The translations under genes were made by a program, and so were the position numbers. A DNA stretch of 39,284 bases, taken from Crocosphaera sp. Lineage in GTDB: Bacteria; Cyanobacteriota; Cyanobacteriia; Cyanobacteriales; Microcystaceae. The notes under the pieces were generated by a model. The model made no database searches. It was not told where the DNA came from and worked only from the letters and a program-made list of their open reading frames with translations. How positions within the stretch are numbered: the stretch's first letter is position 1; each line of letters begins with the position of its first letter. Positions 1 to 39,284 of the stretch are shown in pieces. The stretch covers positions 1 to 39,284 of the forward strand of contig JASJBX010000022.1 in assembly GCA_030066295.1 (NCBI GenBank), read 5' to 3'.

Positions 1-48
1 GGGACAGCCCCGCCTATGGCTAGCTACTGCGAGAGTGGAGATAGTTAA
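1..48 (+). CDS. C-terminal end of a TnpB-like protein (partial)
   Basis: Frame 1 is open from the window edge to TAA at 46-48 and encodes 15 residues (GTAPPMASYCESGDS). It lies directly before and inside the structured right end of an IS200/IS605-type element, which is where the tail of TnpB, the RNA-guided nuclease of these elements, is expected. The fragment is too short to show any catalytic residue. The call rests on position and on my memory of similar tails in cyanobacterial TnpB proteins, so it is tentative. The rest of the gene would lie left of the window. Confidence 0.4.
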   Translation, partial: GTAPPMASYCESGDS

Positions 49-125
49 GCGGTCTGAATGAGCCAGTAATCCTTTCGCAGTGATGCTTGGAGAATCCACT
101 CACTTCAGGGAGTGGAGTATGTCAA
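1..125 (+). mobile_element. IS200/IS605-family right end with 3' part of the omega RNA
   Basis: The segment folds like the 3' end of a TnpB guide RNA. ACTGCGA (26-32) pairs with TCGCAGT (75-81), closing a long stem. Then GAAT precedes a terminal hairpin CCACTC (96-101) / GAGTGG (110-115), and the element ends in GTATGTCAA, with the TCAA tetranucleotide at 122-125. ISDra2 is known to end in the same order (GAAT, hairpin, TCAA), with the omega-RNA guide being the flanking DNA that follows. Here the guide would begin at 126, inside the folC reading frame. The left end and most of tnpB lie outside the window. Confidence 0.75.
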
Positions 126-1414
126 ATTACGATTTTGATGAAATATTAATGGGTATTAGTTCGATTCTACAAAGCTTTCAGCGTTTTGGTGTTCATTTGG
201 GGTTAGATCGTATCCAGACTTTGTTGAATCAATGGGATAATCCTCACCACAATACTCCTATTATTCATGTGGGAGGGACTAATGGGAAGGGTTCGGTCTG
301 TGCTTATTTGTCTTCAATTCTAACGGAAGCGGGTTATCAAGTGGGACGTTATACCTCCCCCCATTTAATTGATTGGACCGAAAGAATTTGTATTAATAAT
401 CAACCCATTTCTCCTTCTGAACTGGAAAGAATTTTAATTGAGATTAAAAATTCAATTGATGTTAATCAAGAGATTCCCACACAGTTTGAAGTGATTACAG
501 CAGCCGCTTGGATTTATTTTTATCGACAAAACGTTGATCTTGCTATTATTGAAGTGGGGTTAGGGGGACGTTTGGATGCGACGAATGTTTGCGATCGCCC
601 TTTGGCTACGGTAATTACTTCCCTAAGTCGTGAACATTGGCAACAGTTAGGACCGACAATTAAGGATATTGCTGGGGAAAAAGCAGGGATTTTTAAATCA
701 AATTGTCCTGTTATTATGGGTCAGGTGCCTGACGAAGTTAAACCTATTTTCAAATCTCATATTAACGCTTTAACTTGTCCCTATGTTTGGGTTGAACCAG
801 CAAAGTATCTGGATAACAATTCAGTTATTTATCAAGATATTCAATATCATTTACCTCTATTGGGTAAAATGCAATTAAATAATTCAGCTTTAGCCATAGA
901 AACCATAAAAGTTTTACAACAGAAAGGGTGGAAAATTACTGATAACCATATTAAGCAAGGAATCAAAAAAACTCAATGGTTGGGGAGAGTACAATGGATT
1001 AAATGGAAAAATTATTCTCTTTTAATTGATGGAGCGCATAATCCGGCTGCTGCTAAATTGTTACGGGATTATGTTGATACTTTGGATAAATCTATTATTT
1101 GGATTGTCGGTATATTGTCCACAAAGGAACACGACAAAGTATTTCAAGAATTATTAAGAAAAGATGAGAGTTTATATTTAGTACCTGTGCCTGATCATAG
1201 CACAGCTAACCCTGGTGATTTAGCTAAATTAGCACAAGAAATCTGTCCGAGTTTAACACAAATTAAAACAAAAGAAACGGTTTTTTCTGCCTTAGAAGAA
1301 GCCACTCAGGAGCAACAATCTGACCAAATAATCGTTATCGCAGGTTCTTTATACTTAATTGGTCATTTGTTAGGTCATCTTCCATCAAATGTAAGCAAAG
1401 GTCTGAATAATTAA
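119..1414 (+). CDS. folC: Bifunctional folylpolyglutamate / dihydrofolate synthase
   Basis: A Mur-ligase-type enzyme that adds glutamate to dihydropteroate and to folates in the cytosol, using ATP. The P-loop GTNGKGS is at about residues 53-59, followed by the family block YTSPHLIDWTERI. Further family blocks are EVGLGGRLDATNV, ITSLSREHWQQLG and DGAHNPAA, so the enzyme looks complete at 431 residues. The start is uncertain. The frame stays open upstream to a GTG at 80, but that part is transposon RNA. ATG 119 lies inside the IS end (GTATGTCAA) with GGAG just before it, and ATG 149 (MGISSILQSF) is closer to where homologues usually begin. I chose 119 because it has the better ribosome site. 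ccdA follows 45 bases downstream on the same strand. Confidence 0.93.
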   Translation: MSNYDFDEILMGISSILQSFQRFGVHLGLDRIQTLLNQWDNPHHNTPIIHVGGTNGKGSVCAYLSSILTEAGYQVGRYTSPHLIDWTERICINNQPISPSELERILIEIKNSIDVNQEIPTQFEVITAAAWIYFYRQNVDLAIIEVGLGGRLDATNVCDRPLATVITSLSREHWQQLGPTIKDIAGEKAGIFKSNCPVIMGQVPDEVKPIFKSHINALTCPYVWVEPAKYLDNNSVIYQDIQYHLPLLGKMQLNNSALAIETIKVLQQKGWKITDNHIKQGIKKTQWLGRVQWIKWKNYSLLIDGAHNPAAAKLLRDYVDTLDKSIIWIVGILSTKEHDKVFQELLRKDESLYLVPVPDHSTANPGDLAKLAQEICPSLTQIKTKETVFSALEEATQEQQSDQIIVIAGSLYLIGHLLGHLPSNVSKGLNN

Positions 1415-1416
1415 GT

Positions 1417-1422
1417 TATAAT
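1417..1422 (+). promoter_or_regulatory. Candidate -10 box before ccdA
   Basis: TATAAT lies 37 bases before the ccdA ATG. It is embedded in the 14-mer AAGTTATAATAGAA, which also occurs exactly at 17676-17689 before another gene. I see no good -35 box at the usual distance, so this is a weak call. Confidence 0.35.
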
Positions 1423-1459
1423 AGAAGATAAATCACTCTATCTTCATACGATTTTAATA

Positions 1460-2200
1460 ATGCTTGATTCTCTACAAACTCAAATTTATCACCTACAACA
1501 ATTCGCTAATCGGTTAGTTTCTCTACAGCTTGATCATCTTAGTTTTGTTAGCATTGCTATCATTTTTTTAGCAGGATTATTAACCAGTTTAACCCCTTGT
1601 ATGTTGTCCATGTTACCCATTACCATTGCTTATATTGGAGGGTATGAATCCCAAGGAAAATTACAAGGAATGCGTCAATCTGCTTGGTTCTCTTTGGGTT
1701 TAGCGACAACTTTGGCCGGGTTAGGTATTCTAGCAGCATCGTTAGGAAAAGTGTACGGACAAATTGGAGTAGGATTACCAATTCTTGTCAGTGTCATTGC
1801 AATTTTAATGGGATTAAATCTTTTAGAAGTTGTTTCTTTTCGCTTTCCCTCTTTAGGAGAAACAAATTGGATCACCGATGATCTTCCTCCTGGAATTCGG
1901 TCTTATTCTTTGGGTCTAACCTTCGGTTTAGTCGCTTCTCCGTGCAGTACACCTGTTTTAGCGACGTTATTAGCGTGGGTTGCGACGAAACAAGACTTAA
2001 TTTTAGGGGGGGTCTTATTATTAGCTTATACAGTGGGTTATGTGCTTCCTTTAATTTTAGCTGGAACCTTCACCGCTACCCTGAAAAAGTTGTTAGAATT
2101 AAGGCGTTGGTCAAGTTGGATTAATCCAGTAAGTGGGGTTTCTTTAATTGTCTTTGGGATGTTTTCTTTGTTATCCCGTTTACCTCTTAATAACTGGTAA
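1460..2200 (+). CDS. ccdA: Cytochrome c biogenesis protein CcdA (DsbD-like transmembrane domain)
   Basis: A polytopic membrane protein of 246 residues that carries reducing power across the thylakoid or plasma membrane, so that apocytochrome CXXCH cysteines are reduced before heme attachment. The two redox cysteines of the family are in place: C47 in LTSLTPCMLSMLP and C162 in LVASPCSTPVLATLLAW, each beside its conserved prolines. About six hydrophobic segments are visible, and the length is normal for the family. ATG 1460 opens a frame with a short amphipathic N-terminus. In the system-II pathway its partners are Ccs1 and CcsA. A ccs1 gene lies on the same strand at 9181, separated by about 7 kb of surface-protein genes. 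Confidence 0.93.
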   Translation: MLDSLQTQIYHLQQFANRLVSLQLDHLSFVSIAIIFLAGLLTSLTPCMLSMLPITIAYIGGYESQGKLQGMRQSAWFSLGLATTLAGLGILAASLGKVYGQIGVGLPILVSVIAILMGLNLLEVVSFRFPSLGETNWITDDLPPGIRSYSLGLTFGLVASPCSTPVLATLLAWVATKQDLILGGVLLLAYTVGYVLPLILAGTFTATLKKLLELRRWSSWINPVSGVSLIVFGMFSLLSRLPLNNW

Positions 2201-2228
2201 TAAAATGAGAATATTATATTTCTTCTGC

Positions 2229-2286
2229 TGGGTTAGACGGCTATAATCTAGATAATAAAAAAAACATAATCATCCGTCGTAACCCA
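2229..2286. repeat. Imperfect inverted repeat between convergent genes
   Basis: TGGGTTAGACGG (2229-2240) faces CCGTCGTAACCCA (2274-2286). The arms match apart from one missing base, and the centre of about 33 bases is AT-rich. It sits between the convergent ends of ccdA and the PEP-CTERM gene. It resembles a small MITE-like palindrome more than a classical terminator, because no T-run follows the arms. Confidence 0.5.
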
Positions 2287-2312
2287 CTGTTTTAAATATG
2301 TATTATTCCGAA

Positions 2313-2921
2313 TTACTTGATGCAAACGAATCGGAAAAATGAGAGAACTCCGATTAAAACTAATCCGATAGTAACAGATGGTTCAGGAATAGGAGAAGGG
2401 TTAGATGACGTAACTTCTATCAGTTGACTAAATTGACTTTGGTTAGGTGATTCACTGGCGAAGGTACCATCAAGAAAAGCAGTTTGCCCTAAATCAATAT
2501 TAAGGGTTACTGTAGAACTTTCGGTTTCTATTACTTGGAAATGCACTAAACTAAAAGTATCTAATTGATTAACTCCAATGGCTGAACCTAATCCGATATT
2601 AGGCAAAGAACCGGCCCCTAAATTACTAATTGTTCCATTATTTTTATCTAAAATTCCTGTTCTAAACAGAGGAAATGTTGAGGGTAATAAAGGACTACTT
2701 AAGGAAGCAGGATCGAAGGAATTATTAATATTTTGAAGTTGATTACTATCAAAAGAAATTGCAATATTACTGCTAGTGATTCCCACAGCATCATCACGAA
2801 TATCTCCCATTAATACTTCCAAAAAAAAGCTATCTCCCGTGTTCAAAGGACTATTAATAATAGTTCCAGGAGTGCCATTATCATCGGTTCTAATATTGAA
2901 TTCTGTGGTGAGAGTTGTCAT
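2313..2921 (-). CDS. PEP-CTERM protein consisting of one cohesin-like domain
   Basis: This 202-residue protein has a beta-rich domain (about 5-170) and a C-terminal PEP-CTERM sorting signal: PIPEPS at 177-182, a hydrophobic stretch, then a short tail with R and K. The domain pattern (GDSFFLEVLMGDI near 30, then LQNINN, then GAGSLPNIGLGSAIGVN) recalls cohesin-type beta sandwiches. It is plainly homologous to about residues 1367-1525 of the giant protein encoded next to it. The start ATG has only a weak AGAAGA upstream, and an in-frame stop lies just before it, so no N-terminal signal peptide is encoded. That is odd for a PEP-CTERM protein. The gene may be a recent domain copy, have lost its 5' end, or use a noncanonical route. 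The cohesin assignment is from pattern only. Confidence 0.75.
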   Translation of the reverse strand: MTTLTTEFNIRTDDNGTPGTIINSPLNTGDSFFLEVLMGDIRDDAVGITSSNIAISFDSNQLQNINNSFDPASLSSPLLPSTFPLFRTGILDKNNGTISNLGAGSLPNIGLGSAIGVNQLDTFSLVHFQVIETESSTVTLNIDLGQTAFLDGTFASESPNQSQFSQLIEVTSSNPSPIPEPSVTIGLVLIGVLSFFRFVCIK

Positions 2922-3066
2922 GGTTTTCTTCTATTAAGTTATAATGTAAAAGCTAGAAAATTAACGTTTCGTCTGTTTGATTTTTCAATCTTGCCAACTC
3001 AAAAACAGAAAGATGCTGCTATATTTTCAAAGATAAAATTAAACAAATTTCAGATTAATTTTGTTC

Positions 3067-3105
3067 GTAGGATGGGTTAGGTATTACTAACCCATCAGAA
3101 CCTAC
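3067..3105. repeat. Palindromic repeat between the two surface-protein genes
   Basis: ATGGGTTAG (72-80 of the 3000s) pairs exactly with CTAACCCAT (3087-3095). The outer arms GTAGG (3067-3071) and CCTAC (3101-3105) extend it after an internal loop. It looks like a decayed relative of the GTAGGGTGGG palindrome at 38919-38949. It lies between the giant gene and the PEP-CTERM gene on the minus strand and could fold in their shared transcript. Confidence 0.5.
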
Positions 3106-3137
3106 TGTTTGACAAGAAAGATGCTTGCGTTACCAAC

Positions 3138-6100
3138 TTAAATAACGGAACTGCCAAATTCAGCATTTAAGGTTACTAATTCACCTAAATTAATCTGGCC
3201 ATCCCCTGTAATATCAGCCGTTGGATCGTAGTTACTTTGACCATTTGAACTACCAAATAATCCAGGGGTTTGTAATGTTCCTAAGTCGGTTAAATTGACT
3301 TGTCCATCGTAAGAAATATCACTATTAAATGTGGATTTCCCTGCTAAATTAACTTCAAAACTAGAGTCATTGGTGGCGTTACTAACAATGGTTAAACCAC
3401 TATCTTCGTTAAAGTTGTCTCCTGCTGCATTAGGAGCATAAATTAAGAAGAATCGTTTAGTTTCACCAGGATTAATTAAAGTATCTCCTTCTGGTGCATC
3501 AATACTAACTCCTGTTAAGTTTTCTAAGATGGAAAAATCTGTAATTTGTAAAATATCTTCGTCTCCCATCGTATCGTTCAAAATATCGATGAATTTGAAT
3601 GTATCTGCAAAATTAGGACGGACAAACTCACTATCAGCTACAGGATCACCATTTATATCGTTACGGAAGCGTGATAACTCGGTGGTGAAAGTAATATCGT
3701 CCATTCCCGTCGCTTCCTCTCCATTGGGTAGGAATACCCGAATAATTGCCTCATTTTCGTTAAGAATAGAGACGGTAAAGGTTTCCTCAGTGGAGGTTTT
3801 AAAGCCGTCAGAAGCGGTTACACCGAGATTATAGGAAGTAACGCCACTTTCAAAGTCAATGGTGTCTGATCCTGCTTGAGTAAGGGTAATTTCCCCTGTA
3901 TTCTCATCAATAGCAAATAAAGCGTTACCATTGTCATCTGTGGGAGACGTATTCAAGGTGAAAGTGGGAGTCTCTCCAAATTGATCATCATTAGCAGTAA
4001 CCAAGTTTCCTGCTACGATAACGGTTCCTGATGCAGCATTTTCTGAGAGGTTAGTATTAGCGATCGCATCTAATTCCGGTGCATCATTGATAATTAAAGT
4101 GCGACTAAATTGGGTGTCAGTGGGATCGGCAAATAACCCATCTGCAAACCCTGTTTGAGACGCATCTAAGTCTAAGACAATTTGGGAATCATCACGATCA
4201 TCTGTGGTACTAAAGCGCAATAGTGCGAAGCGATCGCTAGTATTAACCCCAATAGCAGATCCGAAACTGGGAGGAAGAGAACCGGCACCCAAGTTATCAA
4301 TGGTTCCGGTGGTATTATTGAGGGTTCCGGTTGGGAATAAGGGAAATTCTGAGGTTAGAATTGAGGTTAAATCGGAGAAATTGTTGATATTTTGGGCAAC
4401 ATCCGCAGCAAACCCTAAATCCAGTGCAGCAGTAACTAAACCAGCAGCATCGGTACGAATATCCCCTAATTTGATCTCAACGAAGAAGTTATCCCCAAGA
4501 ATTGCCTCATTAGTGCCAATTAAATCCCCTAATGTTCCGTTATTATCTTGAAATAGATTAATTTCGACCGTTGCAGCTTGAGTATTGGCTAAAACTTGCA
4601 CCGTTTCTGGACTAGAAATTTGCACTCCATCGGATGCAGTAATTCCCAGATTAAAGAATTGGGTAAACCCTGTGAAATTAAGGTTATTTACCCCTGTTTC
4701 GGTGATGGTAACTTCTCCTGTGGTTGCATCAATAGCAAAGAATTCATTTCCGTTGTTATCCGTGGGAACGCTACTGAAAGCAAAGGTTAAGTCTCCAATG
4801 GGAGTATCGGGATCGGTTGCGCTAACCTCTGCTGCTGCAATGACTACATCACCAGCAGTAATTCCTTCGGCTACACTAACGTTATTGATAGGGTTAACGG
4901 TGGGAATTCCTTCGCCGATGATCGAAACCTGTGCAGTATCGCTGAGATTACCATCGCTGACGGTAACGGTGAGATTGAGGTTAGGATTAACCAGAAAGTC
5001 GATATCATCGGGATCGATAACGGTAATTGTGCCACCACTGTCAATATTGAAAGCTGAGGTTCCATCCCCATCTAGGTCTGGGTTGCCGTTGGTGATACTG
5101 TAGGTAAGAGTATCGTTGTTAGGATCGGTTGCGTTGACGGTTCCCACAATTTGGTTAACCGCAGGATTATCCACTAAGGTGAAGTTTGCGTCATTGACCA
5201 CAGGTGCAAGGTTAACTGCTGCTAAATTAACGGTAATATTCCCTGTTGCTGCGCGAGAAGGATCACCATTATCCGTTGCAGTAACTTCTAAGTTAAATTG
5301 AGTGGTTGTTCCGAAGTCATCTGTATCTGCAACGGTTATTAAACCTGTTCCCGAGTTGATGGTAAATGCTGAGGTTCCATCTCCGTCAACATTGGGGTTT
5401 CCATTGGTAATACTATAGGTAATGCTGTCCCCTTCAGGATCGGTTGCACTGACGGTTCCCACTGCATCTCCATTACTGCTATCTTGCGCTACGGTAAAGC
5501 TTTGGTTAGTGATTTGTGGGGGTTGGTTGCCTTCGTTGGGATCGTCGGTTAAATTAACGGTAATGGTGGCAGTATCGCTTAATTCTCCATCGCTGACTTG
5601 TACGGTTAAAGCGTTACTGGGGTTGGTTTCAAAGTCGAGATCATCGGGATCAGCAACCCGTAATCTTCCTTCAGCATCAATAGAAAACCCGGAGGTTTCA
5701 TCTCCATCAAGATTGGGGTTTCCAGAGGTGATAGTGTAAGTTAAAGTGTCATTATTGGTGTCAGTAACGGCAATTTGACCAATAATGGTATTGAGAGGGA
5801 TGTTTTCAACGGTAGAAAAGGTTTGATCTTCAATGACGGGTGCAGCATTAGTGGCAAATTCAAAAGCACCGGCATCTACATTCTCACCGATAACACGGGT
5901 TGCACCATCTAAGTCAACGGGGGTTGCTTCAGAGGTATCTCCATCACCGTCTAAGTCACGGGTATCTGTGGGAAGATTGGTTTGATTTCCTAAATCAATT
6001 GCAGGAGAATTTTCTCGAAGTCGTAAATCATCGTTGATCGCATCGACAAATAGAGGATCTTGATTGACTCCCCCAAATTCTCCATTTTGGATGATGTTGG

Positions 6101-8675
6101 TGTTTCCTGCGTCAAAAGTTGCCACTGAATTATTAGAAAGTGCTGTTCCACCATTTCCCCAAATTATGCTATTACGAATAGTCGTGTTAATACGATCATT
6201 GTCGTCAAATCCATTACTATAAATTGCACTACCAGAAGCAGCTGCATTACCACTAAAACTGCTATTGGTAATAGTAGTAATTGTATCCCTCGAAAGGCTA
6301 CTATTGTTATTGACACGATCATTCTGATAAATTGCGCCACCTAGACTTCCTGCATTATTCCGACTAAAAACAGCATTAGTCAGTCGCAAATTATTGCGAA
6401 AAGTATCTCTGTTGTAAATTGCCCCACCACTACCAGTAGCAGAATTGAGGTTAAAGCTAATATTAGTTAGGGAGAAAGATGTACTAGCATTATGGTAAAT
6501 TGCCCCACCCCCACCTGCGGTGTTGCGGGTGAATGTTCCCTCAGTAATGGTAGAACCATTAGCACCTGTTTGATAAATTGCACCCCCTTCTGAAGTTGCC
6601 TGATTTTGAGCAAAAGTTACATCAGTCAACTGGAAGCTAGCACCACTTTGATAAACTGCACCACCGTCTCCAGTGACTGTATTGTTAGCAAAAATACCCT
6701 GATTTACAGTAGGATCACTGCTACTTTCACTATATATTGCTCCACCATTGGCAGCAGAGTTACTAGCAAAAGTAACATTATTGAAAGTGGGATCACTGCT
6801 GTTGTTATTAAAGACTGCTCCACCGTCATTTGTTGCTGTGTTATTAGTGAAGATAGCTTGATTGAAAGTTGGTCTACTGGAGCTAAAATTGTAAACAGCA
6901 CCACCATCATCAGTAGCAGTATTATTCCTAAAAGTAACATTAGTTAAGATGGGACTTGCTCCACCGAAATTAAAGAGTCCTCCTCCAAAGGTTGCCCGAT
7001 TATTGTCAAAAATGAGATTATTAAGGGTAGGACTGCCATCAAAAATGTACATTCCTCCACCGAAACTTGTAGAATTTACAAATCTATTAACACTTGCATT
7101 ACCTCCAGTGATAGTGAACCCATCTAAAACTGTAGTGTTGGTGGTTTGAGATGCTGTAACAACGGTATAAGAATTATCATCAATGGTTTCCGTATCTCCA
7201 ATTTCTCCACTTAAAATAGTGACATTATTGGTGATATCCCGTTGATTTAAGCTGGTTTCTGTCCCAACAAACCCCCCATAAACCTCAACATGATTTTTCA
7301 GGACAAAAGACGCACTGCGATTTGTTCCATCCGTAGGAGTATAAGTCCCTGCTGCTACCCAAATTTGATCACCACTTCTTGCTGCTGCTAAAGCATCCTG
7401 TAAATCAGTAAACGCATTTACCCAGGAACTTCCATCATTATTCCCTCCTGCATTACCTCTGACAAAGAAAATACGAACATCCGCAGGATCGGGTGCAGGA
7501 GAAGCAGCAATCCCTTCATAAGCACCTAAATCGATTTCACTCCCAGAAACACGACTATTTCCCGACAAATCTAACGGTATTCTCTCCGTCGTATTACCAT
7601 CCCCATCAATATCTTGACTATCCGCAGGAAGTACACTTTGATTCCCTGCATCTAACCCAGGAGAACCTGTATTTAAGCGTAAATCATCATTTTTCGCATC
7701 CACAAACAAAGGATCTTGATCCGTGGCCCCAAATTGTCCACCCTGAATAATACTATTGTTTGCCGTAACTCCTGTTCCACCAATTTGCTCTCCAGTATTA
7801 CTGCTGTCATTGTTCCCCCAGAGAATACTATTGTTGAGGGAAACGCTACTAGAGACGTTACGAATTGCACCACCAATAACGGCCACATTTCCACTAAAAC
7901 TGGTGTTAATGAAATTGGGGTTACTAAGGTTGTTAAAAACCGCTCCACCACCGCCAGTATTAGCAGAATTTCGACTAAAAACACTGTTTATAATGGTTGG
8001 GTTACTACTACTGGTGTTATAAATTGCACCCCCGAGACTGTTAGCAACATTGAGACGGAAAGTCCCATTGGTGATCTGTGGACTACTTAAATCATTGTAA
8101 ATTGCTGCCCCATTGGTAGCTGTATTAAACTCAAAAGTAGTATTAGTGAGAATGGGGTTACTGCCATTTTCGCTGTATAAACCTCCACCATTTGTAGCGT
8201 TATTCTCCGTAAAAATGATATTGCTTAAGGTAGGATTAGCATTGTCGAGGAAAACACCTCCACCATTACCATCATCGGTACTACCATTCGCATTACCATC
8301 AGAAATAGTAAATCCATCTAAGAGCGTATTGGTGCTGATGGGAGAAATAAAAGAACCCTCTGCTGTCACCACATGATAAGAATTATCACTATCATCACCA
8401 ACGGTTCCAATATCACCGCTTAAAATGGTGACATTATCGTTAATATTTCGTTGATTTAAGCTGGTTTCTGTCCCTGCGAAACCCCCATAGATTTTTACCT
8501 CATTTTTTAGAGCAAAACTATCTGTTCTTTCAGATCCTGGGGTATAAGTCCCCGCAGCAACCCAAATTTGATCCCCTGCACTAGAAGCTGCGATCGCACT
8601 TTGTAAAGTACCAAACGCATTATTCCATGAAGAACCATTACCAGTTGAACCGGATCGAACGTAAATAATAGCCAT
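3138..8675 (-). CDS. Giant surface protein: two beta-helix modules, cadherin-like repeats, cohesin-like domain, C-terminal dockerin
   Basis: The protein has 1845 residues. Residues 1-385 and about 398-940 are two homologous right-handed beta-helix modules. Both open with GSSW.NAF and GDQIWVAAGTYTP and close with a D.GAYE/D.GAFE tail, and each is built from N..A...GGA.YN coils. About 943-1365 holds four cadherin-like repeats, three of them with GNP.-DGD.TS motifs. About 1367-1525 is the cohesin-like domain shared with the neighbouring PEP-CTERM gene. A further cadherin-like repeat follows at about 1525-1635, then a beta-rich domain. The C-terminus has two dockerin-type calcium loops, DISYDGQVNLTD from 1786 and DITGDGQINLGE from 1821. 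The start is backed by AGAGG seven bases upstream. No signal peptide is visible, so export could be by type I secretion or another leaderless route. It is probably an adhesin or cell-surface matrix protein; the ligand is unknown. Confidence 0.88.
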   Translation of the reverse strand: MAIIYVRSGSTGNGSSWNNAFGTLQSAIAASSAGDQIWVAAGTYTPGSERTDSFALKNEVKIYGGFAGTETSLNQRNINDNVTILSGDIGTVGDDSDNSYHVVTAEGSFISPISTNTLLDGFTISDGNANGSTDDGNGGGVFLDNANPTLSNIIFTENNATNGGGLYSENGSNPILTNTTFEFNTATNGAAIYNDLSSPQITNGTFRLNVANSLGGAIYNTSSSNPTIINSVFSRNSANTGGGGAVFNNLSNPNFINTSFSGNVAVIGGAIRNVSSSVSLNNSILWGNNDSSNTGEQIGGTGVTANNSIIQGGQFGATDQDPLFVDAKNDDLRLNTGSPGLDAGNQSVLPADSQDIDGDGNTTERIPLDLSGNSRVSGSEIDLGAYEGIAASPAPDPADVRIFFVRGNAGGNNDGSSWVNAFTDLQDALAAARSGDQIWVAAGTYTPTDGTNRSASFVLKNHVEVYGGFVGTETSLNQRDITNNVTILSGEIGDTETIDDNSYTVVTASQTTNTTVLDGFTITGGNASVNRFVNSTSFGGGMYIFDGSPTLNNLIFDNNRATFGGGLFNFGGASPILTNVTFRNNTATDDGGAVYNFSSSRPTFNQAIFTNNTATNDGGAVFNNNSSDPTFNNVTFASNSAANGGAIYSESSSDPTVNQGIFANNTVTGDGGAVYQSGASFQLTDVTFAQNQATSEGGAIYQTGANGSTITEGTFTRNTAGGGGAIYHNASTSFSLTNISFNLNSATGSGGAIYNRDTFRNNLRLTNAVFSRNNAGSLGGAIYQNDRVNNNSSLSRDTITTITNSSFSGNAAASGSAIYSNGFDDNDRINTTIRNSIIWGNGGTALSNNSVATFDAGNTNIIQNGEFGGVNQDPLFVDAINDDLRLRENSPAIDLGNQTNLPTDTRDLDGDGDTSEATPVDLDGATRVIGENVDAGAFEFATNAAPVIEDQTFSTVENIPLNTIIGQIAVTDTNNDTLTYTITSGNPNLDGDETSGFSIDAEGRLRVADPDDLDFETNPSNALTVQVSDGELSDTATITVNLTDDPNEGNQPPQITNQSFTVAQDSSNGDAVGTVSATDPEGDSITYSITNGNPNVDGDGTSAFTINSGTGLITVADTDDFGTTTQFNLEVTATDNGDPSRAATGNITVNLAAVNLAPVVNDANFTLVDNPAVNQIVGTVNATDPNNDTLTYSITNGNPDLDGDGTSAFNIDSGGTITVIDPDDIDFLVNPNLNLTVTVSDGNLSDTAQVSIIGEGIPTVNPINNVSVAEGITAGDVVIAAAEVSATDPDTPIGDLTFAFSSVPTDNNGNEFFAIDATTGEVTITETGVNNLNFTGFTQFFNLGITASDGVQISSPETVQVLANTQAATVEINLFQDNNGTLGDLIGTNEAILGDNFFVEIKLGDIRTDAAGLVTAALDLGFAADVAQNINNFSDLTSILTSEFPLFPTGTLNNTTGTIDNLGAGSLPPSFGSAIGVNTSDRFALLRFSTTDDRDDSQIVLDLDASQTGFADGLFADPTDTQFSRTLIINDAPELDAIANTNLSENAASGTVIVAGNLVTANDDQFGETPTFTLNTSPTDDNGNALFAIDENTGEITLTQAGSDTIDFESGVTSYNLGVTASDGFKTSTEETFTVSILNENEAIIRVFLPNGEEATGMDDITFTTELSRFRNDINGDPVADSEFVRPNFADTFKFIDILNDTMGDEDILQITDFSILENLTGVSIDAPEGDTLINPGETKRFFLIYAPNAAGDNFNEDSGLTIVSNATNDSSFEVNLAGKSTFNSDISYDGQVNLTDLGTLQTPGLFGSSNGQSNYDPTADITGDGQINLGELVTLNAEFGSSVI

Positions 8676-9180
8676 ACAAACCTCTTTTATTTCCGTGTGA
8701 ATTCTCTAAAAGTGAGCCAATAATGAATAAAACAAGTTATTGATTGAAAGATTCAATCAAAAATAACTAAATAAGCTTGAGAACTATGAATTTGCTAATT
8801 GATAAATCTTTTATCTCCTGTTTCAGATCCGAAAATCTATTGAGAGAGTCAGTAAAAAACACATTATGGTTAGGGGAAAAAGCTTATCTACTGTTAGATT
8901 TCCCTAAATCCCAAAAAATCGATCAGTGGTTTTACTGAATTTTTATAATTTGAATTGGTAAAAATATGTACGAGTTAATACTTAGTTTGAGTAAATTATT
9001 GTGTTCTACTGTTTAATTACTTAGTTGATCGTCCCAGTGAGCGATCGCCACTCTAACATCTTAAAAAAATATTAAGAATAAGCAAATAGTTGACCAGATA
9101 TGTTCATACAAAACAAGCACAATCAGGCTCGCAATTAATAAGCGATGGGTTTATAATTATAGTAAGAATTAGTGTGAAAT
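8676..9180. promoter_or_regulatory. 505-base divergent intergenic region with a 9+9 dyad
   Basis: No gene is visible. A perfect dyad TTGATTGAA (8740-8748) / TTCAATCAA (8752-8760), with a 3-base centre, lies 65 bases before the giant surface gene and is a plausible operator. A HIP1 site (GCGATCGC) lies near 9041. TATAAT at 9152-9157 is a candidate -10 box for ccs1, without a clear -35. The rest is AT-rich and featureless to me. Confidence 0.4.
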
Positions 9181-10536
9181 ATGACAATATCTGATTCTCC
9201 TCAAACCCCTAAAAATTTATCCTTACCGAAACAAGGATTTAGACAACTGATTAAAATTGTTGCTGATCTCCGCTTAGCCATTGTTTTATTATTAGCGATC
9301 GCGGTATTTAGTATTAGTGGAACTGTCATTGAACAGGGAGAAAGCATCCCATTTTATCAGCAAAACTATCCCGAAGATCCGGCTTTATTTGGCTTTTTAA
9401 CCTGGAAAGTGATCTTAATTTTAGGACTGAACCATGTATATACAACTTGGTGGTTTTTATCCCTATTAGTTCTCTTTGGCACTAGCTTAACTGCTTGTAC
9501 CTTTAACCGTCAATTCCCCGCCTTAAAAGCAGCCAGACAATGGAACTTTTATCAAAAACCTCGACAGTTTCAAAAATTGGCATTGAGTACAGAAATAGAC
9601 ATTAACGATCTGAATTCCGTTAACAATATTTTGGAACAAAAAGGTTATAAAATCTTTCAAGAAAATCGAGCAATTTATGCTAGAAAAGGAATCATAGGAA
9701 AAGTCGGACCTATTGTTGTCCATGCAGCGATGTTAATCATATTGGGGGGTGCCATTTGGGGTGCATTAACAGGATTTTTAGCCCAAGCAATGGTGCCTAG
9801 TGGGACTGATTTCAAAGTAACTAATATTATCGAATCTGGTCCTTTGTCTCAACCGCAAATCCCCAAAGATTGGGGAATCCGAGTCAATCGATTTTGGATT
9901 GATTATACCCCTAGCGGAACCATTGATCAATTTTATTCCGATCTTTCTGTGATTAACGATGATGGAGAAGAATTAAAACATAAAATCATCTATGTTAATG
10001 AACCTTTGCGTTATCATGGTGTTACTTTTTATCAAACTAATTGGGGAATTGCCGGGGTTCAAGCGCAAGTTAATAATAGTCCCATTTTTCAACTGCCGAT
10101 GGCCCCTTTAGATACTAAGGGAAATGGTCAAATTTGGGGAACTTGGATACCCACAAAAACGGATTTGAGCGAAGGGGTTTCTCTATTAGCAAGAGACCTA
10201 CAAGGGACGATGATGGTTTATGATCAAAAAGGGGATCTTTATAGTGCAGTACGACCCGGAATGATCTTAGATATTAATGGAGTTAGACTAAAAATTCATC
10301 AATTAATTGGCAGTACAGGGTTACAAATTAAAGCAGATCCGGGGATTCCTTTTGTTTATACTGGTTTTGGTTTATTGATGGTTGGGGTGATCATGAGTTA
10401 TGTGTCTCATTCGCAAATTTGGGTCTTACAAGACGAGGAAAATTGTTATATTGGAGGAAAAACTAACCGATCTCAAGTTACTTTTGAACGGGAGTTATTA
10501 GGGATTATAGAATCATTAGAAACAACAAAAGGCTAA
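9181..10536 (+). CDS. ccs1: Cytochrome c biogenesis protein Ccs1 (CcsB/ResB family)
   Basis: A 451-residue ResB-domain membrane protein that, with CcsA, forms the system-II synthetase for moving heme and attaching it to apocytochromes c. Three N-terminal membrane segments are visible: [20 protein letters not shown], a segment ending at [10 protein letters not shown], and [18 protein letters not shown] fourth hydrophobic stretch follows near 176-197. A long lumenal domain with the family block [15 protein letters not shown] comes next, and a last segment near the C-terminus ([20 protein letters not shown]). The length matches cyanobacterial Ccs1. ATG 9181 has no strong ribosome site. The gene converges on the TPR gene with a 12-base gap. 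Its pathway partner ccdA is upstream beyond the surface-protein block. Confidence 0.93.
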
Positions 10537-10548
10537 AGAGCAACTATT

Positions 10549-11055
10549 TTAATTTAACCAAATCAACCCGCCAATAACAATAACAAATAACCCCAACGCT
10601 AAGGCAATAAATCCATTATCTTTAGTCTCCATCTGCGTCGTATCTTCTAACTTTAATGATGGTTTTTTAATAAGTTTGGTAGCAGGTTTTGCTTGCACAT
10701 AGCGGGGGGTTTGATTATCATCAGAGTTAGTGGTGGGAATTTTTGTCATCCATGCTTCAGGACGTTTTAACTGAGGTGCTTTAAGGATGTATAATATACG
10801 TTGGCTTTGTTGACGAATTTCTAGGTTAGGGTGACGGGTTAATTCCTCACAAAGAGCGATCGCATCGTCCATCTTATCTATCCCTTGATAAGCAGTTACT
10901 AGAGACAGTTGAACTTGTCCCCCTAACTTTGAAGATGGGTTGATCAATGATTTTGCATCTTCGAGTATTTTAACACTACTACGATATTGTCCTCGGTCTA
11001 ATAATACTTGACCTTGTTGATATTTTAACTGAAATTGTTCTAACTTAGAATCCAT
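10549..11055 (-). CDS. TPR-like protein with a C-terminal membrane anchor
   Basis: A 168-residue protein. The N-terminal half holds helix pairs of tetratricopeptide type (KYQQGQVLLDRGQYRSSVKI, then LSLVTAYQGIDKMDDAIALCEEL). A polar linker follows, and then a single C-terminal hydrophobic segment (GFIALALGLFVIVIGGLIWL) that ends the protein, giving a tail-anchored layout. The specific role is not recognisable; the fold suggests a scaffold for protein contacts at a membrane. It is convergent with ccs1 and about 40 bases downstream of the lipase-like gene on the same strand, so it may be co-transcribed with it. Confidence 0.75.
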   Translation of the reverse strand: MDSKLEQFQLKYQQGQVLLDRGQYRSSVKILEDAKSLINPSSKLGGQVQLSLVTAYQGIDKMDDAIALCEELTRHPNLEIRQQSQRILYILKAPQLKRPEAWMTKIPTTNSDDNQTPRYVQAKPATKLIKKPSLKLEDTTQMETKDNGFIALALGLFVIVIGGLIWLN

Positions 11056-11094
11056 CTTTATGATAACATTATTTTCTTACAGTTTAACTGATAT

Positions 11095-11700
11095 TTAGCT
11101 TATTTTCAGGGGTTTGGAAAGGCAGTCAGAGATTGTTTTTAAGAGTTTATGATCTCTTACCATTTGTCCATGGATCAAAACAGGTAATTGAATCTCTTCT
11201 CCTATTCCTATTTTAGAACTAGATGCAGGGAGAATCATTAAATCGTAGGGAGTCCAGATTACAGTAACATTAATCTTATTTAAAGTTGTTGCAACATCTT
11301 GATTTAAGTCCTCTAAAAATTTACTATTAGGACGCATTTGTTTAATTCCTGGATTGGGTAATGCATAAGCAGTAATCGTTCCGTTATTCGGTGCAGAAAT
11401 ATTGATATAACGTTGAACTCTTTCAACTCCTCCTAGACGTTGTAAATAATAACGAGTGACTAATCCTCCCATACTAAAACCAATTAAATCAATGACTTGT
11501 TCAGAGTAAAAATTATTGTTAATATAATCATCAACTTGTTCAGCTAAATATTCAAGATGACCATTTCCATTATTCGGTTTCAGAGAAAAACAATGAACCG
11601 ACCAACCTAAATTAGTTAAGTATTTTTTCATTGTATTGAATTTTGCATACGTATCATAAATTCCGTGGATTAATAGGACTGGATTTCTTTTATTCTTCAT
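11095..11700 (-). CDS. Alpha/beta hydrolase, lipase-like
   Basis: 201 residues from ATG 11700. The fold markers are an oxyanion HG (12-13) after a hydrophobic strand, the nucleophile elbow GFSMGG with Ser76, and candidate acid Asp153 (TPYDLMILP) and base His184 (VRDHKLL), in the right order for a Ser-Asp-His triad. The overall pattern is that of triacylglycerol-lipase/LipA-type esterases, which also hydrolyse lipids or amides; the substrate cannot be read from sequence. The frame extends upstream to a TTG at 11733, overlapping the preceding gene by 17 bases, but ATG 11700 directly before the first beta strand is the better start. It probably forms an operon with the hydratase-like gene 16 bases upstream. 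Confidence 0.82.
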   Translation of the reverse strand: MKNKRNPVLLIHGIYDTYAKFNTMKKYLTNLGWSVHCFSLKPNNGNGHLEYLAEQVDDYINNNFYSEQVIDLIGFSMGGLVTRYYLQRLGGVERVQRYINISAPNNGTITAYALPNPGIKQMRPNSKFLEDLNQDVATTLNKINVTVIWTPYDLMILPASSSKIGIGEEIQLPVLIHGQMVRDHKLLKTISDCLSKPLKIS

Positions 11701-11716
11701 GGCAAAATAAGTAAGT

Positions 11717-12646
11717 TTATTCAAAGGTAACAACGATTTCTTCTATTTCAGTGTCGGGTAATCCTTCATATTCAGCTATCATGGTTTTTCCTGCTTCTAC
11801 TGGTATTAAAGGAGTCATACTTCCTAATGATAATAAATCACCTTTTTTTAAGGTTTTTCCTTGACTTTGTAATTGTTCTTTAATCCAAAATACTACATTT
11901 AAAGGATCACCTAATAAAGCATTACTATTTCCCTGTGCAATGATTTTTCCTGACTCATCTACTAGGGTAACAGAAATATCCTTAAGTTTATTTTTACTCA
12001 TTTTTTTCCCAACTAGAGGAATAACTTTACCAACCACTCCTAATCTAGCACCTGCGTTAATTGCGATCAACATTTCCCCATTAACTGCTACATTTCTATC
12101 ATAAACTAAATCAGGTAATTCCAGAAAAGGAATAACTGCATCTAAATATTGTCGCGTTTCTTCGGGGGTGGTTACTTGATTAATTTTTTCACTGGAAACC
12201 CTAACCATTAAATCTCCTTCTATCATGGTTTTTGCCCCAAAGTTAGCAGGAACTTTTACTCCTGATGGCAATAATGTATTCTCTAATAATACACCTAATA
12301 GGGGTTGACTTACGTTAAAATTCTCTTGCGCTTTTTGATTAGTTAGTGCTGCTTTATAACCGATTAATTCACCTTGAGATGAAGTTAAAATGTTAATTAA
12401 TTTTTGTTGAACTATTCTTGCTTCTTCAGATGTTAGATGATAATCAAACACTGTAATAACTTGCTTATTGAAGTAAGCATTAGCAATTTTTTGAGCAATG
12501 TTTTCAAGATCAATAGAGGTTAAGTTACTTAAGAGAATAGCCTGATTTTTATTAGTATTCTTATCAATGATTTTGGGTTTTGCGACAACATCCATAAAAG
12601 GAAAGAAAAAAAGAAAAAAAGCGAAGAATAGCTGGATTTTTTTCAT
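11717..12646 (-). CDS. 2-keto-4-pentenoate hydratase/FAH-family protein with a signal peptide
   Basis: 309 residues from ATG 12646 (a GTG two codons upstream is also in frame). Residues 1-23 are a classical signal peptide: MKK, a phenylalanine-rich core, then VVAKP. The remainder matches the MhpD/fumarylacetoacetate-hydrolase fold: GYKAALTNQKAQ, the metal-site region MIEGDLMVRV with its acidic residues, FLELPDLVYD, ALLGDPLNVVFWI, and GDLLSLGSMTPLIPVEAG. Relatives hydrate 2-keto-4-pentenoate or decarboxylate related keto acids in the cytosol during aromatic breakdown. Here no pathway genes are near and the protein should be exported, so its substrate is open. It may share a transcript with the lipase-like gene that follows. 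Confidence 0.82.
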   Translation of the reverse strand: MKKIQLFFAFFLFFFPFMDVVAKPKIIDKNTNKNQAILLSNLTSIDLENIAQKIANAYFNKQVITVFDYHLTSEEARIVQQKLINILTSSQGELIGYKAALTNQKAQENFNVSQPLLGVLLENTLLPSGVKVPANFGAKTMIEGDLMVRVSSEKINQVTTPEETRQYLDAVIPFLELPDLVYDRNVAVNGEMLIAINAGARLGVVGKVIPLVGKKMSKNKLKDISVTLVDESGKIIAQGNSNALLGDPLNVVFWIKEQLQSQGKTLKKGDLLSLGSMTPLIPVEAGKTMIAEYEGLPDTEIEEIVVTFE

Positions 12647-12767
12647 AGACACTAATTAGATTTAAGAGAGTTGACAAATAAAAGTAAGTTAACAGAACAA
12701 TTATATCTAAACTTTCGTCTATAATTGAGTAACTTATAGTCTAACAGTCTAATTATAACCATTATCT

Positions 12768-15251
12768 ATGTTACGTAAAAAATTCTCTTTCCTGCAAAAT
12801 GGTAGTTGGATAATTCTAGGGTTAATATGGTTAGGAAGTAATGTGTGCGATCGCTTCTGGTTAATTTTAGATCATTCTCTTCCTGCTTGGGATCAAAGCA
12901 ACCATTTAGCAAAGTCCCTACAATATTTTTATAGTTTAAATTCTCCTGAACTTTTTAATGGAGAATGGTGGCGTAATTTTTGGATGATATCAACAAAATA
13001 TCCTCCGTTAACTTATATTATTGGTGCATTTTTTCAGAAGATGTTTGGGTTAGGAAATGATCCAGCTTTACTATCTAATTTATTATACAACGCAATTTTA
13101 ATTATTTCAGTTTATTTCATTGGCAAAACCTTATTTAATGACAAAGTTGGGTTATGGAGTGCCGGGTTAACCCTATTATTTCCTCGGTTATATCAAACCC
13201 GTTTACAATTTTTGATCGATACTCCTTTAATGACGTTAACTGTCGCTTGTTTTTGCTGTTTAACCCTGTGGAAAGTTGAACCCAACAGAAGAAAACAATG
13301 GTTATGGACAATCTTATTTGGTTTATGCTGGGGACTTACTTTGTTAACGAAACAAAGTGTTATGTTTTTCCTCTTTACTCCTTTACTTTGGTTAGGAATT
13401 ACTTCTTTATGGCAAAAAAAATGGGAAAGAATTTTACAATTATGGGTCAGTTTTCTTGTCTCTAGTTTATTATGGTTTGCCTGGTATCGAACTAACTGGA
13501 TTTATTTATTTAGTACGGTACAAAATTCTAACGCTATTCCGGCAACTTTTGAAGGTGATCCCCCATTGAATACTCTAGCTGCTTGGACTTATTACTGGCA
13601 AGATTTACCCCTAGCAATCGGTTGGGTATTGCTATTAGTTCCCCTCGTCGGTTTGCTGTTACATTTATTAGGAAAATTCCCAAAAGATAAAGATAAAATT
13701 GAGAATAAAAAGGTCATTCAAAGCATTAAGTGGTTAGGGGTATATTTTGGAGGTTCCTACTTAATTTGTTCAGCTATCTTTAATAAAGATACTCGTTATA
13801 TTATGTCTTATTTACCCATTTTAGCCGTATTTTTAAGCTATGGGTTAACCCGATGGCGAGGAAACTGGAAATCGGTTCGATGGATAACCGTAATTACAGC
13901 TATTTTAGTCATGATTACCAACTTGTTTCCCCTTCCTGGAACTGAAAAATTATCCTTATTATTAAGTCCTGGAGTTGCTTTTCGTCCCTACTTAGGTCAA
14001 GAAATTCCTGTGAAAAATATTATTGAGACTTCTCAAGAAAACACCCCTTATCAAATCGTAAATTTAGGAGTTATTGCTAACACTGATAGTATTAACCATA
14101 ATACTCTTAATTATTACGGTCAATTAGCTAATTTTCAGGTTTATGGACGAGAATTAGGGAATAAAGAAGATTATATTCAACAAGATAGTCGCTCTTTTGA
14201 TTGGTTTGTTAGCAAAACAGGAGATAATGGTTTTGCTAGAGAAAATCAATTAAAATTTGCTGAAACCTTAGACAATAATCCCAGATTTGATTTAATTAAA
14301 ACTTGGAAATTACCCGATCAAAGTTCGGTTAAATTATATCATCGTAAACAAGCATCAGTTAATGTTACTCCCATTCATAAATCCCTTAATAAAGTCCACT
14401 TAGAAAATATTATTCTTCCCCGAGAAGCTTCCTCTAAGTTTCCCATTCCTGTTACCTATGAATGGTCAGGAAATTGGCAGGAATTACAAGAAGGTTTACT
14501 ATTATTATCTTGGTATCCTCAAGACTCAAATGGAAACGAAATTACTTGGATACACGATCATGGAATTGGGGAAGGAATGTTATGGGGAAATGTTACCGAT
14601 AATCAAGGGTTTAAAGTAACTGAAACAATGGCAATGTTTCCTGATAAAACTGTAAAGAATGGCGATTATATCCTCAAAGCAACTTATCTAAATCGTCAGA
14701 CCAATGAAAGTTATTTAATTCCGACCCCTAACGTTACTCTCAGCATTAACAATAATCTCAATCCTTTACCCTCTCCTGAATTAGATTTACTCACTCAATT
14801 AAGACAAATTTCTGGCAATTTAGCCCAAGGAATACCGGGGTTAGATCCTATCTTTAAAAAAATTGGTCGTTTTAATCAATATGATCCCATTCAAGACTAT
14901 TTAAAACAGACAGAAATTGCCCTAAACTATCGCTTCAAGAATGAGCCTCAAAACCATCAATTAAATTGGACTTACGGGTTAGTATTATCTCAAGTGTTAC
15001 AAGAAGATCCTCAAGGGGCGATCGCCGCTTTAAAGCAACTTATTAATATTGCGCCAGATAACCCTTATCACCATGCTTATCTTGCTTTTGTTTATCTTTA
15101 TAACTGGCAACCCAAAGCAGCAGAAATCGCCCTAAAACCCGCCCTTGAAATGCAGCCTAATCACAAAGAATTCCAAGCTTTAGAAGGCATTTCTGCCCTC
15201 ATGCAAGGTAATTTTATCAAAGCATGGCAACTATTATTACCGTTAACTTAA
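12768..15251 (+). CDS. GT-C family glycosyltransferase (GT39-like) with TPR tail
   Basis: 827 residues. The first about 400 residues are multi-spanning and of the ArnT/PMT type. An acidic pair sits in the first extramembrane loop (LPAWDQSNHLAKSLQYF), followed by KYPPLTYIIGAFFQ and RLYQTRLQFLIDTPLMTLTV, all typical of lipid-linked-sugar transferases. The middle (about 420-680) is a soluble beta-rich region. The C-terminal part (about 720-827) carries TPR-like helix pairs, e.g. NHQLNWTYGLVLSQVLQEDP and NPYHHAYLAFVYLYNWQPKA. It probably moves a sugar from a polyprenyl carrier to an acceptor on the outer side of the plasma membrane. Donor and acceptor are unknown. It is divergent from the hydratase-like gene. 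Confidence 0.82.
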   Translation: MLRKKFSFLQNGSWIILGLIWLGSNVCDRFWLILDHSLPAWDQSNHLAKSLQYFYSLNSPELFNGEWWRNFWMISTKYPPLTYIIGAFFQKMFGLGNDPALLSNLLYNAILIISVYFIGKTLFNDKVGLWSAGLTLLFPRLYQTRLQFLIDTPLMTLTVACFCCLTLWKVEPNRRKQWLWTILFGLCWGLTLLTKQSVMFFLFTPLLWLGITSLWQKKWERILQLWVSFLVSSLLWFAWYRTNWIYLFSTVQNSNAIPATFEGDPPLNTLAAWTYYWQDLPLAIGWVLLLVPLVGLLLHLLGKFPKDKDKIENKKVIQSIKWLGVYFGGSYLICSAIFNKDTRYIMSYLPILAVFLSYGLTRWRGNWKSVRWITVITAILVMITNLFPLPGTEKLSLLLSPGVAFRPYLGQEIPVKNIIETSQENTPYQIVNLGVIANTDSINHNTLNYYGQLANFQVYGRELGNKEDYIQQDSRSFDWFVSKTGDNGFARENQLKFAETLDNNPRFDLIKTWKLPDQSSVKLYHRKQASVNVTPIHKSLNKVHLENIILPREASSKFPIPVTYEWSGNWQELQEGLLLLSWYPQDSNGNEITWIHDHGIGEGMLWGNVTDNQGFKVTETMAMFPDKTVKNGDYILKATYLNRQTNESYLIPTPNVTLSINNNLNPLPSPELDLLTQLRQISGNLAQGIPGLDPIFKKIGRFNQYDPIQDYLKQTEIALNYRFKNEPQNHQLNWTYGLVLSQVLQEDPQGAIAALKQLINIAPDNPYHHAYLAFVYLYNWQPKAAEIALKPALEMQPNHKEFQALEGISALMQGNFIKAWQLLLPLT

Positions 15252-15304
15252 ATTTCCCATCTATAACTCAAAAAAGCAGATGTTTACTGCCTAACTTTTT
15301 CCCT

Positions 15305-15345
15305 AACTAAATTAGTTGGCATTAGCAACATTTATCGGTTATGAT
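15305..15345 (+). promoter_or_regulatory. Candidate sigma70-type promoter with an overlapping dyad
   Basis: TTGGCA (15316-15321) and TATGAT (15340-15345), spaced by 18 bases, each match the consensus at five of six positions and lie 35 bases before the GDSL gene. The dyad AACTAAATTAGTT (15305-15317) overlaps the -35 box, as a repressor site would. Confidence 0.5.
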
Positions 15346-15379
15346 GGCCCCCATCAATTAGAATTTAAAAATTATTGTC

Positions 15380-16513
15380 ATGAAAAAACACTTTTTGATA
15401 GCTAGTTTAGTGTTGTCCTCTATGACAATACCTCTCGATGCTTTAGCCTTGAATTTCAAGAAGACCTATGTTTTTGGAAGTAGCAACTCTAGCATGGGTA
15501 ATATTTTTAATGTTACTACTGACATTAATGAGTTACCTCCTCAGTTCATCCCTGAAGGGTTTCCCGGCCCCACACCAGCGAGTCCCCCTTATTTTGAAGG
15601 ACGTTTTTCTAATGGTCCTGTGTGGGTTGAATATTTAACCCAAGATTTAGGGATAGACTTAAAAACATCAACCAGTTTATCGGTATCGTTTCCTGGGTCT
15701 ACGGAACCATCTGCAATTACCCAAAATGCTAATGGTGAACTGATTGTCAGTCCTTTCTATAATGGTGCAACAGGGACTAATAGTGTCAATTTTGCCTTTG
15801 GAGGTGCTACCACTGGGTCCAGTGGAATTGGCGCATTTGGTCCTTTAATTCCGGGGGTACAAACACAAGTTTCTCATCTAATTAATGATTTAGGAACTAA
15901 CTCAATCAAGAAAAAAGATTTAATTATTCTCTTTGCTGGTACTAACGATTTAAGAAGTAATCCTAATGTTGATACATCGGCAAGTGTTAATAATCTGACA
16001 GATGCGATAACTCGATTATATGATCAAGGAGCGCGTAACTTTTTGGTGGCGAATTCTCCTGATTTATCTCAAGAACCTGGCATTCCTGATGATGAGGCTT
16101 TTATGAATAATTTAGTCTCAAATATTAATCAATTTAATTCTAGTCTTGATAGTAGTTTAAATGGATTAAATCAGTCTTTAAATGATATTAATATTACTTC
16201 TCTAGATTTATATGGCTTCTTAAACGAGGTTCGCGATAATCCAGAAGAATATGGTTATACTAATCTTGATCAGGCTTGTTTTGATCAGGTTAATTTTTCT
16301 ATTTGTAGCCAAGAGGAACAGGCGGAATATTTTTACTGGGATAATATTCATTGGACCAGTAAAACCCATGAATTAATTGGTGATTTTGCGCTGGAAAATT
16401 TACAACAAACCCATGAACCAGTACCAGAACCTTTAACCATTTTAGGTGCAGGAACTGCAGTAGCCTTTGGAACAACCTTTAAACGGAAATTGGCGAAAAG
16501 TAAGAAGAAATAG
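15380..16513 (+). CDS. Secreted GDSL/SGNH hydrolase-like PEP-CTERM protein
   Basis: 377 residues. Residues 1-24 form a signal peptide (cut near ALA-LNF). Block I reads YVFGSSNSSMGN, where the usual FGDSLSDTGN is altered: the nucleophile Ser35 is kept but the preceding Asp is Ser34. Block III is GTND (187-190), and the catalytic pair is D321/H324 in DNIHWT. The C-terminus is a PEP-CTERM signal: VPEP, a hydrophobic stretch, then a lysine-rich tail. Similar proteins are exported esterases or lipases of the phospholipase/lecithinase/hemolysin type, processed by exosortase. The exosortase gene is not in the window. A promoter-like element lies just upstream, and the gene shares a hairpin terminator with the convergent glycosyltransferase gene. 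Confidence 0.88.
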   Translation: MKKHFLIASLVLSSMTIPLDALALNFKKTYVFGSSNSSMGNIFNVTTDINELPPQFIPEGFPGPTPASPPYFEGRFSNGPVWVEYLTQDLGIDLKTSTSLSVSFPGSTEPSAITQNANGELIVSPFYNGATGTNSVNFAFGGATTGSSGIGAFGPLIPGVQTQVSHLINDLGTNSIKKKDLIILFAGTNDLRSNPNVDTSASVNNLTDAITRLYDQGARNFLVANSPDLSQEPGIPDDEAFMNNLVSNINQFNSSLDSSLNGLNQSLNDINITSLDLYGFLNEVRDNPEEYGYTNLDQACFDQVNFSICSQEEQAEYFYWDNIHWTSKTHELIGDFALENLQQTHEPVPEPLTILGAGTAVAFGTTFKRKLAKSKKK

Positions 16514-16536
16514 TTAAACTATCAATTTTTATATCT

Positions 16537-16574
16537 AGTAGGGTATTACATAAATATTGTTTACCCTACTTTTT
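16537..16574. terminator. Hairpin terminator between convergent genes
   Basis: AGTAGGGTA (16537-16545) pairs exactly with TACCCTACT (16562-16570), followed by TTTT on the plus strand. It would end the GDSL transcript. The right arm overlaps the stop codon of the minus-strand glycosyltransferase gene. Confidence 0.6.
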
Positions 16575-17555
16575 AAATAGCTTTTTCCAAACCTTTCTAA
16601 AAAATAATTGAGCTATTTTTATTTTAGTTAAATCATCAATATCACCTTTAAGTTGTGGTTTGTGATCAAAAAAGAAGTTAATTTCTTCTACAATAACCTC
16701 TAATCGTCTAATAATATTTTCACTTCTGTATTCTGCTAAAATTTGAGATGATAGTGTTAATTTTTGGGATGATTTAATCGCTTTTAAAATACGTTTAACA
16801 TCATATTCTGTTGAATAACCAGCAATTTTATAACAATTAAATCCTGGATCTAAATAATCAGAAAGTCCTCCATTAATACTAGAAAATACCTGACAACCAC
16901 AAGCTAAAGCTTCCATTGGTTGTAGACCAAAACCTTCACTGACTCGCTGTTGCGCCCAGTATTCTGCTGAGTCATAAAGATAAACTTTGGCACGATTAAA
17001 CAGTTTGGATAAATCATCAACAAAATAATTAATAACCGTCACATTACATTGATCTTGTAAGGCAGGAATTAATTGTTTCAATAAATAGTCTGATGATTTT
17101 CTTTCTTGTACTAAAACATCAATATCCCTTTCTAAATTTAAGTCATTAAACTGATCTGAAATTTGATTTGGTAAATAATAAATTAAAGAATTAGGTGAAT
17201 TTTGTCCCCAATACCCCATGGTATTGTGACTAACGGTTATAATGGGAATACTCGCAGGTAAATTAAACCCATAACCTGCACTATGAGCATGATAAATAAC
17301 ATTATAAGGCTTTAACTTTTCAGCTAATTTAGGAACATCAAACCCCCAACTAATCACAAAAATGATCTGTTCTAAATTGTCTTTGTTGAGAAGATCATCT
17401 AAAAATAAATGGTTCTTTTCTTTTTGGCGATAAGTAACGACTTCACAAGGACAAACTTGTTTAGCTAACTCAAAGGTTTTTAACTCAGCAAAAAGCCCAC
17501 CACAAGCAAACTTTTTACCTGTTCCTGGCAATAAAAAATAGAGTTTTCTCATCAT
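16566..17555 (-). CDS. Glycosyltransferase family 4-like protein
   Basis: 329 residues with a GT-B layout. The N-terminal half starts at a strand (RKLYFLLPGTGKKFACGG). The C-terminal nucleotide-sugar half has the retaining-enzyme E-x7-E signature, E207 and E215 in SEGFGLQPMEALACGCQVFS, followed by NGGLSDYL. It is somewhat short for GT4, mainly because the N-terminal domain is compact, and it ends in a basic segment (FFRKVWKKLFKK) that may touch the membrane. It probably builds a cell-surface glycan; donor and acceptor cannot be told. Two ATG codons in a row leave the start uncertain by one residue. Confidence 0.82.
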   Translation of the reverse strand: MMRKLYFLLPGTGKKFACGGLFAELKTFELAKQVCPCEVVTYRQKEKNHLFLDDLLNKDNLEQIIFVISWGFDVPKLAEKLKPYNVIYHAHSAGYGFNLPASIPIITVSHNTMGYWGQNSPNSLIYYLPNQISDQFNDLNLERDIDVLVQERKSSDYLLKQLIPALQDQCNVTVINYFVDDLSKLFNRAKVYLYDSAEYWAQQRVSEGFGLQPMEALACGCQVFSSINGGLSDYLDPGFNCYKIAGYSTEYDVKRILKAIKSSQKLTLSSQILAEYRSENIIRRLEVIVEEINFFFDHKPQLKGDIDDLTKIKIAQLFFRKVWKKLFKK

Positions 17556-17679
17556 TATTTGTTCCTAGGTTACTAATTTTAATTATTTTGTACACCATAA
17601 TAAATGGCCATAACGATTTATTATTGTATCATTGAAAAACCCCTAATTTTTTACCCTTTATAATTAACCCATTTTAAGT

Positions 17680-17685
17680 TATAAT
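17680..17685 (+). promoter_or_regulatory. Candidate -10 box before the 69-residue protein gene
   Basis: TATAAT lies 41 bases before the ATG at 17727, inside the same 14-mer (AAGTTATAATAGAA) found before ccdA. No convincing -35 box is visible. Confidence 0.35.
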
Positions 17686-17726
17686 AGAAAGGATATAAAG
17701 AATAGCGAAAAACATAATCAAATATT

Positions 17727-17936
17727 ATGACGATTTGGGTAAACGAACAAATTGATCCCTCTGGTATAGTTTATTCCTGCATTGCTTGCTGTGATCAAAA
17801 GGCAGCCGAAGATTGTCATCAAACATGGTTAAATAACCTCACAGAAGCACAAAAACAAGAAGGCTGGATTGCCAGTTTAAGAACAGTCGACTCGTGGGAT
17901 GAAGTTCCGGTTAACGCCCTTAAATTAAGTGTATAA
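17727..17936 (+). CDS. Small conserved-looking protein, function unknown
   Basis: 69 residues, soluble, acidic, with three cysteines clustered early (SCIACC at 17-22) and another at 30 (EDCHQTW). No transmembrane segment or known motif is seen. The composition and clean start suggest a real gene of a type common in cyanobacteria, but I cannot give it a function. It has its own -10-like box and lies 67 bases before the transporter gene on the same strand. Confidence 0.65.
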   Translation: MTIWVNEQIDPSGIVYSCIACCDQKAAEDCHQTWLNNLTEAQKQEGWIASLRTVDSWDEVPVNALKLSV

Positions 17937-18003
17937 AATTAGTTAAAATTTTCATTTTCCTAAAATATGGCATTACAATAAAAGAAGAACACTTTTATTA
18001 ACA

Positions 18004-20220
18004 ATGCCCTTAAAGATAAAGAAAATCATTAAATTCGTTAATCCATTAACATACAATACCTTCACTTGTCCTCCCAAAAAGTATAACACCTTTGAAGGGG
18101 TTTTTAAGCCCACATTGCTCACTATTTTAGGGGCAATTATGTACCTTAGAATTGGTTGGGTTGTGGGTAATGCTGGATTATTTGGGGGGTTAACCGTTGT
18201 CTTATTATCCGTTAGTATTACAGTAGCCACAGGACTTTCTATTGCCTCTATTGCCACCAATACTCGTATGGGAGAAGGGGGTCCCTATGCCATGATTTCT
18301 AAGTCATTAGGGTTAGAAATTGGAGGAAGTGTAGGGGTTCCTTTATTTGTTTCCCAAGCGTTAGCTGCGGCTATGTATGTTTTTGGCTTTCGAGAAGGAT
18401 GGTTATTTTTATTTCCTAATCATTTCCCCTTACTGATTGATTTAATTGCTTTTGTCGTCATTTTTTCTATTGCCTATATCAGTGCTGGTTTTGCCTTTCG
18501 GGTTCAATATTTAGTTCTTATTTTAATCATTTTATCCTTAATCTCAATTTTTTCTAGTTCTATCACTTGGGAGAGTACCCAAACCTGGCAAGAGTGGGGA
18601 GATTTTCCTAATATTAATTTTTGGGGGGTTTTTGCGGTCTTTTTTCCCGCCACCACCGGCATTATGTCCGGGGTTAATATGTCAGGAGAGCTAAAAAATA
18701 GCCGTCAGAATATTCCCGTTGGCACCCTTTTTGCTATTGCCTTAAGTACTGTTATTTACATCATTTTATGCTGGTGGGTAGCCCGTGCAGCCCCTCCGCA
18801 ACAACTGATTAATAACTATACCATTTTAATCGAAAAATCCCGTTGGCAACCTTTAGTTTTAATGGGGTTATTAGCAGCTACTTTTAGTGCTTCTTTGTCT
18901 TCTTTAGTCGGCGCACCTCGTATTTTAATGGCACTCGCTAAAGATGGAGTTATTCCTTGTGGCAACTGGTTAGCTAAACTTTCCAAAAATGGAGAACCTC
19001 GTCGTGCTTTGCTGGTGAGTGCGATCATTGTTGTGCTGGCATTATTATTGCGGGACTTAAATGCGATCGCTCCTTTAATTACTCTATTTTTCCTCCTAAC
19101 TTATGCCACCATTAACCTAGTCGTGTTAGTAGAATCTAGCTTGGGATTGATGAACTTTCGACCCACCTTTAAAGTTCCAATTATCGTCCCGTTATACGGA
19201 ATTATCGGCTGCATTTTAGCCATGTTAGTGATTCGGCCTTTCCTCAGTTTAGTGGCCATTGCCATTGTTTTTACCATTTATTTACGTCTGGTTAGTTTAC
19301 CCAAAGAAAAGCGTTCGGCTGACGTGAGAAGTGGAATTTTTACAGCCATTGCTCAATGGTCAGCCATGAAAGTTATCCAATTAGATTTAACTAACGTTAG
19401 AGCCTGGAAACCCACTTTTTTAGTCCCCATCGAAGACGGGTCCCAACTACTGGGAGAATTTCGTCTTTTGTTAGATTTATCTCAACCTGAAGGCTTTTTA
19501 CAACTATTAGGAATTGCTACCAAAAATCAAGGAAAAAAATTATCCCTACAACTGCAAGAATTAGCCAGTTCCTTTCGTCAACACAAACTGTTAACCACCA
19601 TTTCAGTAATGACAGTTGAGCAAGAAAGTCAAGGCATTATTACCGCTTTACAAGCCCTACAAAGTGCCTTTTTCCGCCCTAATATTCTCTTTTTACGTTT
19701 TCCCACTCAAGCCAGTGAATGGGATCACTTATTGCCCGTTTTTGAAGAAGCCAAACAGTTAGAAATTGGTGTCATGCTATTAGGATTACATCCTAGTGCC
19801 GGATTAGGAAGAATGGAAGTCATCAATTTGTGGATTCGTCCTCAACTGGACAATTTAGCGATTATGGAACGATTAGAAAAAGGCAATACAGACTTAGCCA
19901 TTTTAATGGCCTTACGACTCTCTAAAGCCTGGAAAGCGCAATTAAATATTATTTCAGTTATCGCTCAACAAGAAGATAGAAAAGAAGCGGAATATTATAT
20001 TAATAGTTTGCGGGATTTATGTCGCATTCCAATTACAGCCAATAGCCTAATTATTGTAGGAGAATTTCCCAGTTGTATCCAGCAAACTCCCCAAGGCGAT
20101 ATGGATTTTATCGGACTACAATCCATCCCCGACTTCAATTTTGTTCATCAAATGATCAACATGACCGGTTCTTCTTGTTTGTTTATGAGTGACTCAGGTA
20201 GTGAAAGTGCCTTGGCCTAG
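18004..20220 (+). CDS. Cation-chloride-cotransporter-like (SLC12/APC superfamily) carrier
   Basis: 738 residues. The first about 430 residues form a 12-segment APC fold. The opening block FKPTLLTILGAIMYLRIGWV and the glycine helix GEGGPYAMISKSLGLEIGG are characteristic of the Na-K-Cl / K-Cl cotransporter family, as are FFPATTGIMSGVNMSGELK and SSLVGAPRILMALAKDGVIP. The C-terminal about 300 residues are cytosolic, with alternating strands and helices as in eukaryotic CCC tails. It probably moves chloride with cations, or amino acids, across the plasma membrane; prokaryotic members are little studied. AGAAG upstream supports the start. It is convergent with the acyltransferase gene, with three bases between the stops. 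Confidence 0.85.
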   Translation: MPLKIKKIIKFVNPLTYNTFTCPPKKYNTFEGVFKPTLLTILGAIMYLRIGWVVGNAGLFGGLTVVLLSVSITVATGLSIASIATNTRMGEGGPYAMISKSLGLEIGGSVGVPLFVSQALAAAMYVFGFREGWLFLFPNHFPLLIDLIAFVVIFSIAYISAGFAFRVQYLVLILIILSLISIFSSSITWESTQTWQEWGDFPNINFWGVFAVFFPATTGIMSGVNMSGELKNSRQNIPVGTLFAIALSTVIYIILCWWVARAAPPQQLINNYTILIEKSRWQPLVLMGLLAATFSASLSSLVGAPRILMALAKDGVIPCGNWLAKLSKNGEPRRALLVSAIIVVLALLLRDLNAIAPLITLFFLLTYATINLVVLVESSLGLMNFRPTFKVPIIVPLYGIIGCILAMLVIRPFLSLVAIAIVFTIYLRLVSLPKEKRSADVRSGIFTAIAQWSAMKVIQLDLTNVRAWKPTFLVPIEDGSQLLGEFRLLLDLSQPEGFLQLLGIATKNQGKKLSLQLQELASSFRQHKLLTTISVMTVEQESQGIITALQALQSAFFRPNILFLRFPTQASEWDHLLPVFEEAKQLEIGVMLLGLHPSAGLGRMEVINLWIRPQLDNLAIMERLEKGNTDLAILMALRLSKAWKAQLNIISVIAQQEDRKEAEYYINSLRDLCRIPITANSLIIVGEFPSCIQQTPQGDMDFIGLQSIPDFNFVHQMINMTGSSCLFMSDSGSESALA

Positions 20221-20223
20221 TGA

Positions 20224-21066
20224 TTATTTTTCACTATCAATGACCAATTGATCCAACCCTTGCTGCATTTTAGTTACCACTAATTCATAACAACTGTCTA
20301 CATATGCGCGATCGCCAGCTGCTTTCCTGCCATAACGTTCAAAGACAATGGGGGGACAAACACGGGTATGTATGGGTATGGGAAGGGGAAAATTAGGCGC
20401 AGGACCAATACCAATGCCCCAAGGCAAGCCAAGATAGATGGGAAAAACCTCCGGGTCCGTATCATCAACCCAAGGTAAGCCCCACTCGTGTAACCTTTTC
20501 ACTTGTTCGTAACAGTCTCCAATCACAAACAGGGTTTCGTGAGATCCCACAGAAATCAGAGGAATAATGGTGACGTGTTCCCGCAAAGCTAGTTTAATAA
20601 AGCCTTTGCGTCGCGCTAATTCAATTTTATGGCGATCTTTATAGGGACGAAACACATCTTGTGCGCCTCCTGGATAAACTAACACACTCGCCCCCCGTTT
20701 CAAGGCTGCAATGCCCATTTTAGGATGAGCTCGCACCGCCCCAGTTTTTTCGGCTAACTTAGCAATAGAGGCATTAATTTTCCAGGCCGACGGGTGCATT
20801 AACCCATAAGCTGAACGTTGAGTCCCAAAGCGACGAAACCAGTCGTACATCATCATCGAAGTATCTGGGGAAGCCAAACCGCCATTATGGGACCCCACCA
20901 ATAAAACAGGACCGTGAGGGGGAATGTGATGCCAGCCATCGGTTTGTACCCGAAAATAGTGATCATAAAACCATTTCCAGTAAGGCATCATCTGTTCGAT
21001 AAATTGGGGATCTCGTTGATCTAAAGACCAACCGAGTCCTTGCTGAGCGGTTGTTAGGGATTTCAT
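20224..21066 (-). CDS. Glycerolipid acyltransferase-like protein (PlsC/DGAT2 type)
   Basis: 280 residues. The acyltransferase motifs are SHNGGLASPD (about 58-67), with the catalytic His and a displaced Asp in place of the common HX4D, and the phosphate-binding block VLVYPGGAQDVFRP with PGG as in lysophospholipid and diacylglycerol acyltransferases. A hydrophobic C-terminal region (LGLPWGIGIGPAPNFPLP) suggests contact with the membrane. It likely transfers acyl chains to a glycerolipid or related alcohol; the acceptor is uncertain. The start ATG is the first in frame, and the gene is divergent from the next. Confidence 0.78.
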   Translation of the reverse strand: MKSLTTAQQGLGWSLDQRDPQFIEQMMPYWKWFYDHYFRVQTDGWHHIPPHGPVLLVGSHNGGLASPDTSMMMYDWFRRFGTQRSAYGLMHPSAWKINASIAKLAEKTGAVRAHPKMGIAALKRGASVLVYPGGAQDVFRPYKDRHKIELARRKGFIKLALREHVTIIPLISVGSHETLFVIGDCYEQVKRLHEWGLPWVDDTDPEVFPIYLGLPWGIGIGPAPNFPLPIPIHTRVCPPIVFERYGRKAAGDRAYVDSCYELVVTKMQQGLDQLVIDSEK

Positions 21067-21198
21067 AGCGTTAATTATGAGACAGTTTGTAAACTTATGT
21101 TACTGCAACGGCTAAGGATTTTCTAGCTTGATCACAGCAATGGTCAAAGGTTCGCAAAACTTTTAAACTAGGATAAGTGAATTATCTTAACTTCCCCT

Positions 21199-21711
21199 AT
21201 GGACTATCTGATAGCTGTCGTTAGCGATCGCATTCAAGCAGAAGAAGCTTATACTGCCTTAGAAAAGGGTGGCATTTCCACCAATCAAATCACTATCTTA
21301 GGGAAAGGCTACAAAAGTGCCGATGAATTTGGCTTTATCGATCCGGTACAACAGGCCAAAAAACGCGCTCTGCTGATGGCTGTTTGGCTGGTTCCCTTTG
21401 GTTTTGCGGGTGGTTATCTATTTGATTTAATCACAGGGGTTAATAGTTTTGATTGGGCGGGAGAACCCTTTAATCATATCTTAGGCGGTTTAGCCGGTGC
21501 CATTGGTGGGGCGATGGGCAGTATTTTTGTTGGGGGGGGTGTCGGTTTATCGGTGGGAAGTGGGGACGCTTTACCCTATCGTAATCGTCTTGATGCAGGA
21601 AAATATCTTGTTATCGTACAAGGAGCCACTCCCCTCAAAAATAAGGCAACCGCTATCCTTCGTCCCTTGAATCCTGAAAATTTACAAGGTTACACTGACT
21701 CTAGTCTTTAG
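21199..21711 (+). CDS. Membrane protein with GSP17M-like N-terminal domain
   Basis: 170 residues. The N-terminal half (YLIAVVSDRIQAEEAYTALE, then the strand QITILGK) has the alpha/beta pattern of YflT/GSP17M-type domains. The C-terminal half has two glycine-rich hydrophobic segments (ALLMAVWLVPFGFAGGYLF and GGLAGAIGGAMGSIFVGGG). A final strand (KYLVIVQG) may complete the first domain. Proteins of this plan occur in many cyanobacteria, often without known function; a stress link is only suggested by family name. Confidence 0.7.
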   Translation: MDYLIAVVSDRIQAEEAYTALEKGGISTNQITILGKGYKSADEFGFIDPVQQAKKRALLMAVWLVPFGFAGGYLFDLITGVNSFDWAGEPFNHILGGLAGAIGGAMGSIFVGGGVGLSVGSGDALPYRNRLDAGKYLVIVQGATPLKNKATAILRPLNPENLQGYTDSSL

Positions 21712-21778
21712 CCTATTCTTTTTCTGCCATTAAATTCAATGGGTTTCATACTATTATTTTTTAAGGGTTTAATTAAAT

Positions 21779-22645
21779 ATGAATAAGATTATTAAAATTG
21801 CTAAATCTCGCTTACAAAGTATTAAGCAAGCTTTTTATTTATATCAATTCAAACATCGTACTTTACAGGAAGTCCGTCAATCCGAATTAATTTTAGTTCA
21901 CCAAATGGGAAAAGTGGGTTCTATGTCTATTTACAATTCTTTGAAGACACTCAATCTAACTGTTCCCATTTATCATACCCATAATTTAATTCCTAGAAAT
22001 TTTGAAAACCTTGAGCAAAAAATCAAAATTCATCCTCATCTATCCCAAAAAAAACGGTTGATTGCCGAGTGGTGTATCTATTGTGAAATTTTAAAAAGCT
22101 TAAATGATAAAAAATGGAAAATAATAACCTTCGTCAGAGATCCAATAGCTAAGAATGTTTCTGATTTTTTTCAGAATTTGAGCAATCCGTTTTTTCATCG
22201 TAATGGAACAATTGAAAAAAAAAAGGTAGACGAACTAATTCAACATTTTTTAAATAACTTTCATCATCGCTGGGTTTTACATTGGCTAGATCAAAATATT
22301 AACGATGTTTTTGGTATTGATGTTTTTAGTCAACCATTTCCTAAAGAGAAAGGCTATCAGATATTTAAAACCAATAATATTGAAATCCTTATCATAAGGA
22401 CGGAAGATATCAATTCAAAAATCAAAGATGCAATCGCAGAATTCATGAATCTTCAAGATTTTAATGTTATAGAGACAAACATAGGAAATAGAAAAAACTA
22501 CGCTCGAAAATATAAAGAATTTCAAAAATCTATCCTTTTCCCTCAATCATATATAGATGAAATGTACAACTCAAAGTACACACAACATTTTTATAGTGAA
22601 GAAGAAGTTGAGAAATTCAAAGCTAAGTGGCTAAAAAAAACTTAA
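21779..22645 (+). CDS. Sulfotransferase-like / NKWYS-family capsular polysaccharide protein
   Basis: 288 residues. The 5'-phosphosulfate-binding loop is visible as HQMGKVGSMSIYNSL (41-55), and the 3'-phosphate block as FVRDPIAKNVSDFF (from 118). The C-terminus has SKYTQHFYSEEEVEKF, typical of the 'putative capsular polysaccharide synthesis' (NKWYS) family. It probably modifies a surface glycan with sulfate, but no activity is proven for the family. The gene is richer in A and lysine codons than its neighbours, and followed by about 200 bases without a clear gene, which suggests an accessory origin. Confidence 0.8.
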   Translation: MNKIIKIAKSRLQSIKQAFYLYQFKHRTLQEVRQSELILVHQMGKVGSMSIYNSLKTLNLTVPIYHTHNLIPRNFENLEQKIKIHPHLSQKKRLIAEWCIYCEILKSLNDKKWKIITFVRDPIAKNVSDFFQNLSNPFFHRNGTIEKKKVDELIQHFLNNFHHRWVLHWLDQNINDVFGIDVFSQPFPKEKGYQIFKTNNIEILIIRTEDINSKIKDAIAEFMNLQDFNVIETNIGNRKNYARKYKEFQKSILFPQSYIDEMYNSKYTQHFYSEEEVEKFKAKWLKKT

Positions 22646-22842
22646 AGTTTAGCCTTTCATTGTAGTCTAAATCCTTCCTGCATACATGGTTTTTTGGGAT
22701 TAATTATGTATTCTTTAGAATATGTTAGAATTTTAGATAAGAACCCCAAAAAAATTATTAAACATAATCCAGAAAAACACATCAACAAAATTATTAAAAG
22801 ATTAGAAAGTTATTCCCATCAGTATAAAAACAAAGAAAGTTT

Positions 22843-23622
22843 ATGTTACCTAGAGAAACACTACTCAAAGGGATCGAAAATCGGGAAGAAATGTCCCGTA
22901 TTATTGATCAAGGGGAAATGGCCATAAAAACTTGGGAGATGGTGGTTAGTGATTTTTTCCCTCCTCCTGTCATTGCTGAAGCGAAAAGTGCTTTTACCCG
23001 TTTAACAGAAGTAGAAATTATGGTTTGGGGAGGGTATCCTCAAGCAGAAAGACAGAGGATTGCTATAGCTCGCCCTGAAATACCCCTAGAACAGTCTCAA
23101 ATTCCCCTTGCTGCCCTGGATATCGCAGGTAACTTTCTTTTTGACCCGGCCAGTCATCGAGACTTCTTAGGGGCGATTTTAGGGACGGGAATTGTCAGGG
23201 AAAAAATTGGAGATATTATTGTTTTGGGAGAGAGGGGGGGTCAGGTGATCGTGGTGCCTGAATTGGTGGAATTCCTGGAAACGAGCTTAACTCAAGTGCG
23301 CTCAGTGCCAGTGAAAACCCAAAAAATTGAACTCAGCGAGTTGAAAATACGACCCCCCAAAACCAAGGAAATGACCACCGTTGAAGCATCCATGCGCTTA
23401 GATGCGATCGCTTCTGCCGGGTTTGGGATGTCCCGTAGTAAAATGAGCGATGCCATTAATAAAGGGGATGTCCGAGTTAATTGGAAGGAAATCACTCAAG
23501 CGAGTTACAATGTTAACCCTGGTGATTTAATTACGGTACGAGGGAAAGGCCGCTTGGAAGTAGGGGAAGTAGCGGTTACCAAAAAACAACGCTATCGTAT
23601 CCAATTAACCCGATTTCAGTGA
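22843..23622 (+). CDS. Photosystem II S4-domain protein (YlmH-like)
   Basis: 259 residues. The N-terminal part (about 1-170) matches the YlmH-like RNA-associated domain, e.g. FPPPVIAEAKSAFTRLTEVE, then DFLGAILGTGIVREKIGDI and a VVPELVEFLE strand. An S4 RNA-binding domain follows at about 183-245 (MRLDAIASAGFGMSRSKMSD, then INKGDVRVNWK). The cyanobacterial and plant versions are called photosystem II S4 proteins because of their linkage to photosynthesis; an RNA or ribosome-related role is more likely from the fold. The start ATG follows AAAG with moderate spacing. Confidence 0.88.
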   Translation: MLPRETLLKGIENREEMSRIIDQGEMAIKTWEMVVSDFFPPPVIAEAKSAFTRLTEVEIMVWGGYPQAERQRIAIARPEIPLEQSQIPLAALDIAGNFLFDPASHRDFLGAILGTGIVREKIGDIIVLGERGGQVIVVPELVEFLETSLTQVRSVPVKTQKIELSELKIRPPKTKEMTTVEASMRLDAIASAGFGMSRSKMSDAINKGDVRVNWKEITQASYNVNPGDLITVRGKGRLEVGEVAVTKKQRYRIQLTRFQ

Positions 23623-23634
23623 ATTTTGAGAACC

Positions 23635-24084
23635 TCACGATATTAGTGCTTGTCTTCTGCTCTTTTTAACCTGTTTGCACAGTTTGAGTTGAGTTTTTTG
23701 TTGGTCCCAGTGAACTTGATCAAAAATTTCATGCAGCAAACAAAACCCCCTGCCGTTTTCTGATTCGTCGGGGGGTAATACGTCTAAGGAATGCTCAGAA
23801 CAACTACATTGAGAGGAAAATCCATGACCTTGATCTGAGATGATCCAAGAATAACCGTCTTGAGTAATGGAAAATTGAACAACAATTGACTTGGTTGGGT
23901 CGAGTTTGTTTCCGTGTTTGGCTGCGTTTACCAGTGCTTCTTGTAGGCCGAGTCTGATTTCAGGTTGTAACTCATGGGGAATCCTAGCTAAGAGTAAGTC
24001 AAGGATAGGACATAAATAGAGCGTTGATGCGAAGCTCATTGTACAACCATATCGCTTGGTTGGCGGTAGGGAAATAGCAAGCAC
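23635..24084 (-). CDS. Anti-sigma regulatory factor-like serine/threonine kinase (RsbW type)
   Basis: 149 residues, a single HATPase (GHKL) domain. The N-box is EALVNAAKHGN, G1 is ISDQGHGF, and G2 is ENGRGFCLLHEI. Such proteins bind ATP, phosphorylate an anti-sigma-factor antagonist and can hold a sigma factor. The start is a GTG at 24084, backed by AGAGGTG about 10 bases upstream; an internal ATG at 24039 would remove a probable first beta strand. The tail (KKSRRQALIS) is basic. No partner (STAS-domain antagonist or PP2C phosphatase) is adjacent. It is convergent with the S4 gene (12-base gap). Confidence 0.85.
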   Translation of the reverse strand: MLAISLPPTKRYGCTMSFASTLYLCPILDLLLARIPHELQPEIRLGLQEALVNAAKHGNKLDPTKSIVVQFSITQDGYSWIISDQGHGFSSQCSCSEHSLDVLPPDESENGRGFCLLHEIFDQVHWDQQKTQLKLCKQVKKSRRQALIS

Positions 24085-24142
24085 GTGCTGTCACCTCTAA
24101 GTTGAATTTTGTACGGATCTTGTCTGGTTTTAGTTTTAGGAG

Positions 24143-24179
24143 GATGCTCTTGTCTATAGGTTTAAACGACAACAGCATC
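24143..24179 (-). other. Hairpin upstream of the anti-sigma gene
   Basis: GATGCTCTTGTC (24143-24154) pairs with GACAACAGCATC (24168-24179), with one mismatch and a 13-base loop. It lies in the spacer between rlmD and the anti-sigma gene, both on the minus strand. There is no T-run, so a folded leader or processing site is as likely as a terminator. The remaining spacer is AT-rich. Confidence 0.45.
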
Positions 24180-24315
24180 GAGCTTAGAAAATTTAGTTTA
24201 AGCTATGGCATGGCTAATGATGGTCTTATTTCAAGGTTAAGCAAATGGGTTAAATGAAACTTTTTAAACAAACAAATAGCATTACTAAAAAAATAACTAT
24301 GATTACTATAACATA

Positions 24316-25695
24316 TTAGTCAATATTATGTCTAATCAAAGCCATTGCTTCTACGTGAGCCGTTTGAGGAAAGAAATCAATGGGTTGTATCCATTGCACT
24401 GTATAAAGCTCCGATTGACACAGTATTTCTAGGTCACGGGCTAAGGTAGAGGGCTGACAACTAATATAAACAATTAGGGGAGGGTGAATTTTTTTTAAAG
24501 CATCAATAACCCTGCGATCGCAACCTTTGCGCGGGGGATCAAGCACCATCATATCCGGAGAAAGATTCAGGGATGGTAAGATGTTTTCTACCGTTCCTTG
24601 ATAAAATTTGGTATTATTAACTCCGTTAATTTTGGCATTATTTTCAGCCTGTTCGATGGAGTGATGATTACTTTCTATCCCCACAGCTTGAGCCACTTTT
24701 TGAGCTAGGGGTAAGGTAAAAGTCCCTACCCCACAATAGGCATCAATCAAGGTTTCTTCCCCTGTGAAACACAGTTTTTCTAATAAGACATTTAATAACA
24801 CTTCTGCTGCTTCAGTATTAATTTGAAAGAAGGTGTCAGAACTTAATTGAAAATTGAGTTGACCGAAGGTTTCTGTTAGATAGGGACGACCGATATAATT
24901 GAAGGTTTCCTCAGCAAAAATCTTATTACCTGAATGGGGATTATAATTAATAGAAACCCCCACCAGGTTAGGATAGCGTTGCAGCCAAATTTCTGCTTGT
25001 TGTTGAAAATTCGTGAGCTTTTTGCTGGTACTAACCAAGGTCAACAAAATTTCCCCTGTCTTCTTACCAATACGTAAGCCTAAATGCCGTAATTTTCCCT
25101 TACCCGTTTGTTCGTTGTAAATGCTCCAACCTTGGTCTTGTATATCTTGTTTAACCTCTTGCAAAATAGGATTAAGGCGAGGATCTTGGATAGGACATTG
25201 ATTGAGGTTAATGAGTTGATGGCTATGACGTTGATAATACCCAGCTTGTACGGTTCCTGTGGTTGACCGTTTTAAGGGGTAAGTGGTCTTATTGCGATAA
25301 CCCAGTATTTCCGGGGATGATAAAATGGGCAACACTGGCGGGTCATTAAAGCCACCGATCCGTGTTAATGCTTGAATCACCTGGTTTTCCTTGGCCGCCA
25401 GTTGATAGTCAGGGGCGATATGTTGCCATTGACAACCGCCACACTTATCAGCCACGATGCAACTGGGCCGAATACGATGGGGAGAAGGGGAAATAATTTC
25501 CTGTAATTTTCCGTGAGCGTATTGTTTCTTGACGTGGGTTAAACGGGCCATGATGCGATCGCCTGTCACCGTGTCGGGGACAAAAACGGTTCTCCCGTCC
25601 AACTTACCCACTCCATCTCCACTATGAGCGAGATCGATAATCTCTAATTCAACGAGATGTCCTTGTTGATAGGATTGGTTCATAATAAAATTCAT
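24316..25695 (-). CDS. rlmD: 23S rRNA (uracil-5-)-methyltransferase RlmD-like
   Basis: 459 residues. An N-terminal TRAM domain (about 9-66) is followed by the four-cysteine iron-sulfur site: C79, C85 and C88 (CIVADKCGGC) plus C167 (NQCPIQD). The S-adenosylmethionine-dependent Rossmann domain follows, with DAYCGVGTFTLPLA, VLDPPRKGCD, and the catalytic cysteine in YISCQPSTLARDL. It methylates a uracil of 23S rRNA (U1939 in E. coli); other family members act at U747, so the exact site is inferred. The first ATG at 25695 is used; a second ATG four codons on is equally possible. A heptamer repeat lies directly before the start. Confidence 0.88.
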   Translation of the reverse strand: MNFIMNQSYQQGHLVELEIIDLAHSGDGVGKLDGRTVFVPDTVTGDRIMARLTHVKKQYAHGKLQEIISPSPHRIRPSCIVADKCGGCQWQHIAPDYQLAAKENQVIQALTRIGGFNDPPVLPILSSPEILGYRNKTTYPLKRSTTGTVQAGYYQRHSHQLINLNQCPIQDPRLNPILQEVKQDIQDQGWSIYNEQTGKGKLRHLGLRIGKKTGEILLTLVSTSKKLTNFQQQAEIWLQRYPNLVGVSINYNPHSGNKIFAEETFNYIGRPYLTETFGQLNFQLSSDTFFQINTEAAEVLLNVLLEKLCFTGEETLIDAYCGVGTFTLPLAQKVAQAVGIESNHHSIEQAENNAKINGVNNTKFYQGTVENILPSLNLSPDMMVLDPPRKGCDRRVIDALKKIHPPLIVYISCQPSTLARDLEILCQSELYTVQWIQPIDFFPQTAHVEAMALIRHNID

Positions 25696-25700
25696 TCAAC

Positions 25701-25728
25701 TCCGAACTCCGAACTCCGAACTCCGAAC
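25701..25728. repeat. Four tandem copies of the heptamer TCCGAAC
   Basis: Exact seven-base units repeat four times just upstream of the rlmD start, in the gap to the 101-residue gene. Short tandem heptanucleotides of this kind are well known in cyanobacteria. The array separates two minus-strand genes and could vary in copy number. Confidence 0.85.
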
Positions 25729-25733
25729 TCAAA

Positions 25734-26039
25734 TTAATCTAAGGGAATCTCTCGCCAGTCGGCACAAAAGTTATCCCAACAGAGAACTCCTTCCTTCTCA
25801 GGAAACCAGTCCGTTATTTGTACGGGAGTCCATTGTTGAGTGAGATCGCTCCAAAGTTCGATTCCCGCCCCTAAATTGCGATAATGATACAATTCGCCAC
25901 TGAGGGTAACAATTTCCCAGTCTAGTCCGTTTTCTGGATGTTCGTACTGTAAAGTAACCGTACAGGTTTGAGGGTTAACCAATTGATTTGCTTGACGTTG
26001 ATAACAAGTAGTTTGATAGATATGTTCTGCCGTTAACAT
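25734..26039 (-). CDS. Hypothetical protein
   Basis: 101 residues, soluble, rich in aromatic residues (WEIVTLSGELYHYRNLGAGI, WSDLTQQWTPV, CWDNFCADWREIP). The spacing of strands suggests a small beta domain. No motif is recognised. The reading frame is clean, with an ATG start directly beside the IS-derived segment at 26060-26272. It is transcribed toward rlmD across the heptamer array and may share its transcript. Confidence 0.62.
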   Translation of the reverse strand: MLTAEHIYQTTCYQRQANQLVNPQTCTVTLQYEHPENGLDWEIVTLSGELYHYRNLGAGIELWSDLTQQWTPVQITDWFPEKEGVLCWDNFCADWREIPLD

Positions 26040-26059
26040 TTTAATCCATGCACTGCATA

Positions 26060-26272
26060 ACCATTTTAACCCCCCTGGCGAGAAATCCCCGATTGAGGAA
26101 CGAAAATCGAGGGATGAGAGCCGGGGCTAAATTTTTGTGATAAACTAGAGGAGGCCGTATGTGTTCTAGATAAGTGGCGAAACCTCGTGTCAGCGAGAAT
26201 AACCAGGAAAGCCCTATCGTGAGTTAGGGGAGCCCCGCACAAAGCTTAGCGGCGTGCGTGGGAGGATGTCAC
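26060..26272 (+). mobile_element. Solo IS200/IS605-type right end with omega-RNA-like fold, no tnpB
   Basis: The segment is full of hairpins. ATCCCCGATT pairs with AATCGAGGGAT near the left side. Further right come CTCG/CGAG, the block GAATAACCAGGAAAGCCCTA with its partner TAGGG, and a terminal hairpin CCCCGCAC / GTGCGTGGG. It ends in GGAGGATGTCAC, like the right ends of cyanobacterial IS605/IS1341 elements. All forward frames carry stops, so no tnpB is present and this looks like a non-autonomous or decayed copy. The exact left edge is uncertain. The last four bases, TCAC (26269-26272), overlap the trpE stop codon. The alternative is an unrelated structured RNA. Confidence 0.65.
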
Positions 26273-27792
26273 CTCAAAGAACGAATGGCTTCTAATAACC
26301 CTCTGGCCTTATTCATGGTTTCCTCGTATTCTTTTTCAGGCTCAGAGTCAGCCACCAAACCAGCCCCTGCTTGGACACAGACAAGATGTTGACCATTGCC
26401 CAAGGGACGAACCACCATAGTACGGATGGCGATCGCCGTATTTAACTGTCCTTCAAAATCATAATATCCGTACACTCCAGAATAGGGGCCTCGGCGTTCT
26501 GGTTCTAATTCGTTAATAATTTCCATGGCCCGAATTTTGGGAGCCCCGCTTACGGTTCCGGCGGGGAAACAGGCTTTAAATAAGTCCCATGGGGTCTTAT
26601 GGGGGGCTAATTTCCCGATCACGTTGCTGACAATGTGCATGACGTGGGAATAGCGTTCAATGATCATTAACTCGTCAACGGTAACACTCCCCTCACAACA
26701 AGCCCGGCCCAGATCATTGCGCCCTAAGTCCACCAGCATCACGTGTTCAGCGATTTCCTTGGGATCTTGTAATAAATCTTGGGCTAACTCTTGATCCTCC
26801 GTTGGGGTTTTCCCCCGTTTCCTGGTCCCTGCAATGGGGCGTAAAACAGCCGTTAAGGACTCATCTTCCGTGCGTTCGGCTTTGACCATGACTTCGGGGC
26901 TAGAACCGATAATTTGCCAATCTCCAAAATTATAATAGGCCATGTAGGGAGAGGGATTAATCAAGCGCAGGGAACGATAGAGGTTAAAGGGATCATGGTT
27001 ATAATGGGCTTGTAGGCGTTGAGAGAGGACCACTTGGAAAATATCCCCTGCACGGATGTATTCTTTCGCCTGACGTACGTTTTCGCAGAACTGAGCGGGT
27101 TCTGTGTTGCTGGTGTAGCTGAGGGGCTGGCTTTCTTCTGAGTGAGTATTTAATTCTAGGGTTTTCCCTTGGATGGGTAGGGGAAGTTGTAATTTTAAGA
27201 CCAATTTAGTGATGCGATCGCAAGCTTGTTGATAGGCTTGTTCTAAGCTAATACTTTCGTCTCGGAGATCAGCATAAGCGATCGCCCAAATTTTCCGTTT
27301 GATCTGATCGAAAACAATCAGATGATCCACTTGCATCCAGATCCCATCGGGGATATCCTCGTCGGTGATGGGATAAATGGGAACCCTTGGCTCGATCCAA
27401 TTAATTAATTCATAGCCCCAAAACCCGAATAAACCGCCGATACCCGAGGGCAGTTCGGGTAAGGTCACCGGTTCAATGGACTGTAAACAGTCGGTTAAAA
27501 TCTCAAAGGGGTTACCTTCATAGGTTTTCACCGCCCCTTCTCGATAGGTTTGGGTGGTGATGTTTCCTCGCGTGGATAAAACCCAGACCGGATCGCAGCC
27601 GAGAAAGCTATAACGGCCTAAATTTTCGCCTCCTTCTACCGATTCTAGTAAGAAACTGTAGGGGCGATCGCCACATACTTTGTACCAGGAGGAAACTGGC
27701 GTTTCGAGATCCGCTACCCATTCCTGATAAACTGGGACAAAATTACCCTGTCGTGCTAATACGGAAAACTGCTCAAAGTCGGGAAACATCAT
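26269..27792 (-). CDS. trpE: Anthranilate synthase component I
   Basis: 507 residues. It makes anthranilate from chorismate using ammonia supplied by TrpG, the first step of tryptophan synthesis in the cytosol. The feedback motif LLES is at 48-51, so inhibition by tryptophan is likely kept. The catalytic blocks are complete: IRAGDIFQVVLSQR, RPIAGTRKRGKTPTEDQELA, LVDLGRNDLGR, FPAGTVSGAPKIRAMEII, and VQAGAGLVADSEPEKEYEET. The C-terminus ends ARGLLEAIRSLR, and the TGA lies inside the end of an IS-like element, so a few native residues may have been lost. psaD is upstream on the same strand with a structured 197-base spacer. Confidence 0.95.
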   Translation of the reverse strand: MMFPDFEQFSVLARQGNFVPVYQEWVADLETPVSSWYKVCGDRPYSFLLESVEGGENLGRYSFLGCDPVWVLSTRGNITTQTYREGAVKTYEGNPFEILTDCLQSIEPVTLPELPSGIGGLFGFWGYELINWIEPRVPIYPITDEDIPDGIWMQVDHLIVFDQIKRKIWAIAYADLRDESISLEQAYQQACDRITKLVLKLQLPLPIQGKTLELNTHSEESQPLSYTSNTEPAQFCENVRQAKEYIRAGDIFQVVLSQRLQAHYNHDPFNLYRSLRLINPSPYMAYYNFGDWQIIGSSPEVMVKAERTEDESLTAVLRPIAGTRKRGKTPTEDQELAQDLLQDPKEIAEHVMLVDLGRNDLGRACCEGSVTVDELMIIERYSHVMHIVSNVIGKLAPHKTPWDLFKACFPAGTVSGAPKIRAMEIINELEPERRGPYSGVYGYYDFEGQLNTAIAIRTMVVRPLGNGQHLVCVQAGAGLVADSEPEKEYEETMNKARGLLEAIRSLR

Positions 27793-27802
27793 AATTCAAG
27801 CT

Positions 27803-27976
27803 AAAAATGAGCCGTGGCCAGTTACCAATGATCACATCATCAATGATTATCAGTTTATTGTACCGATAATTGGCCATTGATGTCGGCTCATTAGTGCCTG
27901 GCCACGGTCAGATAACTATCAGGGTTAGGGCGTTATCATCAGGTTTAAAAATAATGCCTTGGTTTGACCCTAACCC
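27803..27976 (-). promoter_or_regulatory. Structured psaD-trpE spacer with mutually exclusive hairpins
   Basis: Downstream of psaD, CCCTAACCC (27968-27976) and GGGTTAGGG (27922-27930) form one hairpin. Nearer trpE, CTGGCCACGG (27898-27907) can pair with CCGTGGCCAG (27812-27821), or CGGCTCATT (27884-27892) with AATGAGCCG (27806-27814). The two right arms share three bases, so only one hairpin can form at a time. On the minus strand the distal arm is followed by TTTTT (27803-27807), 10 bases before the trpE ATG. This looks like an attenuator or terminator pair, but the centre also resembles decayed tandem repeats. Confidence 0.4.
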
Positions 27977-27991
27977 ACGACCCCTGGACGA

Positions 27992-28420
27992 TTAAACGTC
28001 GTAGGGCGCGTTACCAGAAAATTTAATGGTAACTGGTTCGGGGTTATCCCCGATTTTTCTGTCTTTTTTGCCGCTATAACCACGGCCTTCGTTAACTTTT
28101 TCAGGAAAGACCCCATCCGCAGGGTGAAGATATTGAATTTCTCCACTGGGATAGATACGGTAGATTTTGTAATCTTGAATTTTGGGCTTGAACTTGGTCC
28201 GTAACTGGGTTCCCAGAGCCAGACATTGTTCTTTGCGGGCTAAATAGAGGAGATTTTCTCCTTCATTCATAATGGCAGCCCCACCTGTAGGCATTTCAAA
28301 GACTTGCTCTGTTTTGCTGGTCCAGGTGATGGCGTATTTTTCTTCGCGTTCCGCTTTCGAGAGTAAACCGCCGGTGCTACCACCGAATGTGGGAAGCTTT
28401 CCTTTAAGCTCTTCTGCCAT
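27992..28420 (-). CDS. psaD: Photosystem I subunit II
   Basis: 142 residues from [14 protein letters not shown]. PsaD sits on the stromal (cytosolic) face of photosystem I and docks ferredoxin. Family landmarks are present: [39 protein letters not shown], the basic ferredoxin-contact strand [20 protein letters not shown], and the C-terminal [16 protein letters not shown]. The frame extends 16 codons further upstream, but the conserved PsaD N-terminus begins at ATG 28420; a GAGGG lies about 13 bases before it. trpE follows in the same direction, an order I recall from other cyanobacteria. Confidence 0.97.
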
Positions 28421-28666
28421 GATGTTTTTATTTCCCTCAAAAAAAGGTGTTTTAGGGAATAGTATCACTCAGTTCTACTTTGTTACCTAGATTAGTAAAG
28501 AACTGTAACAATTCCCCACCCTTCTCATCTCCAGAATTAACTGAACAGTATGGGGAATAATATAGCACTACGGAAAAACCTTAGGACATTCACAAATAGT
28601 GAAACCCAGATACCACCTACTTTGGCCTTTTGACTTTTGACTTTTGACTTTCGCGTAGCGGTATAG
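28421..28666 (-). promoter_or_regulatory. psaD upstream region with candidate -10 and a TTTTGAC heptamer array
   Basis: TACTAT on the minus strand (28459-28464) is a candidate -10 box for psaD, giving a leader of about 30 bases; no good -35 is seen. At 28628-28648 the heptamer TTTTGAC repeats three times exactly, with a partial fourth. No gene is seen in this interval. Confidence 0.35.
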
Positions 28667-29968
28667 TTATTGCCCCAATAACCGTCTTGTCTCATTAGCT
28701 GCTTTGTTCATGGCTTGTTCTGGAGTCATTTGAGCGGTGATAGCTGCGCTGAGATAACGTTGTAAAATATCGGAGGCTTGGGCGTATTGAGCAATGGGCG
28801 GGCGTAAGGCTGCACTTTCTACCACTGCCAATAATTCAGAATAATGGGGATATTTGGCTAAAATTTCGGGGTCATTAAAGAGGGCGCGACGACTGGGTAC
28901 ATATCCCGTGGCTAGGATAAACCGTCGTTGTACGTCTTCGCTGCTGAAAAATTTGGCCACTTCCCACGCTGCGTCTGGGTGTTGACTGCTGGTGGTAATA
29001 CCTAAGCCCCAACCCCCTAAACAAGCCCCGCTAGACTGTTCAGGGGCGTGTACCATAGGTTTAATGGCAAATTTACCCTTAACGGGGGAATCTTCGGCGG
29101 ATAAGAGTCCAAAGGCATAAGGCCAGTTCCGCATGAACACAGCATCCCCATTTTGAAAGAGACGACGAGCTTCTTCTTCAGCATAGGTGGTAATTCCTGG
29201 GGGTGACACTTGTTGTTCTAAGGTAGTCCGCAAAAATTTCACTGCTTCTATGGCCTCAGGACTATCTAAACCCACTTCTAGGGTGTCTGGGTCGACCCAA
29301 AAAGCCCCGTAACCGGCTAAAACTTCGACAAACATGGCTGGTAGCCCTTCATACTGTTTTCCCTGCCACAAATAACCCCACTCGGCTAGGTTGTCTTGTT
29401 GCAAGGTTTGGGAGATATCTAATAGTTCCCTAAAGGTGTTAGGGGGTTCATACCCTCCCTTGGCCAATAAATCAGTACGATAATAAAGCATTCCCCCATC
29501 AGACCGCACTGGCATCCGATATAATTCTCCTTGGTAGCGTCCCCCGTTGATATCCCCTTCTAAAAAAGCGGATAACTCGGTGTCTGAGGCGCGCTCCGCT
29601 AGACTTCTTAACCATCCTGCTGCTGCAAACTTAGGAACCCACACAATATCCATGAAGACAAGATCGTAGGGAGAATTTCCTAATAAAAATGAGGAAGTGT
29701 ATAAGTCTTCGACTTGGTTGGTTGCGTTGGGACCTTCAATGATTTCTAACTCAATATCGGGGTGTTTTTCGTTAAATTCTTGCACAAAGGGTTCCCATTG
29801 AGCAGCTTCTAGGGCCTGCATCAAGAGGGTTACTTTCACAGGGGACGCATTCAAACCAGGAACAATCGTCCCTAAAACTAAGCCTAAACAGATAGCGATA
29901 GGGATGGCAAAACGAATGACTGGAGGAAGTCTCTTGAAAAAGGGTTTTAGGGTTTGCTGAGTTCTCAT
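28667..29968 (-). CDS. ABC transporter periplasmic sugar-binding protein (family 1)
   Basis: 433 residues. An N-terminal signal or anchor (IRFAIPIAICLGLVLGTIVP) is followed by a two-lobe family-1 solute-binding fold: KVTLLMQALEAAQWEPFVQE, FNEKHPDIELEIIEGP, YDLVFMDIVWVPKFAAAGW, the ligand loop MPVRSDGGMLYYRTDLL, NGDAVFMRNWPYAFGLL and GGWGLGITTSSQHPDAAWEV. Relatives bind trehalose, maltose or glucosylglycerol. The ligand is not certain here, because the permease genes are not adjacent. The signal peptide lacks an obvious lipobox, so it may stay membrane-anchored. Confidence 0.88.
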   Translation of the reverse strand: MRTQQTLKPFFKRLPPVIRFAIPIAICLGLVLGTIVPGLNASPVKVTLLMQALEAAQWEPFVQEFNEKHPDIELEIIEGPNATNQVEDLYTSSFLLGNSPYDLVFMDIVWVPKFAAAGWLRSLAERASDTELSAFLEGDINGGRYQGELYRMPVRSDGGMLYYRTDLLAKGGYEPPNTFRELLDISQTLQQDNLAEWGYLWQGKQYEGLPAMFVEVLAGYGAFWVDPDTLEVGLDSPEAIEAVKFLRTTLEQQVSPPGITTYAEEEARRLFQNGDAVFMRNWPYAFGLLSAEDSPVKGKFAIKPMVHAPEQSSGACLGGWGLGITTSSQHPDAAWEVAKFFSSEDVQRRFILATGYVPSRRALFNDPEILAKYPHYSELLAVVESAALRPPIAQYAQASDILQRYLSAAITAQMTPEQAMNKAANETRRLLGQ

Positions 29969-30089
29969 TGGTATTGGTTGGTTTTAGATCAATAGACTAA
30001 CAATCTCAATAAAAATTCCCCCCATACTTCCCACACTCACTTAACTGAAACATTGATAGACCCCATGGAAAACTGGTATCAAGGAGGGA

Positions 30090-30118
30090 TAGGGTAAGGA
30101 CTTTAAAACCTTAACCCT
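30090..30118. other. Imperfect hairpin downstream of ftrV
   Basis: AGGGTAAGG and CCTTAACCCT form an imperfect stem with a 9-base AT loop, seven bases past the ftrV stop on the minus strand. It has no T-run in either direction. It may end or stabilise the ftrV message. Confidence 0.35.
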
Positions 30119-30124
30119 CTGTTT

Positions 30125-30361
30125 CTAAGCGGTTTCAACCACTTCTACTTCATTGTCACGAAAATGCGCCCGAAATCGTTTCTCGAACTTGACTAATACG
30201 GGTAGGTTAGCACTAACGGGCCGACCTTGCCAGTTGGTAACGATATCGATGATCTCCCCTTCCATCCCTTTGAGGTCAAATGGCTCTTTTTTGTGCTGAG
30301 GATGATGATAAACAATAACAGATTCTATAACGCGAATGCGATCGCCAATTTTCATATTCAT
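30125..30361 (-). CDS. ftrV: Ferredoxin-thioredoxin reductase, variable chain
   Basis: 78 residues forming the small SH3-like beta barrel of the variable subunit. MKIGDRIRVIESVIVYHHP, GMEGEIIDIVTNWQGRPVSA and VKFEKRFRAHFRDNEVEVV match the family throughout. It supports the catalytic FtrC chain, which passes electrons from ferredoxin to thioredoxins in the light. FtrC is not in the window. AGGAGG 12 bases before the ATG at 30361 supports that start; ATG 30355 is a close alternative. It is divergent from the HicA-fusion gene. Confidence 0.95.
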   Translation of the reverse strand: MNMKIGDRIRVIESVIVYHHPQHKKEPFDLKGMEGEIIDIVTNWQGRPVSANLPVLVKFEKRFRAHFRDNEVEVVETA

Positions 30362-30539
30362 TAAGTCTCTATGATCCTCCTATTAAGGCTATTATCGGGA
30401 TAATTTACAACTCTACCATTTTTACTGGCATAGAAATAGGCTTCAAAAAATTACTCCATAAGTTAAATAATATAAAGAAAACTTGAATTTTTGTCAATTT
30501 AATTATTATTATGGAGTCTTATACTTAAATCTTAAGAGA

Positions 30540-32015
30540 ATGATCTTTCCTATCTTAAGAAAGCAGTTATCTTATGGACAAGTTGCGGTTATTGTTGGCC
30601 GATTAGTTATTATTGAGTTGCTATTATTAGCTTTTGGTATTTTAGCAGTTCGTCAAACTTATTACACTTATCACGCTCATTCTATCCCCTCATCACAAAG
30701 CTTAAATACTGACAGTTTATTTCCCACAGTTCCTTTAGCTTTATCTTACGCTATTAGGAATAGTAATACGGAACAGGTAAACCAAATTTTAACTAGCAAT
30801 TATCAAGGTTTACAAGGATTAATTATTACGGACTTAGAAGGAAAAGAAATTACTCATTATTCTCATCAAAATTCAAGAAATAGAAGTGATTGGCTCAAAA
30901 ATATATCTAGTGAAACCCTGAATAGTTATCCCCATCATTTACTTGTCGACCCCTTTTCATCCATAGCCAAAAGTTATTATGCGGACAAGAAAACAGGAAA
31001 AGATTTTGCTCAGACTTTAATTGACAAAAAATTGATTCTTGCTCGAGTTTATTATATTCAGGATTTTTCAGACAGTTTTTCACAAGAATTATTACAATGG
31101 CTTGAAAATCCTTTTCAAAATAATACTCGTTTTCCCATTTATAATTTAACCCTATTATCTTTTATAATTGGGGGTTTATTTATCTGGAGTTTTAGCGAAT
31201 GTTTCTTAAGCTATCGGCTTTTAACCCTCAAAGAAAACGAACAATTATCACAGAGACTAAGCTGGGAAAAAAAATTATTAAAACAAGAAATTTTAATTCT
31301 AGAATTCTGGCAAGAAAAGTCTCAAGATTTAGAAGAAATAACAGAAGAAAAAAATCACTTATTATTACAGTTAGAAGAGCAACAAAACTTAGAACAGGAA
31401 AGTAAAAAACAAATACAATTTCTGAGAGAAAAGATTGAACTTTTCACGACTCAAAATAAGGAAAACAAAGAAAAAATAAACGACTTACAAGAATTACAAT
31501 TATCGAACAAAAAATCCATTCAACAACGAGAAGAAACGATAAAAAGAGAATTTGAAAGACAAATAAATTTAATTAAATTAGAATCACAGTATGCGTTTGA
31601 AGAAGCACAAAAGATAGAACAAGAAAAAGAAAAATTAATGTTACAAAATAAAGCCCTTCGAGAACATTTAAACTCGGAAATTGAAAAAAATAAATATTTA
31701 GAATTTGTCCTAGAAAGCTACAAAGAAGAAAATAAAGTTATGATTGATGAATCAGAAACTAATGACAATAATTATTCATCAATTCCGACATCCTATTTAA
31801 CGAATATTCCTAGTAGAAAAGCCATTAAATCTCTTCAAAAATTAGGATTTCAGAAAGATAGACATAAGGGAGATCATTATATTCTCAAAAAAACAGCAAC
31901 AAATACGATCACTGTTCCCATTCCCCATCCTCGACAAGAACTTAATCCTCTCACACTCAAAAGTATTTTACTACAAACTAACACCTCTCTAGAAGATTTT
32001 TTAAACAATTTATAG
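30540..32015 (+). CDS. Two-TM coiled-coil membrane protein with C-terminal HicA-like domain
   Basis: 491 residues from ATG 30540 (an upstream TTG at 30483 is a weaker start). TM1 is at about 15-38 (GRLVIIELLLLAFGILAVRQ). A periplasmic domain (about 39-200) follows, with a region like a small sensor (ITDLEGKEITHYSHQ). TM2 is at about 202-222. Then comes a long charged coiled coil (about 232-400) rich in E, K and Q. The last about 70 residues (420-491) match HicA/YcfA double-stranded-RNA-binding toxins: IPSRKAIKSLQKLGF, KGDHYILKK with the catalytic His446 (GDH in place of GSH), then ITVPIPHP, and LKSILLQTNTSLEDFLNNL. HicA proteins are usually 60-80 residue mRNA interferases held by HicB. No hicB is nearby. 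The signal-to-domain function is inference. Confidence 0.78.
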   Translation: MIFPILRKQLSYGQVAVIVGRLVIIELLLLAFGILAVRQTYYTYHAHSIPSSQSLNTDSLFPTVPLALSYAIRNSNTEQVNQILTSNYQGLQGLIITDLEGKEITHYSHQNSRNRSDWLKNISSETLNSYPHHLLVDPFSSIAKSYYADKKTGKDFAQTLIDKKLILARVYYIQDFSDSFSQELLQWLENPFQNNTRFPIYNLTLLSFIIGGLFIWSFSECFLSYRLLTLKENEQLSQRLSWEKKLLKQEILILEFWQEKSQDLEEITEEKNHLLLQLEEQQNLEQESKKQIQFLREKIELFTTQNKENKEKINDLQELQLSNKKSIQQREETIKREFERQINLIKLESQYAFEEAQKIEQEKEKLMLQNKALREHLNSEIEKNKYLEFVLESYKEENKVMIDESETNDNNYSSIPTSYLTNIPSRKAIKSLQKLGFQKDRHKGDHYILKKTATNTITVPIPHPRQELNPLTLKSILLQTNTSLEDFLNNL

Positions 32016-32040
32016 ACGATTTCAGAAGTAATAAAGATAA

Positions 32041-33189
32041 TTAACGACCTAAAGTTAACTCTTCTTTTTTACCTAGAATACCTTGGGGTCGCCATACCAT
32101 TAAAATCATCAAAATTAAACCAATAATCATAATTCTAAAATACCCTGATTGACTGGGACTTAAAATGCCCAATTGCGGTAATATAAAACGAGTTAAAGAA
32201 TCATAAGCCCAAAAAATAATCGCCCCTAATAACGTTCCCGCATTACTTCCTGAACCCCCTAAAACAACAATAATCCAAGTATTAAACGTAATTAAAGGCT
32301 CAAATTTATCGGGGTAAATGGTGGTTAATTGCCAAGCAAAGAAAGCCCCTGCAATCCCAGCGATCGCACCACCTAACATAAACGATTGTAACTTATATAA
32401 AAGAATATTTTTACCCAATGCCCTAGGAACTTCTTCATCTTCTCGAATGGCCTTTAAAATACGACCCCAAGGGGAATGAACCAAAAACTCCAAACTCGCA
32501 TAAATAATCGCTAAAACCGATAAAACCAACACCATTAACCCTGCTTTATAAGTATAAAATGAAAGGGCTGTTGTTCCTGTTACATAAACCAATAAAATTA
32601 AAGCGGTAGCAATAATACCCCAAATAATTAAACTCAACGGTTTTCTGGGTTGATAACTTTTTCCTTGTATTTCTTTATTTTGTTTCCATTGAGAAGCTAA
32701 ACTTTTATATAACGTCCATTCTGCATAAATAGCTAATAGGGTTAGAATGGCAATTAATAATAATTTGATGGGTAAATTGACTTCTATATTCAGTGGTAAA
32801 GGATATTGTCTTAACCCTAAGGCCCCTTTGGTTAACCATTCTTCATTTAAAGCAAATAAACGGACTAATTCTGACACCCCAATGGTAACAATAGCCAGAT
32901 AATCTTCTCGAAGACGGAGGGTAGATAATCCAATTAATAACCCTAAGATAGCTGCTAAAATCGCCCCGGCCAACACAGCTAAGACAAAAGGAACCCCTGT
33001 TAAGGTCAATAATACGCTAGTATAAGCCCCCAAGGTCATAAACCCTACCACCCCGAAGTTAATCAGTCCAGTAAACCCCCATTGCAAGTTTAATCCGAGG
33101 GCAAAAATGCCATATACTCCTGCGGAGGTGGTGATATAGATGATGTAACCGCTAATACCAATGAGTTGAACTAATAAGGCGTTATCCAT
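32041..33189 (-). CDS. livM: Branched-chain / neutral amino acid ABC transporter permease (LivM type)
   Basis: 382 residues with many hydrophobic segments. The start reads QLIGISGYIIYITTSAGVYG, and the LivM block GLNLQWGFTGLINFGVVGFM is clear. The cytoplasmic coupling loop (GRILKAIREDEEVPRALGKN, with EAA-like contact to the ATPase) and GGSGSNAGTLLGAIIFW toward the end are also conserved. An insertion of about 40 polar residues near the middle (ASQWKQNKEIQGKSYQPRKP) is longer than in E. coli LivM and typical of cyanobacterial NatD-like proteins. It would work with a LivH permease, two ATPases and a binding protein, none of which is here. It converges on the HicA-fusion gene with a 25-base gap and no clear terminator. 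Confidence 0.9.
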   Translation of the reverse strand: MDNALLVQLIGISGYIIYITTSAGVYGIFALGLNLQWGFTGLINFGVVGFMTLGAYTSVLLTLTGVPFVLAVLAGAILAAILGLLIGLSTLRLREDYLAIVTIGVSELVRLFALNEEWLTKGALGLRQYPLPLNIEVNLPIKLLLIAILTLLAIYAEWTLYKSLASQWKQNKEIQGKSYQPRKPLSLIIWGIIATALILLVYVTGTTALSFYTYKAGLMVLVLSVLAIIYASLEFLVHSPWGRILKAIREDEEVPRALGKNILLYKLQSFMLGGAIAGIAGAFFAWQLTTIYPDKFEPLITFNTWIIVVLGGSGSNAGTLLGAIIFWAYDSLTRFILPQLGILSPSQSGYFRIMIIGLILMILMVWRPQGILGKKEELTLGR

Positions 33190-33372
33190 GAAGAAGAAAA
33201 CGTAAGATAAAAGGCAATGAGATTATACAGTAATTAAGAAATATTGCCTATAGTAGTACAAATTGATGGCCATAACCGTATAGTCAAGTCTGCTCAAATA
33301 TTAAAATAAAAACAGTACCCTCGTTGCCACCAAGGGGACATCAACAAAACATTATGACTTACGAGGTAACTC

Positions 33373-33651
33373 ATGAATGAACCTTCTACCGTTACTTATC
33401 CCACAGCAGATATCCTCAAGCGGATTGAGGACAAGTTAGATAAGCTTGAAGACAAAATAGATAAGCAATCAGAAAAAATAGGGAGTATTGAAGTTAAGAT
33501 GGCTACCTTAACGGAGAAAGTCGAGGGAATGGATAACCGATTAAAAGTTGTTGAAGGAACCCAAAAGAATCAGGTTTGGGCATTAATTGTCCTTTTAGGT
33601 GGTGCTATTGTCACTGCCGATCCTAGATTCTTTTTCACCACGAACCCTTAA
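33373..33651 (+). CDS. Small coiled-coil protein with C-terminal membrane segment
   Basis: 92 residues. A run of heptads (ILKRIEDKLDKLEDKIDKQS, then VKMATLTEKVEGMDNRLKVV) predicts a coiled coil at about 12-63. A single hydrophobic segment (WALIVLLGGAIVTA) follows near the C-terminus. The plan resembles XhlA-like haemolysin-associated or small cyanobacterial oligomerising membrane proteins. The start has GAGGT seven bases upstream. Function is unknown. Downstream lies the hairpin terminator that belongs to the opposite strand. Confidence 0.75.
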   Translation: MNEPSTVTYPTADILKRIEDKLDKLEDKIDKQSEKIGSIEVKMATLTEKVEGMDNRLKVVEGTQKNQVWALIVLLGGAIVTADPRFFFTTNP

Positions 33652-33665
33652 CCCAAGCTTAAAAC

Positions 33666-33697
33666 AAAAAAATCCCAGTTATTTTAATTAATAACTG
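33666..33697 (-). terminator. Rho-independent terminator of the LamG/lamin-tail gene
   Basis: Read on the minus strand, CAGTTATT / AATAACTG (33690-33697 with 33676-33683) forms a perfect 8-bp stem with a 6-base loop. It is followed by GGGA and then a run of seven T (33666-33672). It lies about 28 bases past the stop codon of the gene at 33725. Confidence 0.75.
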
Positions 33698-33724
33698 AGA
33701 CATAAAGTTACAATAGTTTAGCCG

Positions 33725-35647
33725 TTAGCTAAAACCCCAATTAATTGTAGGTTTAACTCCTGCTTTATCAACCACGGCGTAGTTCATATCAGTAAATTGT
33801 GACGGAGATAATTTAAAGATCCAATAACTATTGGTTCCGTAACTTTCTCCTGTTTCATCACACATTACTTTACCCGCCCATTCATCGGCGGGGTCTTCTG
33901 CATCGGTTATTAATTCGATGCCACAATTATTGAGTAATTCTTTCATTTTTTCACTCATTTCCTGGGCATTAGGATGATCAGATAAGCCATATTCTCCAGG
34001 TAATTCTTGCAGAATATTTAAAGGACTTTCTGAGAGATTTCCATCTTCCATCAAGCTTTTCATGGCCATACGGAAAGCATCTAAAAAGCTGACTTTAGTT
34101 TGAGGAGTCATTAACTGTTTAATATCGGTTTCACTGATGTTAACTTTTAAACCAGAAATACCTAATTCTGCTTTTATACTATCAACAGAGTTTTCACTTT
34201 TAGCTTGATCACCATAGCTAAAACTAGACACTTCATTGCCTTCAGCATCTAACAGTTTACCCATGTCACCTTTATCGTTCCAAATAGCCGTTTTACTACC
34301 AAAACTAAAGCCTCCTGACTCTTGATGAACTTCATTAGTATAAACTCGAATCATTTGACCTGCGGCTAAAGATGTCCCTTCAGGAAAAGCAAAAAGTTGA
34401 TCTTTTCCGATGGAAGTCACTTTCCAGTTAGATAAATCTGCTGCTGCATTACCACTGTTACGAATCTCAATATATTCATCAGATTGAGTGCGTTTTACAT
34501 GACCATGATAAACAATTTCTGAAATCTCAACGTTAGCAATACCAGGAGTCCCATTAACTTGCACTGAATAGGTACGATATCCTGAATCAGTAAAAGCGTT
34601 AAACTCTGCCCCATAAGACCATAAAACAGTGCCATTTAAGTTACCTAACGCCCAGCTACCTTTGTGTTTAATTGCACTAACTGAACCTTTATTGGGATAA
34701 TATAAACCGACACAATCACCTGCTTTAACAGCAATAGGACTCGATAAAGTGAGTTCATTTAATCCTGTTTTTGGGGTTACTTGTTCGCTTCTCCCGACAA
34801 TCGACCAATTATTACCATCCTGTCTGAAAATAACAAGTTGTACCGGTAAATTGTTATCTGCCCAAATCTTCCAGTAATTGACATATCCATCTACATTAAT
34901 GGCATTATTCGTATCAACTAAGTAAAAATTACTGGCACTATCAGTAAATTGACGATGGATAAGATCATTACCCCCCGTTAACATCTTTTGTTTTAAAAAA
35001 TCTAAGTTTTCTTCAGTCCAAGTTGCATCATGAATGGTTCCATTATTATTGTTAGAACTATGATCTAAAACATCACCATTTAAAGGATAATAAGCCATTA
35101 ACCCTTCTTCTTTTCCTGTTAAACGGTGGTTCATATCTTGTTTGATTTCTTCCTGGCTACGGGCTTTATTCCAGATACGAACTTCTGCCATTTTACCCAC
35201 AAAGAAATTATCTACTCTTCCCAACCAATAACTAGTATTTGTCGTATAAAAATTGACTGGGGCAGATTCAGTGGCAAATAGTTCTCCGTCGCGATAAATT
35301 TTGTACTCAGTATTTTCTTTTACCCAGGCGATATGAACCCATTTATCCTTACTTTCAAAGAAATTATTTAATATTTTGGAATAGCGATTGCCAGAGGTAT
35401 CATAAGAGTCATAATGTAACCCATTATTACTAGGAGATACCCACATTCCGGGTTTACGATAGGCATCTCCTTGTTTACCAATAAATCCATGATAATTAGA
35501 ATTTAAAATTGCTGGATTAATCCAAAGAGAAATCGTAAAAACTGTATTATTTTCAAAAGGTTCTTTAATTTCTATATAATCGTTTTGCCCATCAAAACTT
35601 AAAACTGATTGTAAATTTTGTTTTTTTAGAGTTTGTACAGCCGTCAT
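33725..35647 (-). CDS. LamG and lamin-tail-domain surface-type protein
   Basis: 640 residues, no signal peptide. About 12-195 is a LamG/concanavalin-like sheet domain (LSFDGQNDYIEI, SLWINPAIL, KWVHIAWVKENTEYKIYRDG, KMAEVRIWNKARSQEEI, LMAYYPLNG). About 225-365 is a beta-rich region that may be a further carbohydrate-binding-like sheet. About 370-480 is a lamin-tail domain (VEISEIVYHGHVKRTQSDEY, then NAAADLSNWKV, FPEGTSLAAGQMIRVYT, TAIWNDKGDMGKLLDAEG). About 485-640 is a mixed alpha/beta domain I do not recognise. It is likely a secreted or surface binding protein by a leaderless route. A copy of part of its lamin-tail region lies upstream as a pseudogene fragment. Confidence 0.8.
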   Translation of the reverse strand: MTAVQTLKKQNLQSVLSFDGQNDYIEIKEPFENNTVFTISLWINPAILNSNYHGFIGKQGDAYRKPGMWVSPSNNGLHYDSYDTSGNRYSKILNNFFESKDKWVHIAWVKENTEYKIYRDGELFATESAPVNFYTTNTSYWLGRVDNFFVGKMAEVRIWNKARSQEEIKQDMNHRLTGKEEGLMAYYPLNGDVLDHSSNNNNGTIHDATWTEENLDFLKQKMLTGGNDLIHRQFTDSASNFYLVDTNNAINVDGYVNYWKIWADNNLPVQLVIFRQDGNNWSIVGRSEQVTPKTGLNELTLSSPIAVKAGDCVGLYYPNKGSVSAIKHKGSWALGNLNGTVLWSYGAEFNAFTDSGYRTYSVQVNGTPGIANVEISEIVYHGHVKRTQSDEYIEIRNSGNAAADLSNWKVTSIGKDQLFAFPEGTSLAAGQMIRVYTNEVHQESGGFSFGSKTAIWNDKGDMGKLLDAEGNEVSSFSYGDQAKSENSVDSIKAELGISGLKVNISETDIKQLMTPQTKVSFLDAFRMAMKSLMEDGNLSESPLNILQELPGEYGLSDHPNAQEMSEKMKELLNNCGIELITDAEDPADEWAGKVMCDETGESYGTNSYWIFKLSPSQFTDMNYAVVDKAGVKPTINWGFS

Positions 35648-36274
35648 TTTGAAAATCTCCTAATACTGTTGTTATGATTAAAAAGTCACAAAAAATTAAT
35701 TTTTTACTTTTAATGATTAATTAGAATTTATAATTAGTTGTTGAGAATTTATAAACTCTAAAGAATCCTTTTTGTGCTTAATTTCATTATGTCATGATCA
35801 TTGTGATAATCGCCACTAGAAAAAGTACGTAAATCTGAGAATATTTTTAAGCAAGTCAGTAATTTTACTAATCTTTTTTTTAAGAAAGATTAAAATCCCA
35901 TGAAAGGTTAACTACATGGGATTTTAATTCAACTTAATCACTCTATTTTTTAGTGATTATCGTAACTAAAACTAGACACTTCATGACCTTCAGCATCTAA
36001 TAATTTACCCATGTCTCCTTTATCGTTCCAAATAGCCGTTTTACTGCCAAAACTAAAGCCTCTCTCCTATTAATTGAGGACTTAAGTTCGAGAAATATTA
36101 CTCAACTTAGGTCAACAGTTTTTATTATTTTTTTATCATAGATCAATGGCATCTCTCTAACTGTTAATTACTATTACTAAATTTTTAAGCAATATTGAGA
36201 AAAATATAGATTTATTAAGTCATTGAGTTGTTAGTTAATTGATATGTGGTTTCTCCATTCATTTTCTTGAATCC
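35648..36274. other. 627-base spacer with hairpin and gene relic
   Basis: AT-rich. It contains the lamin-tail fragment at 35950-36069 and, 22 bases beyond its stop codon, the perfect 14-bp inverted repeat ATTAAAATCCCATG (35889-35902) / CATGGGATTTTAAT (35915-35928). That repeat may be the old terminator of the lost gene. I see nothing else that codes for a protein. Confidence 0.6.
35950..36069 (-). pseudogene. C-terminal fragment of a second lamin-tail gene
   Basis: Positions 35966-36061 match 34218-34313 of the intact LamG/lamin-tail gene at 90 of 96 bases by eye. On the minus strand the fragment reads GFSFGSKTAIWNDKGDMGKL, then LDAEGHEVSSFSYDNH and a TAA stop at 35950-35952. In-frame TAG at 36067-36069 closes it upstream. 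In the intact gene the lamin tail is followed by about 160 more residues, whereas here the protein ended right after it. So this is the remnant of a distinct paralogue whose 5' part is gone. Confidence 0.8.
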
Positions 36275-38281
36275 TTACTTATGTCCTAATATTTTATCCC
36301 GAAGATGTTTGATTTTATCTCTATATTTGGCTGCTTCTTCAAACTCTAAATTGTTAGCTGCTTCTTGCATTTTTTGTTCTAATTGTTGAATTAATTCAGG
36401 AAATTTATCTAAGGGTAAATCATCAGCTTGGGTGTACACTTCTTCTAACTGTTGGGTATTCAAACGACGGGATATATCTAAGAAGGATAAAATAGCATTA
36501 CTTGACCCTTTAATGATGGGTTTTGGTGTTATATTATGACGTTTATTATAAGCTATTTGGATGTTTCTTCTTCTTTCTGTTTCTTCGATAGCTTTAATCA
36601 TACTATCGGTTAAATTATCTGCGTATAAAATCGCTTGTCCATTCACATGACGTGCAGCGCGTCCAATCGTTTGAATTAAAGATTTTTCTGCCCTTAAAAA
36701 CCCTTCTTTATCTGCATCTAAAATAGCTACTAAAGAGACTTCAGGTAAGTCTAAACCTTCCCTCAATAAGTTAACACCAATCAGTACATCAAAATCCCCA
36801 TTTCTTAACCCTTGTAAAATTTCGATGCGTTCAATAGATTTAATTTCAGAATGTAGATATTGTACTTTAACGTCTCTTTCTTGGAAATACTCGCTTAAAT
36901 CTTCAGCCATTCGCTTCGTTAACGTGGTAATTAGTACCCTTTCTTGACCTTTAACTCTTTGTTTAATTTCTCCTAATAAATCATCCACTTGTCCCTCGGT
37001 TGGACGCACAAAAATTTCAGGATCTAATACACCCGTTGGGCGGATAATTTGTTCGATAATTCTATCTTCTGATTGTTCAATTTCCCAATTTCCAGGAGTA
37101 GCTGAAACAAAGATACATTGATTTACTTTCTGCCAAAATTCTTCGGATTTTAAAGGTCGATTATCGGCTGCACTGGGTAAACGAAAACCGTGATCAATTA
37201 ACACTTTTTTCCTAGCTTGATCTCCGTTATACATTCCCCTGATTTGGGGTACAGTAACATGGGATTCATCCACAATTAATAACCAATTTTTAGGGAAATA
37301 ATCCACTAAACATTCTGGTGGTGATCCTGGTTTTCTTCCTGCTAGATGACGGGAATAATTTTCTACCCCATTACAATAACCGACCTCTCTCAACAATTCT
37401 AAATCATACCGAGTTCTCTGATCAATTCGTTGTGCTTCTAATAATTTACCTGCTTTTTCTAAGCATTCTATTTGTTCTTTTAATTCTATTTCTATAGCTT
37501 GACAAGCAGCTTCTAGTTGTTCCTCTGGGGTAACAAAATGTCGTGCAGGATAAATATTTATACTTTTTAGACTATTTAGAATCTCTCCTGTAACGGGATC
37601 TAAATAACGAATGGCATCAATTTCATCTCCAAAAAACTCAACTCGTATCACTCTATCTTCATAAGCTGGAACAATCTCTAAAACATCTCCTTTTACCCGA
37701 AATCTTCCCCTTTGTAATTCCAGATCATTACGAGAATATTGAATGGTAACCAACTCCCTTAACAGTTGTCTTTGATTGACTTCTTTTCCCACTTCTAAAG
37801 GGACAGAAGCTTTTAAATATTCGGCGGGCATTCCTAACCCATAAATACAACTAATAGACGCGACAACAATGACATCTTTTCGTTCAAATAATGACCGCGT
37901 TGCAGAGTGCCTTAACATATCAATTTCATCGTTAATGGAGGCACTTTTTTCAATATAAGTATCACTCACAGGAATGTAAGCTTCTGGTTGATAATAGTCA
38001 TAATAACTGATAAAATATTCTACTGCATTATCAGGAAAAAATTGTCTTAATTCGTTGCATAATTGGGCTGCTAACGTTTTATTATGTGCTAAAACTAAGG
38101 TGGGTTTTCCTATCTTTTCAATCACCGCAGCAATAGAGAACGTTTTTCCTGTTCCGGTTGCCCCTAATAAGGTTTGAAATCGATTTCCTGCTGTTATTGA
38201 TTGTGTTAATTGTTTAATGGCCGAGGGTTGATCGCCTCTAGGTTTAAAAGGGGCTTTTAAATTGAAAGAGTTAATAAACAT
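36275..38281 (-). CDS. uvrB: Excinuclease ABC subunit B
   Basis: 668 residues, normal length. UvrB takes damaged DNA from UvrA and positions UvrC for incision in nucleotide excision repair. Present are the P-loop GATGTGKT (40-47), the DNA-gripping hairpin around [12 protein letters not shown] (about 93-104), the helicase blocks [33 protein letters not shown] and QTIGRAARH, and the C-terminal UVR domain ([20 protein letters not shown]) that contacts UvrC. ATG 38281 is the natural start. Confidence 0.97.
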
Positions 38282-38543
38282 TGTATTAAAATTATGATTT
38301 TAGTAGTGGAGTTGACAGTCAAATATTAATTTCTATGCTCCACTTACGTTAAAAAAGATATGTAGGGAATTGTAACATTAAATTTAGGTGTCTATGGTGT
38401 TTTCCCTGGGTATTTTAGATAGTTTCACCCATTTAGGTGAGTTGTAACCCCTAACATGGATGAAGCCATCAGCTAATGTTAAGGAGTATCCTAGTGGGTG
38501 TAGAGGGCATAAAGATTAATAGTCTCTACGGGAGTGTGACACC

Positions 38544-38687
38544 ATGTCTATCAAAAAAATGGCATTCGATACAGTTGTTATTCTTGCATTCTTGATTGGG
38601 ACAGGTTTTCTCTTTAACTATATCCTAGGAAATTCTTTCTCAAATCCTCTTATGGGTAATACTATTACCACAGAAGAACAGGCTTAA
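38544..38687 (+). CDS. 47-residue single-TM microprotein
   Basis: ATG 38544 opens a 48-codon frame to TAA at 38685-38687. The protein begins MSIKKMAFDTVVILAFLIGT, with a basic start and one hydrophobic helix (about 9-28), then a polar tail ending TITTEEQA. GGAG lies about nine bases before the ATG, and a strong terminator follows at 38859-38883, so a dedicated transcript is likely. Function is unknown; small one-helix proteins of photosynthetic complexes have this size, but I see no match to a named one. Confidence 0.6.
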   Translation: MSIKKMAFDTVVILAFLIGTGFLFNYILGNSFSNPLMGNTITTEEQA

Positions 38688-38858
38688 TTCTTGTCATGAT
38701 TTCATGATAAATAGTGAGGAATCTCTGCATTCTAACCTTATTAGTTCACCCAACTAGATGAAGATTTCTACGAGGGAACTATGGGATATTAAGAACAGAA
38801 AGAACAAAAGTTTTCCCTACATCGAGATTTCCTCCTCAGATGTACCAGATGACCTCCT

Positions 38859-38883
38859 CCACCCTACAAATAGGGTGGTTTTT
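38859..38883 (+). terminator. Rho-independent terminator
   Basis: CCACCCTA (38859-38866), a CAAA loop and TAGGGTGG (38871-38878), followed by TTTTT (38879-38883): a textbook stem and T-run on the plus strand. It lies about 170 bases past the microprotein gene, so the transcript would have a long 3' untranslated region. Confidence 0.82.
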
Positions 38884-38918
38884 ATTTGTCAATTTACTAC
38901 CTTAATCAATCTAATAAA

Positions 38919-38949
38919 ACTGTAGGGTGGGCATTGCCCACCCTACAGT
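38919..38949. repeat. Perfect 15-bp-arm palindrome
   Basis: ACTGTAGGGTGGGCA (38919-38933) and its exact complement at 38935-38949 flank a single T. It lies five bases past the stop of the radical-SAM gene, on its 3' side. It lacks a T-run. The core GTAGGGTGGGC is a dispersed palindrome that I recall from several cyanobacterial genomes, and a decayed relative lies at 3067-3105. Confidence 0.8.
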
Positions 38950-38954
38950 AGTGT

Positions 38955-39284
38955 TTAAGCGTTAACTAAACTACGAGTATGACGTTCTTTTAAATAGGCC
39001 ATAAACTCTCTTCCTTCCCGTAAACGACGGACTAACATTTGCGGATCACCTAACATTTCTTTAACAATAGGAACGATGGTACGACGACGGAAATAGAAAC
39101 GACGATACATCTGTTCAACTCCCTCTTCAATTTCAGCAGCAGAGAGATTAGGATATTGTAAAGTGGACATTTGAATACCGGAACTAGCTACTAAGTTTCC
39201 GTTAGTAAACCAACCATTTTCTTGCGCTTGTTTATATAATTCTGTGCCAGGATAAGGAGAAGCAATAGACACTTGAATAGTATG
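38955..39284 (-). CDS. hpnJ: 3' part of a radical-SAM protein, hopanoid-associated HpnJ-like (partial)
   Basis: The frame is open through the window edge; 109 codons plus stop are visible (HTIQVSIASPYPGTELYKQA onward). SIASPYPGTELYKQAQENGW is the 'PYPGTE' block common near the end of B12-binding radical-SAM enzymes. The later QYPNLSAAEIEEGVEQMYRR and FYFRRRTIVPIVKEMLGD match the tails of hopanoid-associated HpnJ-like proteins. The GTG at 39272 is internal, not the start. The iron-sulfur cysteines lie outside the window, so the subfamily is uncertain. Confidence 0.7.
   Translation of the reverse strand, partial: HTIQVSIASPYPGTELYKQAQENGWFTNGNLVASSGIQMSTLQYPNLSAAEIEEGVEQMYRRFYFRRRTIVPIVKEMLGDPQMLVRRLREGREFMAYLKERHTRSLVNA

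Follow-up and report, generated by a model that had tools for sequence, protein, structure and literature searches.

Ire1, a stress receptor of eukaryotes, has a sensor on its outer, lumenal side, a transmembrane (TM) helix, and an RNase inside. Among bacterial toxins, the HicA proteins of type II hicAB modules are free proteins of about 60-85 aa, encoded next to hicB; in Burkholderia HicA, Gly22 and His24 are required for toxicity, and an S23A substitution is tolerated without any reduction of toxicity (PMC3969222). Two further systems bear on the present one, namely (i) ToxM, a membrane-bound RelE-fold toxin (Gerdes 2025, PMC11980606), and (ii) the class 14 "SMC-HicA" proteins, which are described as coils with a C-terminal HicA domain, some of them with NERD (Gerdes 2024, PMC10865869).

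Here, we examined a gene in a window of 39,284 nucleotides (the whole stretch of Crocosphaera sp. DNA that was analysed; contig JASJBX010000022.1, assembly GCA_030066295.1). An initial annotation had read its product as two TM helices, a periplasmic domain, a long coiled coil and a C-terminal HicA-like domain, with no hicB nearby. We consider it on balance probable, judging from its sequence, that this protein is a signal-controlled, membrane-tethered RNase, namely a one-component receptor that uses a toxin domain for its output.

Architecture and HicA domain of the protein

The proposed order of domains was borne out by hydropathy and charge, the heptad pattern and Pfam matches (Table 1). An in-frame TTG lies at 30483, upstream of the ATG, which is the start common to the orthologues. 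Both hydrophobic helices have positive charge on their cytoplasmic flanks, which places the middle part of the protein outside and predicts its topology in vivo. The coil, 39% of whose residues are charged, keeps a heptad pattern. It is shorter by 77 aa, or exactly 11 heptads, than the coil of most orthologues (567/568 aa), and the heptad register is preserved across this loss, for which the chance alone is 1 in 7.

Table 1. Features of the receptor gene and its product (positions in the window; boundaries of TM, periplasmic and coil regions are predicted)
Feature	Position	Strand	Description
Whole CDS	30540..32015	+	TM - periplasmic domain - TM - coiled coil - HicA; 491 aa, ATG start, stop codon included
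TM helix 1	30576..30650	+	residues about 13-37; cytoplasmic N-terminus with R7/K8; from hydropathy and charge
Periplasmic sensor domain (putative)	30660..31133	+	residues about 41-198, ~158 aa; fastest-evolving part
TM helix 2	31134..31205	+	residues about 199-222, continuing into the coil; from hydropathy and charge, low-confidence model
Coiled coil	31206..31754	+	residues about 223-405, ~180 residues; no Gly, no Pro
Approximate site of in-frame deletion relative to same-genus orthologues	31276..31296	+	231 nt, at a short direct repeat
HicA domain	31770..32012	+	residues 411-491 (Pfam match 426-480); best-conserved part of the protein
G444-D445-H446	31869..31877	+	equivalent to Gly22-Ser23-His24 of Burkholderia HicA

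The C-terminal domain matched HicA_toxin (PF07927) with 51.2 bits (cut-off 27; E 1.4e-13), far above chance. Moreover, when modelled with AlphaFold2 (pLDDT 82.6), residues 411-491 took the alpha-beta-beta-beta-alpha, dsRBD-like fold of HicA, and solved HicA structures ranked first when the model was compared with known structures: Z scores were 11.4 for 1whz, 8.3 for 6g26, 8.2 for 5yrz, 7.3 for both 6hpb and 4p78, and 5.3 for 4c26, falling to 3.4 after the solved HicA entries. The profile search and the structure prediction that the initial annotation had proposed thus both returned HicA, and together they rule out a chance motif. His446, which it had singled out, indeed aligns with the catalytic histidine of the family. 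This histidine is present in all 32 HicA-bearing rows examined, which were picked with a free-HicA profile rather than by the motif and which amount to 28 entries, four genus proteins having been counted twice. The loop glycine preceding it (G444) is also kept across lineages, and the serine of the GSH loop is an aspartate in the window genus. A search of viral contigs for HicA homologues that could have deepened the alignment found none; a tree of the HicA domain has too few columns to separate a single fusion from several.

The periplasmic domain had no Pfam family match and no sequence relative in the PDB, and its model, built on a two-sequence alignment, reached a pLDDT of 44. Because this model is useless, a sensing role for the domain is read from the architecture and from the kinase-bearing relatives described below.

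The gene was present in all nine genus genomes searched (the window genome and eight others). Among these nine, mean pairwise identity was 84-93% in the HicA domain versus 44-63% in the periplasmic domain, and median dN/dS (NG86) was 0.085 for HicA, 0.14 for the coil, and 0.43 for the periplasmic domain. HicA, with the lowest dN/dS of all regions, is therefore the most constrained part of the protein.

Both flanking genes, ftrV (FeThRed_A) and a BPD_transp_2 permease gene, lie on the strand opposite to the receptor gene. In the window genus and in the group that we label f9, the neighbours of the receptor gene are stable. No same-strand ORF of at least 60 aa directly adjoins the receptor gene, where a ToxM-ToxR-type arrangement would have a cotranscribed RHH/HTH antitoxin gene upstream. 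An SBP_bac_1 gene is found nearby, with ftrV between the two. We had at first supposed that every family member has a solute-binding protein beside it, but dropped this view, as it is true for the NERD members and one kinase member, and not for the HicA members. PADLOC assigned no family to the receptor. No phage relative was found, and a phage origin was rejected on that ground.

We found no HicB (PF15919) match on the whole contig and no PF05534 match anywhere in the genome; a hicB overlooked near the gene is thereby ruled out, as the annotation had stated. Besides the receptor gene, this genome contains eight hicA genes, each of them small, and a HicB-like gene directly adjoins six of these; its HicB-like matches number 12. 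Small free hicA genes of this genome at two loci, L006 (G000:C27:12946) and L008 (G000:C36:10524), have no adjacent PF15919 match. Furthermore, in 22 further genomes with HicA receptors, no HicB lay near the receptor among the matches listed, whereas free hicA genes mostly have hicB as a neighbour. In its size (491 aa) and its lack of an adjoining hicB, the window gene thus departs from a type II hicAB module.

Relatives of the putative receptor and their output domains

By its sequence, the protein is a member of a cyanobacterial receptor family in which the sensor and coil are constant and the C-terminal output is exchanged. Peptide patterns run against genome contigs matched one locus only, and whole-genome profile searches were therefore used instead. 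With an N-terminal profile (TM-periplasmic-TM), relatives were found in at least 16 of the 386 genomes sampled across the phylum, in at least 48 of the 391 sampled within the order, and in at least 22 genera, these counts being lower bounds in that few candidates were scored per genome. Members with other outputs generally match the N-terminal profiles (A2/A3) with E values no higher than 1e-50, and Y44, P65, L68, T97, P138, and R169 in the sensor part are invariant in the family.

Members of the window genus, f9/g22, f2/g15 and g209, G032, and G446/G456 end in HicA. NERD is found in f25 (PF08378, E 1e-9 to 1e-12), with the D...ExK nuclease motif kept in five of five copies, and Gp49/HigB-type ends match at E 5e-15 and 3e-10. 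DUF2325-like ends match at E 7e-8 to 4e-3, under the curated cut-off; we know of no nuclease activity for DUF2325. Two genomes (G186 and G132) have members ending in a HATPase_c kinase, the end of another member (L145) is divergent, matches no Pfam family and may be HicA-like, and several members stop in the coil without an output domain. On a tree of the N-terminal part, whose deep forks are weak, the eight output labels require a minimum of 11 changes.

Some members depart from the common plan. The protein at L085:8167-10170 has a domain of about 100 aa beyond its coil that matches no Pfam family, and in a CHAT-nSTAND1 protein (L089:4677-7736) the same TM-periplasmic sensor forms the C-terminus. 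Two proteins (L093:207-1166 and L094:7435-8511) are TM-coil-HicA, with the periplasmic domain absent; together with the output-less members, they imply that sensing is not the whole function in all members. In G370, a stop codon splits the receptor gene in its sensor part (L075:7690-9642), as a broken copy or a sequencing error.

At six loci (L076, L078, L143, L147, L163, and L164), a NERD receptor gene is followed by a gene for a PhnD-like periplasmic binding protein, several of which have a C-terminal staphylococcal-nuclease (SNase) domain. This order suggests that the PhnD-like protein is a ligand-binding partner of NERD-type receptors.

Plasmids carry members of several kinds. NERD members were found on Nostoc and Calothrix plasmids. 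On Synechococcus elongatus plasmid pIITB8_1 (L161:1344-10666), a receptor has a RelE/ParE-type end (PF05016, E 3.6e-4, just under the cut-off), whose best PDB sequence match is the RelE-family toxin Rv2866 in 3g5o (E 0.0018). Its neighbours are genes for an N6 DNA methylase, Swt1-HEPN, HEPN, a GIY-YIG nuclease and a DEAD-box helicase, and these surroundings are likely a defence cluster.

An Aulosira plasmid encodes a HATPase_c kinase receptor and, after a gap of 2 nt, a response regulator with a ParE-like C-terminus (PF05016, E 3.3e-4, under the cut-off; no PDB sequence match), and the G186 kinase member adjoins a homologous regulator, 52% identical to that of Aulosira. In all, a kinase receptor followed directly by a regulator with a probable ParE/RelE-like end occurs at these two unrelated loci (L080:5214-10537 and L162:4908-7342), with a sub-threshold Pfam match in one regulator and homology in the other. 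It is therefore likely, going by these matches, that the kinase version also ends in a toxin-type domain, via a response regulator. At L080, a kinase-PhnD fusion gene lies upstream of the receptor and regulator genes.

Proposed mechanism and alternative explanations

We propose that the periplasmic domain would sense a signal, perhaps a small molecule, or else a periplasmic binding protein or stress on the envelope. The resulting change would travel via TM helix 2 into the long coil, which probably forms a parallel dimer, and would alter how the C-terminal HicA domains are spaced or paired, or how accessible they are, so that the RNase would be switched on (or off) on the inner side of the membrane. 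It would presumably be the receptor, instead of a HicB antitoxin, that restrains the RNase. Dimerisation, RNase activity, the direction of switching, the signal and the RNA targets are all putative here. Because the kinase-bearing members use the same sensor plan, we infer that the output is controlled by a signal; control from outside also gains indirect support from the range of outputs (kinase, RelE/ParE, Gp49, NERD, and DUF2325) that the same sensor and coil carry in other cyanobacteria. The toxin-type outputs suggest that the response may act on RNA or DNA directly. More tentatively, and with somewhat less confidence than we place in the window protein, we see here a general class of cyanobacterial transmembrane receptors with toxin-type nuclease outputs (HicA, RelE/ParE, HigB/Gp49, and NERD), acting directly or via a kinase and a RelE-tailed regulator, in which toxin domains would be output modules of signal transduction and exert an Ire1-like control of RNA without antitoxins.

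The main rival to a membrane-tethered RNase is a HicA domain reused as a non-cutting RNA-binding module, which would tether RNA or ribosomes to the membrane. The dsRBD-like fold agrees with such a use, and a domain without an antitoxin is easiest to understand if it is harmless. However, the catalytic histidine and loop glycine are conserved across lineages beyond the needs of RNA binding, and the sister outputs are nuclease or toxin domains; although the exchange of the GSH-loop serine for aspartate in the window genus speaks for mere binding, S23A leaves the toxicity of Burkholderia HicA unreduced (PMC3969222). The strict conservation of the two active-site residues favours cutting, and we regard mere RNA binding as unlikely. 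A different question, compatible with a receptor-RNase mechanism, is whether the protein acts against phage by abortive infection triggered at the envelope, in which case the exchange of toxin outputs would be an arms-race pattern. The company of the Synechococcus plasmid member and the plasmid location of NERD members speak for this role, as do the proposal of HicA domains as defence effectors (PMC10865869) and the validation of one HicA system in defence (PMC13092281); the stable neighbours in the window genus and f9, the strong purifying selection in the window genus, and the lack of a PADLOC family or phage relative speak against it. A defence role is possible for the plasmid members and weaker for the window genus with its stable neighbours; for the receptor as a whole, we hold it to be somewhat unlikely.

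A further explanation is that an ordinary type II toxin happens to be fused to a membrane protein, and that a HicB encoded elsewhere neutralises it in trans. This could draw on the 12 HicB-like matches of the genome, but distant families share the fusion, the sensor also bears other outputs, no HicB is linked, and the HicA domain is not fast-evolving, all of which makes this explanation very improbable. The probability of an SMC-HicA fusion of class 14 acting on DNA is close to nil: the relatives' coils do match TIGR02168/TIGR02169, but weakly (best 25-30 bits against cut-offs of 567-729) and from the coil alone, and two TM helices and a periplasmic domain stand in place of the head. No SMC_N/ABC ATPase head was found in any member scanned, and this missing domain contradicts an SMC fusion, despite the likeness to the class 14 description.

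Comparison with known systems

If the receptor-RNase reading is correct, toxin RNase domains would be the working end of ordinary membrane receptors, beyond the addiction and defence modules controlled by antitoxins, and would offer a direct route from an outside signal to RNA cleavage without transcription factors. The family, in which one sensor is joined to HicA, RelE, NERD or a kinase, would offer ready comparisons for studying the signal detected and the restraint of the RNase by the coil. A literature search found no paper describing membrane receptors with exchanged toxin-type outputs, which is weak evidence of absence. New here would be that the protein is a membrane receptor and that toxin-type outputs are exchanged on a single sensor; a coil ending in HicA and a membrane-bound toxin were already known.

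The window domain shares its domain family (PF07927), fold, catalytic histidine and loop glycine with the free HicA of hicAB modules, whereas it forms the end of a 491-aa membrane protein, without hicB, in every genus genome searched. With class 14 as described (PMC10865869), the family shares the long coil and C-terminal HicA, and NERD occurs in both sets. In contrast to class 14, compared by that description, the family here lacks an SMC ATPase and has a membrane-receptor N-terminus, and HicA and NERD are alternatives, not companions. The class 14 proteins are possibly the same as, or overlap with, the receptor family, which suggests that listings of SMC-HicA fusions are worth re-reading. 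ToxM-ToxR (PMC11980606) likewise combines a cytoplasmic toxin-type RNase domain, a TM segment and a periplasmic domain, but in ToxM the BECR domain stands at the N-terminus and an antitoxin serves as its partner, whereas the receptor has the reversed order, a coil, HicA, and no antitoxin. Its plan of two TM helices, a periplasmic sensor and a coil is that of sensor histidine kinases, with HicA, not a kinase, as the output. Finally, the receptor would work like Ire1, with which it shares no homology and whose kinase domain it lacks.
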